A stretch of DNA of 64,000 bases. Source: Pseudomonadota bacterium. GTDB lineage: Bacteria; Pseudomonadota; Gammaproteobacteria; Nitrosococcales; Methylophagaceae. Below, in pieces: positions 1-64,000 of the stretch (position 1 is its first letter; each line of letters begins with the position of its first letter). Below the pieces are notes generated by a model, which saw nothing but the letters and a program-made list of their open reading frames with translations, made no database searches and was not told where the DNA came from. The position numbers were made by a program, and so were the translations under genes. Location: the NCBI GenBank assembly GCA_030576275.1, contig JALIBN010000005.1:1-64000 (forward strand). Direction: 5' to 3'.

Positions 1-31
1 TATCTGCCCTTTTAATTACTTAGGCTTAATT

Positions 32-664
32 ATGTCATTACATGCAAAGCAAATCCCCAGCTTTATCTCTGCAATAATGCAAACCATAAACGACAATGCC
101 GAGGAAGTGACTGAACTTGATCGTGCCATTGGTGATGGCGACCATTTGGTTAATTTACAACGCGGCTTAGCGGCATTAGCAAAAATAGAAGATGAGTTAG
201 CTAAACTTGAATGGTCGCCCGCTTTGATGAAAATTGGTATGACTTTGATGTCGACAATGGGCGGCGCTTCCGGCTCATTGTTTGGTACATTATTTATCAG
301 CATGGCTAAAGCCGCTAAGGACACAACCTTGGACTTCACTGTTTTTGCAGAGGTATTTAATCAAGGTGTAGAAGCGGTAAAACAACGTGGCAAAGCTGAT
401 TTAGGTGAAAAAACCATGTTGGACAGCTTGATTCCGGTCGCGAATAGTTTAATTGCTGATGCAGAAAATACTGTTGCATTGCCACAAGCATTAAACAATG
501 CCAAAGTGGCTGCAATAACCGGTATGCAATCTACTAAAGTGATGATTGCAACTAAAGGTCGTGCTTCCTTTCTAGGCCAACGCGCTATAGGCCATATCGA
601 TGCTGGTGCGCGTACTAGTCAGTTGATGATTTGTGCTATTGCAGATGCGTTATTAAAAGACTAA
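32..664 (+). CDS. dhaL: Dihydroxyacetone kinase, ADP/ATP-binding subunit DhaL
   Basis: DhaL carries the nucleotide and passes phosphate to dihydroxyacetone held on DhaK, giving DHAP in the cytoplasm. The 210-residue product has the family's Mg-nucleotide signature: Asp30, Asp35 and Asp37 in an IGDGDH stretch, followed by Asn41. A GGASGSLFGT loop near residues 76-85 is also typical. Full length for a stand-alone DhaL. The gene converges with dhaK and their stop codons share the bases at 661-664. No DhaM phosphodonor is seen nearby, so whether ATP or a PTS protein recharges DhaL is open. In a RuMP methylotroph it would channel DHA into triose phosphate. Confidence 0.93.
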   Translation: MSLHAKQIPSFISAIMQTINDNAEEVTELDRAIGDGDHLVNLQRGLAALAKIEDELAKLEWSPALMKIGMTLMSTMGGASGSLFGTLFISMAKAAKDTTLDFTVFAEVFNQGVEAVKQRGKADLGEKTMLDSLIPVANSLIADAENTVALPQALNNAKVAAITGMQSTKVMIATKGRASFLGQRAIGHIDAGARTSQLMICAIADALLKD

Positions 665-1650
665 CAACCCCAACGTAAATTAGCGGTATGTACCGGAGCA
701 TCCCATAAGGCAATCAATTGTTCGTCCAATAATGTCAGGGTAACTGAGCAACCCGCCATATCTAACGATGTGGTGTAATTACCCACTAATGATCGCACAA
801 CGTCCACGCCTTTGTCTTTCAATAACGTCTCTGCTAGCTCAAACACCAAGTACAATTCCATAAGCGGTGTAGCACCAAAGCCATTGACGTGTAGTAATAC
901 TTTTTGACCTTGCTTTGGTTGTAAATCGACATCAATTGCTGCCACTAAATGTTCGACAATCTCGCTGGCATTGGACAGTTCCATCGGTTCACGACCACGC
1001 TCACCATGTATACCGACCCCCATTTCCATTTCATTGTGGCCAATATCAAATGTAGGCTTGCCAAGTGCAGGAACAGTGCAACTTGTTAAAGCTACCCCCA
1101 TCGTGGCAGTTGCATTATTAACGCGATCACCCAAAACTTTGCATTCAGCTAGGCTTGCACCCGCCTCTGCGGCTGCCCCCACTATTTTTTCAACAATAAC
1201 TGTACCAGCAACGCCGCGACGACCTGTACTGTGATCTTTAGGCAAAGAAACATCGTCGCTTACCAAAATGGTGTCATAAGGACAATCTAGCATCTCACCA
1301 GCAATTTCAAAGTTCATTACATCGCCAGCATAGTTTTTGACGATAAATAATACACCGGCTCCATTTTCGACGGATTCAGCCGCGGCAATCATTTGATCAG
1401 GCGTCGGCGAGGTGAATACATGTCCAGGGCATGCGGCATCTAACATTCCCACGCCCACTAAACCAGTGTGTAGCGGTTCATGGCCAGATCCTCCACCCGA
1501 TATCAATGCAACTTTAGGCTTGGGACTAGAATCCTTTCTACGAATAAAGTGCGGTTGATGGTTGAATTGAATAATGTCCTGATGAGCTTTAGCAAAACCG
1601 TTTAGGCTTTCTTCTAATAAACTTTCAACGCTATTTAGTATTTTTTTCAT
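661..1650 (-). CDS. dhaK: Dihydroxyacetone kinase, substrate-binding subunit DhaK
   Basis: DhaK binds dihydroxyacetone as a covalent hemiaminal on a histidine. The 329-residue product shows the substrate-site pieces: GGGSGHEP at residues 52-59, a KNYAGD segment ending at Asp110, and GVGIHGERG with the expected covalent His215. The length fits single-domain DhaK rather than the fused ATP-dependent kinase. It lies 15 bases downstream of a HAD phosphatase on the same strand, suggesting co-transcription. Its stop overlaps the stop of dhaL on the other strand, so the two subunits must be expressed from different promoters, unlike the usual dhaKL operon. Confidence 0.94.
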   Translation of the reverse strand: MKKILNSVESLLEESLNGFAKAHQDIIQFNHQPHFIRRKDSSPKPKVALISGGGSGHEPLHTGLVGVGMLDAACPGHVFTSPTPDQMIAAAESVENGAGVLFIVKNYAGDVMNFEIAGEMLDCPYDTILVSDDVSLPKDHSTGRRGVAGTVIVEKIVGAAAEAGASLAECKVLGDRVNNATATMGVALTSCTVPALGKPTFDIGHNEMEMGVGIHGERGREPMELSNASEIVEHLVAAIDVDLQPKQGQKVLLHVNGFGATPLMELYLVFELAETLLKDKGVDVVRSLVGNYTTSLDMAGCSVTLTLLDEQLIALWDAPVHTANLRWGC

Positions 1651-1665
1651 TTAGCACCCACCACT

Positions 1666-2517
1666 TTAATTTGTTTGATTTCGCAATAATTGCGTAATCT
1701 CCTGAATATCAGCCATTATCCACGTTGGTTCATAGTCCAACTCAGCAATATCCTGCTCTCTAGAAACACCCGTTAACACCATAATACTTCGCATTCCAGC
1801 ATTAACCGCGCCCAAAATATCAGTATTTAAGCGATCACCGATCGCGATTGTATTGGCTTGAGTTGTACCTAATAGAGCTAAAGCTTGTTGATATAAAATC
1901 GGAGCAGGTTTACCAATACTCGTTGCTTTGACCCCCGTCACGGCTTCCAAGGCAGCTAACACGCCACCATTACCCATGACTTCACCTAATTCCGTAGGCA
2001 AGGTGGTATCAGAGTTAGTCGCGAAAAATTGCGCACCGGCATTAATATTCAGAGTAGCGGTTGCTAACTTATCCCACGTTAATTTGCGATCTAGACCAGA
2101 AACAACAAGATCAGCTCCTTGGTCAAAAATACCTTTGTCAGGTTGATTAACTTGATAGAGATCGGTTAGTGTAAAGCCATGTTCGATTAGTGGTTGGCGT
2201 AAACCATCCTCGCCGATAACAAACACGCGACGCATGTCTGTTGGCAGATGTTGAATAAGGTACTGAGCAGTAGCCATGCTAGAATTGAGGATCTCACGAT
2301 GATCAATCTCAACCCCCATTTCTGCTAACTTGTCGACATATTGTTGCTGTGTAAGACTCGCATTATTGGTCGCTAATACAAAAGGAATGGCACAGCGTCT
2401 AAGTTCAGAAAAGAACTCAATTAGCCCTGGCATTGGTTTATTTCCATGCCAAAGTACGCCATCCATATCGATAATTAATCCAGCTAAATCATCAATTTTA
2501 GTCATGAACACATCCAT
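1666..2517 (-). CDS. HAD-superfamily (class IIA, NagD-like) sugar/triose phosphatase
   Basis: Cytoplasmic HAD hydrolase of subclass IIA (NagD / 4-nitrophenylphosphatase type). Visible motifs are DMDGVLW with the nucleophile Asp17 and acid Asp19, ATNNAS (motif II), IGKPAP with the lysine, and IGDRLNTDI (motif IV). The length of 283 residues is normal. An ATG at 2505 has a GGA-containing ribosome site about seven bases upstream and is the more likely start; the ATG at 2517 has none. Substrate is unknown. The gene sits directly upstream of dhaK, so a triose or glycerol phosphate is a reasonable guess, with kinase and phosphatase acting in opposite directions. Confidence 0.85.
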   Translation of the reverse strand: MDVFMTKIDDLAGLIIDMDGVLWHGNKPMPGLIEFFSELRRCAIPFVLATNNASLTQQQYVDKLAEMGVEIDHREILNSSMATAQYLIQHLPTDMRRVFVIGEDGLRQPLIEHGFTLTDLYQVNQPDKGIFDQGADLVVSGLDRKLTWDKLATATLNINAGAQFFATNSDTTLPTELGEVMGNGGVLAALEAVTGVKATSIGKPAPILYQQALALLGTTQANTIAIGDRLNTDILGAVNAGMRSIMVLTGVSREQDIAELDYEPTWIMADIQEITQLLRNQTN

Positions 2518-2566
2518 TATTTAAGTAATAAAATATGCGCAATCACCACGCAATTAGCCACAGCTT

Positions 2567-2585
2567 GGCATAATTCAATTATGCC
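2567..2585. repeat. Perfect 8-bp inverted repeat upstream of hps1
   Basis: GGCATAAT, a 3-base loop, then ATTATGCC. It lies in the divergent region between the HAD phosphatase and hps1, about 50 bases upstream of the hps1 -35 box. No T-run follows, so it is more likely an operator or part of the divergent promoter than a terminator. Function is inferred. Confidence 0.5.
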
Positions 2586-2631
2586 TGTCCAGCTATGGCG
2601 TGATAGTTGACAATGATTTTGACTATTTGAA

Positions 2632-2664
2632 AATTGACATTGATTAGCATTGTGCTATATAGTC
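2632..2664 (+). promoter_or_regulatory. Predicted sigma70 promoter of hps1
   Basis: A consensus TTGACA lies at 2634-2639, with TATAGT at 2658-2663 (18-base spacer) or the overlapping TATATA at 2656-2661 (16-base spacer). Transcription would start near 2670, leaving a leader of about 57 bases. The 13 bases AATTGACATTGAT and the TATAGTC also occur in the hps2 promoter. Upstream, TTGAC recurs at 2607 and near 2620, giving three roughly 13-15 bp spaced TTGAC repeats. Confidence 0.7.
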
Positions 2665-2726
2665 TTCCGGCGTAATTTTTAGCGTAAAACAATTAATATT
2701 TAACCCTATAACAGGAGCATGTCAAC

Positions 2727-3368
2727 ATGGCAAAAGCACTTATCCAAATGGCTCTAGATTCTCTAGATTTCGATGCAACAATCGCACTTGCTGAGCAAGT
2801 AGCCCCTTATGTTGATATCTTGGAAATTGGCACACCTTGCATCAAGTACAACGGTCTTGAACTTGTTACTGCATTGAAAGCAAAATTCCCAAACAAATTA
2901 CTTCTAGTTGATCTTAAAACTATGGATGCTGGCGAGTATGAATCAACACCATTCTATGAAGCTGGTGCTGATATCTGTACTGTTTTGGGCGTTTCTGACA
3001 AAGCAACTATGGGCGGCGTAATTAAAGCTGCAAATGCAAACAATGCTGAAGCACAAATCGATTTAATCAGTGTTAAAGATAAAGCAGCTGTAGCAACAGC
3101 AGCAGCAGCAAACGGCGCTCAAATCATCGGTGTTCACACTGGTCTTGACGCTCAAGCAGCAGGTCAAACACCTTTTGCTGATTTATCTTTAGTAGCTAGC
3201 TTAAACTTAGGTGTTCGCATCTCTGTTGCTGGTGGTATCAACAAAGATACTATCCAAAAAACTATCCAAGCTGGCGCAACTATCGTTGTTGTCGGTGCTG
3301 CAATCTACGGTGCTGAATCTCCAGCAGCATCAGCAAAAGAATTGCGTGCATTAGTTGACGCAGCATAA
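2727..3368 (+). CDS. hps1: 3-hexulose-6-phosphate synthase (copy 1)
   Basis: Key RuMP-cycle enzyme: condenses formaldehyde with ribulose 5-phosphate to hexulose 6-phosphate. The 213-residue product has the orotidine-decarboxylase-like fold signature VDLKTMDAGEYE with Asp62, Lys64 and Asp67, and phosphate-binding VAGGINKDT and VVVGAAIYGA segments near the C-terminus. AGGAG at 2713-2717 supports the ATG. It is a single gene with its own promoter and terminator, while the second copy (5265-5900) is paired with the isomerase. The two proteins are very similar throughout. Codon use is strongly biased, as expected for an abundant enzyme. Confidence 0.96.
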   Translation: MAKALIQMALDSLDFDATIALAEQVAPYVDILEIGTPCIKYNGLELVTALKAKFPNKLLLVDLKTMDAGEYESTPFYEAGADICTVLGVSDKATMGGVIKAANANNAEAQIDLISVKDKAAVATAAAANGAQIIGVHTGLDAQAAGQTPFADLSLVASLNLGVRISVAGGINKDTIQKTIQAGATIVVVGAAIYGAESPAASAKELRALVDAA

Positions 3369-3426
3369 GCTAGAAGCATAAGCTAGGTTAGATACGTTCT
3401 AAGCTAGAATAGAAAAAAAGCAAAGA

Positions 3427-3460
3427 ACGGGTGGCCATATTAATGGGTCACTCGTTTTTT
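3427..3460 (+). terminator. Rho-independent terminator of hps1
   Basis: The arms run from 3427 to 3438 and from 3442 to 3454. They pair as ACGGGTGGCCAT with ATGGGTCACTCGT, allowing wobble pairs and small bulges. A run of six T follows. It closes the hps1 transcript before the repeat-protein gene. The rest of 3369-3633 holds no other gene that I can support. Confidence 0.8.
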
Positions 3461-3633
3461 ACTATTTAATTCGACATCCAAGTATAAGTGTAGGCAAAAA
3501 CATATAAGCAATAATAAAAACGCTTTCTGTTTAACTCTTCTGGGTTGCCACAGTTAACCTAATAATAGTAATTAATTCATCGTACTTTAAATTTAAGGGC
3601 GATAGAATTCCAATTTAACAGGGGTATATTTCA

Positions 3634-3930
3634 ATGAGTGAAAAAAGTTTATTTGCTTCAATTTCCAGTTTTTTCAGCGGCTTGTTCTCTTCAGACAATG
3701 CAAGCTCTACATCGACAGTATCTTCAAGCAAAGATAGCGATGGCCTTACCGGCGTAGAACGCTATATCAGAAATCAAGCAAGCAAAAGCAATCAACTTAC
3801 TGGTGTTGAAGCATACATCCGTAACCTAGCGTCTGCACAAAAAACGACAGGTGTTGAAGCTTATATTCGTAACCTAGCTAACGCACAAAAAGTGACAGGT
3901 GTTGAAGCCTATATTCGTAACCAAGGTTAA
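3634..3930 (+). CDS. Small protein with four TGVExYIRN repeats, unknown family
   Basis: I do not recognise this 98-residue protein. An AGGGG ribosome site at 3620-3624 and codon use like the neighbouring hps genes indicate it is translated. Residues 1-18 have regularly spaced Phe, Ile and Leu, suggesting an amphipathic helix; residues 19-36 are Ser/Thr-rich and probably disordered. Four copies of TGVE(R/A)YIRN start at residues 39, 56, 72 and 88 (periods 17, 16, 16), joined by short polar Ala/Ser/Gln/Lys linkers. There are no cysteines, no transmembrane helix and no enzyme motif. It lies between hps1 and transaldolase with a hairpin on each side. A scaffold or multivalent binding protein for RuMP enzymes, perhaps membrane-associated, is a hypothesis only. 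Confidence 0.85.
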   Translation: MSEKSLFASISSFFSGLFSSDNASSTSTVSSSKDSDGLTGVERYIRNQASKSNQLTGVEAYIRNLASAQKTTGVEAYIRNLANAQKVTGVEAYIRNQG

Positions 3931-4038
3931 ACCCTTAGCTACAGACACTTAAAATTTAATACTTCAAGATAGTCGCTTCAGGCAATAGAAACCGCCCGAA
4001 TTTACGCGAAAGCTTAAAGTAATTAAAATTAACATAGT

Positions 4039-4082
4039 CCAGTATCTCGCTTAAATTTAGTTTGGCGAGATACTGGGGTTTT
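4039..4082 (+). terminator. Strong hairpin between repeat-protein gene and tal
   Basis: A perfect 12-bp stem pairs CCAGTATCTCGC (4039-4050) with GCGAGATACTGG (4065-4076) around a 14-base loop and is followed by GGTTTT. It looks like the terminator of the repeat-protein gene. It ends only about 35 bases before the tal start codon, so it could instead attenuate read-through into tal or stabilise an mRNA end. Confidence 0.7.
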
Positions 4083-4113
4083 AAACATTGAAAATTAAAG
4101 GTACCAAACAAAT

Positions 4114-5097
4114 ATGGCAAATTTACTTGAGCAACTAAAAGAAATGACCGTTGTTGTTGCTGATACTGGCGATATTGCAGCAATCGAAAAATTCACACCT
4201 CGTGATGCAACAACCAATCCTTCACTTATTACTGCTGCAGCTCAAATGCCGCAATATCAAGCAATTGTTGATGACACTTTGAAAGGTGCTCGCGAAACAG
4301 TGGGTGCAGATGCTTCTTCTACCGATGTTGTTTCATTAGCATTCGACCGTTTAGCAGTATCTTTCGGTTTGAAAATTCTTGATATCGTGCCACATCGTGT
4401 ATCAACTGAAGTTGATGCTAGATTGTCATACGATACCGATGCAACTATCGCTAAAGGTCGTGACCTAATAGCTCAATATGAAGCTGCTGGTGTATCTCGT
4501 AACCGCGTATTAATCAAAATTGCAGCAACTTGGGAAGGTATTCAAGCAGCAGCAGTTCTTGAAAAAGAAGGTATTCACACTAACCTGACTTTAGTATTTG
4601 GTTTACATCAAGCTATTGCTTGTGCTGAAAATGGCATCACATTGATTTCACCTTTCGTTGGTCGAATCCTTGATTGGTACAAAAAAGATACTGGTACAGA
4701 TTCATATCCTGCAGCAGAAGATCCAGGTGTTGTATCTGTTACAGCAATTTATAACTATTTCAAAAAATTCGGTTACAACACTGAAGTGATGGGCGCGAGC
4801 TTCCGTAACTTAGGTGAAATCACCGAGTTAGCTGGTGTTGATTTATTAACGATCTCACCTAGCTTGCTTGATGAATTGCAATCAACTGAAGGTGAGTTGC
4901 CACGTAAATTATCAGTAGAACAAGCTTTAGTTTCAGATATCGCTAAAATTGATATGAATAAAGCAACATTTGATGCAATGCACACTGAAGATCGCATGGC
5001 GAGTGAAAAATTGTCAGAAGGTATTGATGGTTTTGCAAAAGCATTAGAAGCACTTGAAGAAATACTAGCTAGTCGTTTGGCTGAACTTGAAGCTTAA
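4114..5097 (+). CDS. tal: Transaldolase (TalB-type)
   Basis: Transfers a dihydroxyacetone unit from fructose 6-phosphate to erythrose 4-phosphate in the rearrangement part of the RuMP cycle. At 327 residues it matches the TalB class. Visible active-site pieces are Asp17 in ADTGD, Asn35 in DATTNPSL, Glu99 in STEVD, and the Schiff-base Lys135 in [16 protein letters not shown] at 4097-4101 serves the ATG. It lies between the repeat-protein gene and the hps2-hpi operon. No clear promoter is visible in the short gap after the preceding hairpin, so it may rely partly on read-through. Confidence 0.95.
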
Positions 5098-5125
5098 ATA
5101 GCTTACGTTCAACCAAACCTTCTCA

Positions 5126-5153
5126 GCTCAATTATGGTCATAAATGATTGAGC
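5126..5153 (+). repeat. Weak hairpin after tal
   Basis: GCTCAAT at 5126-5132 is complementary to ATTGAGC at 5147-5153, with a 14-base loop. No T-run follows. It may mark the 3' end of the tal message, but a factor-independent terminator is not well supported. Confidence 0.4.
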
Positions 5154-5162
5154 CGATATCTA

Positions 5163-5200
5163 TCAGAAATGACGTCAATTGACATTGATGTCATTTCTGA
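5163..5200. promoter_or_regulatory. 38-bp palindrome over the hps2 promoter
   Basis: TCAGAAATGAC (5163-5173) is the exact reverse complement of GTCATTTCTGA (5190-5200). Inside, TCAAT and ATTGA also pair after one mismatch, leaving a 4-base centre. The palindrome covers the -35 box and reaches the edge of the -10 box, which suits an operator for a dimeric regulator. It has no T-run, so it is not a standard terminator. The regulator is unknown. Confidence 0.65.
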
Positions 5201-5208
5201 ATATAGTC
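5177..5208 (+). promoter_or_regulatory. Predicted sigma70 promoter of hps2-hpi
   Basis: TTGACA at 5179-5184 and TATAGT at 5202-5207 are separated by the ideal 17 bases. The 13-base AATTGACATTGAT is identical to that in the hps1 promoter, and both -10 boxes read TATAGTC. The predicted start near 5214 gives a leader of about 50 bases. Confidence 0.75.
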
Positions 5209-5264
5209 CCGATTCGCATAATAAACATGTGATGAATCAATCTAATACTTTAGGAGTATGTAAC

Positions 5265-5900
5265 ATGGCAGAAATTCAAATGGCTCTAGATTCTCTAGAC
5301 TTCGACGCAACTATGGCTTTAGCAGAAGCAGTAGCTCCATATGTTGATATCTTAGAAATCGGCACACCTTGTATCAAATACAATGGTCTTAAGCTTGTTA
5401 AAGCATTAAAAGCTGCGCACCCAACTAAAAAAATCTTAGTTGACCTTAAAACTATGGATGCTGGTGAATATGAATCAACACCTTTCTTTGAAGCTGGTGG
5501 TGATATCTGTACTGTTCTAGGTGCAGCTGATGCAGCTACAGTTAACGGTGTTATCAAAGCAGCTAAAGCAAACGGTGCTGAAGCTCAAGTTGATTTAATC
5601 AGTGTTGAAGATAAAGCTGCTGTTGCTAAAGAAGCAGCTGCTAACGGCGCTCAAATCATCGGTGTTCACACTGGTCTTGACGCTCAAGCTGCAGGTCAAA
5701 CACCTTTTGCTGATTTAGCATTAATTGCTGGCCTTGGCTTAGATGTTAAAATCTCTGTTGCTGGTGGTATTAACAAAACAACTATCCAAGATACAGTACG
5801 TGCTGGTGCAAATATTGTTGTTGTTGGTGCGGCTATCTACGGCGCAGCTTCTCCAGCAGAATCAGCTAAAGAACTACGTGCTTTAGTTGACGCAGCATAA
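5265..5900 (+). CDS. hps2: 3-hexulose-6-phosphate synthase (copy 2)
   Basis: Second formaldehyde-fixing HPS, 211 residues, with the active-site stretch VDLKTMDAGEYE (Asp60, Lys62, Asp65) and the phosphate-binding C-terminal motifs. The reading frame is open upstream to 5148, but that stretch contains the promoter and palindrome. The ATG at 5265 has AGGAG at 5252-5256 and matches the N-terminus of copy 1, so I start it there. The isomerase gene follows after 11 bases, so fixation and isomerisation are encoded together. A 75-base stretch (5643-5717) differs from hps1 (3111-3185) at one base only. Confidence 0.96.
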   Translation: MAEIQMALDSLDFDATMALAEAVAPYVDILEIGTPCIKYNGLKLVKALKAAHPTKKILVDLKTMDAGEYESTPFFEAGGDICTVLGAADAATVNGVIKAAKANGAEAQVDLISVEDKAAVAKEAAANGAQIIGVHTGLDAQAAGQTPFADLALIAGLGLDVKISVAGGINKTTIQDTVRAGANIVVVGAAIYGAASPAESAKELRALVDAA

Positions 5901-5911
5901 GGAAAAATAAT

Positions 5912-6445
5912 ATGCATCGTGATCTACTCTTAAATAAAATCACTGATATCCTTGGTTCTACTAATGATTCATACGAAGCTAAATTAGTTTCAATGTGTGA
6001 TGATGCCAAACGCATCTTTATTACAGGTGCAGGTCGCTCAAAACTAGTTGGTAACTTCCTAGGTATGAGATTGATGCATAGTGGTTATACCGTTTATGTA
6101 CAAGGTGAAATTAGTACACCTAGCATCCGTGAAGGCGATTTGTTAATCGTTATCTCTGGTTCTGGTGAAACAACTCAACTTGTATCATTTACGAATAAAG
6201 CCAAATCTGAAGGCGCTAAAGTGGTTTTGATTTGCTCAAAATCTAGCTCAACGATTGGTGATTTAGCTGACCAAACGATTCAAATTGGTAACGATGATAG
6301 TTTTGCCGCTACAAAGGGCATGCCTATGGGTACTATGTTTGAATTATCTACATTAATTTTCTTGGAAGCCATTGTTTCTCATCTTATACATGAGAAAGGA
6401 ATTCCAGAAGAAGAAATGAGATTCAGACACGCTAATATGGAATAA
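5912..6445 (+). CDS. hpi: 6-phospho-3-hexuloisomerase
   Basis: Converts hexulose 6-phosphate to fructose 6-phosphate, the second RuMP step. The 177-residue product is a single SIS domain: TGAGRSKLVG at residues 38-47 and ISGSGETTQL at 81-90 are the phosphosugar-binding loops, and the C-terminal RFRHANME resembles the conserved tail of this family. It follows hps2 by 11 bases with a GGA-containing ribosome site in the gap, so the two are one operon ended by the terminator at 6473. Assignment rests on the family motifs and this pairing. Confidence 0.94.
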   Translation: MHRDLLLNKITDILGSTNDSYEAKLVSMCDDAKRIFITGAGRSKLVGNFLGMRLMHSGYTVYVQGEISTPSIREGDLLIVISGSGETTQLVSFTNKAKSEGAKVVLICSKSSSTIGDLADQTIQIGNDDSFAATKGMPMGTMFELSTLIFLEAIVSHLIHEKGIPEEEMRFRHANME

Positions 6446-6472
6446 TCACTTTCCAAAAAGTAAAAAAGAAAG

Positions 6473-6503
6473 ACGAGCAGCCGTAAGGTTGCTCGTTTTT
6501 TTT
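6473..6503 (+). terminator. Rho-independent terminator of hps2-hpi
   Basis: ACGAGCAGCC and GGTTGCTCGT form a 10-bp stem with one wobble pair around a GTAA tetraloop. Eight T follow. It is one of the clearest terminators in the window. Confidence 0.9.
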
Positions 6504-6796
6504 GCCTAAAATTGTTAGTGCATACCTGTTTCTTGTGGAAATTCGGTATTATGAAGACGTTTATTCAAAGAAGCTTTATCATTGAAATATCACTTTATTA
6601 GTGAATCGACAACGTACAACTCCAACATGATCTAGGTTTGTAAGCTTTTCGCACTATTCGAGATAAAGCTTTATCTGAAAATATTTCAAACATCAGTGAA
6701 CTCACCGCTTGCCTAGTCAACATTCAATACTAATCTAGAGCTATTGAAAGCTTAGCTGTATAATGAAACCTTTCACATTAGCTATAAAATATTGCC
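6504..6796. promoter_or_regulatory. leuC upstream region with 16-bp palindrome and -10 box
   Basis: This gene-free stretch contains the perfect palindrome AGATAAAGCTTTATCT at 6661-6676. The half AAGCTTTATC also occurs at 6571-6580. A 13-base imperfect dyad, TGAAAATATTTCA, follows directly (6676-6688). A TATAAT at 6759-6764 is a plausible leuC -10 box, but no good -35 lies at the right distance. I see no leader peptide or branched-chain attenuator. Confidence 0.45.
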
Positions 6797-8203
6797 ATGA
6801 CTACAGCCAAAACACTTTACGACAAACTTTGGGAACAACACACTGTCCGCACTGATGAAGATGGAATAACCGCATTGTTATACATCGACCGCCATCTAGT
6901 GCATGAAGTAACGTCACCACAAGCGTTTGAAGGTTTACGTCTGGCGAATCGCAAGCCACACCGTATCAGCTCTATCTTGGCAACACCGGATCACAATGTG
7001 CCGACGAGTCACCGTGAACAAGGCATCATCGATCCTATTTCTCGCTTACAAGTAGAAACTTTAGATAAAAACTGTAAAGAGTTTGGCGTAACGGAATTTG
7101 ATCTAGCGGATGTCCGTCAAGGTATTGTGCATGTAGTCGGTCCAGAACAAGGGGCAACACTTCCTGGGATGACCGTGGTATGTGGTGATTCACATACCTC
7201 TACTCACGGCGCTTTTGGCGCCTTAGCCTTCGGTATTGGTACTTCTGAAGTTGAACATGTTTTAGCAACCCAATGTTTAATTCAGAAAAAAGCCAAATGT
7301 CTGTTAGTTAGAGTTGATGGTCAAGTTAACGCCGGTGTAACTGCAAAAGATATTGTTTTAGCCATTATCGGAAAATTAGGTACCGCAGGTGGAACAGGCT
7401 ACACCATTGAATTTGCTGGTGAAGCGATTCAAGCGCTTAGCATGGAAGGCCGTATGACCGTGTGTAATATGACGATTGAAGCGGGTGCACGCGCAGGACT
7501 TATTGGCGTTGATGATACGACAATCAATTATTTGAAAGGCCGCCCTTTTGCACCTTCTGATGAAAATTGGCAAAATGCAGTCGATGCATGGCAGGATTTG
7601 CACAGTGATGCAGGTGCCATTTTTGATAAAACGATTATTTTTAACGCCGCTGATATCAAACCACAAGTTACATGGGGAACCTCCCCTGAAATGGTTGTTG
7701 CCATTGATGGCAATGTACCTGATCCATCTCAAGAAGCGGATTTAGTAAAACGCAATGGCATGGAAAGAGCTTTAGTTTATATGGGACTTAAAGCCAATCA
7801 AGCTATCACTGATATTATGCTAGACCGTGTATTTATTGGTTCTTGTACCAACGCGCGTATTGAAGACTTACGCCAAGCGGCGGCTGTAATTAACGGCGGT
7901 AAGGTTGCCAGTACCGTAAAACAGGCAATGGTTGTACCCGGCTCTGGATTAGTTAAGCTACAAGCCGAACTAGAAGGTTTGGATAAACTATTTATTGCTG
8001 CAGGCTTTGAATGGCGGGATCCAGGCTGTTCAATGTGTTTAGCCATGAATGCTGATCGTTTAGAGTCAGGTGAACATTGTGCATCGACATCAAACCGTAA
8101 TTTTGAAGGTCGACAAGGTTTAGGTGGACGTACGCACTTAGTTAGCCCATCAATGGCAGCTGCTGCAGCAATAGCCGGTCACTTTGTCGATGTAACACTC
8201 TAA
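6797..8203 (+). CDS. leuC: 3-isopropylmalate dehydratase large subunit
   Basis: Aconitase-family [4Fe-4S] enzyme that isomerises 2- to 3-isopropylmalate in leucine synthesis together with LeuD. The 468-residue length is standard. Cluster ligands are visible as the Cys in [14 protein letters not shown] and the CSMC pair near residue 413, with the [12 protein letters not shown] substrate loop near residue 131. The usual partners leuD and leuB do not follow. Instead prmB starts on the very next base after the stop codon, which implies translational coupling. leuD must be elsewhere or outside the window. Confidence 0.96.
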
Positions 8204-9130
8204 ATGTCGTCTATTCAGCATACTATCGTTAATGAATTACTTACCTTGCGTGATGTATTACGTTGGACGACGTCACAATTTAATGCTGCAGAATTATTTT
8301 ATGGTCATGGCAATGCTGATGCATTCAATGACGCGCTACAACTTATTTTACATAGCCTACATTTACCTGCTAATGACTTTCCCGAACTATTTGCAGATGC
8401 GCGTTTAACACTGGCTGAAAAGCATGGTATCGCCGCGTTAGTAGAGCGCCGTATTACTGATCGGGTCCCCGTACCCTACCTTACTCATGAAGCATGGTTT
8501 GCTGGCATGCCCTTTTATGTAGATGAGCGAGTATTAATTCCTCGTTCGCCATTTGCGGAACTGATTCAAGATCAATTTATGCCATGGATTACTGATCCGG
8601 ATTCAGTCATGACCATTCTTGATTTATGTACTGGCGGAGGTTGTATCGCCATCGCATGTGCCGAAGCCTTCCCTGATGCGCACGTTGATGCTATTGATAT
8701 CAGCACTGATGCGCTAGCTGTTGCCAATATTAATATTAAAAAACATGAACTACTAGATCAGGTTCACACTATTGAATCTAATTTATGGTCAGCACTGAGT
8801 GACCATAAGTATGACCTGATCGTCAGTAACCCGCCCTATGTCGGTGCTGATGAAATGGCAAGCTTACCACCGGAGTACCGTCACGAACCTACATCAGCAC
8901 TTGAAGCTGATGATAATGGTTTAGCTCTAGTTGAGCAGATTTTAGTACATGCTGCTGAATTTTTAACGCCTGAAGGTGTACTATTTGTTGAAGTGGGTAA
9001 TAGCGATTTGGCAGTGATGGAAAAGTGGCCTGATATTGAATTTTTGTGGCCAGATTTTGAAGAAGGTGGTCACGGTATATTTGTACTTAGTCGTGACCAA
9101 TGTGTGGTGTTTACACAACGCTATAAATAA
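8204..9130 (+). CDS. prmB: Ribosomal protein L3 N5-glutamine methyltransferase
   Basis: SAM-dependent methyltransferase that modifies a glutamine in ribosomal protein L3. The 308-residue product has an N-terminal helical domain, the SAM-binding LDLCTGGGCIAI loop, and the catalytic NPPY motif in VSNPPYVGADE. The sequence VLIPRSPFAELI before the SAM loop is typical of PrmB and separates it from PrmC. Its ATG directly abuts the leuC stop, so it is probably co-transcribed with leuC, although their functions are unrelated. Confidence 0.93.
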   Translation: MSSIQHTIVNELLTLRDVLRWTTSQFNAAELFYGHGNADAFNDALQLILHSLHLPANDFPELFADARLTLAEKHGIAALVERRITDRVPVPYLTHEAWFAGMPFYVDERVLIPRSPFAELIQDQFMPWITDPDSVMTILDLCTGGGCIAIACAEAFPDAHVDAIDISTDALAVANINIKKHELLDQVHTIESNLWSALSDHKYDLIVSNPPYVGADEMASLPPEYRHEPTSALEADDNGLALVEQILVHAAEFLTPEGVLFVEVGNSDLAVMEKWPDIEFLWPDFEEGGHGIFVLSRDQCVVFTQRYK

Positions 9131-9145
9131 CATTGCCTTAGTTCC

Positions 9146-10444
9146 TTAATCGACGCTGGCTACTTCATAAGATTTTATACAATTTCTACCCGACATTTTA
9201 GCTCGATACATAGCATCATCTGCTCGTTCAAATAAACTATTTAAGTTATGTTTATTATCAGCATCCATTGTTGCCAGGCCAATACTAACCGTAATAATTA
9301 CACTCGCTGGTTTAAATTGCTTTAGCCGCTTTTGTAGGCGCTCCATAAAAGCAAGCGCATTAGCTTCTGGGCAATCCGGTAAAAGAAATACGAATTCTTC
9401 ACTCGCCCAGCGAGCAACCATATCACCTTCTCTTACAAAACGTTTTAACCATGCTCCTAATTCAGCTAACACCTGGTCACCTTTTTGGTAACCCAATGTT
9501 TCATTTATGTTTTTAAAAAAATCAATATCTAAAACAGCTAATGTTAACGGGCGCTTATACCGAATAGCTTCACTAAAGTATTTTCCCGAAAATTCACGTA
9601 ATGCGTGACGGTTAAATAGCTTAGTTAACTCATCCAGCATGGCCAAACTATAGAGTGATTTTTGCTGTGATCTTAACTCCAAAGTGCTTTGATAACTCGT
9701 AACATGATTATAAACACGTTGACGAAGTTCTTCACGGACGATTGGTTTAGCAACATAATCATTCACACCTAAGTGAAATAGCTCTATTTTTCGTGATATA
9801 TTCTCGAAACCAGAGGTCGCAATGATCGGCACATTACCGTACTCACCCTGGAAACGCCTGATCTTCCTAACCAAAGAAATACCGCTCATTAAGCCTTCAA
9901 GCATAATGTCAGTAATCACCAAATCATAATTTCCAGTTTGAAAAGCTTCCCATGCCTCTTCAGCATGTGTGTAAGCATCGGCATCCAGTCCCATATCCGT
10001 TAATAAATCAAGCATAATCGCTTGCAAAACACGCGAATCTTCAGCTACTAGCACGCGGCCTGATAGTTGACGACTTTCACGTTCTGCATATCGATGAAGA
10101 TAAGTATTAAATTCAAAAAGATCCTTTTTGCAGAAAATATCCGTAGCACCTGCCAATAAGGCCTGTTTGAGTATTTTCGAATTATCTTCTTCCGTTAAGA
10201 TAATAATAGAGGCTAAATCGTAGCCTTTAACCGAACGTATTTGACCGCAAAATTCGCTACCTGAAATATCGGGGAGCTGAAAGCTACAGCATACAAGTCT
10301 GAAACGCTCTTCCCTAGCCATATCCAAAGCTTCATGACCTGTAGCGGCATAACTTGTTGTGAAACCAGCTTGTTCAAGCGAGGCTTTAAGCACCGCTCGA
10401 AATGTTTCTTCTCCATCAATAATCAATGCATTTAATGTGCGCAT
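9146..10444 (-). CDS. Response regulator: REC-REC-GGDEF, degenerate first REC and GGDEF motif
   Basis: Cytoplasmic 432-residue regulator with two receiver domains (about residues 5-120 and 130-248) and a GGDEF domain (about 265-425). The first receiver has Ser54 where the phosphorylated Asp should be; the second keeps Asp179 and Lys233. The signature loop reads ASEEF at residues 347-351 instead of GGEEF. The metal-binding Asp306 and Glu350, the substrate-contact Asn314 and Asp322, and an RxxD inhibitory site (Arg338-Asp341) are retained. Cyclase activity is therefore uncertain; it could work as a weak cyclase or a c-di-GMP-binding effector. No cognate kinase is adjacent. Confidence 0.88.
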   Translation of the reverse strand: MRTLNALIIDGEETFRAVLKASLEQAGFTTSYAATGHEALDMAREERFRLVCCSFQLPDISGSEFCGQIRSVKGYDLASIIILTEEDNSKILKQALLAGATDIFCKKDLFEFNTYLHRYAERESRQLSGRVLVAEDSRVLQAIMLDLLTDMGLDADAYTHAEEAWEAFQTGNYDLVITDIMLEGLMSGISLVRKIRRFQGEYGNVPIIATSGFENISRKIELFHLGVNDYVAKPIVREELRQRVYNHVTSYQSTLELRSQQKSLYSLAMLDELTKLFNRHALREFSGKYFSEAIRYKRPLTLAVLDIDFFKNINETLGYQKGDQVLAELGAWLKRFVREGDMVARWASEEFVFLLPDCPEANALAFMERLQKRLKQFKPASVIITVSIGLATMDADNKHNLNSLFERADDAMYRAKMSGRNCIKSYEVASVD

Positions 10445-10502
10445 TAGTCCTTCGCCTCTATTTTGATATCCATTCAGTATTATTGATACTTAATACAAGT
10501 TT

Positions 10503-11207
10503 TCATACTTGCTCAAGCAATTGTCGTGTAAATACCGCCCGCAAGTAAAACCCTTTGGGATTTATTTTTTCATTTGAACCTGATGATGAAATGCCATTTA
10601 CAAGCACTTTACTATTTGCAGCCTTAGGTCGGATCTGTAAATATTCACCTTCTTTTGCCGTGATTTCAGATTGCTCACCCAATACAATTCGATCCATCAA
10701 CTCTTCCCAGTCACGCTTTAAAATAGCGTCCTGCTCTTCATTCGGTTGCCATAGCCAAGCATTACCGACATAGCGTTCTGCTATGGGAATATCTGAATCA
10801 GCTTCAACTGGTACCCAGAGTACATGGGCCAACTTACGTCTTATCCAGCTATCTTGCCAACTTAATTCGCCAGTCTGGTTCATCGACACAGTACAGACAT
10901 AGGTCGACTCTTTCGGTTGCCCTAGCGCATTCAGAGGTAACGTTTTCATCTCGATACCTAAGCCAACAAAATCTGGCTCTGCTTTATTGCCAGCGTCAGC
11001 GCCCAAATATAATTCCAGTAAATTACCGACCCAACCTTTGTGACGAAGCAGGTTATCTGGCACCATAACAGCTAGCTCAGCGGCAAGCATACCTAACGTT
11101 TTTCCCGACAAATTCTGACATCTTAGCATCAACTCATCTTCTGTCTGCGGCGGTAAAATCTTACCTTGTGAATTATTATCATTCATAGAAGCATGATAAC
11201 CTAGCAT
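10503..11207 (-). CDS. mutH: DNA mismatch repair endonuclease MutH
   Basis: Nicks the unmethylated strand at hemimethylated GATC during MutSL-directed repair. The 234-residue product carries the catalytic D-x6-E-x-K arrangement: Asp79, Glu86 and Lys88 in EPDFVGLGIEMK, with KGWVGNLLELYLGA upstream. A second ATG at 11186 gives an N-terminus closer to E. coli MutH and may be the true start. MutH implies Dam-type methylation, which is largely confined to Gammaproteobacteria and supports the taxonomic guess. The divergent ABC gene starts within about 30 bases, so the two promoters must overlap coding sequence or each other. Confidence 0.95.
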   Translation of the reverse strand: MLGYHASMNDNNSQGKILPPQTEDELMLRCQNLSGKTLGMLAAELAVMVPDNLLRHKGWVGNLLELYLGADAGNKAEPDFVGLGIEMKTLPLNALGQPKESTYVCTVSMNQTGELSWQDSWIRRKLAHVLWVPVEADSDIPIAERYVGNAWLWQPNEEQDAILKRDWEELMDRIVLGEQSEITAKEGEYLQIRPKAANSKVLVNGISSSGSNEKINPKGFYLRAVFTRQLLEQV

Positions 11208-11233
11208 ACTTTATTCTGCTCGTGACAATCACC

Positions 11234-12157
11234 ATGAAAGCTCTCTCAATTCAAAATTTAACAAAAGTCTACAAAAATGGATTTGAAGCGCTTAAAGGTA
11301 TTAGCCTAGATGTTAATCAAGGTGACTTTTTCGCTCTTCTAGGACCTAACGGAGCAGGGAAATCAACAACCATTGGCATCATCACCTCACTCGTGACCAA
11401 ATCATCTGGCCAAGTAAGGGTATTTGATGCTGATATTGATATTGATTCCGAAGCAGCTAAGTCTTATATCGGCCTGGTACCACAAGAATTTAATTTTAAC
11501 GGTTTTGAACAAGTTAAGCATATCTTAATAAGCCAAGCAGGATATTACGGCATACCAGCTCATGAAGCCGAACCTCGTGCCGATGAACTGTTGCTACAAC
11601 TAGGTTTATGGGACAAGCGACATACCCCTTCTCGGGCATTATCCGGCGGCATGAAACGCCGTTTGATGATAGCCAGAGCCTTAGTACATAAGCCACAACT
11701 ATTAATATTGGATGAACCCACCGCAGGCGTCGATATTGAACTGCGTCGTTCAATGTGGCTATTTTTGCAAGCGATCAACGCCCAAGGTACCACTATTATT
11801 TTAACGACCCATTATTTGGAAGAAGCAGAAAATTTGTGCCGTAATATCGCTATTATTGATAATGGACTTATTGTCGAAAATACAGATATGAAATCACTGC
11901 TTAATCGTCTCGATAAGGAAACGTTTATCCTTGATCTGAAATCGCCATTACCTACTGATTTTACTCTCTCAGGTTTCTACCTCCATAGACTTGATAACAC
12001 GACAATTGAAGTTGAACTCAAGCGCGGTGAAGGTCTGAACAATTTATTTGCGGCACTCAGCCTGCAAGGCATCGAAGTCTCTAGCATGAAAAACAAAGCT
12101 AATCGTTTAGAAGAGTTATTTCTCGCCTTAGTCGATAAATCGGAGGCTACTTTATGA
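11234..12157 (+). CDS. yadG: ABC-2 type exporter, ATP-binding protein (YadG-like)
   Basis: ATPase of an ABC-2 type exporter related to E. coli YadGH; substrate unknown. It has the Walker A GPNGAGKST, the signature LSGGMKRRL, Walker B LLILDEPTAGVD and the H-loop TTHYLEEAE. A C-terminal extension of about 80 residues follows the ATPase core. A GTG at 11222 would add four residues; neither start has a strong ribosome site. The permease gene overlaps the end by four bases (ATGA), so the two are translationally coupled. Confidence 0.9.
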   Translation: MKALSIQNLTKVYKNGFEALKGISLDVNQGDFFALLGPNGAGKSTTIGIITSLVTKSSGQVRVFDADIDIDSEAAKSYIGLVPQEFNFNGFEQVKHILISQAGYYGIPAHEAEPRADELLLQLGLWDKRHTPSRALSGGMKRRLMIARALVHKPQLLILDEPTAGVDIELRRSMWLFLQAINAQGTTIILTTHYLEEAENLCRNIAIIDNGLIVENTDMKSLLNRLDKETFILDLKSPLPTDFTLSGFYLHRLDNTTIEVELKRGEGLNNLFAALSLQGIEVSSMKNKANRLEELFLALVDKSEATL

Positions 12158-12933
12158 CGACTAAATTCGCTCGTCACCAAGTTGCATTTAATACCTTACT
12201 ATCACGTGAAATTCGTCGATTTCTTCGTATTTGGCCACAAACATTATTACCACCAGCCATCACGATGACTTTATATTTCATCATTTTTGGCAATTTAATC
12301 GGTAGCAAGATAGGTGAAATGGGTGGATTTAACTATACGCAATATATCGCCCCTGGCATTATCATGATGTCAGTCATTAATAATGCTTATTCTAATGTGG
12401 CATCCTCGTTTTTCAGTGCAAAATTTCAGAATCATATTGAAGAGTTAATAGTTGCACCGGTGCCCAATTATCTGATTCTGGCAGGTTATGTTGCTGGAGG
12501 TACGGCTAGGGGCTTATGTGTAGGTCTGATTGTCACCCTTGTCTCATTGTTTTTTACCCACCTCAGCATACAGCACGTTTTTATCACTATCAGCATGGTC
12601 TTTCTGAGTGCTATTTTGTTTGCCCTAGGTGGCTTTATCAATGCTATCTATGCCCGGAGCTTTGATGAAATATCGATTATTCCAACCTTTATCCTGACCC
12701 CAATGACTTATTTGGGAGGCGTATTTTATTCGATCAGTTTGCTGCCAGAATTTTGGCAGAAGGTGTCATTGCTAAACCCGATTTTTTATATGGTTAACGC
12801 CTTTCGTTACGGCATGCTAGGTACGTCGGATATCGCGGTCGAAATTGCCTTTGCTATTATTATTCTGTGTATTATCAGCTTAACTAGCTTTGCTCTTTAT
12901 TTACTTAACAAAGGCACTGGTATCCGGAACTAA
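12154..12933 (+). CDS. yadH: ABC-2 type exporter, permease (YadH-like)
   Basis: Integral inner-membrane partner of the preceding ATPase, 259 residues with about six predicted helices. The segment [20 protein letters not shown] followed by [13 protein letters not shown] is typical of ABC-2 permeases such as YadH. It starts in the ATGA overlap with the ATPase gene. Its 3' end overlaps the convergent dusA gene by 33 bases, so no terminator fits between them. Confidence 0.9.
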
Positions 12934-13917
12934 GCTTAAAGCGTGTTCCAATACCGTAATATCAGCCCCTTTTAAGTGAGCATTTTCACTTAAATGTCGT
13001 CGCCATGCTCGCGCACCTACTTGGCCTTGAAACAAGCCAAGTAGGTGTCGTGTAATCGATTTTAAGGGTCGACCTTCTGACATTCGATGCTCAATGTAAG
13101 GTAGCATTTGGCGGATCACCTCATGCCGTGAAGGTATCGGGTGACTATCTGCAAATATTTGACTATCGGCTTCCGCCAATAAATAAGGGTCATGATAAGC
13201 CGCCCGACCCATCATTACGCCATCAACGTGTTCTAACTGTAACTTAGCTTGTTCTAGCGTTTTAATTCCGCCGTTAATATCAATATGAAGCTGCGGAAAA
13301 TCTCGTTTTAACTGATAAACACGATCATATTCCAAAGGTGGGATATCACGATTTTCTTTTGGACTTAAGCCCTGTAACCAGGCTTTTCTGGCATGCATAA
13401 TAAACATATCACAGCCAGCCGCTGATACTTGTTGGATAAAATCATACACAAACTCATAGCTATCATGTTCATCTATACCCAAGCGAGTTTTAACGGTAAC
13501 AGGAATAGTTACTTCCGCTTGCATTGCCGCCACCCCTTCGGCCACCAGCTTAGGATCAGCCATCAAACATGCGCCAAAGCTACCTGATTGCACCCGATCA
13601 CTAGGACAACCAACATTGAGATTAATCTCGCTGTAACCTGCATCCTCACCAAACCGTGCACATTTAGCAAGCGCTTCAGGATCTGAACCGCCCAATTGCA
13701 GTGCTAGTGGATATTCACTGACATTATGGGCCAGAAATCGCTCACGTTGGCCATGAATCAAGGCACCTGTTGTGACCATTTCGGTATAGAGCAAACTATG
13801 TTTAGAAATCAGTCGCAAAAAATAACGGTAATCGCGATCTGTCCAATCGAGCATAGGCGCAACTGACAGGCGATGAGATTGTTTAAGTGTTAAATTCGGT
13901 GACGTCATAATCTTCAA
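12901..13917 (-). CDS. dusA: tRNA-dihydrouridine(20/20a) synthase
   Basis: FMN enzyme that reduces uridine 20/20a in the tRNA D-loop. The 338-residue product has the Dus signature: [12 protein letters not shown] at the N-terminus, [23 protein letters not shown] with the catalytic Cys, [10 protein letters not shown], the His in [17 protein letters not shown], and DINGGI near residue 215. The [13 protein letters not shown] stretch is characteristic of DusA rather than DusB or DusC. An ATG at 13908 is an alternative start. The gene overlaps the end of the ABC permease gene by 33 bases on the opposite strand. Confidence 0.94.
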
Positions 13918-13958
13918 TATTTAAGTAGATTGACCATTTTCGCAAATCAGCGCGTAAA

Positions 13959-14687
13959 ATGTTTGTTTTTGATCAAAAAAAGATTCAAATGCAAACAATT
14001 CAAGGTGATGGTTTTACTGTTTCAGTGGTTAAAAGTGGCCGCCGTAAAACAACCGCGCTTAAAATTAAAGACGGTGAAGTCTCTATCCACATTCCTAAGC
14101 GACAGTCCATCGAAATTGCCCGTCATTTTGTACAACAAAAAACACCTTGGATCCAACAAAAACTACAACATCAAGCGTTGCAGTCATTGCCTGAAAAACT
14201 CTTTATAGAGGGAGAATCATTGTTATTCCTCGGCAAAGATTATCAATTACAACTGATTCAAGTTGAACGTCCGACGACCATAATAAAAACTGCACAGACG
14301 ATTCAGATACATGGGCGAGTTAATATTCTGTCAAAACCTGCAATACGTGCCGCATTGATCATTTGGTATAAACAGCAAGCTGAATTGTACTTGCGCTCAC
14401 AGACTGCATTTTTAACAAATAAAACAGGATTAATGCCACGATCCATCACCGTAAAAACATATAAAGCGCGCTGGGGTAGTTGTAGGATGAGTGGTGATAT
14501 TCAATATAATTGGAAATTAATGCTCGCCCCCCCTGACATCATTGATTACGTTATTATTCATGAGCTTTGCCATTTGCAACAACATAACCATTCTGCCTTA
14601 TTTTGGCAGTTAGTTCATACGCACTCCCCCCATTTCAAAACGGCGAGGCTATGGCTTAAAAACAATGGTGCTACTTTAGATATATAA
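13959..14687 (+). CDS. YgjP-like zinc metallopeptidase (DUF45)
   Basis: Predicted cytoplasmic zinc protease of the YgjP/DUF45 family. The C-terminal part has the zinc site HELCHLQQHNHSALFW, with the third ligand His after the HExxH pair, preceded by KTYKARWGSCRMSGDIQYNW, which is conserved in the family. Length is 242 residues. An ATG at 13989 would remove ten residues and give a more typical N-terminus. Neither start has a clear ribosome site. Physiological substrate is unknown. Confidence 0.88.
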   Translation: MFVFDQKKIQMQTIQGDGFTVSVVKSGRRKTTALKIKDGEVSIHIPKRQSIEIARHFVQQKTPWIQQKLQHQALQSLPEKLFIEGESLLFLGKDYQLQLIQVERPTTIIKTAQTIQIHGRVNILSKPAIRAALIIWYKQQAELYLRSQTAFLTNKTGLMPRSITVKTYKARWGSCRMSGDIQYNWKLMLAPPDIIDYVIIHELCHLQQHNHSALFWQLVHTHSPHFKTARLWLKNNGATLDI

Positions 14688-14781
14688 GGCCATGATTACT
14701 TATTTGTAATAATGGCATTATCAATGCTCTACATAATCACGCTTACGCAGCAAAAATTAATCCTTTAAGGCACTAAACGCT

Positions 14782-15903
14782 ATGGCATTTTGGAATCACA
14801 AAAAAGATATCGACGCATTACAACTGCAATTGCAAGAACGTGATACGACTATCGGCACTTTACAGCAAGAAATCCAAGCACTACATTCACAACATAACAG
14901 CCTTGAAGAAACACTAGAATATGAAAAACTTCAGCATGACTGGCAAACAAAGTTATTTAGTAATATGGATCAATTTGGTCAAAGCCTAAGCGGTTTTCAG
15001 CAAAGTTTAGGGGGGATGGCCGTTTCGTTAGCTAGCGAAAGTTCTTCCGCGGTTGAAGGCGCCGAAACAACAATCTCTGTTCGCAATAATATCGAATCGG
15101 TCGCTTCAGGTTTGGGTGGCATTACAGCTCAAATGGACCAATCGGCCACTCGCGTTAAGTCATTACAAGAAAACGCACTTAAGATTGGTGGTTTTGTCGA
15201 AACGATCAGTAATATCTCTGAACAAACCAATCTCCTTGCATTAAATGCGGCGATTGAAGCGGCTCGTGCCGGTGAACATGGTCGAGGTTTTGCGGTTGTT
15301 GCCGACGAAGTACGCACACTTGCCACCCGCGCCCGTGTAGCAAGCACCCAAATCTCGGATTTAGTCGCTAATATCCAAAAGGAAACCGGCAGTGCTAGTG
15401 GTTTGATGCAAAGTGTCAAAGCAGATACCTCAGCATTTAGCGTTCGTGTTGGCAATGTCGTCACTGATATGCACAGGATGCTAGGTCTATCAAGAAATAT
15501 GGAGCTCACACTCACCAGCTCCGCATTACGCAGTTTTGTTGAAATTGCTAAGCTCGATCATATTGTGTGGAAATTTGAAATCTATCGCGTGATGATGAAC
15601 TTATCTCACAAACAACCCTCTGAATTATCTCTACATACTCATTGTCGTCTTGGGAAATGGTACTTTGGAAGTGAGGGTGCTAATAATTACTCACAATTAC
15701 CGGGCTATCGTGATCTAGCCGCACCTCATAAGATATTACATGAACAAGGTGTCAAGGCACTTCAAGCCTTTTATGTTAATGACAAAGCTCTCACACTCAG
15801 CGCCTTAGCAAGAATGGAGGAAGCGAGTATGAATGTCGTTAATAATCTAGAAAAAATGGTGGTAGCCGCTGAACACAATCCAGAATTAATTTGCGCACGG
15901 TAA
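14782..15903 (+). CDS. Soluble methyl-accepting chemotaxis protein with CZB zinc domain
   Basis: 373-residue chemoreceptor-like protein. An N-terminal coiled coil (about residues 6-60) leads into the signalling hairpin, whose tip reads [24 protein letters not shown] followed by [17 protein letters not shown]-terminal CZB domain (about 245-365) has the zinc ligands in [23 protein letters not shown] and the later PHKILHEQG. No transmembrane segment or periplasmic sensor is present, so it senses from the cytoplasm; CZB domains are known to respond to zinc or oxidants such as hypochlorite. No che genes are nearby. Confidence 0.92.
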
Positions 15904-16003
15904 TAATAATAATTATATTAAAATCATCATCTACCGTCACATATAACCAGATCGTATCTTGTTTTTTCCTCGGGTATAGACTAAAATTTGCCTCTCTGGA
16001 TAA

Positions 16004-16063
16004 GGAACGCTGCAACAGGACTCTCCTGCTAGGCTTATTCACAGTAGTTTTTAACCGCGTTCA
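16004..16063 (+). ncRNA. S-adenosylhomocysteine (SAH) riboswitch
   Basis: The leader of metK-ahcY-metF contains the hallmarks of the SAH riboswitch. P1 pairs GAACGC (16005-16010) with GCGTTC (16057-16062). The conserved CGCTGCAAC core follows, with a CAGG/CCTG stem, then GCTAGGCT and AACCGCGTTC at the 3' side. The genes downstream make SAM, hydrolyse SAH and supply methyl groups, which is the expected regulon. Family knowledge says SAH binding switches expression on. Identification is by eye, without a covariance model. Confidence 0.8.
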
Positions 16064-16109
16064 TTATTAATAAGTTTTTACTAAATAATAATGAGCGTTG
16101 CGTTTTATT
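16057..16109 (+). terminator. Competing terminator-like hairpin of the SAH riboswitch
   Basis: GCGTTCATTATTA (16057-16069) can pair over 13 positions, three of them wobbles, with TAATAATGAGCGT (16086-16098). A T-rich tail lies at 16103-16109. Its 5' arm uses the same bases as the 3' strand of riboswitch P1, so the two structures exclude each other. This fits an antitermination design in which SAH binding allows transcription. Confidence 0.65.
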
Positions 16110-16191
16110 GCTTCATTGGCTTGCATCCATTCCCGCAAGCACTTAAACCAACTCTCTTCACTTTAAATTAAATCAATGAGGTAAGTTGATC

Positions 16192-17352
16192 ATGAGTAGT
16201 CGTTTAATTTTTACTTCCGAATCGGTCTCCGAAGGCCACCCAGATAAAGTTGCAGATCAGATTTCAGATGCCATCTTAGATGAAATTTTGCGTCAAGATC
16301 CACATGCTCGCGTTGCTTGTGAAACCTTAATCAAAACGGGTGCTGCTATTGTTGCTGGTGAAATCACCACTTCTGCATGGGTCGATTTAGATGATGTAGT
16401 GCGTAAAACAATAACTGATATTGGTTATAACAGCTCTGATGTTGGTTTTGACGGACAAACCTGTGCGGTTATGTCCTTAATTGGTAAGCAATCTTCAGAT
16501 ATCGCCATGGGTGTCGACCGCGCCACGGCCGAAGATCAAGGTGCTGGCGATCAAGGTTTAATGTTTGGTTATGCGAGCAATGAGACCGACGTACTGATGC
16601 CGGCGCCCATTACTTATGCTCATCGACTAGTGAAACGCCAAGCTGATGTTCGTAAAAACGGCACTTTGCCTTGGTTACGTCCTGATGCTAAAAGCCAAGT
16701 CACCTTTGTGTACGAAGATGGTAAACCTGTCGGTATAGATGCCATAGTGTTATCTACTCAACATAACCCTGAAGTCTCCTTAAAAGAATTACAAGAAGCG
16801 GTAATGGAGGTCATCATTCTGCCGACACTTCCCGCCGAATGGATCTCTAAAGACACTACTTTCCACATTAACCCAACTGGCCAATTTATTATTGGCGGCC
16901 CCGTTGGCGATTGTGGCTTGACTGGTCGTAAAATCATTGTTGATACCTATGGCGGCATGGCGCGTCATGGTGGTGGTGCATTTTCGGGTAAAGATCCTTC
17001 TAAAGTTGACCGTAGTGCTGCCTATGCAGGACGTTATGTTGCTAAAAATATAGTCGCGGCGGGTCTTGCCGATCGCTGTGAAATACAAATTTCCTATGCG
17101 ATTGGTGTTGCAGAACCGACATCGATCAGTATTGAAACATTTGGCACAGGAAAAATATCATCCGAAAGACTAGTACAACTGGTACGTGCGCACTTTGACT
17201 TACGTCCGGTAGGCTTAGTTAAAATGCTTGATTTAATTCGCCCAATTTATTTAGCTACTGCTGCTTATGGCCACTTTGGTCGTGAAGAACCTGAATTCAC
17301 TTGGGAACGCACTGATTTAGCAGAAACCTTACATGATGCAGCTGGCATCTAG
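16192..17352 (+). CDS. metK: S-adenosylmethionine synthetase
   Basis: Makes SAM from methionine and ATP. Conserved parts are [13 protein letters not shown] at the N-terminus, [12 protein letters not shown] near residue 115, and [19 protein letters not shown] with the phosphate-binding loop. The ATG at 16192 is preceded by GAGGT at 16178-16182 with ideal spacing; an in-frame TTG at 16186 would add two residues and is less likely. Length of about 386 residues is standard. First gene of metK-ahcY-metF downstream of the SAH riboswitch. Confidence 0.97.
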
Positions 17353-17372
17353 ACCCCATTAACTTATTTCCC

Positions 17373-17424
17373 GTAGCTTGGATTTAATCCAACATGTCGG
17401 ATTAAAGTCCGACGTCCGAGCTAC
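17373..17424 (+). repeat. Structured three-stem element between metK and ahcY
   Basis: An outer 10-bp stem (GTAGCTTGGA with TCCGAGCTAC) encloses sequence that can also fold as two 6-bp hairpins, TTGGAT/ATCCAA at 17378-17392 and GTCGGA/TCCGAC at 17396-17413. The motifs resemble REP-like intergenic repeats with GTCGGATT cores. It does not match a riboswitch that I know. It may tune metK versus ahcY levels or protect mRNA ends. Confidence 0.55.
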
Positions 17425-17456
17425 TCAAGAACAAAATACTTAAGGATTATGACAAC

Positions 17457-18767
17457 ATGACATCTCCAATTGAAAATCTTACACCCGATTACAAAATCGC
17501 CGACATCAGTCTTGCTGAATGGGGCGCTAAAGAAATCAAAATTGCTGAAAATGAAATGCCTGGTTTAATGGCTATTCGCGAAGAATATGTCGGTAAAAAG
17601 CCATTAGCCGGTGCTCGCATTGCTGGTTGTTTACACATGACAATTCAAACCGCCGTATTGATTGAAACCTTAATTGATTTAGGCGCTGAAGTACGCTGGT
17701 CATCATGTAATATCTTCTCAACTCAAGACCAAGCGGCGGCGGCGATTGCGGCACAAAATATTCCGGTCTTTGCGTGGAAAGGCGAAACCAACGAAGAAGC
17801 TATCTGGTGTATCAAGCAAACTATTTCTGGACCAAACAACTGGCACCCAAACCTAATCTTGGATGATGGCGGTGATTTAACCCAAGTCATGCATGATGAA
17901 TTCCCTGAATTATTAAAAGATGTTAAAGGTCTATCAGAAGAAACAACGACAGGTGTTCATCGTTTGTATGAAATGATGAAAGATGGTTCTTTAAAAGTAC
18001 CTGCTATTAACGTTAATGATTCCGTTACTAAGTCTAAATTCGATAACTTATACGGCTGCCGTGAATCGTTACTAGATGGTATCAAACGTGCTACAGACGT
18101 GATGATTGCCGGTAAAATCTGTGTTGTTTTAGGTTACGGCGATGTAGGTAAAGGTTGTGCCCAAGCATTCCGCGGTATGGGCGCCACTGTAATGGTGACT
18201 GAAATCGATCCAATCTGTGCGCTACAAGCGGCAATGGAAGGTTACCGAGTTGTAAACATGGATGATGTAGCGAATTTAGGTGATATCTTCGTTACTACGA
18301 CTGGTAATGTCGATGTAATTAATCACGACCATATGCTTGAAATGAAAAATGAAGCCATCGTTTGTAATATCGGTCATTTTGATAGTGAAATTGCTGTTGC
18401 TTCATTACGTCAATATGAATGGGTGAACATCAAGCCACAAGTTGATCATGTTATCTTCCCTGATGGCAAACGCATCACCTTATTGGCTGAAGGTCGCTTA
18501 GTGAATCTAGGTTGCGCTACCGGTCATCCGAGTTTTGTAATGTCAGCATCATTCACTAATCAAGTAATGGCGCAGATTGAATTATGGGATAACCATTTAG
18601 ACTACAGCAATGAAGTTTATGTGTTACCTAAATCATTAGATGAAAAAGTAGCGCGTCTGCATTTAGCTAAGATTGGTGCTAATCTAACTGAATTAACAGA
18701 TGCCCAAGCTAAATACTTAAGTTTGGACAAACAAGGTCCATACAAATCTGATATGTATCGCTACTAG
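17457..18767 (+). CDS. ahcY: S-adenosylhomocysteine hydrolase
   Basis: NAD-dependent enzyme that splits SAH into adenosine and homocysteine. The 436-residue product shows the substrate-domain segments [15 protein letters not shown] and [17 protein letters not shown], the catalytic [21 protein letters not shown] with its lysine, and the NAD-binding [18 protein letters not shown]. The C-terminal [13 protein letters not shown] is the family's conserved tail. It follows metK under the SAH riboswitch, consistent with induction by its own substrate. Confidence 0.97.
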
Positions 18768-18791
18768 CAGTCAGAAGTAACACGCTACAGC

Positions 18792-18839
18792 CTCGATACC
18801 CCCTGCGGTGAAAATATATTTTCATCACAGGGGTACGAG
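18792..18839 (+). repeat. Long near-perfect hairpin between ahcY and metF
   Basis: CTCG, then TACCCC, TG and GAAAAT pair in order with ATTTTC, CA, GGGGTA and CGAG, with a few bulged or mismatched bases, across 48 nucleotides. No T-run follows. It could be a weak terminator, a processing site or a 3'-end stabiliser that lowers metF relative to ahcY. Confidence 0.6.
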
Positions 18840-18897
18840 TATTTATAGATTAAACTAAATATATAAACTGTCTTTCAACTACCTTTGTGTATTCACT

Positions 18898-19749
18898 ATG
18901 ACCAATAAACTCACCATCAGTTGCGAATTTTTTCCACCAAAAACGGATAAAGGCATTGCAACAATACGTGATGTTCGCCAGCAACTTGCTCCGCTGAAAC
19001 CTGAGTTTTATTCAGTTACCTTTGGTGCTGGAGGGTCGACACAAGACAATACCTTAAATGCAGTAGTAGAAATTCAACAAGCGCATGCTGTAACAGGCAT
19101 TGATGCAGCTCCGCATCTGTCCTGCGTCGGCTCAACAGCTGAACGTATTCGTGACATGCTCACCACTTATCAATCACATGGCATTCGACGCTTAGTCGCA
19201 TTACGAGGCGACTTACCCTCAGGCATGCGAGATCCAGGTGACTTTCGTTATGCTAATGAGTTAGTTGAGTTTATTCGCCAAGAAACAGGTGATTATTTTA
19301 CAATTGAAGTCGCAGCTTATCCTGAGATTCATCCACAAGCAGCATCAGCAAAAGCTGATTTTGACAATTTTAAACGTAAAGTTGATGCCGGCGCCGATAG
19401 TGCTCTCACTCAATACTTTTATAATGTTGATGCGTATCTTTATTTTGTAGATCGTTGCCAAAAAAATGGCATTGAAATACCGATCATTCCCGGTATTATG
19501 CCCATTAATAACTTTTCCCAACTCGCCCGTTTTTCGGATGGCTGTGGTGCAGAAATACCACGCTGGTTACGTAAGCGGCTAGAAGAATTCAATGATGATA
19601 CTGAGTCATTACAAGCCTTTACCTTAGATTTTCTAACCGACTTTACCCAAAAACTAATAGATTCAGGTGTGCCTGGCCTACATTTTTACAGCATGAATAG
19701 AGCCGATCCAACGCTCACTGTCTGTCAACGTTTAGGTTTAATCGTTTAA
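18898..19749 (+). CDS. metF: 5,10-methylenetetrahydrofolate reductase
   Basis: Flavin enzyme that makes 5-methyl-THF for methionine synthesis. The 283-residue product has the single-domain bacterial length, with CEFFPPKTDKG carrying the catalytic Glu, YSVTFGAGGST, LRGD in LVALRGDLPSG, and the late segment PIIPGIMPINN. It completes a metK-ahcY-metF cluster for one-carbon and methyl metabolism. Spacing from ahcY is about 130 bases and includes a long hairpin, so its expression may differ from that of the first two genes. Confidence 0.96.
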   Translation: MTNKLTISCEFFPPKTDKGIATIRDVRQQLAPLKPEFYSVTFGAGGSTQDNTLNAVVEIQQAHAVTGIDAAPHLSCVGSTAERIRDMLTTYQSHGIRRLVALRGDLPSGMRDPGDFRYANELVEFIRQETGDYFTIEVAAYPEIHPQAASAKADFDNFKRKVDAGADSALTQYFYNVDAYLYFVDRCQKNGIEIPIIPGIMPINNFSQLARFSDGCGAEIPRWLRKRLEEFNDDTESLQAFTLDFLTDFTQKLIDSGVPGLHFYSMNRADPTLTVCQRLGLIV

Positions 19750-19771
19750 AGTCGATAAGCTGTAATATCTG

Positions 19772-20458
19772 ATGAACTACTTTATAGAGTCGCTATTAGC
19801 GGCCTTTAGCTTAATTACCTCACTTGATGGCGATATTTACCGCATCGTTTTAACCTCGGTTTCCATTTCTATTACAGCAACCCTGATTGCCGCACTATTG
19901 GCTATTCCAGCAGGCGTCGCTATGGCGCTCAATACTTTTACAGGCAAGGCCAGTCTCCAGCATTTACTCAACACATTGATGTCAATGCCCACTGTCGTAA
20001 TCGGCTTGCTACTTTATGGTCTGTTTAGTCGTTTGGGCCCCCTCGGTAATTTGGGCCTGCTTTATACACCTACAGCCGTTATTATCGCTGAGGCCATTTT
20101 GATTTTTCCGATCATGATGAATTTAACTATCGCCGCCGTGAACTCAGCAGATCCTCGCTTGGTTCCAACTTTAATCAGTTTAGGTGCCAGACCTTATACA
20201 TTAACGGTTCATGTTATCAGGGCAACACGTTACGCCATACTCGCAGCATTAGTTATGGGGTTCGGTCGTGCGATTGGCGAAGTCGGAGCAGCAATGATGT
20301 TAGGCGGCAATATTCAGGGCTTTACCCGCACGATGACCACCGCTATCGCGCTTGAAACTAGCAAGGGAGAATTTGAACTCGGGCTAGCACTAGGAATATT
20401 ATTATTAATCATTGCTTTCGCACTTAATTTTGCCTTGTCATGGTTAAATAGATCATGA
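19772..20458 (+). CDS. tupB: ABC importer permease, TupB/tungstate-like
   Basis: 228-residue inner-membrane permease with about five helices. The cytoplasmic coupling loop GFGRAIGEVGAAMMLGGNI matches the permeases of tungstate and related oxyanion importers (TupB type). It starts 22 bases after metF and overlaps the ATPase gene by four bases. No periplasmic binding protein (TupA) is encoded in the window, so the substrate, tungstate, molybdate or other, is inferred from permease similarity only. A W/Mo importer would suit formate dehydrogenase maturation in a methylotroph. Confidence 0.82.
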   Translation: MNYFIESLLAAFSLITSLDGDIYRIVLTSVSISITATLIAALLAIPAGVAMALNTFTGKASLQHLLNTLMSMPTVVIGLLLYGLFSRLGPLGNLGLLYTPTAVIIAEAILIFPIMMNLTIAAVNSADPRLVPTLISLGARPYTLTVHVIRATRYAILAALVMGFGRAIGEVGAAMMLGGNIQGFTRTMTTAIALETSKGEFELGLALGILLLIIAFALNFALSWLNRS

Positions 20459-21444
20459 CATCAGCCTATGAATTAAGGGACATTACGCTTAAACAACAAA
20501 ATAAGATAATACTTAATATTTCTCAACTGACTATTGAATCAGACCAATGTTTAGCGCTACTCGGTGAAAATGGCGCAGGCAAAACAAGCTTAATCAATTT
20601 ACTGGCTTTTACTAGTCGTGCAAGTCATGGCTCGATACGCTTATTTAACCAAGTTGTCTGTTCAAAGCTCAAGCCAAGCCAACGTCGCCGTATAGGACTG
20701 GTTCATCAACAGCCCTACCTACTACCAGGCACCGTGGCTGATAACATTCGATTAGCATTGAGCCTGCAAGGTGTGAAGCGTTCTCATATTCCAGAGCTAA
20801 TTCAACAAGCACTTAAACAGGTCAATTTAATTGATTTGGCTGATCAGCCCGCGAATACTTTATCTGGCGGTGAGTTAAAACGCGTTGCCATTGCGCGTGC
20901 GATAGCCTATCAACCTGATATTTTATTGTTAGATGAACCCTTTTCGCATCTTGATCATCGTCATATACAACTACTTGAAGATAGTATTAATCATTTCGCT
21001 CAACAGATGGGCAAGACCGTTATTTTTTCAACGCATGATCGATTCCAAGCGCAAGCTCTAGCCAATGCAACTATTAATCTTGTAGCAGGGAAAATAACCG
21101 CTGCACCTTTATTAAATCATTATCATGGGAAATTGGACCAACATTTTTTTGACACCGGTAAGATGATGATTCATGTCACCAGCAAACTGACCCATGCACG
21201 CCATCTTGCCGTCGATCCTCGAGAAATAATTGTGTCGCCGCAACCATTAGAATCCAGCATGCGTAATAGCTTTTCTGGGCGCTTAACCCTTATCGCTGAA
21301 GAAGGTAATGCCATCCGATTAACTATCGAATGTGCTGAACGCTTCCATGTGATCATTAGCCCTGAAGCCCTCTCGAGTCTAAAGTTGTCTTTAGGAGACA
21401 CGATTTGGTTAAGCTTTAAATCCACCGCCGTGACAGTATTTTAA
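20455..21444 (+). CDS. tupC: ABC importer ATP-binding protein, TupC-like with C-terminal TOBE-like domain
   Basis: 329-residue ATPase paired with the preceding permease by an ATGA overlap. It has Walker A GENGAGKTS near residue 37, the signature LSGGELKRVAIARA, Walker B ILLLDEPFSHLD, and the H-loop FSTHDRF. Residues from about 255 onward form an extra domain (RNSFSGRLTLIAEEGNAIRL to LSLGDTIWLSFKSTAVTVF) resembling the TOBE/Mop oxyanion-sensing folds of molybdate ATPases. That supports an oxyanion substrate. It occupies the position upstream of rpoN where lptB is often found, but it is not LptB. Confidence 0.82.
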   Translation: MTSAYELRDITLKQQNKIILNISQLTIESDQCLALLGENGAGKTSLINLLAFTSRASHGSIRLFNQVVCSKLKPSQRRRIGLVHQQPYLLPGTVADNIRLALSLQGVKRSHIPELIQQALKQVNLIDLADQPANTLSGGELKRVAIARAIAYQPDILLLDEPFSHLDHRHIQLLEDSINHFAQQMGKTVIFSTHDRFQAQALANATINLVAGKITAAPLLNHYHGKLDQHFFDTGKMMIHVTSKLTHARHLAVDPREIIVSPQPLESSMRNSFSGRLTLIAEEGNAIRLTIECAERFHVIISPEALSSLKLSLGDTIWLSFKSTAVTVF

Positions 21445-21527
21445 TATTTACACACTTTGCTATAGGCAATGGCATAAGACTTGCGGTACCATAAACTCAT
21501 GACATTTTATTTCGATTGTAAAAATCT

Positions 21528-22988
21528 GTGAAACCCTCATTACAGTTGCGTGTAGGCCAAAGCCTATCGATGACACCACAGTTACAACAAGCCATTCGCT
21601 TATTGCAATTGTCATCACTTGAATTACAAGCTGAAATTCAAGAAGCACTGGAAACTAACCCTCTACTTGAAGTTGAAGATGACTTTGATCATGATGATCA
21701 TTCAGCAATTCAACAAGAGAGTGAGAAAGTTATTGCCCAGGAAAATCAGGATGTTAGCCAGCTTGAAAACGCATCAATTCCCGATGAATTACCAACGGAT
21801 AGTGAGTGGGAAGACACCTTCGACACCCAACCAGTATCGCTACTCTCAGGACAAGTTTCTGATTCTGGTTTAGAGCGTGACAATCAAGATAATAGTGGTG
21901 ATTCCTTACAAGAACACCTACTTTGGCAAATGCGCTTAACGCCTTTTTCGGCTACCGAGCAAGAAATTGCCGCAACTATTATCGATTCAATTGAAGATGA
22001 TGGTTATTTAAAAATCACCCTCGAAGACATCCAGCAAAGTTTAGGCGATGAATATAGTGAGGTTGAACTTGATGAGATCGAGGCCGTACTTCACCGCATT
22101 CAGCATTTTGATCCGGTAGGTGTTGCCGCACGTGATTTACGAGAATGCTTATTAATTCAGCTTAAATTATATGAAGCTGAAATTGATCAGCTCGCATTAC
22201 TGACCGAACTTATTGATAAACATTTAGATACATTGGCCAAGCGTGATTACGCCCAAATTAAACGCGCTTTAAAAATCACTGACGAAGAACTCACCGAATT
22301 AGTACGTTCAATTCAGCTACTCAATCCTCGTCCTGGCAGTCATATTCAACAAGATAAAACAGAATACATCGTGCCTGACGTTTACGCTCGAAAGGTAAAC
22401 GGTCGTTGGCAGTTATCACTTAATCCCGATAACGCACCTCGCTTACAAGTTGCTGAACATTATGCACAACTTATTAAACGCGCAGATAACAGTGCTGAAA
22501 ACACCTATTTAAAGAATAATTTGCAAGAAGCACGTTGGTTTTTAAAAAGCCTACAAAGTCGAAATGACACCTTATTAAAAGTGGCAGCAGCGATTGTTGA
22601 TCGGCAACAAGGATTTCTTGACCATGGTGATGAAGCCATGAAACCGCTAGTCTTGGCCTATATAGCTGAAATTGTCGAAATGCATGAATCAACGATTTCA
22701 CGTGTCACCACACGAAAATACTTACATACTCCTCGTGGTATTTTTGAATTGAAATATTTTTTCTCCAGCCATGTCAGCACGGACAATGGTGGGGAGTGTT
22801 CAGCAACAGCAATACGTGCCATCATAAAAAAACTAGTACTCGCCGAAAATCCAAGAAAGCCTCTCAGCGACAGTAAAATTGCTGATATTCTTGTAGATCA
22901 GGGCATTAATGTGGCTCGCAGAACCATTGCGAAATATCGGGAAACCTTGGCAATCTCCCCCTCTAACGAACGCAAGCGGCTGGTGTAA
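21528..22988 (+). CDS. rpoN: RNA polymerase sigma-54 factor
   Basis: Sigma54 directs enhancer-dependent transcription from -24/-12 promoters. The 486-residue product begins at a GTG and reads SLQLRVGQSLSMTPQLQQAIRLLQLS, the glutamine-rich activator-interacting region I. An acidic region II follows. The C-terminal RpoN box is present as ARRTIAKYRETLAI. It heads the conserved rpoN-hpf-ptsN-hprK-PTS cluster. A candidate target in this window is the promoter at 48840-48855. Confidence 0.97.
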   Translation: MKPSLQLRVGQSLSMTPQLQQAIRLLQLSSLELQAEIQEALETNPLLEVEDDFDHDDHSAIQQESEKVIAQENQDVSQLENASIPDELPTDSEWEDTFDTQPVSLLSGQVSDSGLERDNQDNSGDSLQEHLLWQMRLTPFSATEQEIAATIIDSIEDDGYLKITLEDIQQSLGDEYSEVELDEIEAVLHRIQHFDPVGVAARDLRECLLIQLKLYEAEIDQLALLTELIDKHLDTLAKRDYAQIKRALKITDEELTELVRSIQLLNPRPGSHIQQDKTEYIVPDVYARKVNGRWQLSLNPDNAPRLQVAEHYAQLIKRADNSAENTYLKNNLQEARWFLKSLQSRNDTLLKVAAAIVDRQQGFLDHGDEAMKPLVLAYIAEIVEMHESTISRVTTRKYLHTPRGIFELKYFFSSHVSTDNGGECSATAIRAIIKKLVLAENPRKPLSDSKIADILVDQGINVARRTIAKYRETLAISPSNERKRLV

Positions 22989-23021
22989 GCCAGTTTTATA
23001 GATCAATTTAGGAGTAGCAAA

Positions 23022-23348
23022 ATGCAACTAAACTTAACCGGACAACATGTTGACATCACCGATAGTCTTCGTGACCATGTAAATAGTAAATTTGAAAAAC
23101 TAACGCGTCACTTTGATCACATGACTAATGTTCATGTCATCCTTTCTGTAGAAAAAGATCGTCAAAAAGCAGAAGCGACTGTTCATGCTAGCGGTGCAGA
23201 CTTATTTGCTTCGGATGAAGGTGAGAATATGTACACCGCGATTGATAGCTTGATTGCAAAACTTGACCGCCAAATTATCAAACATAAAGACAAGATCAAA
23301 GACCATCACCAAGCTGATGGTCATGATATGAAACATAACGCAGGTTAA
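23022..23348 (+). CDS. hpf: Ribosome hibernation promoting factor (short HPF)
   Basis: Small ribosome-binding protein that helps form inactive ribosome dimers in stationary phase. At 108 residues it is the short HPF form, with the beta-alpha-beta fold signature QLNLTGQHVDITDSLRDHV and DLFASDEGENMYTAIDSLIAKLDRQI. AGGAG lies ahead of the ATG. It sits in its usual place between rpoN and ptsN. Confidence 0.94.
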   Translation: MQLNLTGQHVDITDSLRDHVNSKFEKLTRHFDHMTNVHVILSVEKDRQKAEATVHASGADLFASDEGENMYTAIDSLIAKLDRQIIKHKDKIKDHHQADGHDMKHNAG

Positions 23349-23362
23349 TTTCGGATTTATCT

Positions 23363-23824
23363 ATGCTCATAGCCGCTTCACTCATTAACGCCGACAATAT
23401 TAGTTGTCATGATTCCGCCACTAGCAAAAAGCGCGTTATTGAAAACTTAAGTCAGTTGTTAGCCGCTAATACCGGAGCAACAACCGCTGATGCTATTTTT
23501 CAGGCATTACTTGAACGAGAACGGCTAGGTAGTACAGGTTTGGGGAAGGGCGTGGCAATACCGCACGCCCGCATCCCGGGATTACCTCATACCATTGCCG
23601 CGATGATGACCTTAGCCACAACCGTTAACTATGAATCGGCAGATAATAAGCCTGTTGATATTGTTTTTGGTTTATTAGTTCCAGAAGATGGTAATGATCA
23701 GCATTTGCAACAATTAGCTAGATTAGTCAGCTTATTCCGTGAAGAAGAAACTTGCACCAAGATTCGCCAAGCTAACGATGCCGAGCAAATATTTGAAATT
23801 TTGCTGGCCAGTGACGACAACTAA
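23363..23824 (+). CDS. ptsN: Nitrogen-regulatory PTS protein EIIA(Ntr)
   Basis: 153-residue EIIA of the fructose/nitrogen family. The phosphorylation site is His68 in GVAIPHARIPG. It has no transport domains. In family members its phosphorylation state regulates potassium transport, nitrogen and carbon metabolism. It follows hpf and precedes hprK, in the standard rpoN cluster. Phosphate would come from the EI and HPr proteins encoded a little downstream. Confidence 0.95.
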   Translation: MLIAASLINADNISCHDSATSKKRVIENLSQLLAANTGATTADAIFQALLERERLGSTGLGKGVAIPHARIPGLPHTIAAMMTLATTVNYESADNKPVDIVFGLLVPEDGNDQHLQQLARLVSLFREEETCTKIRQANDAEQIFEILLASDDN

Positions 23825-23830
23825 GCAAGT

Positions 23831-24325
23831 GTGGACAAGCCAAACGAACTAATAGAAAGCCACCACGGCGTAATGATGAACGTCGCGGGCTTCGGAATCT
23901 TAATTATTGGTTCACCCGCCATTGGAAAAAGTAGCCTAGCATTAGAGTTACTTTCTCAAAACCATCAACTAATTTCAGATGACGTAGTCGATTTTTGTTG
24001 TGCCAATAATATCGTTAGAGGCCATTGCCCATCGATGTTATCGGGTTTATTACATACCCGTGAACTAGGCCTTATTTCCGTTCGCAACGTCTTTGGTAAC
24101 GAGGCTTGGCAAAGTCAGTATCAACTTGATTACGTTATCAAACTCACGCAACAGTTCGATTCAAACATTAACCTTGTTCTAAAAAAGCGATCTTATACCG
24201 TTCTAAATCACGCTTTTCCACTACTGATACTTTCTTTAGCAACACCCGCTTCACTTTCCACTCGACTGCTTTGCTGGTTAAACATGCAAGCAAATCCATG
24301 TCCTGCAGAAAATGGATTAAAATAA
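23831..24325 (+). CDS. hprK: HPr kinase/phosphorylase, short catalytic-domain form
   Basis: Phosphorylates HPr on a serine, regulating PTS flux. At 164 residues only the C-terminal catalytic domain is present: P-loop GSPAIGKSS at residues 27-35 and LISDDVV at 48-54. The N-terminal domain of full-length HprK is missing, as in the short proteobacterial versions. The start is a GTG seven bases after ptsN. The C-terminal half is less conserved and lacks an obvious second signature, so activity should be tested. HPr encoded at 24867 keeps Ser46, its usual target. No rapZ follows. Confidence 0.85.
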   Translation: MDKPNELIESHHGVMMNVAGFGILIIGSPAIGKSSLALELLSQNHQLISDDVVDFCCANNIVRGHCPSMLSGLLHTRELGLISVRNVFGNEAWQSQYQLDYVIKLTQQFDSNINLVLKKRSYTVLNHAFPLLILSLATPASLSTRLLCWLNMQANPCPAENGLK

Positions 24326-24465
24326 TATCAATACACTTTAAATGAGCGTCGCAAAATGAATGGCAAAATAATCCGTATTCAACTTCGTTTAAATAAACAA
24401 CTAAAACGGTTAGTTTTACGTCATCATGCTCATTTCACTATCTTGTTTAAACATAGAGAATTTTT

Positions 24466-24870
24466 ATGGCTGTAGGAATTTTAATCGTATCCCATAATCA
24501 AATCGGAACGGAATTAATCAATACCGCACGACAAATGTTGTCATGTTGTCCCCTACCCACTAAAGTCCTTGCCATTGGCGGTAAAGATAATCCAGCAAGC
24601 ATTCGGCGACAATTTGAGACTGAACTTAAAGGCCTCGATCAAGGCAACGGTATTCTTATATTGACCGATATGTTTGGCTCCACCCCAAGCAATATCGCTT
24701 GCGCTGTTTCTGATCGTGATGATATTCGCATCATTGCTGGTCTCAACCTGCCTATGTTGATCCGCGTTCTTAATTACCCTAACTTGAATCTTGATGAATT
24801 AGAGAAAAAAGCCATCAGTGGTGGTATAGAAGGCATCGTTTGCTGTCATCACACGGGGTATAAATTATGA
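24466..24870 (+). CDS. PTS EIIA, mannose family, regulatory
   Basis: 134-residue stand-alone EIIA(Man)-type protein. His10 in ILIVSHNQIG is the phosphorylation site, and LTDMFGSTPSNIACAV and GLNLPMLIRVLNY are family motifs. No EIIB, EIIC or EIID genes accompany it, so it belongs to the permease-less proteobacterial PTS and is probably regulatory. The HPr gene overlaps its end by four bases. The fold is also that of the DhaM N-terminal domain, which is notable because dhaK and dhaL occur in this window without a dhaM. Confidence 0.9.
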   Translation: MAVGILIVSHNQIGTELINTARQMLSCCPLPTKVLAIGGKDNPASIRRQFETELKGLDQGNGILILTDMFGSTPSNIACAVSDRDDIRIIAGLNLPMLIRVLNYPNLNLDELEKKAISGGIEGIVCCHHTGYKL

Positions 24871-25136
24871 TTGAACAATCATTCACGATTATAAATAATT
24901 TAGGTTTACACGCTCGCGCTGCCGCCAAATTTGTCACGATTGCTTCGCAATTTGATGCTGATATTCAAGTGTCACGTAATGGCCGTACCGTTAACGGAAA
25001 AAGTATTATGGGCGTAATGATGTTAGCGGCGGGTAAAGGAACTGACATAAAAATAAATGCTGAAGGTGAAGACGCTAAACTTGCCTTACAAGCCATTGAG
25101 ACACTTATTAATACTTTTTTTGGAGAAGGTGAATGA
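24867..25136 (+). CDS. ptsH: Phosphocarrier protein HPr (NPr-type)
   Basis: 89-residue phosphocarrier. The EI-dependent site is His15 in GLHARAAAKF, and Ser46 in GKSIMGVMML is exactly where HprK acts. Both sites are intact. It is coupled to its neighbours by ATGA overlaps on both sides. In this cluster it passes phosphate from EI to EIIA(Ntr) and EIIA(Man). Confidence 0.96.
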   Translation: MIEQSFTIINNLGLHARAAAKFVTIASQFDADIQVSRNGRTVNGKSIMGVMMLAAGKGTDIKINAEGEDAKLALQAIETLINTFFGEGE

Positions 25137-26887
25137 CACTTGAACTGCAAGGTATCGGTGTTTCGCGAGGGATCGCCATTGGTAAGGCGCACATACTATT
25201 CCACAATCAGCCGGATGTTCGTGAGTATCTAATACCCGCCTTTGCCATTGAGGAAGAAATTGAGCGGTTTCTTGATGCCCTAACAGAGGCAAAAAAACAA
25301 CTTAAAGCCATTCGCAATCAGATCCCGGCAAATGCCCCTACCGATGTATCAGCCTTTATAGATACACACTTATTGATGCTGAATGACTCCTCGCTCTCCA
25401 AAGTGCCTGTAGACATGATTCGCTCGCGCCATTGTAATGCTGAATGGGCATTACAATTACAACGAGATGCCTTAATCAATGTTTTCAATGAAATGGATGA
25501 TCCTTATTTACGCACACGACGTGATGATGTTGATCATGTCGTTAATCGTATTCATCGCATTTTGTCTGATCAAGATGTCGCAGATCATGAAATACCCGAT
25601 GGTCGTCTGAAGGGTCATATCATCATTGCCGAAGATTTGACGCCGGCAGACACCTTACTGATGCAACATCAAGGTATAGCAGCCTTTGTTACCGAACATG
25701 GTGGTGCGACATCACACACCACTATTCTGGCACGAAGTTTGGGCATTCCGGCGATTGTCGGTGTCGGTTCAGTGCGTCGTTATATTCAGGATAATGAATT
25801 ACTGATTGTTGATGGTGAAAATGGCATGTTGCTCGCTGGTACCGATGAAATAACCGAGGCTGAATATCGGATTCGTCGCATTACATTTGATAAACATATT
25901 GCCTCACTCAGCAAGTACAAATCCCAACCCACTAAAACCCGTAATGGCAAAACCATTACCTTACTGGCTAATGCTGAATTACCTGAAGATATCTCAGCGA
26001 TTAGCAATATTGGTGCGCAAGGTATTGGGTTATACCGTACCGAATTTTTATATATGAATCGGAGCGCACCACCAGAAGAAGAAGAGCAGTTAGCGGCTTA
26101 TCGAGACGTGGTTGAAGGCATGAATAATCAACCTGTGACCATCCGAACCTTTGACTTAGGTGCCGATAAAACAGTCGATGGTGGTCGTACCTCAAGTCAA
26201 ACAGCTACTAATCCAGCGCTAGGTCTTCGCGCAATTCGGCTATGTTTAAAGTTCCCAGCCATGTTTCGTACTCAACTTCGAGCTATTTTGCGGGCATCGG
26301 CATTTGGCAAAATTAAAATCATGTTTCCAATGATTTCCAGCACACAAGAACTTGTGCAAGCAAAACACTTGTTAGAGCTGTGCAAGCAAGAGCTAGATAA
26401 CGAAGAATTAGAGTATGACCGCCATATTCAAATCGGCGCGATGATTGAGATCCCTGCCAGCGCAGTCTGTGCTGAAATGTTTGCCAAACAAGTCGATTTT
26501 TTATCTATAGGTACCAATGACCTTATTCAATATACCTTAGCCATTGACCGTATTGATGATAACGTTAACTATCTTTACGATCCCCTACATCCTGCTGTCT
26601 TAAAATTAATCAACATGACCTTAGAAGCGGGGAAAAAATACAATATTCCGGTTTCGATGTGTGGTGAGATGGCCGGTGATCCGCGTTATACGCGGCTTTT
26701 ACTTGCCATGGGTTTGGAATATTTTAGTATGCATCCCAATGCCTTATTAGTCGTCAAACAAATCATCAATGAAACTGACTTAACGCTACTACCGAGTAAT
26801 ACACTGCAAATAATGGATATGACTGATACTAGCGATGCTCAAATTTTATTGGAGCAGATCAATAGCAATAAGTTTATCGCATCATAA
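25133..26887 (+). CDS. ptsI: PTS enzyme I (phosphoenolpyruvate-protein phosphotransferase)
   Basis: First enzyme of the phosphorelay, autophosphorylated by PEP. The 584-residue product has the canonical domains: N-terminal HPr-binding region, phospho-histidine His195 in GGATSHTTILARSLGIPA, and the PEP-binding barrel with GLYRTEFLYM, MIEIPAS and VSMCGEMAGD. It has no GAF domain, so it resembles ordinary EI rather than PtsP. It overlaps the HPr gene by four bases and ends the cluster. Confidence 0.96.
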   Translation: MTLELQGIGVSRGIAIGKAHILFHNQPDVREYLIPAFAIEEEIERFLDALTEAKKQLKAIRNQIPANAPTDVSAFIDTHLLMLNDSSLSKVPVDMIRSRHCNAEWALQLQRDALINVFNEMDDPYLRTRRDDVDHVVNRIHRILSDQDVADHEIPDGRLKGHIIIAEDLTPADTLLMQHQGIAAFVTEHGGATSHTTILARSLGIPAIVGVGSVRRYIQDNELLIVDGENGMLLAGTDEITEAEYRIRRITFDKHIASLSKYKSQPTKTRNGKTITLLANAELPEDISAISNIGAQGIGLYRTEFLYMNRSAPPEEEEQLAAYRDVVEGMNNQPVTIRTFDLGADKTVDGGRTSSQTATNPALGLRAIRLCLKFPAMFRTQLRAILRASAFGKIKIMFPMISSTQELVQAKHLLELCKQELDNEELEYDRHIQIGAMIEIPASAVCAEMFAKQVDFLSIGTNDLIQYTLAIDRIDDNVNYLYDPLHPAVLKLINMTLEAGKKYNIPVSMCGEMAGDPRYTRLLLAMGLEYFSMHPNALLVVKQIINETDLTLLPSNTLQIMDMTDTSDAQILLEQINSNKFIAS

Positions 26888-26999
26888 GCATTTTTTAATC
26901 CGCCATTGCCAAAGTATTGACCAGACCACATCAAACTAATTTGCGCATAACTATTGTTAGTGGAAATATGGCGCCGTGTTTGTTCAAAACTGCGATTAA

Positions 27000-27033
27000 G
27001 ACATGTAAATGAACATTTGTTTATTTACATGTC
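27000..27033. repeat. Perfect 11-bp inverted repeat upstream of mgtE
   Basis: GACATGTAAAT at 27000-27010 and ATTTACATGTC at 27023-27033 form a perfect stem around a 12-base loop. It lies about 110 bases after ptsI and 128 bases before mgtE. There is no T-run, so an operator or a leader structure is more likely than a terminator. The rest of 26888-27160 shows nothing else that I can support. Confidence 0.5.
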
Positions 27034-27160
27034 GTCATAGCCAAAATAACACCTTGTGCAAAAGCTCACTCTATTTAACACTACACAGTGACTCGGCAAG
27101 CCGCTAGAATATGGCACTTACCAGATTTCCCCTCTGTTCGCCATATTTTGAGACTAGGTC

Positions 27161-28519
27161 ATGTCAGAGCTCGATGAACAACATGCTATTAATCTACCTC
27201 TTGAGACGCTCTCTGAAGCATTAAAGAGTGGGCGTTTTGTACGCATGCGTAGATTACTAGCAAGTCTCCATCCCGCAGAAACCGCTCATTTACTCGAATC
27301 ATTACCGCCTAACGAACGAAAAATATGTTGGCCAATAATCCCTCCTGACCTACGTGGTGAGGTTTTATCTTATATCGGTGATGATGTTCGTTCTGGTTTA
27401 ATGACCGACATGGATACTGCTGATTTGATCAGCGCTACAGAAGATCTTGATGCTGATGATGTCGCCGATATTCTGCAAGATTTACCTGAACACGTCATGC
27501 GAGAAGTATTGCGTGCCATGGACGATCAACATCGTCGCCGAATTGAAAGCATCTTGGCACATGAGGAAGATACTGCTGGTGGTTTGATGAATACTGACGT
27601 CGTCACCGTACGGTCAGATATCACACTAGAAGTAGTGTTACGTTATCTGCGCATGCTCGGTGATTTACCAGACAATACTGATAGCCTCTATGTTGTCGAT
27701 CATGAAGACAAATACCTAGGTACATTACCCTTATCTAAGGTGGTCAGTCGCAGTCGCTCCCTAACGGTGAGTAATGTGATGTCAAATCAAATAAAAGCCA
27801 TTCCAATACTCATGTCGGAATCGGATGTGGCACATCGATTTGAAAAGCATGACCTTATGTCTGCACCTGTTGTCGACAAAGATAATCATATTGTTGGTCG
27901 TATTACCATTGATGACGTGGTGGATGTTATCCGTGATGAAGCTGAACATTCCATGCTCAGCATGGCCGGCTTAGGTGAAGATGAAGATACCTTCGCGCCA
28001 GTGAAAAAAAGTATTCATCGTCGTTCATTATGGTTAGGCGTCAATTTACTCACCGCATTTTTGGCGTCATGGGTTATCGGGCTATTTGATACAACGATTG
28101 AAAAACAAGTCGCTCTTGCTATCTTAATGCCCATTGTCGCAAGTATGGGTGGTGTTGCAGGAAGCCAAACCCTCACTCTAGTTATTCGTTCGATGGCATT
28201 GGGACAACTTAATGATAAAAACCAGAGATGGTTATTACGCAAAGAACTCGCAGTGGGTGCCAGTAATGGCTTCATTTGGGCGATAGCTATCGCTATTGTA
28301 ACCATTTTTTGGTTTGGTAGTATCTCATTAGGCGTATTGATGGGTTCCGCAATTATTATCAATTTAGTTGCTGCCGCCCTCGCCGGCGTCACGATACCAA
28401 TCATGCTTAAACGCTTTGGAATCGACCCTGCGCTATCAGGTGGTGTATTACTAACCACGGTAACTGATGTTGTAGGTTTTATGGCATTCCTCGGATTTGC
28501 TACTCTATTCATTGTTTAA
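27161..28519 (+). CDS. mgtE: Magnesium transporter MgtE
   Basis: Mg2+ channel of the inner membrane. The 452-residue product has an N-terminal helical superfamily domain (about residues 15-130, including ADDVADILQDLP), tandem CBS domains (about 135-260), and five C-terminal transmembrane helices. The ion-path helix ends with GGVLLTTVTDVVGFMAFLG, typical of MgtE. Length is normal. A single gene with an inverted repeat in its upstream region. Confidence 0.95.
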   Translation: MSELDEQHAINLPLETLSEALKSGRFVRMRRLLASLHPAETAHLLESLPPNERKICWPIIPPDLRGEVLSYIGDDVRSGLMTDMDTADLISATEDLDADDVADILQDLPEHVMREVLRAMDDQHRRRIESILAHEEDTAGGLMNTDVVTVRSDITLEVVLRYLRMLGDLPDNTDSLYVVDHEDKYLGTLPLSKVVSRSRSLTVSNVMSNQIKAIPILMSESDVAHRFEKHDLMSAPVVDKDNHIVGRITIDDVVDVIRDEAEHSMLSMAGLGEDEDTFAPVKKSIHRRSLWLGVNLLTAFLASWVIGLFDTTIEKQVALAILMPIVASMGGVAGSQTLTLVIRSMALGQLNDKNQRWLLRKELAVGASNGFIWAIAIAIVTIFWFGSISLGVLMGSAIIINLVAAALAGVTIPIMLKRFGIDPALSGGVLLTTVTDVVGFMAFLGFATLFIV

Positions 28520-28540
28520 AAAAATTATTGAGACCTTTCT

Positions 28541-29632
28541 ATGTCAGGCAACAGTTTTGGAAAATTATTCACTATAACTAGTTTTGGTGAAAGTCACGGC
28601 CCCTCCATTGGCTGTATTGTTGATGGTTGCCCTCCCGGCCTAGCGTTAACCGAAGCTGATTTACAAGGCGATCTTGATCGTCGTCGGCCAGGTAAAACTC
28701 GTTATGTCACTCAACGTAAGGAGTTAGACCAAGTTAAAATTCTGTCTGGGGTATTTGAAGGCAAAACAACGGGTGCGTCTATTGGCATGATCATTGAGAA
28801 CACCGATCAACGTTCAAAAGATTACGGTAACATCATGCACCAGTTCCGTCCCGCGCATGCTGATTACACCTATCATCACAAATATGGTTTTCGTGACTAC
28901 CGTGGCGGCGGCCGATCTTCTGCTCGAGAAACGGCAATGCGTGTTGCGGCGGGCGGTATCGCAAAAAAATATCTACGCGATCGTTACGGCATCGAAATTC
29001 AGGGTTATTTAGCTCAACTTGGTCCGGTTAAGATTGAAAAGCTTGATTGGGATCATATGGAAAAAAGTGCATTTTTCTGCCCAGATCCTGATAAAGAAGA
29101 AGCAATCGAAGACTATATGAAAGCATTGAAAGGTGACTCTATCGGAGCACGGATCAATGTTATTGCTCGTAATGTACCACCAGGTCTTGGTGAACCAATT
29201 TTTGATCGTCTTGATGCTGAAATTGCCCATGCAATGATGAGCATCAATGCCGTTAAAGGCGTGGAAATTGGTGCCGGATTTGATTCGGTCACCCAAAAAG
29301 GCACGGAACACCGCGACGAAATAACACCTGAGGGTTTTTTAAGTAATAATGCCGGCGGCATACTGGGCGGAATATCGAGTGGTCAAGATATCTTAGTCAG
29401 CATGGCACTCAAGGCCACATCTAGCCTGAGTATTCCTGGTCGTAGTATTAATACTGATGGTGAAGCAGTTGAAGTCGTCACTAAAGGTCGTCATGATCCT
29501 TGTGTTGGTATTCGTGCGACGCCGATAGCCGAAGCGATGTTAGCCATCGTACTAATGGATCATATGCTACGTCACCGTGGACAAAATATGGATGTCACCA
29601 CGACTACGCCGATTATCCCCGCCCAAGCATAA
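28541..29632 (+). CDS. aroC: Chorismate synthase
   Basis: FMN-dependent last step of the shikimate pathway. The 363-residue product shows the family signatures [19 protein letters not shown] near the N-terminus, [31 protein letters not shown] around residues 105-135, and the late segment [20 protein letters not shown]. Everything expected is present. It lies 21 bases after mgtE, and a permease gene starts eight bases after its stop. Confidence 0.97.
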
Positions 29633-29639
29633 ATAAGGC

Positions 29640-30788
29640 GTGCCCTTTCAAAACAAGCCTTATTGGCGCCTCTCAGGTTTTTACTTTTTTTATTTTGCAT
29701 CCTTAGGTGTCTTACTCCCCTACTGGGGACTTTACCTGCAATGGAAAGGCTTTTCAGCCCAAGAAATAGGTGAATTCACCGCAATATTACTGGTCACTCG
29801 TGTCGTAGCACCCAATATTTGGAGTTGGATAGCAGATCATCATGGTCAGCGCATGAAGATTGTCCGTTTAGGCAGTTTAATGAGCACCATTGCCTTCGCG
29901 GCCGTATTTTTTGGCAGTAGCTATATCTGGATCGCGGGCGTGTTACTGCTTTTCAGTTTTTTTTGGAATGCCACTCTTCCTCAGTTTGAAGCGACAACCT
30001 TGCAACATCTTGGTGAACACAGTCATCACTACAGTAAGATCAGAATCTGGGGTTCAATAGGGTTTATTGTTATCGTCGTCCTCTTAGGGGCTTTACTAGA
30101 ACATTTCGATGCAAGCATCATCCCCTACACCATGCTGATTAGCTTGCTTGCAATCTGGTTAATAAGTTTGACCGTACCCGAGTCATCACCACAACATTTA
30201 AGTTTAACTCATCAGCCAATGATGACCATTTTAAAACGACCCGAAGTCCTCGCTTTTTTAGCGATTTGTTTTCTAGTTCAGCTGAGTCACGGCCCTTATT
30301 ACACGTTTTACACAATTTACTTAGAACAACATCACTACAGTAGAACACTCATAGGTCAACTCTGGGCATTAGGCGTCATTGCTGAGGTCGTTGTGTTTTT
30401 ATTTATGCATCGCTGGCTACCACGCTACGGTGTCCGCAGGGTATTATTAGTAAGCCTAATTTTGAGCTCTTTACGCTGGCTTATCATCGGGTTTTATCCT
30501 AATTCTTTAACACTATTATTGTTCGCTCAGCTACTACATGCAGCTAGTTTTGGCACGTTTCATGTGGCAGCTATCGAATGGGTTCACCATCATTTTACAG
30601 GCAAAAATCAAGGTCGCGGCCAAGGCTTATATAGCAGTATTGGTTTTGGTGCGGGAGGGGCTATTGGTAGCTTGTTTAGTGGTTATTTTTGGTTATCGCC
30701 CGGTCCAACAGCAACCTTTAGCATGGCTGCGATAGCTGCTGCACTAGCATTTATTATTTGTTTCCGCTGGTTAAAAGATGTTTATTAA
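29640..30788 (+). CDS. MFS transporter, HcaT/PPP-like
   Basis: 382-residue permease with about twelve hydrophobic helices, starting at a GTG eight bases after aroC. The N-terminal sequence FYFFYFASLGVLLPYWGLYL and the loop IADHHGQRMKIVR resemble the HcaT/3-phenylpropionate and LacY-like branch of the major facilitator superfamily. The substrate cannot be deduced; aromatic acids are only suggested by that branch and the neighbouring aroC. Confidence 0.8.
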   Translation: MPFQNKPYWRLSGFYFFYFASLGVLLPYWGLYLQWKGFSAQEIGEFTAILLVTRVVAPNIWSWIADHHGQRMKIVRLGSLMSTIAFAAVFFGSSYIWIAGVLLLFSFFWNATLPQFEATTLQHLGEHSHHYSKIRIWGSIGFIVIVVLLGALLEHFDASIIPYTMLISLLAIWLISLTVPESSPQHLSLTHQPMMTILKRPEVLAFLAICFLVQLSHGPYYTFYTIYLEQHHYSRTLIGQLWALGVIAEVVVFLFMHRWLPRYGVRRVLLVSLILSSLRWLIIGFYPNSLTLLLFAQLLHAASFGTFHVAAIEWVHHHFTGKNQGRGQGLYSSIGFGAGGAIGSLFSGYFWLSPGPTATFSMAAIAAALAFIICFRWLKDVY

Positions 30789-30884
30789 CACCTAATATTA
30801 ATTTTTTGCATTTAGTATCAGGTAAACACCTTTCCATCTGTCCAAACAATACTTATACTAGTAGTAATCTAATCATTATCATGA

Positions 30885-32282
<1,398 letters not shown>

Positions 32283-32284
32283 GC

Positions 32285-33493
32285 ATGGCCCGTTTGCGAC
32301 GTTTCCTTGATCGGATGGAGCCCTCATTTCAAAAAGGGGGCCCTTATCATAAGTATTTTGCTGTCTTTGAGATGGTGGATACTTTTCTCTACTCGCCAGC
32401 CGATACCACTCGTGGTTCTCCTCATGTGCGTGATGGCATAGATCTAAAACGAATAATGTCTTATGTCGTAATTGCGACATTCCCAGTGATTTTAATGATG
32501 CTCTGGAACACAGGTCATCAAGCAAATACTGCTATGGCTGAGATGGGTATGACTGAACTTGATGGCTGGCGAGGCTCCATCATAAGTTACTTGGGTATTG
32601 GTTTTGATCCCAATAGTCTGAGCGCCAGCATGTTTCACGGCTTACTTTATTTTTTACCCATTTACCTCACCACATTACTAGCTGGCGGAGCATTTGAGGT
32701 ATTATTTGCAGCAGTACGTAATCACGAAGTAAATGAGGGCTTCTTAGTAACCTCAATGCTATACACTTTGATTCTGCCAGCATCCACACCATTATGGCAA
32801 GTTGCTTTAGGTATCATTTTTGGTGTGGTATTAGGCAAAGAAGTATTTGGTGGTACCGGAAAAAACTTCTTAAATCCTGCCTTAACCGGTCGTGCTTTTT
32901 TGTACTTTGCCTACCCCGCTCAAATGTCAGGTGATGCAGTCTGGACCGCTATTGATGGCTATTCAGCCGCAACACCCCTAGCACTAGGTGCGGCCGGTGG
33001 TTTAGAAGCGATCACTAACGCCGGTTTTACTTGGACACAAACTTTCTTAGGTTCAATGCAAGGCTCACTCGCTGAAACTTCAGCCCTAGCGTGTTTGTTA
33101 GGAGCCGCCTTTTTACTTTATACCCGCGTTGCCTCCTATCGCATTATCTTTGGCGTATTTTTCGGCATGGTCGCGACAAGCCTATTATTTAACTGGATCG
33201 GTAGCGATACTAACCCCATGTTTGCATTACCGTGGTTTTGGCATTTAACACTTGGGGGATTCGCATTCGGCATGATCTTTATGGCAACGGATCCGGTATC
33301 AGCGGCCATGACTAATAAAGGTCGCTGGATTTATGGCGCATTAATTGGTTTTATGACGGTGTTAATCCGTGTCGTAAATCCAGCCTTCCCTGAAGGCATT
33401 ATGCTTGCCATTCTGTTTGCCAACATTTTTGCGCCACTGATTGATTATTTTGTAGTGCGTGCCAATGTTCAACGAAGATTAAAACGAAGTTAA
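32285..33493 (+). CDS. nqrB: Na+-NQR subunit B
   Basis: 402-residue membrane subunit with about ten helices that binds riboflavin and a covalent FMN. The FMN attachment motif is present as [12 protein letters not shown] with the acceptor Thr230; the usual Gly of SGAT is Ala here. [23 protein letters not shown] and [24 protein letters not shown] are further signatures. The gene starts two bases after nqrA. Confidence 0.96.
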
Positions 33494-33498
33494 GGACT

Positions 33499-34314
33499 AT
33501 GGCAGAGACAAATAAAAATAAAGGTTTGATTGCATCGATTCTTGGCTTGCCAAACGATGACCCTAAGAAAACGATCATCGTTGCATTTCTGCTTTGTTTA
33601 GTGTGTTCAATATTAGTGTCAGCATCGGCAGTAGTGCTCAAGCCGAAACAAATTGAAAATAAGCAGGCCGACATCAAAAAGAACATCCTCGCAGTCACCG
33701 GATTACTTGATGAGTCTTCAGATGTGAACACGATTTTTGAACAGTTTGAAGTTAAAATAGTTGATCTTGAAACCGGCGAATACTCAGATATCGATCCTGA
33801 ATCTTACGACCAACGCAAAGCATCTGGCGATCCAGCTCAAAGCATCAAATTATCTCAGCAACAAGATATTGCAAATATTAGCCGCCGCGCTAATCTCGCA
33901 AAAATCTACTTGCTGAAGGAAGATGACAAGATAAAACGGCTTGTATTACCCATTCATGGCTACGGTTTATGGTCAACCCTCTATGGCTTTGTGTCGCTTG
34001 AGTCTGACTTTAACACCATTGGTGGCTTGCAGTTTTATTCTCATGCAGAAACACCAGGATTAGGCGGTGAAGTCGATAACCCAAAGTGGCGTAAGCAATG
34101 GCAGGGTAAAAAGATATTCAATGATGCAGGCGAATTAGAGATTGAAGTTATTCGTGGACATGTTGATTTTCAAGTAGAAGGCTCTGAACATAAAGTCGAT
34201 GGACTATCGGGGGCGACATTAACGAGTCGCGGCGTATCAAACCTTGTTAACTTCTGGTTAGGCGATGATGGTTTTGGTCCCTATTTGAAGAAAATGAGTG
34301 AGGCTGAGAAATAA
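33499..34314 (+). CDS. nqrC: Na+-NQR subunit C
   Basis: 271-residue subunit with one N-terminal membrane helix (about residues 24-46) and a periplasmic domain that carries covalent FMN. The flavinylation motif is intact as [13 protein letters not shown], with Thr242 as the expected acceptor. [15 protein letters not shown] and [20 protein letters not shown] are family segments. FMN attachment needs an ApbE flavin transferase, whose gene is not in this window. Confidence 0.96.
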
Positions 34315-34316
34315 TA

Positions 34317-34979
34317 ATGGCAAACGCAATCAAATCGAGTGTAGTTGATCCACTCATTGACAATAACCCGATCACACTGCAAGTATTAGGCGTCTGTTCC
34401 GCTCTAGCGGTGACAACCAACATGACGGCAGCATTGATCATGAGTATTGCTCTTACCACCGTTACTGCATTCTCAAGTGCGATGATAAGTTCAATACGCA
34501 ATCACATTCCATCAAGTATCCGCATCATAGTGCAGATGACAATTATTGCTTCACTAGTAATCATTGTTGACCAACTATTAAAAGCCTACGCTTATGATGC
34601 AAGTAAACAGCTATCAGTCTTTGTTGGCTTAATTATCACCAACTGTATCGTATTAGGTCGTGCCGAAGCTTTCGCCATGAAAAACCCACCCGTACTCAGT
34701 TTCTTTGATGGCATCGGCAACGGTTTAGGTTATAGCTTAATCCTGATGATAGTTGCGTTCTTTAGAGAGCTACTAGGTACCGGTAAATTATTTGGTCATG
34801 TCGTCATCCCAGTTGCAAACGAGGGTGGCTGGTATATGCCAAATGGTTTAATGCTTCTACCTCCAAGTGCTTTCTTCGTAATCGGTCTAATAATATGGCT
34901 TGTTCGTAGTGTTAAGAGAGAACAAATTGAGTCGGCTGATTATCAAATTCATCAGGTTCACCGCACGGAGGTCCTATAA
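34317..34979 (+). CDS. nqrD: Na+-NQR subunit D
   Basis: 220-residue integral membrane subunit with six predicted helices. The segments [19 protein letters not shown] and [21 protein letters not shown] contain the conserved cysteines that, with those of NqrE, hold an iron centre in the membrane. Start lies two bases after nqrC, and nqrE begins directly after its stop codon. Confidence 0.96.
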
Positions 34980-35588
34980 ATGGAGCACTACCTAAGCCTA
35001 TTTATTAAATCTATTTTCATTGAGAACTTAGCTTTATCATTTTTCCTAGGTATGTGTACCTTTTTGGCAGTTTCTAAGAAAATTGAAACTGCCCTTGGTC
35101 TGGGCATTGCCGTAATATTAGTACAAATGATAACGGTACCAGCAAACAACATTATCTATCAGTTTTTACTTAAAGATGGTGCCTTAGCTTGGGCTGGCTA
35201 TCCTGATGTAGACCTCAGTTTCTTAGGCTTAATCAGTTACATCGGTGTAATTGCCGCCATGGTACAAATATTAGAAATGGCCATGGATAAGTTTGCACCT
35301 GCACTCTACAACGCATTGGGTATATTTCTTCCTTTGATTACGGTGAACTGTGCCATCCTCGGTGGTACATTGTTCATGGTTGAACGAGACTATAACTTAG
35401 CTGAAAGTGCTGTCTACGGAGTAGGTAGTGGTTTAGGCTGGGCAATGGCTATCACAGCAATTGCAGGTATACGTGAAAAACTTAAATATTCTGACGTACC
35501 TGATGGTCTACAAGGCCTTGGTATAACATTTATAACTGCTGGACTGATGGCGTTAGGATTTATGGCATTCTCGGGGATTCAACTGTAA
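34980..35588 (+). CDS. nqrE: Na+-NQR subunit E
   Basis: 202-residue membrane subunit with six helices, homologous to NqrD in inverted topology. [30 protein letters not shown] and [15 protein letters not shown] carry the conserved Cys residues of the intramembrane iron site. The start codon follows the nqrD stop immediately, and the last base of its stop is the first base of the nqrF start codon. Confidence 0.96.
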
Positions 35589-36805
35589 TGGAAATAGTAC
35601 TGGGCATCGCCCTTTTTACCATCATTATTATGGCATTGGTATTTTTGATTTTAAGCGCTCGGTCAAAACTAGTATCAACGGGTAATATCTCCATTATTAT
35701 CAATGATGAAAAAACCATAAATTGCTCTGCCGGTGGAAAATTACTCGGAGCATTAGCTGATGCCAATTTATATGTATCTTCAGCTTGTGGTGGTGGTGGC
35801 ACATGTGGCCAATGCAAGGTGAAAATATTTGAGGGTGGCGGATCAATTCTACCGACAGAAGAGTCTCATATCACTAAACGTGAAGCGGCACAGGGTGAAC
35901 GTCTATCGTGCCAAGTTGCCATTAAACAAAATATGAAAATTCAAGTGCCTGAAGAAGTATTTGGTGTAAAAAAATGGGAATGTACCGTCCGTTCGAATGA
36001 TAATGTTGCCACCTTCATCAAAGAACTTGTTTTGGAGTTGCCTTCGGGTGAGAAGCTTGATTTCAAAGCGGGTGGCTTTATTCAAATTGAATGTCCACCA
36101 CATATTAGTGAGTACAAAACCTTTGATATTGATGAAGAATATCGTGGTGATTGGGACCGTTTTGATATGTGGCGTTACACATCAACTGTAAAAGATGATG
36201 TGGTTCGTGCTTATTCTATGGCTAACTACCCCGAAGAAGAAGGCATTATCATGTTAAATGTGCGGATAGCATCTCCGCCACCTGGTGCTGATGAAATTCA
36301 ACCAGGGCAAATGTCGTCATTCATCTTCAATCTCAAGCCTGGTGACAAGGTAACTATCTCCGGGCCATTTGGTGATTTTTTTGCCAAAGATACTGATAAA
36401 GAGATGGTCTATATTGGTGGTGGTGCGGGTATGGCACCAATGCGGTCACACCTCTTTGACCATCTTCGCCGCTTACACAGCAAACGCAAAATATCATTTT
36501 GGTATGGTGCTCGAAGTGTACGTGAGATGTTTTATGTCGAAGACTTTGATACTCTGCAGGCCAATAATGATAATTTTGAGTGGCATATTGCACTATCAGA
36601 TCCTACAGAAGAGGATAATTGGACGGGTTACACTGGGTTTATTCATAATGTGTTGCTTGATAACTATCTAAAAGATCACCCCGCTCCAGAAGATTGTGAA
36701 TTTTATATATGCGGTCCACCGATGATGAACTCATCCGTCGTTAATATGTTGGAGGATCTCGGGGTAGAACGCGATAATATATTCCTTGATGATTTTGGTG
36801 GATGA
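35588..36805 (+). CDS. nqrF: Na+-NQR subunit F, NADH-oxidising
   Basis: 405-residue electron-entry subunit. It has one N-terminal membrane helix, a ferredoxin-like 2Fe-2S domain with Cys67, Cys73, Cys76 and Cys108, the FAD-binding [11 protein letters not shown] motif, and the NADH-binding [19 protein letters not shown]. The C-terminal [10 protein letters not shown] and terminal DDFGG match the family. It overlaps nqrM by four bases. Confidence 0.97.
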
Positions 36806-37014
36806 TGAGCATTTTTATTGCTACATTTATCATCATGGCCATAGCCATCATCGGCATGGCAATAGGTGTCCTTTTGGGCCGTCCCGCCATTAAAGGAAGC
36901 TGTGGAGGGCTAAACCAGGTTGGTTTAGCAGGAAGTTGCGCCGGCGCATGTTCACCAGATGAAAAAGAAATTTGTGAGCTTAAAAAAGCCGTATTAAAAG
37001 CGAAAAAAAACTAA
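36802..37014 (+). CDS. nqrM: Na+-NQR maturation protein NqrM
   Basis: 70-residue membrane-anchored protein of the former DUF539 family, needed to place the iron centre between NqrD and NqrE. One N-terminal helix is followed by a cysteine cluster: GSCGG, GSCAGAC and EIC. It overlaps nqrF by four bases. In many genomes apbE lies between nqrF and nqrM; here it does not. Confidence 0.92.
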
Positions 37015-37030
37015 ATCTCGGAGAGAAGAT

Positions 37031-37486
37031 ATGTTGGCATCACTCAAAGTAAAAGATTACATGACTGTGAACAAATGTACATTTTCCACCGATATGGACA
37101 TATTGTCAGCAATCCATCATATGCTTGAATCTAAGATCTCAGGCGCACCAGTCATTGATAATCATGGCAATATGGTTGGATTTTTATCTGAAAAAGACTG
37201 TATGAAGGTTGCTTTAAATGCAGGGTATCAACAATCGGGCGCTGCCGGTCGAGTATCTGAATTCATGAGCCATGGCGTAGATATAATCGACATTGAGACG
37301 CCAATAATAGAGGTAGCAGAGCTATTTTTAAAGGGCTCTTTTAAACTATTTCCCGTCGTCATGGATAATAGATTGGTCGGCACGATTACCCGCCAAAATA
37401 TTCTTAGTGCTTTATCCTATATTTCATCACCTGAAAGTACGCACAAACCCAGTAAACAGCCAGCAAAACAATCTGTTCATTCCTAG
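37031..37486 (+). CDS. CBS-domain pair protein
   Basis: 151-residue protein made of two CBS domains (about residues 5-60 and 75-135), including VKDYMTVNKCTFSTDMDI and KLFPVVMDNRLVGTITRQNIL. Such stand-alone CBS pairs usually bind adenine nucleotides and regulate a partner. It begins 16 bases after nqrM with a GGAGAG ribosome site, so it is probably co-transcribed with the nqr operon. The partner is unknown; a link to respiratory or energy status is inferred from the location. Confidence 0.88.
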   Translation: MLASLKVKDYMTVNKCTFSTDMDILSAIHHMLESKISGAPVIDNHGNMVGFLSEKDCMKVALNAGYQQSGAAGRVSEFMSHGVDIIDIETPIIEVAELFLKGSFKLFPVVMDNRLVGTITRQNILSALSYISSPESTHKPSKQPAKQSVHS

Positions 37487-37543
37487 TTTGTCAGATGCAT
37501 AAGGTGGCTCGTCGGCTAGCGAGGTTTTTGCAGGCATTACCAA

Positions 37544-38140
37544 CTATTCAGCAACTGATACATTAAAACTCTGAACAAAAACGAGTTCGCAGGCATGAGC
37601 GCCCGTGTCATTACGAGTTAGAGAGCTCAACCAGTGCCAGCCATCTTTGGAATCAACTCGAACAAGATAACCACGCATGTCGATTATTTGACCATGCTTG
37701 ACCTGTTTAATCATTGATTCAATGGCCTTACTAGCGGGGATTAAGTGCATATTTGCACTTTGAGTCTCTATTTCAGTTCGCGGTATAGGGAAGTCTTGTA
37801 CCTGCCAATGATACCAACGTCCTGATTGAGTAATTTCAATTTGATTTAACACCGTTTCATCAGACATTTTTTTCCAGCCTAAAGCTAAATCTATCGGTGA
37901 TAAGTCAGACTCTCTGCCCATCAGATATCCATTTTTAGATAAGACTTTTGCTTTGATAACAAAGCTTGCTAATGGTGTTATTTGGTAACTTTTAAAGTCA
38001 AAAGATTCAGCTTTTACAATTGTTGTCTGTTTCGGCTCATCACTAATCCTCACTCCAGGACCAAGCTCCACTGGCCGATCACCACCCAATAATTTCCAAC
38101 AGACAGCAATCACAAAAAGTAACAACAATAAGTTTTTCAT
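37544..38140 (-). CDS. Exported or membrane-anchored hypothetical protein
   Basis: I do not recognise a family with confidence. The 198-residue product starts with MKNLLLLLFVIAVCWKLLGG, a signal anchor, followed by a soluble region rich in Trp/Tyr beta-type segments (GRWYHWQVQDFPIP, SKDGWHWLSSLTRNDTG). No catalytic motif is evident. It begins one base after the stop of ampG, so it is the last gene of xthA-ampG-this. A periplasmic role is inferred from the N-terminus. Confidence 0.75.
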   Translation of the reverse strand: MKNLLLLLFVIAVCWKLLGGDRPVELGPGVRISDEPKQTTIVKAESFDFKSYQITPLASFVIKAKVLSKNGYLMGRESDLSPIDLALGWKKMSDETVLNQIEITQSGRWYHWQVQDFPIPRTEIETQSANMHLIPASKAIESMIKQVKHGQIIDMRGYLVRVDSKDGWHWLSSLTRNDTGAHACELVFVQSFNVSVAE

Positions 38141-38141
38141 A

Positions 38142-39704
38142 TTATGTGCGTATGACGACTTTATTCATTTTAAAATGCTTGCCAGCCCATATGATAAGTA
38201 TCAATACTGGCAGGCCCATTAATGCCGTAACTAAAAAGAAGGATTGATAACCCAGAGCCTCAACCATGCCGCCAGAATAGCCACCTAAGATCTTTGGTAA
38301 TAATGTCATTAATGAGCTAAAAATCGCATATTGAACTGCGGTAAACGAAATATTAGTCAGGCTTGATAAAAAGGCTATGAATGCCGCGCTAGCTAATCCT
38401 GCTGACAGATTATCAGCTGATATGACAACGTACAACATGACCATGTCATGGCCTGTAGCGGCGAGAAGCATGAACAGTAAATTTGTTAACGCAGATAATA
38501 AGCCGCCTAAAAACAAAATCCGCATAATGCCGAAACGAACGGCTAACAGTCCACCTAAAAATCCTCCGGCAATCGTCATGAACAGGCCAAACGTTTTTAC
38601 AACACTAGCAATTTCGATTTTAGTAAACCCTAGATCTTGATAAAAGACATTAGAAATCACCCCAAGAACAATATCAGAGATTCGATACAGCCCAACTAAA
38701 GCTAATAATAACCACGCTAAAGCCATACCGTAACGTTGGAAAAAATCCTTTACAGGTTCAATATAGGTCTTTTTTACCAAGTCTTGTTCAACGTAGCCAG
38801 ATAGAACCATAGCTTTAGTAACCGTGAAGGCGACAAGCAGCGCAACTGTTAAGCGGCATAACTCAATAATAAAGGCCGCAAAATTGCTATTTCCTAGTAC
38901 CAGTGAAAGAGATAACTTCATATTTAATGCGATATCGGCACTGTAATAAAAACTAGCAACAAAACCAGCGGCGGCCATGATAAATAACCCTAAAAAACTA
39001 ATATGTTGTCGTTTTTCAGCATTCGTATTGTCTTTATATTCAGTGTCGGGTTCGGGAATCATTAATGTTGTAATAATACCCACAAGCATTACACTCGCCA
39101 TAGCAAGGTAGGTCATTTTCCATGCTAAATAATTATAATTATTTGTTGTTGAGCCCCAGTAACTAGCTAGGAACAAAGCACCTGCCCCCGCAATAATCAT
39201 CCCGATACGATAACCAGCAATATAGCTAGATGACATTAGAGCCTGTAAATCACCTTCAGCAGATTCTATTCTATAGGCATCCATCACAACATCTTGTGTT
39301 GCTGATGAAAATCCCAGCATGACAGCCGCCCATGCCATTACAGTAAGTGCATCCGTAGCAGGATCAATAGAGGCCATCAAAGCAATCGCAAACATAATCA
39401 TTAGTTGAGATAACAATAACCACGCCCGGCGGCGACCTAATAATCGTGTGAGTACAGGTAAGGGTAATTTATCGACTAACGGTGCCCAGACAAATTTAAA
39501 AGAGTAGCCCAATGCCGCCCAGCTAAAATAAGTCACAGCTTCGCGCTCAACGCCCGCTTCACGCAACCATAAACTTAATGATGAAAATATCAGTAATAGT
39601 GGTATCCCTGCGGAGATCCCATAAAATAACATTGTTACAACTCTAGGATGTCTGAAAGAGTTTAATGTTTCAGCCCAACTTTTACGTTGAACGATCTCGG
39701 TCAT
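38142..39704 (-). CDS. ampG: AmpG-type muropeptide MFS permease
   Basis: 520-residue inner-membrane permease that would import anhydro-muropeptides for cell-wall recycling. The N-terminal segment MLFYGISAGIPLLLIFSSLSLWLREAG, together with WAPLVDKLPLP and the loop LLGRRRAWLLLSQ, is typical of AmpG, as is DVVMDAYRIE near residue 140. About fourteen hydrophobic helices are visible, more than a standard MFS protein. It overlaps xthA by four bases. Confidence 0.88.
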   Translation of the reverse strand: MTEIVQRKSWAETLNSFRHPRVVTMLFYGISAGIPLLLIFSSLSLWLREAGVEREAVTYFSWAALGYSFKFVWAPLVDKLPLPVLTRLLGRRRAWLLLSQLMIMFAIALMASIDPATDALTVMAWAAVMLGFSSATQDVVMDAYRIESAEGDLQALMSSSYIAGYRIGMIIAGAGALFLASYWGSTTNNYNYLAWKMTYLAMASVMLVGIITTLMIPEPDTEYKDNTNAEKRQHISFLGLFIMAAAGFVASFYYSADIALNMKLSLSLVLGNSNFAAFIIELCRLTVALLVAFTVTKAMVLSGYVEQDLVKKTYIEPVKDFFQRYGMALAWLLLALVGLYRISDIVLGVISNVFYQDLGFTKIEIASVVKTFGLFMTIAGGFLGGLLAVRFGIMRILFLGGLLSALTNLLFMLLAATGHDMVMLYVVISADNLSAGLASAAFIAFLSSLTNISFTAVQYAIFSSLMTLLPKILGGYSGGMVEALGYQSFFLVTALMGLPVLILIIWAGKHFKMNKVVIRT

Positions 39705-40483
39705 TCTGTAATCAGCGTATAGTCATAATCAATAACAAGTGGCGCATGATCAGAAAAACGTTGATCCTTATAAATGTCTGTTACTAAAACTTTACCTTTT
39801 AGGCTTGGTGATAACACCTGATAATCAATCCGCCATCCCACATTATTGGTCCAAGCTTGTCCTCGGTTAGACCACCATGTGTATTGATGTTCATCTTGCT
39901 CTAGCTCACGAAAGCCATCAACAAACCCAACATCATCAAATAGAGTATCTAACCATGCGCGCTCTTCAGGTAAAAACCCTGAATTTTTCTGATTACCTTT
40001 CCAATTACGAATATCTTCATTTTTATGCGCAATATTCCAATCACCACAAATAATAAAATCACGACCTGAAGCTTTCATTTCATCTAAGCGACTCATCATG
40101 TGGTCCATGCAGCGATATTTAAATAGCTGCCGTTCTTCCTTCGACGAACCTGATGGCATGTATAGAGAGATCACGCTTAAGTTACCAAATTTAGCTTCAA
40201 TATAACGACCTTCGGAGTCAAAATCGTCATGACCCATGCCAGTGATAACCTCATCAGGCTTCTGACGACAATACAATGCGACACCGCTATAGCCCTTCTT
40301 TTCAGCATCATGATAAAAACATGAATAACCCTCAGGGTGATACAATTCATCGCCTAACTGGTCAACTTGCGCTTTCGTTTCCTGTATACACACCACATCG
40401 GCCTGCGTGACCTTTAACCAATCAAAAAAGCCTTTGCGGCCTGCCGCCCTAATTCCATTGACATTTGCCGTAATAATTCTCAT
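39701..40483 (-). CDS. xthA: Exodeoxyribonuclease III
   Basis: AP endonuclease and 3'-5' exonuclease of base-excision repair. The 260-residue product has the family catalytic residues: Asn in ITANVNGIRAA, Glu in IQETKAQ, GDWNIAH with Asp and Asn, and the terminal SDHAPLVIDY with the catalytic Asp-His. Length is normal. It is the first gene of a three-gene leftward operon and is divergent from rpsT. Confidence 0.95.
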   Translation of the reverse strand: MRIITANVNGIRAAGRKGFFDWLKVTQADVVCIQETKAQVDQLGDELYHPEGYSCFYHDAEKKGYSGVALYCRQKPDEVITGMGHDDFDSEGRYIEAKFGNLSVISLYMPSGSSKEERQLFKYRCMDHMMSRLDEMKASGRDFIICGDWNIAHKNEDIRNWKGNQKNSGFLPEERAWLDTLFDDVGFVDGFRELEQDEHQYTWWSNRGQAWTNNVGWRIDYQVLSPSLKGKVLVTDIYKDQRFSDHAPLVIDYDYTLITE

Positions 40484-40594
40484 AAATTGTATCCGTAAAA
40501 AAATTTTCTATATAATAACATTTACAAACAGTATAAAAATCAGGATAATGCTCTGTTCTTTATACATGAATATCTAATTTTTAGGAGAACCACT

Positions 40595-40855
40595 TTGGCA
40601 AACTCTGCTCAAGCAAAAAAACGCGCTCGTCAAGCGGAAGATAACCGCCAACGTAACACTAGTCAACGTTCTGAAATGCGCACAAGCATCAAAAAATTAA
40701 AAGTTGCCATCACCAGTGGTGACAAAGATCTAGCAACCGCTGCTTTTAAAGCTGCAGTTCCTTTCCTAGATAAAATGGCTCGCAAAGGCCTTGTTCATAA
40801 AAACTCAGCTGCACGTAGCAAAAGTCGTTTGAACAACGCAGTACGCGCACTATAG
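40595..40855 (+). CDS. rpsT: 30S ribosomal protein S20
   Basis: 86-residue primary rRNA-binding protein of the small subunit, with the N-terminal ANSAQAKKRARQAEDNR and a C-terminal RSKSRLNNAVRAL. The start codon is TTG, with AGGAG six to ten bases upstream. E. coli rpsT also uses UUG, where it contributes to autogenous control, so the rare start is probably conserved for regulation. Monocistronic, with a terminator right after it. Confidence 0.97.
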   Translation: MANSAQAKKRARQAEDNRQRNTSQRSEMRTSIKKLKVAITSGDKDLATAAFKAAVPFLDKMARKGLVHKNSAARSKSRLNNAVRAL

Positions 40856-40882
40856 AATATAAAGCGTAATTCGCTTTATAAA

Positions 40883-40908
40883 AAAACCGACATGAAGTCG
40901 GTTTTTTT
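40883..40908. terminator. Bidirectional terminator between rpsT and proB
   Basis: ACCGAC (40886-40891) pairs with GTCGGT (40897-40902). An A-run precedes and a T-run of seven follows, so it can end transcription of rpsT on the plus strand and of obgE-proB on the minus strand. Confidence 0.88.
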
Positions 40909-40961
40909 ATGTCTGCGGTTTATAATCTTAATTAAAAACAGTAATAATGTCTAAGGTAAGC

Positions 40962-42089
40962 TTAAGATGTGATGACTAAATTATCTCGATTAACAAGCTC
41001 AGGGTCATCTAAGTAACCTAATAAAACTTCAATATCGCGACTGGCATGGCCCATAATAAGTCGAGCTTCTTCATCGTTGTAATTGACCAGTCCACGTCCA
41101 ACTTCTAGCCCAGAAAGGTCAGTGCATACCACTAGGTCACCGCGATTAAATTTACCATCAACCGCCTTAACTCCAACAGGTAACACACTACGACCTTGCT
41201 GACGAATTACGCTTACCGCTCCATCGTCTAAACTAATTCGTCCCTTAGGAATATGGCCTAAAAGCCATTGCTGGCGAGCCGTCATCGGCTCATTATCCGG
41301 CCACAAGAGAGTACCGACACCGACACCAGCAGCCAAATGACGTAAATTCTCAGGGTCGTGGCCCGATAAAATAACCGTAACTGCACCAGACCGCGCAGCA
41401 CGTCGTGCAGCTAGTAACTTAGTTGCCATTCCACCTCGACCCAGAGAGCCGGTTCCAGCACCTGCCATATCATCTAATGCAGGGTTACTGGCTGCTGATG
41501 CAGCAATCATCCGCGCATCAGGGTTTATTCTAGGGTCTGAATCATACAAACCATTCTGATCCGTTAAAATCACCAATACATCAGCTTCAACTAAGTTAGC
41601 GGTCATTGCAGCCAAGGTATCATTATCACCAAAACGAATTTCTTCGGTTGCAATCGTATCGTTTTCATTTACAACAGGTAAAACACCCATTTCTAATAAG
41701 GTATGTAATACACTACGCGCATTAAGATAGCGGCCACGATCTGACAAATCAGAATGGGTAAGTAAGATCTGCGCAGTATGGATATCATGGTGTTTGCATT
41801 CTGAAGAATAGGCTTGAATTAACTTCATCTGACCAACACTCGCCGCGGCTTGAAGTTGGTGCAAAGCATGGGGACGCTTCGTCCAGCCTAACTGTTGCAT
41901 ACCCGCGGATACGGAACCAGAGGTAACAAGTACCACCTCTTTGCCTTGGGCACGCAACACAGCAATTTCACCACTTAACCAACGGATCCGGTCATAATCT
42001 AATCCTTCACCTACCCGAGTGAGCAAAGCACTCCCGATTTTGATAACCCAACGTTTAGTATTAACAAGTTGCTGGTGCGGACTGATCAC
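40962..42089 (-). CDS. proB: Glutamate 5-kinase
   Basis: First step of proline synthesis. The 375-residue product combines an amino-acid kinase domain (KIGSALLT, LVTSGSVSAGMQQLG, VVNENDTIATEEIRFGDND, GRGGMATKL) with a C-terminal PUA domain (from about residue 280, ISLDDGAVSVIRQQGRSVLPVGV). This is the full ProB architecture. It follows obgE by three bases in a leftward operon, a common arrangement in this group. Confidence 0.97.
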   Translation of the reverse strand: MISPHQQLVNTKRWVIKIGSALLTRVGEGLDYDRIRWLSGEIAVLRAQGKEVVLVTSGSVSAGMQQLGWTKRPHALHQLQAAASVGQMKLIQAYSSECKHHDIHTAQILLTHSDLSDRGRYLNARSVLHTLLEMGVLPVVNENDTIATEEIRFGDNDTLAAMTANLVEADVLVILTDQNGLYDSDPRINPDARMIAASAASNPALDDMAGAGTGSLGRGGMATKLLAARRAARSGAVTVILSGHDPENLRHLAAGVGVGTLLWPDNEPMTARQQWLLGHIPKGRISLDDGAVSVIRQQGRSVLPVGVKAVDGKFNRGDLVVCTDLSGLEVGRGLVNYNDEEARLIMGHASRDIEVLLGYLDDPELVNRDNLVITS

Positions 42090-42092
42090 TGT

Positions 42093-43178
<1,086 letters not shown>

Positions 43179-43218
43179 TTAAACATACTAGTCATTTTTA
43201 AAATTAACGTCCAGAAAC

Positions 43219-43243
43219 AAAAAAGCCCCGCATCAGCGGGGCT
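43219..43243 (-). terminator. Terminator between rpmA and obgE
   Basis: On the minus strand AGCCCCGC and GCGGGGCT form an 8-bp GC-rich stem with a four-base loop, followed by a run of T. It limits read-through from the ribosomal protein genes into obgE-proB. Confidence 0.88.
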
Positions 43244-43281
43244 CCTTAGCTGTTTGCCCCAAAATGGGCTCACACTATATT

Positions 43282-43539
43282 TTATGCAACAACAATACTT
43301 ACGTAGCTACGGCTGTTTGGACCTTTAGTCTCAAACAAAACCTTACCATCTGCTTTTGCAAATAATGTATGGTCTTTACCAATACCTACATTCATTCCAG
43401 GATGAACGCGTGTACCGCGTTGACGGATAATGATACTTCCGCCTGAAACAGATTCACCACCGTAGCGTTTAACACCAAGACGTTTCGATTCCGAATCACG
43501 TCCGTTTCTAGTACTACCACCAGCTTTCTTATGAGCCAT
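43282..43539 (-). CDS. rpmA: 50S ribosomal protein L27
   Basis: 85-residue ribosomal protein near the peptidyl-transferase centre. N-terminal [28 protein letters not shown] and [16 protein letters not shown] are the family's conserved sequences. There is no extra N-terminal leader of the Firmicutes type. It lies about 30 bases after rplU. Confidence 0.98.
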
Positions 43540-43569
43540 CTTTAAATCCTCTTAAATATGTCGGTGATC

Positions 43570-43881
43570 TTAGGCTGTGATGCCAGTGATCTGGATTTCA
43601 GTGAAAGACTGGCGATGACCTGCCTGTCTGCGATAATGTTTACGACGGTGGAATTTAATAATCTTGACTTTCTCGCCACGACCATTAGCAGCAACAGTTG
43701 CAGTTACTTTAGCGCCTTCAAGGTAAGGTGCGCCGATTTTAATATCATCGCCTTCACCAATAAGTAAAACCTTATCCAACTCAACTGTTTCACCAGCTTC
43801 AGCAAATAATTTTTCTACACGGAGCGTTTCGCCCTCTCTAACTCGGTATTGTTTACCGCCAGTCGCGACAATAGCGTACAT
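43570..43881 (-). CDS. rplU: 50S ribosomal protein L21
   Basis: 103-residue large-subunit protein beginning [25 protein letters not shown], with the C-terminal [26 protein letters not shown]. The frame is open upstream to 43929, but the ATG at 43881 has GGAG in front and matches the family N-terminus. First gene of rplU-rpmA, divergent from ispB, the standard arrangement. Confidence 0.97.
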
Positions 43882-44066
43882 CGCTGTCTCCAAAATAATT
43901 GTAAGTGTTATTTGTGGGTAACCCATCAAAAGACCGGCAATTCTATCCCCTTTTAGTCAAGAGATCAAATAACTTATGTGAGTCAAGGTGAAATATTTGC
44001 GATTACTTGCTCTGCATGAGAGAGTACGCATTTTTCATACGTACATTATAGGCGGATTTAAGCCCT

Positions 44067-45035
44067 GTGGATATTCAATCCATTTATTCCCTCATTAAAG
44101 ATGACATGGTAGCTGTTGATTCGATGATTCAGTCTCGATTACAGTCTGATGTCGTATTAATTAACCAGCTTGGTCATTACATCATAAATAGTGGTGGCAA
44201 ACGCCTTCGGCCCGCATTAGCGATTTTGTGCGCACGCGCTTGTGGTTATCAAGGTCAACATCACATCAATTTGGCGACAATAATCGAGTTTATTCATACC
44301 GCGACATTATTACATGATGATGTCGTCGATAATTCAGATATGCGCCGCGGTCGAGAAACAGCCAACAGTATTTGGGGTAATGAGGCTAGCGTTTTAGTGG
44401 GTGATTTTTTATACACTCGATCATTTGAAATGATGGTTGAAATGGAATCCATGCGCTTAATGAAAGTCTTGTCGCATACCACTAACGTCATCGCAGAAGG
44501 CGAAGTATTGCAGTTGCTTAATTGCAATGATGCAAGCACTACAGAACAACGTTATTTTGAGGTCATTCATCACAAAACCGCTAAATTATTTGAAGCGGCT
44601 GGTTTACTAGGTGCCGTCATTTCCGAAAGTAGCTCTGAAGTAGAACAGGCTATGGCTAGTTATGCGATGCATCTTGGTAGCGCGTTTCAATTGGTTGATG
44701 ACTTATTAGACTATAGCGAATCAAGTGAAACTATAGGTAAAAACATTGGTGATGATCTTGCTGAAGGCAAACCAACCTTACCATTGATTTACGCGATGCA
44801 ACATGGAACAAAAGAACAAGCCTCTATTGTTAAAGAGGCGATAGAAAAAGGTCAGCGAGATAAGATAAACGAAATTATTGCTATTATTGAGTCAACAGGT
44901 GCAATCGGTTACACATCGAAAGCGGCTGAAAATGAAGTAGATCAAGCAAAGCAGGCGCTGTCTATTTTAAATGATTCGCAATATAAAGAAGCATTAGTAT
45001 CACTTGCAGATTTTTCTATAAGCCGAAAGTTCTAG
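44067..45035 (+). CDS. ispB: Polyprenyl diphosphate synthase (octaprenyl type)
   Basis: Builds the side chain of ubiquinone. The 322-residue product has both aspartate-rich motifs: LLHDDVVDNSDMRRG (first DDxxD) and LVDDLLDYSESSE (second). GGKRLRPALAIL near residue 40 is the substrate-binding segment. Start is GTG. The divergent position next to rplU matches E. coli and supports the ispB name; exact chain length cannot be read from sequence by eye. Confidence 0.94.
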   Translation: MDIQSIYSLIKDDMVAVDSMIQSRLQSDVVLINQLGHYIINSGGKRLRPALAILCARACGYQGQHHINLATIIEFIHTATLLHDDVVDNSDMRRGRETANSIWGNEASVLVGDFLYTRSFEMMVEMESMRLMKVLSHTTNVIAEGEVLQLLNCNDASTTEQRYFEVIHHKTAKLFEAAGLLGAVISESSSEVEQAMASYAMHLGSAFQLVDDLLDYSESSETIGKNIGDDLAEGKPTLPLIYAMQHGTKEQASIVKEAIEKGQRDKINEIIAIIESTGAIGYTSKAAENEVDQAKQALSILNDSQYKEALVSLADFSISRKF

Positions 45036-45195
45036 GCGAACTTTTCAGTAAAGCACTTCTCACCAAGAACATTAAGTTGGTACTTTTTCGGACTATTTAA
45101 AGCTGACATGCTTAAAATTTCCTTCAAAGGCTCTGCAGATTAAATAAATATTCTAATTATTTATCTCTACCTCGTTATCCGTTATCCTTTCGCTT

Positions 45196-45498
45196 ATGAC
45201 TAACATATATAAACACCACCTATTTTTCTGCACTCATCAGCGTGATGATGGGCGAGCATGCTGCCAACAACACGATGCACAATCATTGCGCAACTATGCT
45301 AAACAAAAGGTGAAAGACTTAAAACTCAAAAAAGTCCGCGTTAATAATGCTGGCTGTCTCAATCGATGTGCTTTAGGTCCCATGCTAGTGATTTATCCAC
45401 AAGGGACTTGGTATCATTATGAAACTGAAGCAGATATTGATGAAATCATCGAGTCTCATTTATTAAATGACACCGTTGTGGAGCGTTTGCAACGATGA
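45196..45498 (+). CDS. Thioredoxin-like [2Fe-2S] ferredoxin
   Basis: 100-residue small ferredoxin of the thioredoxin-like 2Fe-2S group. Ligand candidates are the cysteines in HHLFFCTHQRDDGRACC and in NAGCLNRCALGPMLVIYP, a pattern seen in stand-alone relatives of NuoE and of the Azotobacter Shethna-type protein. It overlaps hpnD by four bases (ATGA), so the two are translationally coupled. A redox role in the squalene steps downstream is possible but unproven. Confidence 0.88.
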   Translation: MTNIYKHHLFFCTHQRDDGRACCQQHDAQSLRNYAKQKVKDLKLKKVRVNNAGCLNRCALGPMLVIYPQGTWYHYETEADIDEIIESHLLNDTVVERLQR

Positions 45499-46355
45499 CT
45501 CCTGATCAATATTGCCAAGATAAGGCAGCCAAAAGCGGCTCCAGTTTTTATTACAGTTTTCGTTTCCTACCGTTACAACAACGCCAAGCCATCATTGCTC
45601 TTTATGCTTTTTGCCGCGAAGTCGATGATACGGTCGATGAAATAGCAGATACCGATATAGCCAGTACAAAACTAGCTTGGTGGCGCGAAGAGATTCAGCG
45701 CACTTTCCATGGTATTGCCACTCATCCCGTTGGCTTGGCATTGCAATCTGCTTTGCAAAACTTCGATTTACATGAAGAGTACTTCATGGAAATCATTGAT
45801 GGCATGGCCATGGACTTAGACCAATTTAGTTACCCTGAATTTAAAAATCTAGCCTTATATTGTCATCGTGCGGCCAGTGTCGTGGGTTTATTATCTGTAG
45901 AAATATTCGGCTATGAAGATAGAAAAACGCTTAAATATGCCGAAAACTTAGGCCTGGCATTACAACTAACCAATATCATCCGTGATGTGCGAGAAGATGC
46001 TGAGCGCGGTCGAATTTATCTTCCCCAAGATGAATTGCAACAATTCAATGTTAGTGCCGATGATTTGCTTGCCCTTAAATCGAGTCCTGAACTCATTAAC
46101 TTACTAAAATTTCAAACGGTAAGGGCCAAAAAATATTACCAACAGGCTTTACAACTCTTACCTGAAAACGACCGTTACACTCAGCGGACAGGCCTCATCA
46201 TGGCGGCTATTTATGAAGCCACGTTAGATGAAATTGAAAAAGATAACTTCCAAGTAATGCAACATCGCGTGTCATTAACACCGCTTAGGAAATTATGGCT
46301 CGCTTGGCGCATCGCTCGCCGTGAAAAACGGCTACATCGAAAAAATACCCGTTAA
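45495..46355 (+). CDS. hpnD: Presqualene diphosphate synthase HpnD
   Basis: 286-residue squalene/phytoene synthase-family enzyme that joins two farnesyl diphosphates. Both metal-binding motifs are visible: DDTVDE at residues 44-49 and NIIRDVREDAERGRIYLPQDE around 158-178. The sequence and the adjacent HpnE favour HpnD over phytoene synthase. In the three-enzyme bacterial route HpnC acts between HpnD and HpnE, but no hpnC is in this window. The product could feed hopanoids or C30 carotenoids. Confidence 0.9.
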   Translation: MTPDQYCQDKAAKSGSSFYYSFRFLPLQQRQAIIALYAFCREVDDTVDEIADTDIASTKLAWWREEIQRTFHGIATHPVGLALQSALQNFDLHEEYFMEIIDGMAMDLDQFSYPEFKNLALYCHRAASVVGLLSVEIFGYEDRKTLKYAENLGLALQLTNIIRDVREDAERGRIYLPQDELQQFNVSADDLLALKSSPELINLLKFQTVRAKKYYQQALQLLPENDRYTQRTGLIMAAIYEATLDEIEKDNFQVMQHRVSLTPLRKLWLAWRIARREKRLHRKNTR

Positions 46356-46358
46356 TTC

Positions 46359-47633
46359 ATGACAACCCTGATTATTGGTGGTGGCTGGAGCGGTCTGGCG
46401 GCAGCCGTTACACTTGTTCAGCAAGGTCATCCTGTTCATTTGATCGAGTCGGCAAAACAACTGGGCGGTCGAGCAAGAAATGTATCGTGGCATGGTCATG
46501 TCATTGATAATGGTCAGCACTTAATGATTGGTGCCTATCAACACATGCTAGACATGATGGCGTTAGTGGGCATTTCTGCTGAAGATGCATTTGATCGTTA
46601 TACTATAGATATCACCCTATATGACACTTTCTTTCCGCCACTTATACTCTCTGCAAAAAATTGGCTACCATGGCCATTCTCGCTAGCATGGAATCTGATT
46701 GCTAGCGCAGGTCTTACTGGTTTTTATCAGGTCGTGAAATTACATTCCCATAGTCATAAGTTATTGTCCGGCGATGATATGAGTGTAAGTGACTGGTTAC
46801 TTTTAACTAAACAATCCGAACGGCTTATTAAGCAACTCTGGGTCCCTCTTTGCTTGGCGACCTTAAACACACCGATCACAGAGGCTTCGGCTCATCGACT
46901 AGCGACCGTATTACAGGAGAGTCTTGGTCGAAGAAAATCAGCCGCTGATTCTTTGATTCCGCGAATGCCATTAGGTGATCTATTTCCAATCGCTGCTGCC
47001 AACTTCATTAAACAGCATGGCGGTAAAATCAGCCTGCAAACTCGCGCTAAAAAGCTACTTATCGAGGATAATAAAGTTCAAGGTATAATCTGCCAAGATG
47101 GTCATAAAATCATCGCTAGCAACCTTATTGTGGCGACGAGCCCCAGTCACTGTGCCGATCTACTGTCTCCCTACCTCACAATCAATAAACCTATTGAATA
47201 TCCTATCAGCACAGTTTATTTGCAGTATACAACCACAATCAGCTTACCTTCACCTATGATTGGCATGACTGGTACCATCAGCCAGTGGGTATTTGATCGT
47301 AGCGCACAATCACCCGGCCAGTTAGCAGTCGTCATTAGCGCCCCTGGCGAGCATGAAAAACTAACAAAGTCTGAATTAGTGAGCTTAGTAAGCAAAGAAT
47401 TGCATCATATGTTGCCTTACCTGCCCGAACAAGCAAGTGATAGCTTGGTTATCCGTGAAAAACGCGCTACTTTTGCCTGCACCGTAAATATTGAACAGGA
47501 ACGTCCACTCTCCGAAACAACTATCAGCGGACTGTGGTTAGCAGGCGATTTTGTTGCCAATGGTTATCCAGCAACATTGGAAGGTGCCGTTCGCAATGGC
47601 CAACACTGCGCGAAACTACTTTTAACCAAATAA
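46359..47633 (+). CDS. hpnE: Hydroxysqualene dehydroxylase HpnE
   Basis: 424-residue FAD-dependent amine-oxidase-like enzyme that reduces hydroxysqualene to squalene. The N-terminal dinucleotide-binding motif reads LIIGGGWSGLAAAVTL, followed by LGGRARNVSWHGHVIDNGQHLMIGAY, typical of HpnE. The C-terminal GLWLAGDFVANGYPATLEGAVRNG is the second FAD contact. It follows hpnD by three bases. Related carotenoid desaturases are the main alternative, but pairing with HpnD favours HpnE. Confidence 0.9.
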   Translation: MTTLIIGGGWSGLAAAVTLVQQGHPVHLIESAKQLGGRARNVSWHGHVIDNGQHLMIGAYQHMLDMMALVGISAEDAFDRYTIDITLYDTFFPPLILSAKNWLPWPFSLAWNLIASAGLTGFYQVVKLHSHSHKLLSGDDMSVSDWLLLTKQSERLIKQLWVPLCLATLNTPITEASAHRLATVLQESLGRRKSAADSLIPRMPLGDLFPIAAANFIKQHGGKISLQTRAKKLLIEDNKVQGIICQDGHKIIASNLIVATSPSHCADLLSPYLTINKPIEYPISTVYLQYTTTISLPSPMIGMTGTISQWVFDRSAQSPGQLAVVISAPGEHEKLTKSELVSLVSKELHHMLPYLPEQASDSLVIREKRATFACTVNIEQERPLSETTISGLWLAGDFVANGYPATLEGAVRNGQHCAKLLLTK

Positions 47634-47707
47634 TTGGCTTAAGTCGATATCATCTGCTGGGCTTGTTATACTGTCGTTTTTACCCTTTTAATATCCAAAG
47701 GAAGACC

Positions 47708-48040
47708 ATGTTTTATAAAACTCGTTTTTTACTAAGCTCTCTTTTACTCTGCTCTGTACTTGTTGCCTGTGGTGACAATGAGACAGCCCAATCTACAAAT
47801 ACCGAAGCGACTACTGAGCAAGTAACAACAAATGCGGCAATACCAACTAATAAAATCGAAGCCGGCATGACACAACAAGCTATTACAGATTTATTAGGTA
47901 CGCCAACATTGAGTCAAACACATACCTTGGACTCACTGACTATGATACACAGCGAATGGACTAATGAAACAGGCACTGTCAGTATTCAGTTTATAGACGG
48001 AATTGTTACGTTCAACCAATTTACACCAACCAGCAAGTAA
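47708..48040 (+). CDS. Small lipoprotein, SmpA/BamE-like fold
   Basis: 110-residue predicted lipoprotein. A signal peptide ends in the lipobox LVAC, with Cys21 as the lipidation site and Gly-Asp following. A Thr/Glu-rich linker leads to a C-terminal domain, KIEAGMTQQAITDLLGTP onward, resembling the small SmpA/OmlA (BamE)-type fold. Function unknown. The frame is open further upstream, but the ATG at 47708 has AAGGAAGA in front and is the only start that exposes the signal peptide. Confidence 0.85.
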   Translation: MFYKTRFLLSSLLLCSVLVACGDNETAQSTNTEATTEQVTTNAAIPTNKIEAGMTQQAITDLLGTPTLSQTHTLDSLTMIHSEWTNETGTVSIQFIDGIVTFNQFTPTSK

Positions 48041-48046
48041 AAACTC

Positions 48047-48778
48047 ATGCCATACACTGCCGCTCCAGGTCTATTAAATGATCGTGTTATTCTCATCACT
48101 GGTGCCGGTAGTGGTATTGGTTCCGCCGTCGCTAAAGCTTACTCACGCCACGGCGCCACTATAGTATTACTTGATAAAAAAATTCCCGCTTTAGAGCGCG
48201 TTTATGATGATATCGTTGCCGAAGGTTTATCTACTCCTGCAATTTATCCGTTAGATTTGAAAGGTGCGACTATTTCAGATTATGACGATCTGGCGAGTTC
48301 AATAGATGATAACTTTGGTCGCTTAGATGGTCTGGTTCATTGCGCAGCGTCACTGGGTCAGATAGCCCCTGTACTACATCAAGATCCGCAAGTTTGGCTA
48401 GAGACCTTGCATATCAATCTTGCCGCACCTTATTTATTAACACATGCCTGCCTGGCCTTATTGCATAAACAGGCTCACGCTTCTATTATCTTTACTACCG
48501 ATGTCCATAAAGATAAAGCATATTGGTCTAGTTATGGCGTAGGCAAGGCTGGAATTGAATCACTCAGTAAACAACTTGCTGACGAACTGGAATCAGATGG
48601 TCGAGTACGTGTTAACTGTATCGATCCTGGCACGGTAAAAACGCCACTACATGCCCGCGCTTTTCCCGGTATTAGTCCAACAAACCTACCTGTTCCCGAA
48701 GATGTCGTGTCGACCTATCTATACCTAATGAGCGAAGATAGTTTTAATATAAATGGCGATCTCATCAAAGCACAATAA
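48047..48778 (+). CDS. Short-chain dehydrogenase, YciK-like
   Basis: 243-residue Rossmann-fold oxidoreductase. The cofactor loop is TGAGSGIGSAVAKAYSRHGA, and the active site reads SYGVGKAGIESL, the YxxxK pattern; the expected catalytic Ser is shifted or replaced in IIFTTDVHKDKAYWSSYG. The sequence resembles the YciK group of SDRs, whose substrate is not established. It begins six bases after the lipoprotein gene. Confidence 0.85.
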   Translation: MPYTAAPGLLNDRVILITGAGSGIGSAVAKAYSRHGATIVLLDKKIPALERVYDDIVAEGLSTPAIYPLDLKGATISDYDDLASSIDDNFGRLDGLVHCAASLGQIAPVLHQDPQVWLETLHINLAAPYLLTHACLALLHKQAHASIIFTTDVHKDKAYWSSYGVGKAGIESLSKQLADELESDGRVRVNCIDPGTVKTPLHARAFPGISPTNLPVPEDVVSTYLYLMSEDSFNINGDLIKAQ

Positions 48779-48839
48779 TAATCATCGTCAAATTACTGGC
48801 GAATACGATCAAGCAATTGAAATATATAGATAATTTAAC

Positions 48840-48855
48840 TGGCACGCTTTTAGCA
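48840..48855 (+). promoter_or_regulatory. Sigma54 promoter of the diguanylate cyclase gene
   Basis: TGGCACGCTTTTAGCA matches the -24/-12 consensus TGGCACG-N4-TTGCW at every defined position except one (A for T in the -12 element). The GG and GC pairs have the required spacing, and it lies 41 bases before the ATG. rpoN itself is at 21528. Confidence 0.7.
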
Positions 48856-48896
48856 GTATCTAGTTCAACACGCAAACTAGAACTAGGACGAGCATT

Positions 48897-49886
48897 ATGA
48901 AAAATCAATTTCATGCCGAAACAGCAAAATTATCTTTGGTTGGTAAAGACAGTCATGCCATCAACTTTAGTCAGTCCAAAGATGACAATCAAGATATTGA
49001 ATATATTGCCGCCCGCTTACCCGCGGTCTTACAAACATCCTTAGAATTAGATGATGTTATCGGACTGTTTCACAAAGAAATCATTAAAATACTGCCTTAC
49101 GATAGCTTACATTATCAACATCATGGCGTTCATTGCGACATTAGTACCGCGAATCGAAGTCATCACTCATGCAACTATCGCTTAGAAATGAACAACGTAT
49201 GGCTGGGTGAATTAACGCTTACCCGTCGCACTAAATTTAGCGATACAGATCTGCATTTATTAGAAGTTCTGTTATGTAAATTAATTTACCCCGTTCGAAA
49301 TTGTCTATTATTCCGTCAAGCACAAAATGCTGCCCTAGAAGATAAATTAACCGGGTTAAATAACCGAGGTGCTTTTGATACTTGTCTAAGACGAGAAATC
49401 GACTTAGCTCATCGTCAACACATGCCTATGTCACTTATTGTATTAGATATTGATAACTTCAAAATCATTAATGATACTCATGGCCACAGCAGCGGTGATT
49501 CAGCATTACGATTATTAGCGAAATCAATTACTGAGACAATGCGTGCTAGTGATATAGCCTTCCGCTACGGCGGTGAAGAATTCAGTTTGATTTTAAGTAA
49601 CACTAATAGTAAATCAGCACATTTATTAGCAGAGCGTCTTCGGGTAGCCGCATTTTCACTGATCTGCAGTGATGGTAAGCTTAATTATGGTTTCTCTATT
49701 AGCCTAGGTGTCGCTGAACTGAACCGTGGTGAGCAGGGTGGTAGCCTGTTTGACCGAGCAGACCACGCTTTATATCAAGCTAAGAAATTAGGTAGAAATT
49801 TAACCGTCTGTGCCCCTACCCTTACCAGTAATGATAATATTAATGCTTGTGCTTATACACACCATAAAAAAGGGGCTTTTAAATAA
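48897..49886 (+). CDS. Diguanylate cyclase (GGDEF) with N-terminal GAF-like domain
   Basis: 329-residue protein that should make c-di-GMP. The GGDEF domain (about residues 145-310) is intact: DKLTGLNNRGAF, LDIDNFKIINDTHGHSSGD, and GGEEF at 225-229, with an inhibitory RxxD site (Arg216-Asp219) five residues before. Residues about 35-140 look like a GAF-type sensor (PYDSLHYQHHGVHCD and so on). No membrane helix. A sigma54-type promoter precedes it, linking c-di-GMP output to an enhancer-binding regulator. Confidence 0.92.
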   Translation: MKNQFHAETAKLSLVGKDSHAINFSQSKDDNQDIEYIAARLPAVLQTSLELDDVIGLFHKEIIKILPYDSLHYQHHGVHCDISTANRSHHSCNYRLEMNNVWLGELTLTRRTKFSDTDLHLLEVLLCKLIYPVRNCLLFRQAQNAALEDKLTGLNNRGAFDTCLRREIDLAHRQHMPMSLIVLDIDNFKIINDTHGHSSGDSALRLLAKSITETMRASDIAFRYGGEEFSLILSNTNSKSAHLLAERLRVAAFSLICSDGKLNYGFSISLGVAELNRGEQGGSLFDRADHALYQAKKLGRNLTVCAPTLTSNDNINACAYTHHKKGAFK

Positions 49887-49900
49887 AAGCCCCTTTTTTT
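49866..49900. terminator. Bidirectional terminator between DGC gene and rluB
   Basis: AAAGGGGCTTTT and AAAAGCCCCTTT pair around a short AT loop, with an A-run before and a T-run after. It serves both converging genes. The 5' arm lies inside the last codons of the diguanylate cyclase gene. Confidence 0.9.
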
Positions 49901-49920
49901 AAACAATTTTTACGATTTAT

Positions 49921-50826
49921 TTATCGTCCACGTACCCGAGGCTCACGTTTAGATTTTACATCTGAAGTGCTTGTTTTTTGACGTGAAGGTTTTGCTCCAA
50001 CTTTTGATGGCTTTGATGCCATATTTTTTAGCGGTCGTAAGGTCTTCTCGCGTTGCGCACGTCCCGCTATTTTGGGTGTTGCCAACGTTTGTAATGAATC
50101 AACTGAGTCATACAATGCTTCAACGTCACCAGGCAAAGCCATCATCCAACGTCCCATTTTCAGTTGTTTTGGAATGATAATTGGCCCATAGCGTACACGC
50201 ATCAGACGACTAACTTGTACACCTTGGCTTTCCCATAAACGGCGAACTTCACGATTACGTCCTTCTTGAATAACCACGTGGTACCAATGATTTGCACCTT
50301 CACCACCACCATCTTGGATGTCGGCAAATTTTGCTTTACCATCTTCTAGTTCAACGCCATCACGAAGATTTTGCATTATCTCGGTAGTTACCTCGCCCAA
50401 GACACGCACTGCATATTCACGATCCATTTCATTTGAAGGATGCATCAACTTATTAGCCAAATCACCATCCGTTGTTAACAATATTAAACCACTAGTATTA
50501 ATATCTAAACGACCCACACTCACCCAACGACCTTCTTCTGGTGCAGGTAATGATTGGAAAATAGTACGACGACCTTCTGGATCTTTACGCGTACAGACTT
50601 CGCCCACCGGTTTGTTATAAAGAATAACTTGTTGTGGTTGCTGCCATAAGCGTTTTGGTGACAAAGGTTTGCCATCCATACGCAGTGTATCGCCAACATT
50701 AGCTTGATCACCAAGGCTAGCCACTTCACCATTTAGCTGGACTTTACCTTCTTTAATCCACGTCTCAATTTGACGACGCGATCCGTAACCCGCTCGTGCT
50801 AATATTTTTTGAATTCTTTCTGCCAT
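49921..50826 (-). CDS. rluB: 23S rRNA pseudouridine synthase RluB
   Basis: 301-residue enzyme for pseudouridine 2605 of 23S rRNA. An S4-type RNA-binding domain (ERIQKILARAGYGSRRQIETWIKEGKVQLNG) precedes the catalytic domain with VGRLDINTSGLILLTTDGDLANKLMHPS, which contains the catalytic Asp. A basic, low-complexity tail of about 55 residues follows, as is common in RluB. The similar enzymes RluE and RluF lack this domain pattern or tail. Confidence 0.93.
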   Translation of the reverse strand: MAERIQKILARAGYGSRRQIETWIKEGKVQLNGEVASLGDQANVGDTLRMDGKPLSPKRLWQQPQQVILYNKPVGEVCTRKDPEGRRTIFQSLPAPEEGRWVSVGRLDINTSGLILLTTDGDLANKLMHPSNEMDREYAVRVLGEVTTEIMQNLRDGVELEDGKAKFADIQDGGGEGANHWYHVVIQEGRNREVRRLWESQGVQVSRLMRVRYGPIIIPKQLKMGRWMMALPGDVEALYDSVDSLQTLATPKIAGRAQREKTLRPLKNMASKPSKVGAKPSRQKTSTSDVKSKREPRVRGR

Positions 50827-50868
50827 TTGTATTGTCTCCCGACATGTTTGAGATTTGAAATAAACCTC

Positions 50869-52086
50869 TTATTTATAATTTAAGCCCATTGCGGAGCGAA
50901 CTTCTTCTAAGGTATCGCGTGCAACTTCACGTGCCGCTTCATTACCATCTTGAATAATACGACGTACATCTTCAGGATGCTGACTCAACTCAACGGCCCG
51001 TTGACGGATAGGCGTTAATTCTGCCGATATGGCATCAATTAATGGCCCTTTACAATCTAAGCAACCTATTGCTGCTGTGCGACAGCCTTCCTGTACCCAT
51101 TGTTTCTGATCTTCTGTTGCATAGACTTCGTGCAGTTGCCATACAGGGCAAAGCTCAGGGTTACCAGGATCGGTTCGACGAACACGATTGGGATCTGTGG
51201 GCATTTTTTTTACTTTCTCAGCCAAGGTATCATCCGGCTCGCGTAAAGCAATTGTGTTGCCGTAAGATTTAGACATCTTCTGGCCATCAAGGCCCGGCAT
51301 TTTTGACGCTGGCGTTAATAATGCTTTAGGTTCAGGCAAGATAACCTTACCGCCGCCTTCAAGAAATCCAAATAATCGCTCAGTGTCACCTAAAGCTAAA
51401 TTCTGCTGACTTTTTAATAAAGCGCGAGCAGTTTCTAATGCTTCTGTATCACCTTGTTCTTGATACGCTTTACGCAAATTATTATACAGCTTAGCGTTTT
51501 TCTTACCCATTTTCATAATGGCCGCTTCAGCTTTTTGTTCAAAGTCTTTTTCACGGCCATAAATATGATTAAAACGACGCGCGACTTCACGTGTTAATTC
51601 AACATGCACCACTTGATCTTCACCGACAGGTACTTGACCAGCACGATAAATTAAAATGTCAGCGCTTTGTAACAATGGGTAACCCAAAAAGCCATAAGTC
51701 GATAAGTCTTTTTCTTTAAGTTTTTCTTGCTGATCTTTATAGGTAGGAACACGTTCTAACCATGACAGCGGCGTCATCATCGACAACAACAAATGTAATT
51801 CAGCATGTTCTGGAACTTGCGATTGCAAAAATAACGACACGGCAGAAGGTTCTATACCTGCGGCAATCCAGTCGATGACCATTTCCCAAACGCTTTCTTC
51901 AATGCCTTGCGTGTCTTCATAATGCGTAGTCAGGGCATGCCAATCAGCCACAAAGAAGAAACAATCAAATTCATGCTGAAGCTTAATCCAATTTTTTAAC
52001 ACGCCATGATAATGCCCCAGATGAAGCTGTCCTGTTGGACGCATACCTGAAACGATACGACGGGATTGTAATGCTACGGTATCCAA
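50869..52086 (-). CDS. trpS: Tryptophanyl-tRNA synthetase
   Basis: 405-residue class I synthetase. The HIGH-equivalent reads PTGQLHLGHYHG and the KMSKS motif is exact in GLDGQKMSKSYGN. The frame is open upstream to 52194, but a TTG at 52086 has an ideal GGAG six bases upstream and gives MDTVALQSRRIVSGMRPTG, the expected N-terminus, so I start there. An insertion between the two motifs is normal for this subclass. The M50 protease gene lies immediately upstream on the same strand. Confidence 0.94.
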   Translation of the reverse strand: MDTVALQSRRIVSGMRPTGQLHLGHYHGVLKNWIKLQHEFDCFFFVADWHALTTHYEDTQGIEESVWEMVIDWIAAGIEPSAVSLFLQSQVPEHAELHLLLSMMTPLSWLERVPTYKDQQEKLKEKDLSTYGFLGYPLLQSADILIYRAGQVPVGEDQVVHVELTREVARRFNHIYGREKDFEQKAEAAIMKMGKKNAKLYNNLRKAYQEQGDTEALETARALLKSQQNLALGDTERLFGFLEGGGKVILPEPKALLTPASKMPGLDGQKMSKSYGNTIALREPDDTLAEKVKKMPTDPNRVRRTDPGNPELCPVWQLHEVYATEDQKQWVQEGCRTAAIGCLDCKGPLIDAISAELTPIRQRAVELSQHPEDVRRIIQDGNEAAREVARDTLEEVRSAMGLNYK

Positions 52087-52129
52087 TGTGTTCTCCTGAT
52101 TCCTGCTTCTTGTTGAGCAAGATGTAGTG

Positions 52130-54375
<2,246 letters not shown>

Positions 54376-54376
54376 A

Positions 54377-54751
54377 TTAAAGCTGTCTTCCCATTACCAA
54401 TCCCAACCACGTTGCAACTAAACATAAAGTGACGCTTAACACTACATTTAAGGCTGCTCGGCTTAGCTCTCCCGACTCCACTAGCATCAAGGTTTCAATC
54501 GAGAAAGTAGAAAACGTTGTGAACGCACCAAGAAAACCAATGATGATCGCACTTCGCCACTCAGCTGATACCAGCCCACGCTCAACAAACAATACAAATA
54601 AAATCCCCATAAACAAAGAGCCCACCACATTGACTGCTAAGGTCCCATAAGGAAAATCTCGCCCTAATAAGCGATAAACATAAGATGACATGCCAAAACG
54701 TAATACCGCGCCTAAAGCACCACCGCCAGCAATAGTTAATAACTGTAGCAC
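54377..54751 (-). CDS. crcB: Fluoride ion channel CrcB/Fluc
   Basis: 124-residue dual-topology fluoride channel with four helices. GGALGAVLRFG at the N-terminus, FPYGTLAVNVVGSLFMG with the conserved Asn, and GFLGAFTTFSTFSIET with the Phe-box are family hallmarks. It protects against environmental fluoride. No fluoride riboswitch motif is visible in the short upstream region. Confidence 0.95.
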   Translation of the reverse strand: MLQLLTIAGGGALGAVLRFGMSSYVYRLLGRDFPYGTLAVNVVGSLFMGILFVLFVERGLVSAEWRSAIIIGFLGAFTTFSTFSIETLMLVESGELSRAALNVVLSVTLCLVATWLGLVMGRQL

Positions 54752-54953
54752 GAACTTTTCTCAATAAAATCAAAGCGCATAGTTTACCTTATTACATACC
54801 AGTACTAATAACTGATTGTATCGTTAACTAACAATTATCAGCATTTCAAATACTTTAACTAATTAAAAACCTTTGAGTTTATAATGAAATTATAAGTTTT
54901 TTGATAGATTATCATCTAATTATTAAATCAACGTCTTAACTATGGAGAGAATC

Positions 54954-55643
54954 ATGAGACACGCTGAAAAACATAAAACCCAACATCTCGGCTGGCTGCG
55001 AGCGGCCGTACTTGGTGCTAATGATGGAATAGTTTCCACAGCCAGTCTTGTCTTAGGCGTTCTAGCTGCTGGAGCAACATCAAATAACATATTAATTGCA
55101 GGCATTGCAGGCCTAGTTGCGGGTGCTATGTCGATGGCGGCAGGCGAATACGTATCAGTTAGTACGCAGTCAGATACCGAAAAGGCCGATTTAGAAAGGG
55201 AACGTCAGGAGTTAATGACACAACCACTACACGAACATGCTGAATTGGCTGCAATTTATATTGGACGTGGGCTTGACGCGCAAATAGCATCTGAAGTCGC
55301 AACACAATTAATGGCTCATGACGCATTGGGCAGTCATGCTCGAGATGAATTAGGTATTTCCAAAATATCAACAGCTCGACCTATTCAAGCAGCACTTGCC
55401 TCTGCAGCCACTTTTTCTGTTGGTGCTTTCATGCCTCTGCTGATGGTACTTTTAGTGCCTCCCTCTGCTCTAATGTGGACAATAATGCTTAGCTCATTAA
55501 TTTTTCTCGCACTATTAGGGTCTTTATCTGCCTATGCTGGAGGTGCTTCGATATTGATTGCTACAGCTCGCGTAACCTTTTGGGGCGCCTTAGCGATGGC
55601 GCTAACGACAGCTGTCGGCTCATTATTTGGTGTCGCTACCTAA
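54954..55643 (+). CDS. VIT1/CCC1 family transporter
   Basis: 229-residue membrane protein of the VIT/CCC1 family (Fe2+/Mn2+ transporters). The conserved RAAVLGANDGIVSTASLVLGV in helix 1 and AGAMSMAAGEYVSVSTQSDTE in helix 2 carry metal-pathway residues. A cytoplasmic acidic helical domain (about residues 65-130) is followed by three helices. The ATG at 54954 is preceded by GGAGAG; an ATG at 54942 would add four residues. Metal specificity is inferred from the family. Confidence 0.9.
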   Translation: MRHAEKHKTQHLGWLRAAVLGANDGIVSTASLVLGVLAAGATSNNILIAGIAGLVAGAMSMAAGEYVSVSTQSDTEKADLERERQELMTQPLHEHAELAAIYIGRGLDAQIASEVATQLMAHDALGSHARDELGISKISTARPIQAALASAATFSVGAFMPLLMVLLVPPSALMWTIMLSSLIFLALLGSLSAYAGGASILIATARVTFWGALAMALTTAVGSLFGVAT

Positions 55644-55728
55644 CCATCAGTTATCTTGTGTAGTTATGCTCCTTTGTATGGCATAAACACTCATAATACA
55701 AAAGCATTCGGCTCGATCAAAAAGTTAG

Positions 55729-56802
55729 CTATCTATCTTGATTAGTTGCGAGCTCGCCACTTGCATAACGTTCCACCATTTTACCGAGTGGAATGGTTTT
55801 AATTTTACTGGCATGCCCCGAACTACCAAAAGCGTCATAACGTGCTTCACATATCATCCGCATAGCTTGCAATGCTACTTTATAAAATTTACGCGGGTCA
55901 AATATACTGGCATTTTTTTCTTCAGCTAAAAACTGTCTAATTGCTCCCGTTGACGCCATGCGTAAGTCAGTATCAATATTGACTTTACGAACACCATATT
56001 TAATTCCTGTAACGATTTCATCTACTGGCACACCATACGTTTGACCAATATCACCGCCATAGCTATTAATTATTTTTAACCAATCTTGCGGTACCGAACT
56101 CGAGCCATGCATGACAAAATGGGTATTCGGTAACCTTTTTTGCAATATTTTTAAACGACTAATAGCAAGTACGTCACCTGTTGGTGGCTTGGTAAACTTA
56201 TAAGCACCATGACTGGTGCCAATAGCGACCGCTAACGCATCCACCTGTGTGGCTTTTACAAAAGCGACAGCTTCATCAGGGTCAGTTAATAACTGGCTGT
56301 GCTTAAGTTGTTCAGCGGCACCATGTCCATCTTCTTCTCCCATCATGCCCGTTTCCAATGAGCCCAGGCAACCCAGTTCACCTTCAACTGATACCCCACA
56401 GGCATGCGCCATATCAACGACATTTTTCGTTACAGCAACATTATAGTCAAATGATGATGGGGTTTTCATGTCCTCTAGCAAAGAACCATCCATCATCACC
56501 GAGCTAAAACCCGACTGAATCGATCTCGCACAAACATGAGGTGCGGCGCCATGGTCTTGATGCATCACGACTGGAATATGAGGGTATTCTTCTATAGCGG
56601 CTAAAATCAAATGTCGTAGAAAAGGTTCGCCAGCGTATTTGCGAGCACCTGCTGAACCTTGCATTATGACTGGGCTATCGGCTGCATTGGCAGCCTGCAT
56701 AATAGCCTTGACTTGTTCCATATTGTTGACATTAAATGCAGGAATAGCAAAACTATGTTCTGCCGCATAATCGAGTAATTGACGCATTGAAATTAGAGCC
56801 AT
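55729..56802 (-). CDS. fba: Fructose-bisphosphate aldolase, class II, Calvin-cycle subtype
   Basis: 357-residue zinc aldolase interconverting fructose 1,6-bisphosphate with triose phosphates. The first metal-site histidine is in [11 protein letters not shown], and GTSHGAYKF and [10 protein letters not shown] follow. The N-terminus [27 protein letters not shown] and the length fit the CbbA-like subtype, which can also use sedoheptulose bisphosphate. It is the last gene of the leftward tkt-gap-pgk-pyk-fba block. Confidence 0.95.
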
Positions 56803-56842
56803 ATTTCGCTACTCCATGATTTTGATGATTTAATTGGCTAAT

Positions 56843-58309
56843 TTATTCACAGCTTTGTATTGTACCCTGTGGCTTAACCATCTCGCCAACGCAAACTAAT
56901 TTAAGCGCGTTAGTGCTGCCTTGCACTTCAAGATCACCCTTTGTGATGATGACAATATCTCCATCGCTGACTACACCGCTACGCTGCAATTCCTGAATAG
57001 CCTCTAAATTTAACGTTGCATGATCAGCGTGATCCACATTAAAACTCACTGGATAAACGCCTCGGTACAAGGTTACTTTCCCCAGTGTTTCGACATGTGG
57101 TGTCAATGCAAAAATAGGAATGCCCGAGCTAATTCGAGACATCAATAATGGCGTTGTTCCTGTTTCTGTTAATGCGGCAATTGCCTTCACATCAAGGTGA
57201 TTGGCCATATACATGGCCGCCATGGCAATCGCTTCATCCATCTCTTCAAACTGCGAATCCATTCGATGGTGTGAAACGCGAATTTCTCGTTGTTGCTCGG
57301 CTTGCAGACAAATACGATCAACCGCTTCAACAACCTTAACAGGATAACGACCCACAGCCGTCTCGCCTGACAACATCACGGCATCAGTGCCATCTAATAC
57401 GGCATTAGCAATATCAAATACTTCCGCTCGGGTCGGGATTGCATTAGTGATCATCGACTCCATCATTTGTGTTGCTGTAATAACAACGCGATTTAACTGT
57501 CTAGCACGTTGAATAATTTTTTTCTGGATGGGTGGTAATGCTGCATCACCAATCTCAACACCCAAATCACCGCGTGCTACCATGACAGCATCTGAGGCTT
57601 CAATAATCTCATCAAGTACATCTAATGCTTCAGCACGCTCTATTTTTGCAATAATGCCGCCATGGCCTCCCGCATCTCGCAATAGTTTACGAGCATAGTG
57701 AATATCTTCCGCTGAACGTGGAAATGAAATGGCAATATAATCAGCCTGCATCTTAGCCGCGGTAATAATATCGGCTTTGTCTTTATCCGTTAATGCCTCA
57801 GCTGATAATCCACCGCCTTGGCGGTTGATGCCTTTATTATTTGATAGCTCGCCTCCGATAATAACCCGACAAATTACCCTTTGACCTTCTACCTGCTCAA
57901 CCCAAAATACTATTCGTCCATCATCAAGCAATAAGGTATCGCCACGTTTAACATCCTGCGGTAATTGTTTGTAATCAATACCGACTTGTTCGTTATCCCC
58001 AGCATCAGAATCAAGCTCTGCATCCAAAATGAATTTAGCTTGCTCTTCTAGATATACTTTTCCCGCTTTGAATCGGGCGATACGAATCTTTGGGCCTTGC
58101 ATATCTGCTAAGACGCCTACTTGACGACCATAAGCTCGTGCACGACTACGTACGGTTTCTGCAAGCGCTAAATGCTCACTTGCTTCACCATGAGAGAAAT
58201 TGAGCCTAACAACATCTACGCCGGCCTCAATTAAGGCATCAAGTACTTCTCGCTTATTACTTGCAGGCCCTAAGGTTGCAACTATTTTTGTTCTTCTTTT
58301 AACTGCCAA
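56843..58309 (-). CDS. pyk: Pyruvate kinase
   Basis: 488-residue glycolytic enzyme making pyruvate and ATP. Signatures are RTKIVATLGPASNKRE, VRLNFSHGEASEHL, the catalytic IIAKIERAEALDVLDEIIEASDAVMVARGDLGVEI, and ITATQMMESMITN. A C-terminal allosteric domain is present. It starts 14 bases after pgk and precedes fba. Pairing of pyk with pgk and fba suggests co-regulated lower glycolysis. Confidence 0.96.
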   Translation of the reverse strand: MAVKRRTKIVATLGPASNKREVLDALIEAGVDVVRLNFSHGEASEHLALAETVRSRARAYGRQVGVLADMQGPKIRIARFKAGKVYLEEQAKFILDAELDSDAGDNEQVGIDYKQLPQDVKRGDTLLLDDGRIVFWVEQVEGQRVICRVIIGGELSNNKGINRQGGGLSAEALTDKDKADIITAAKMQADYIAISFPRSAEDIHYARKLLRDAGGHGGIIAKIERAEALDVLDEIIEASDAVMVARGDLGVEIGDAALPPIQKKIIQRARQLNRVVITATQMMESMITNAIPTRAEVFDIANAVLDGTDAVMLSGETAVGRYPVKVVEAVDRICLQAEQQREIRVSHHRMDSQFEEMDEAIAMAAMYMANHLDVKAIAALTETGTTPLLMSRISSGIPIFALTPHVETLGKVTLYRGVYPVSFNVDHADHATLNLEAIQELQRSGVVSDGDIVIITKGDLEVQGSTNALKLVCVGEMVKPQGTIQSCE

Positions 58310-58323
58310 GGGTACCAGCTCCG

Positions 58324-59508
58324 TTATGATTTAGCGCGTTGCTCCAATATCTCTACAGCAGGTAGTACTTTGCCTTCTAGAAATTCAAGAAAAGCGCCTC
58401 CTCCCGTCGAAATATAAGAAACATCAGCGCTGATATTATATTTTGCGACAGCAGCCAATGTATCGCCACCACCAGCAATAGAAAACGCGTTAGATTCAGC
58501 TATCGCCATAGCGATTTCTTTTGTTCCTTCACCAAATTGATTAAATTCGAATACGCCTACTGGGCCATTCCACACAATGGTACCGGCATTTTTAATTATT
58601 TCTGATAACTCGTGGGCTGATTTTGGTCCAATATCAAAAATCATATCGTCATCTTCAACATTGGTTGCCAATTTAATAGTAGCCAGTGCCGTTTCTGAAA
58701 ATGCCTTACCGCATACAACGTCTACTGGTACTGGAATTGAACCTCCTCGGGCGATGGCATCCGCAGTGAGTTTTTTACAAGTATCGATTAAGTCAGGCTC
58801 ATATAATGATTGACCCACATTATTTCCAGCTGCCGCAATGAAAGTATTTGCAATACCACCACCTACAATCAGCTGATCAACAATTTTTGATAATGATTTC
58901 AGCACCGTTAATTTAGTTGATACTTTTGAACCACCAACAATCGCCACCATCGGTCTAGCAGGATTATCTAATGCTTTGCCTAATGCTTCTAATTCGCCAG
59001 ATAACAAAGGCCCGGCACAAGCAATTGGGGCATATTTTGCGATACCGTGAGTCGAAGCCTGAGCACGATGTGCTGTCCCAAAGGCATCATTCACGTAGAT
59101 GTCACACATTTGAGCCATACGTTGAGACAAAGCATCATCATCAGCATTTTCACCAATATTGAAGCGTACATTTTCACAAAGGACAACTTCGCCATTTTCT
59201 ACTGGAATAAAATCCTGTTCCAGCCAATTCTGTTCTAAACGTACTGGTTGACCTAATAATGCCGTCAAATAATTAGCAACCGGGGCCATTGAGTATTTGT
59301 GCTCATACTCACCCTCAGTTGGTCTTCCAAGGTGCGACATTATCATCACCTTTGCACCAGCAGCTATCGCAATTTTAATTGTAGGTAATGAAGCATGAAT
59401 ACGTGTGCCATCAGCGACAACGCCGGCCTTTAAAGGGACATTTAAATCTTGACGAATTAATACTCTTTTACCAGCCAACTCTAGGTCAGACATTTTAATC
59501 ACGGACAT
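58324..59508 (-). CDS. pgk: Phosphoglycerate kinase
   Basis: Converts 1,3-bisphosphoglycerate to 3-phosphoglycerate with ATP formation. The 394-residue product begins [26 protein letters not shown], with [33 protein letters not shown] and the terminal [14 protein letters not shown]. The frame is open to 59574, but the ATG at 59508 has AGAGAGGA in front. It begins about 65 bases after the hairpin that follows gap. Confidence 0.96.
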
Positions 59509-59572
59509 ATACTTTATTCCTCTCTCTGAATTTTTATTATTATGCTCACCGTTAACTATAAGCTCATAAAAC

Positions 59573-59608
59573 AAAAAAAGCTCCTATGCTTACGCTGTAG
59601 GAGCTTTT
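59573..59608 (-). terminator. Hairpin terminator or attenuator between gap and pgk
   Basis: On the minus strand AGCTCCTA pairs with TAGGAGCT around an inner GCGTAAGC hairpin, followed by seven T. It should end or reduce transcription after gap. If there is no promoter between it and pgk, it sets the ratio of gap to pgk-pyk-fba expression. Confidence 0.82.
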
Positions 59609-59656
59609 AAATTTATGCATATTGCTACTCTAGTCAGCAAAGTAACAATACCTTGC

Positions 59657-61056
<1,400 letters not shown>

Positions 61057-61090
61057 TAATGGCGGGTGTGCTTACGCCCATCCGCCATTA
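61057..61090 (-). terminator. Terminator downstream of tkt
   Basis: TAATGGCGG and CCGCCATTA form a perfect 9-bp stem, extended by further pairs around a small loop. On the minus strand a T/A-rich stretch follows. Together with the inverted repeat at 61099-61129 it closes the tkt transcript. Confidence 0.75.
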
Positions 61091-61098
61091 GGTTTAAT

Positions 61099-61129
61099 CT
61101 ATAAAAGTCTTTTTAAAATACTTTTATAG
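61099..61129 (-). repeat. 10-bp inverted repeat at the tkt stop codon
   Basis: CTATAAAAGT (61099-61108) and ACTTTTATAG (61120-61129) are exact reverse complements. The repeat includes the tkt stop codon. It may be a 3'-end stabiliser ahead of the GC-rich terminator; no protein role is implied. Confidence 0.6.
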
Positions 61130-63109
61130 TGTTTCTTTTACCGTTTTAACTACGTTTTCAACGGTGAAACCGAAGTGTTTCATCAAAACGCCACCTGGTG
61201 CAGATTCACCAAACGTATCGATACCAACAACGCCACCTTCTAGACCAACATATTTGCGCCAGAAGTCAGTTACACCCGCTTCAATCGCAACACGTTTAAC
61301 GCCTGGAGTCAGAATACTATCTTTATATGCTTGATCTTGACGATCAAACACGTTCGTTGAAGGCATAGATACAACACGTGCATTGATGCCATCGGCAGCC
61401 AACGCAACTTGAGCTTGTGCAGCTAAATCTACTTCAGAACCGGTAGCAATCAAGATCACATCAGCAGAACCTTTTGCTTCAGAGAGGATGTATGCACCTT
61501 TGCGCATAGCTGCAAAATCAGCAACATCATGCTTACGACCAGGAATACCTTGACGGCTCAATACTAAGCTAGAAGGACCATCGGCACGTTCAACAGCCGC
61601 CGTCCATGCAACAGCAACCTCAACTGAATCAGCAGGACGCCATACATCCATATTAGGGATATAACGCATTGCAGCAGTATTTTCGATTGGTTGATGAGTA
61701 GGACCATCTTCACCTTGACCAATAGAATCATGTGTTAATACCGCAATAGTACGGATTTTCATCAATGCAGCCATACGTAATGCAGATTTAGCATAATCAG
61801 AGAACATGTGGAATGTGCCACCGAATGGGATCAAACCACCGTGAAGAGCCATACCGTTCATTATTGCATACATACCAAACTCACGTACACCGTAAGAGAT
61901 GTAGTTACCAGGCTCTTTACCTGATACGTGTTTGAAGCTTGCACAGCTAGTTAAGTTAGAACCTGTTAAGTCAGCAGAACCACCTAAAAATTCAGGCAAT
62001 AAAGGTGCCAAAGCAGCAATTGTTTTTTGTGATGCTTGACGAGACGCTAGGCTAGCTGCGGCTTCGTTAGTTTCAGCAATGATTGCATCAGTAGCTTCAG
62101 TCCAGTTTGCTGGTAAGTCTTTCGCCATGCGACGTGTGAATTCTGCAGCTAATTCTGGGTATTCTGCAGCATAAGCATCAAATTTAGCATTCCAAGCAGC
62201 TTCTTTGACTGCACCGGCAGCTTTAGCATCCCAACCTTCGTATACATCAGCAGGAATTTCGAAAGGAGCGTAGTTCCAATCTAATTCTTTACGTGTTAAT
62301 GCAACTTCTTCTTCACCCAAAGCAGCACCATGACAGTCGTGGCTACCAGATTTATTTGGTGAACCAAAACCGATGATTGTTTTACAGCAAATCATAGACG
62401 GCTTGTCTGTAATTGCTTTGGCGGCAGTAACAGCAGCAGAGATTGCGGCTGCATCGTGTCCATCTACTGATTGTACGTGCCAACCATAAGCTTCAAAACG
62501 CTTAACAGTGTCATCTGTGTACCAACCGTCAATGTGACCATCGATAGAGATGTTGTTGTCATCCCAGAATGCAACCAATTTACCAAGGCCCCAAGTACCT
62601 GCTAATGCGCAAGCTTCATGAGATACACCTTCCATCAAACAACCATCACCCAAGAATACATAAGTGTTGTGGTCAACGATCTCATGGCCAGGCTTGTTGA
62701 ATTGATCAGCCATTAATTTTTCAGCCATCGCAAAACCAACACCGTTAGTGATACCTTGACCTAAAGGACCCGTTGTTGTTTCTATGCCTGGTGCATAACC
62801 GTATTCAGGGTGACCCGCACATTGCGAGTGAAGCTGACGGAAAGAAGCAAGTGATGACATTGGCAAGTCATAACCTGACAAATGCAACAATGAATAAATC
62901 AACATTGAACCGTGACCATTCGACAAAATAAAACGATCGCGGTCAGACCATTCTGGATTAGTCGGGTTGTGTTTTAAGTGATCATTCCACAATACTTCAG
63001 CGATATCCGCCATACCCATAGGCGCGCCTGGATGACCCGATTGAGCCTTTTGTACTGCATCCATGCTTAAAGCACGGATGGCGTTTGCTAAATGTCTACG
63101 TGTAGCCAT
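61124..63109 (-). CDS. tkt: Transketolase
   Basis: Thiamine-diphosphate enzyme moving two-carbon units between sugar phosphates; with transaldolase it regenerates ribulose 5-phosphate for the RuMP cycle. The 661-residue product has [32 protein letters not shown], the TPP motif starting [15 protein letters not shown] and ending DDNN, and the transketolase [18 protein letters not shown]. Ribosome site AGGAG precedes the ATG. It follows the AhpC-like gene by 26 bases. Confidence 0.97.
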
Positions 63110-63135
63110 TGTTTATATACTCCTATTTAAAAAAA

Positions 63136-63693
63136 TTAAGCTGCTCGCCATTTGATCGAGCACCCTATACTAGGTATTTGTTGTTGTGGACCACGACCTG
63201 TCTCAGCAACGTATTTCATTGCTTCAAATAAATCTCGTCGTGCGTCCGGTGCTGCAGCTTCTTTTCGACTTGCGTCTAAACGACCGCGGTACTGCAATTG
63301 AAGATCTTTGTTATAACCAAAGAAATCGGGGGTACACACTGCTCCGTAGGTTTGGGCAATTTGCTGTGTTTCGTCATACAAATACGGGAAAGAAAAACTA
63401 TTTTCTTTTGCAACACGTTGCATGTTTTCAAAAGAGTCTTCTTGGTAATCAGCAGGATCATTAGACATAATCGCCACGGTGTTAATACCCAATTTTTTTA
63501 ATTCGTTGGTATCTCGAACCAAGCGTTCTAAAATCGCTTTAACGTATGGACAATGGTTACAAATGAACATAACCAGTAAGCCATTCTCACCACGACACTG
63601 GTCGAGAGTCCATATTTTCCCATCCGTTCCAAGCAATGAGAAATCAATAGCAGGCAAGTCAAAATCACAAATTGGAGTTTCTAAACTGACCAT
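63136..63693 (-). CDS. Thioredoxin-like redoxin-family protein
   Basis: 185-residue AhpC/TSA-type thioredoxin-fold protein with a CNHC redox motif in FICNHCPYVKAILERL, an arrangement of two cysteines two residues apart. VAIMSNDPADYQEDSFENM and YGAVCTPDFFGY are also seen in this family, the latter giving a cis-Pro and possible third Cys. No signal peptide. It lies 26 bases upstream of tkt and may be co-transcribed. Substrate unknown; peroxidase activity is not assured. Confidence 0.85.
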   Translation of the reverse strand: MVSLETPICDFDLPAIDFSLLGTDGKIWTLDQCRGENGLLVMFICNHCPYVKAILERLVRDTNELKKLGINTVAIMSNDPADYQEDSFENMQRVAKENSFSFPYLYDETQQIAQTYGAVCTPDFFGYNKDLQLQYRGRLDASRKEAAAPDARRDLFEAMKYVAETGRGPQQQIPSIGCSIKWRAA

Positions 63694-63847
63694 AGGCTCT
63701 CGTGTAAGTTAGCCTTTTTTAGCTACATTTGCTAAAAAAAAACCATAATTGATAATTTTAAGGATTGGAGATTTTACCAGACAAACTAGAATAATGCTAA
63801 ATTACTAGTCTGTTTATAGACTTAAATGCCTACTCTGAAAAATAAAC

Positions 63848-64000
63848 CTAGCGATCTTTGTCAACAGCACGACGGATTTCTTGCTTCAAGGTCAAGGGAA
63901 TACAGCGCAGACCCAGCCATACTAAACCTGGCACAATGATCAGGTCGTCTAGCTGTCCTAGAATTGGAATAAAATCAGGTATCAAATCAAACGGCATTAA
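63848..64000 (-). CDS. YkvA-like (DUF1232) membrane protein, 3' end only
   Basis: The last 51 codons of a leftward gene run off the right edge of the window. The translated end contains [23 protein letters not shown], then [18 protein letters not shown] and a basic tail ending at a TAG. The segment DLIPDFIP...G.LDDLI is the DUF1232 hallmark. The N-terminus is outside the window. Function of the family is unknown. The gap from here to the redoxin gene (about 150 bases) holds no gene that I can support. Confidence 0.85.

Follow-up and report, generated by a model that had tools for sequence, protein, structure and literature searches.

A family of proteins in which a short helical motif recurs at even spacing is encoded beside the genes of the RuMP cycle in two groups of methylotrophs, and it probably gathers one or more RuMP enzymes at the membrane. 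Our preferred reading is more specific: the family would be a membrane-tethered, multivalent scaffold of formaldehyde fixation, with 3-hexulose-6-phosphate synthase (Hps) as its likeliest client. We put this forward tentatively from sequence comparison, as quite possible and just short of probable. It is suggested by conserved, docking-like helices on a variable chain, the lack of a recognised catalytic domain, an anchor that differs in kind among the relatives, and linkage to a single pathway.

The member that prompted this study, here termed REP, is encoded in a 64,000-nucleotide stretch of a Methylophagaceae genome (the window). The features of its neighborhood, all on the + strand, are as follows.

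2727..3368, +, hps1, 3-hexulose-6-phosphate synthase, the likeliest candidate client (TIGR03128, 242.6 bits, cut-off 200)
3415..3465, +, terminator-like hairpin and T run after hps1 (MFE -20.8, z -6.8, 0/200 shuffles as stable)
3634..3930, +, REP, the repeat protein gene, complete including stop, 98 aa
3643..3684, +, REP N-terminal helix, residues 4-17 (helix in the AlphaFold2 model; consensus MSxKGFFASICxFFKGLFSS)
3694..3741, +, REP Ser/Thr-rich linker, residues 21-36 (low pLDDT, least conserved part)
3748..3774, +, REP repeat 1, TGVERYIRN (predicted helix 40-51)
3799..3825, +, REP repeat 2, TGVEAYIRN (predicted helix 57-67)
3847..3873, +, REP repeat 3, TGVEAYIRN (predicted helix 73-83)
3895..3921, +, REP repeat 4, TGVEAYIRN, C-terminal (predicted helix 89-97)
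4030..4085, +, terminator-like hairpin and T run after REP, before tal (MFE -23.6, z -6.4, 0/200 shuffles as stable)
4114..5097, +, tal, transaldolase (TIGR00874, 469.8 bits, cut-off 396.2)
5265..5900, +, hps2, second Hps (TIGR03128 over its cut-off at 5274-5885)
5912..6445, +, hpi, 6-phospho-3-hexuloisomerase (TIGR03127, 195.3 bits, cut-off 160)

The open frame of hps2 (5148-5900) begins at an upstream TTG; judged against hps1, its likely start is the ATG at 5265. The transketolase gene of the window lies at 61127-63109 (-), 57 kb from the RuMP cluster, and its product is 65% identical over 670 aa to the copy in a distant genome, G309, which is discussed below. A strong hairpin with a T run stands on each side of REP, and the gene may therefore form its own transcription unit. 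A terminator consensus scan found 4 sites against 3.3 expected and missed both hairpins, though direct folding supports them. Since a promoter scan returned a count at expectation (13 against 12.7), no promoter is claimed for REP.

REP starts with an ATG, and AGGGG at 3620-3624 is a possible ribosome-binding site. Its four TGVE(R/A)YIRN units start at residues 39, 56, 72 and 88, giving periods of 17, 16 and 16. The sequence-only reading, made from the letters and open frames of the window, had described a 98-residue protein with four such units at a 16-17 residue period, a Ser/Thr linker and no enzyme motif, set between hps1 and transaldolase, and each of these points was borne out. The linker occupies residues 21-36, NCBIfam identifies both neighbors above cut-off, and searches of REP against Pfam and NCBIfam returned no model at cut-off. 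The sub-threshold matches that these searches did return were discarded as a guide to identity. No domain, catalytic or other, exceeded its Pfam or NCBIfam cut-off in REP or in two sets of 10 relatives. A profile of the repeat gave three matches among PDB sequences (best E 0.83), none of them a linker protein. Thirty stretches in viral contigs fit the motif pattern, none being a REP relative, and one anchored protein from the order of G309 had no tblastn match among plasmids.

Chance does not readily produce this arrangement. In 20,000 shuffles of the REP residues, a single TGV..Y[IL] arose three times and two copies never did, and REP alone carries that motif among the 945 open frames of at least 30 aa in the window. 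Across the 2.37 Mb of the same genome, a DNA pattern for TGV..Y[I/L/M] occurs six times, four of them in REP, compared with 0 matches for a reversed control pattern. The other two lie in a CheA-type kinase (contig C34), considered below, and at the C-terminus of a cyclopropane-fatty-acid-synthase-like frame (contig C12) whose best NCBIfam match falls under its cut-off. Units 3 and 4 agree at 26/27 nt. Unit 1 matches the others at only 17-18/27 nt, so the array is more than a fresh DNA duplication. Between REP and its relative at locus L021, differences number 20, 16 and 37 at the first, second and third codon positions, the third varying most.

An AlphaFold2 model built on 21 sequences predicts helices at residues 4-17, 40-51, 57-67, 73-83 and 89-97 with coil between them, at modest confidence (mean pLDDT 63.7, pTM 0.22); pLDDT drops below 50 in the linker area, at residues 19-23, 25-27 and 29-32. 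Over the same 21 sequences the mean fraction of the majority residue is 0.85 in the motifs, 0.81 in the N-terminal helix (residues 3-20), 0.55 in the spacers and 0.40 in the linker. Conserved motifs on a drifting linker and spacers form the pattern of docking motifs on a flexible chain. Unit statistics were taken from 134 units in 38 proteins (those of the Methylophagaceae loci and two open frames of locus L050), excluding units near protein ends. The core reads T-(G/S)-V-E-x-Y-I-(R/Q)-N, with V and Y in 134/134 units, T in 130, G or S in 132 and E in 121. Successive units in these 38 proteins are 16 or 17 residues apart in 107/134 gaps, the full range being 13-20.

The helix predicted for the motif has a high hydrophobic moment (0.55), and helix geometry would place its V, Y and I on one side. 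Such a face could also let the repeats bind each other or a membrane surface, making the protein a self-assembling coat, a condensate or an envelope-shaping factor whose expression with the RuMP operon is coincidental, all the more as membrane-anchored chains of disordered repeats are able to associate with one another. We think this unlikely: the near-constancy of V, Y, T, G/S and E suggests specific docking rather than generic stickiness, and self-assembly would leave the tight RuMP linkage described below unaccounted for.

As scaffolds go, the closest parallels to the preferred reading are EPYC1 of pyrenoids and CsoS2 of alpha-carboxysomes, Rubisco linkers that carry evenly repeated short helical motifs on a flexible chain and bind multivalently. 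The REP family resembles them in its evenly spaced copies of a helical motif (the helices being predicted at modest confidence), its multivalency and its tie to a pathway. It differs in that its chain carries a membrane anchor and its cluster shows no Rubisco or shell gene. At the Pfam and NCBIfam cut-offs, and with the repeat profile against PDB sequences, no match to a linker family appeared.

Within the Methylophagaceae, the gene and its place are widespread. Used as a protein query, REP matches 51/95 relatives, 51/57 in its own family and 0/38 outside, some of these matches being only weak ones to a long open frame of the ChpA-type kinase. A scan of genome contigs found REP at 20 loci labelled Methylophaga, Piscirickettsiaceae or Gammaproteobacteria, M. 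sulfidovorans and M. aminisulfidivorans among them. The order hps1-REP-tal holds in 37 of 39 Methylophagaceae loci, a set in which many genomes are counted twice; the remaining two begin inside the cluster. Seven further loci of the family retain the REP slot, six with longer versions of up to 8 repeats. Only four Methylophagaceae genomes have an Hps match without REP (G005, G026, G045 and G056), and in each the contig breaks at the Hps gene, where REP would be expected. Seven genomes of the family lack any Hps, and all seven lack REP. This joint absence is weak support, since six of the seven are <90% complete, and genes at one locus go missing together from an incomplete genome. The sole clean case is G029 (family f1), a 1.1-Mb genome listed as 100% complete that has no Hps, no repeat and no match to a motif-bearing ChpA; it is a reduced genome that may have left the RuMP lifestyle.

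The repeat genes and Tal of loci L050 (G028:C210, a 3-kb contig) and L147 (G443:C1) resemble those of other methanotroph-type genomes, and both loci are probably contaminating MAG contigs. They were kept in the tallies, L050 in the Methylophagaceae counts and L147/G443 in those of the G309 order, and neither is used as evidence.

Position within the Methylophagaceae proves little by itself: across the loci of the family, gene order is conserved over a wider block that runs from DhaL to an ABC transporter gene. REP could accordingly be a passenger held near the RuMP genes by block inheritance, with a function unrelated to C1 metabolism, and the DhaL-DhaK-NagD flank common to several loci of the G309 order fits that idea as well. 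In the G309 order, however, the repeat gene tracks the RuMP genes through rearrangement, through tandem duplication and into separate hps-tkt loci (L127, L129, L135), which makes a mere passenger decidedly unlikely.

The co-occurrence extends beyond the family. In a draw of 369 genomes from the class, the repeat and an above-cut-off Hps fall in the same 6 genomes; a seventh Hps match, in G312, is below the cut-off, and that genome has no repeat. Outside the Methylophagaceae, only two genomes of this draw carry the repeat, G197 and G309, in both cases inside a RuMP cluster. In G309 a bracket of hps, hpi, tkt and a 473-aa repeat gene, following DhaL-DhaK-NagD, occurs twice, and hps-hpi-tkt then recurs with a 237-aa repeat gene, tal and fba; tkt and fba exceed their NCBIfam cut-offs. 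The repeat gene has thus been amplified together with the genes of RuMP enzymes. In this region (L093/L094, G309:C1 ~3513200-3530600) there are three tandem copies of hps-hpi-tkt, two of them with the 473-aa repeat gene, and the two 473-aa proteins are identical to each other. We take the order of G309 to be the type I methanotroph order, because its RuMP layout recalls the published duplication in Methylococcus, where, in the portions available of PMC517821 and PMC8527097, tal, hpi, hps, fba and tkt make up the duplicated cluster.

Among the 131 genomes of this order, 88 carry the repeat, 103 carry Hps and 87 carry both. The one repeat-positive genome without Hps, G543, has pieces of hpi, tkt, tal and fba on broken contigs. 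The repeat is thus found mainly in genomes with the RuMP cycle, not in RuMP-free ones (the same 6/369 as Hps in the class draw, 87/88 in this order). Linkage was counted at 105 places among the matches listed, from 74 of the 88 repeat-positive genomes, and 95 of them adjoin RuMP genes. The sequence-only reading had proposed a search for proteins with several TGVExYIRN repeats near hps, hpi or tal in other methylotrophs; this count answers it favorably and gives the protein a firmer setting than that reading could draw on. An Hps gene lies within 6 kb at 77 of the 105 places. The other 28 comprise 18 beside hps, hpi, tkt, tal or fba, mostly at contig ends (some with only a 32-58 aa tkt fragment, one being the suspected contaminant L147), 3 at contig ends that could not be judged (L171, L175, L181), and 7 away from RuMP genes (three in G454 and one each in G436, G483, G495 and G430). 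Twenty loci were picked from the listed matches for their diversity, and in these the repeat gene and its RuMP neighbors are co-oriented.

Identity between repeat proteins of the Methylophagaceae and those of the G309 order falls to 36-40% over 52-70 aa; despite this divergence, the genes of both lineages still sit next to hps, tkt or tal. The DhaL-DhaK-NagD flank is common to the Methylophagaceae and several loci of the G309 order. The linkage therefore has a single origin, by descent or by one transfer, and was then kept through rearrangement; that it did not arise independently in the two lineages counts against the scaffold reading. The hps-tkt-repeat loci L127, L129 and L135, each a second, separate locus, do without that flank.

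The proteins themselves vary in build around a common layout. Distinct open frames with at least two motif copies were chosen for this comparison, and copies number 2-8 in the Methylophagaceae loci and 2-20 in the G309 order, multivalency thus persisting while the number of copies varies. One build, found in the Methylophagaceae, has an N-terminal hydrophobic helix and 2-8 repeats. A second, read by eye, has a signal peptide, a periplasmic YPAxDFxPKVxYxD module usually present twice, one transmembrane segment followed by Lys/Arg, and about four repeats. A third, encoded in open frames of 269-545 aa, pairs a short hydrophobic element at the N-terminus with 11-20 repeats. An intermediate (L138) shows a transmembrane segment and then five repeats, and a minimal form (L161, in G454) consists of three repeats and little else, just before hps-hpi. 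DGL(T/S)GV precedes the first repeat in the first build and in several proteins of the third, and the final repeat closes the protein in 36/36 short proteins of Methylophagaceae loci (L050 included) and in 55/61 open frames of the G309 order. This shared lead-in and terminal repeat point to one family rather than a motif that arose twice.

The sequence-only reading had proposed a probable N-terminal amphipathic helix and a possible membrane location for REP. The helix is supported by the AlphaFold2 model (residues 4-17). Its amphipathic character is only moderate (mean hydrophobicity 0.33, moment 0.30), and we propose that it serves as an in-plane membrane anchor. Membrane location draws support from the relatives, which by eye resemble proteins with a signal peptide and a transmembrane segment, and is weakened by the only moderately hydrophobic helix of REP itself. 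Of 61 distinct open frames of the G309 order, only 27 showed a hydrophobic segment N-terminal to the first motif under an automatic hydropathy rule, whose threshold misses some anchors judged by eye (for example L168, L178 and L186). A transmembrane segment followed by Lys/Arg, again judged by eye, would place the repeats in the cytoplasm. The YPAxDFxPKVxYxD module of the anchored relatives (L132:8992-9762, L133:9737-10504 and others) is presumed periplasmic, usually occurs twice, and could possibly dock a periplasmic partner; L132 has no Pfam match and no NCBIfam match at cut-off.

These elements suggest how the scaffold would work. Methanol dehydrogenase makes formaldehyde in the periplasm, and Hps works as an oligomer. 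An N-terminal element (the in-plane helix in REP, a signal peptide and transmembrane segment in many relatives of the G309 order) would hold the protein at the cytoplasmic membrane, and the flexible chain would display several copies of the T(G/S)VxxY(I/L) helix on the cytoplasmic side. All the helices would recognise a single site on a RuMP enzyme, Hps being the most probable one. Because Hps is oligomeric, a chain with several helices could cross-link it, and perhaps other enzymes of the cluster, into a patch at the membrane. Formaldehyde from the periplasm might then be captured on entry, limiting toxicity and raising flux. Ferenci et al. reportedly found in 1974 that Methylococcus Hps is partly membrane-bound, an observation given no weight here. 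That the helices bind an enzyme, that this enzyme is Hps, that it is cross-linked and that formaldehyde handling benefits is what we infer from this arrangement.

Hps appears the likeliest client because it is the most constant neighbor, Tkt and tal each being missing from some loci; most of the 28 places without Hps within 6 kb are cut by contig ends. Transketolase was rejected as sole client, as 27 Methylophagaceae loci have no Tkt and the window copy lies far from the cluster. Transaldolase as sole client is a possibility, yet the sequence examined around the hps-tkt-repeat loci L127, L129 and L135 contains no tal. In an alignment of Hps, seven columns separate repeat-positive from repeat-negative lineages; they were set aside as a clue to a docking site, since they can be phylogenetic and most are shared with unlinked Hps-Hpi fusions.

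The association with Hps has exceptions. The repeat was not detectable in 16 of the 103 Hps-positive genomes of the G309 order, nor in any of the 80 genomes of family f207 (E 0.01), though one of these, G896, has two Hps. A rule that the repeat occurs wherever Hps does thus fails. Eleven repeat-free Hps loci were inspected, ten from nine of the 16 genomes and one from G443. Eight have no close tal or tkt match beside hps; in three (L154, L156 and L157) hps has such a match and still no repeat, L154 being a 3.2-kb contig and L157 having its hps at a contig end.

Conversely, motif proteins away from RuMP loci occur in Hps-positive genomes. Their neighbors include SulP and an MCP (L163), LysR (L162), an RTX-repeat protein and a TonB receptor (L164), threonine dehydratase (L159) and gyrB (L165). 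Two such proteins from different families, L162:5776-6552 and L185:6424-7269, share by eye a Cys-rich C-terminal stretch, CQAxTxKGxQC...FKPY. Matches of two off-RuMP relatives to PF25195, 'Diatom pyrenoid component 2', were rejected at 17.9 and 16.7 bits against a cut-off of 70.

The motif also occurs in signalling proteins. ChpA-type hybrid CheA kinases of the Methylophagaceae carry 4-8 T(G/S)VxRY(I/L) repeats in their linkers, in the complete or partial open frames listed, and a hand count found repeat matches in open frames of at least 700 aa in 37 of 57 Methylophagaceae genomes. Of four motif kinases searched with Pfam, three have Hpt, HATPase, CheW and receiver domains, and the fourth, truncated by a contig end, has only Hpt. 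The ChpA-type kinase of the window's own genome (L060, C34:45000-57000; open frames 1430-5650 and 5515-7419, -) contains six or more copies, interrupted in the assembly by a run of N, and its N-terminal linker holds one TGVQRYI and five TSVQRYI, the latter 28 residues apart. These are signalling kinases of 1.8-2.1 kaa that share the motif with REP and neither its fold nor its anchor.

Because such kinases carry the motif, the helices may dock on something outside the RuMP cycle, and this is the main rival to the scaffold reading. The repeat helix would then bind a non-RuMP partner, for example a hub at the cell pole or of the chemosensory system, or another general localisation factor. Membership of the cluster would secure no more than expression during C1 growth, and the cargo that the protein positions would not be Hps. 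The kinase linkers and the scattered neighbors of the off-RuMP proteins both fit this view. Against it, the G309 order has no ChpA-sized open frame among the matches listed, yet shows the 95/105 linkage to RuMP genes. On balance we regard a non-RuMP partner as somewhat unlikely, though a serious contender. The sequence-only reading's idea of a protein that binds a RuMP enzyme in several copies to form a formaldehyde-fixing assembly stands in part: co-occurrence with Hps and RuMP linkage favor it, and the repeat-free family f207, the ChpA motif and the 7/105 off-RuMP places count against it.

A more ambitious form of the scaffold reading is a native transmembrane formaldehyde-fixing metabolon. 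In the anchored relatives the periplasmic module would sit on the periplasmic formaldehyde source and the cytoplasmic repeats on Hps, with formaldehyde handed over across the membrane between them. ChpA steers type IV pili, and in the Methylophagaceae its repeats would couple the chemosensory system to the assembly. We consider this extension quite improbable.

Other ways of bringing RuMP enzymes together offer a comparison for the scaffold reading. Hps-Hpi fusions (NCBIfam NF041755, RuMP_HxlAB) couple the first two enzymes of the cycle covalently and without repeats, and Hps matches fall in open frames of ~390-490 aa in many of the repeat-bearing genomes; the repeat protein, by contrast, is not joined to an enzyme, and no catalytic domain is recognised in its chain. 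An engineered Mdh-Hps-Phi assembly held by an SH3 domain and its ligand (Price et al. 2016) is described in the available parts of PMC13001265 and PMC9214030. A REP scaffold would share its aim, which is to place the formaldehyde source together with Hps/Hpi and thereby raise methanol use, and would be the natural counterpart of that artificial construct. A search of open-licence literature by motif spelling and topic found no title or abstract opening that names such a protein or motif, and none is mentioned in the available excerpts of PMC5802761, PMC6548844 and PMC8879981.

Formaldehyde is toxic, and how methylotrophs prevent its leakage on the way from the periplasmic source to the cytoplasmic enzyme that fixes it is a practical question. 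According to the same parts of PMC13001265 and PMC9214030, engineers co-locate Mdh, Hps and Phi artificially with this problem in view. If the scaffold reading is true, anchored multi-motif proteins in the RuMP clusters of two methylotroph groups would be a natural solution to this leakage. The family offers a testable motif and, in L161 of G454, a minimal version, and it would supply synthetic methylotrophy with a ready-made part. Should the client prove to be something other than Hps, a motif common to RuMP clusters and a chemosensory kinase would still call for explanation.
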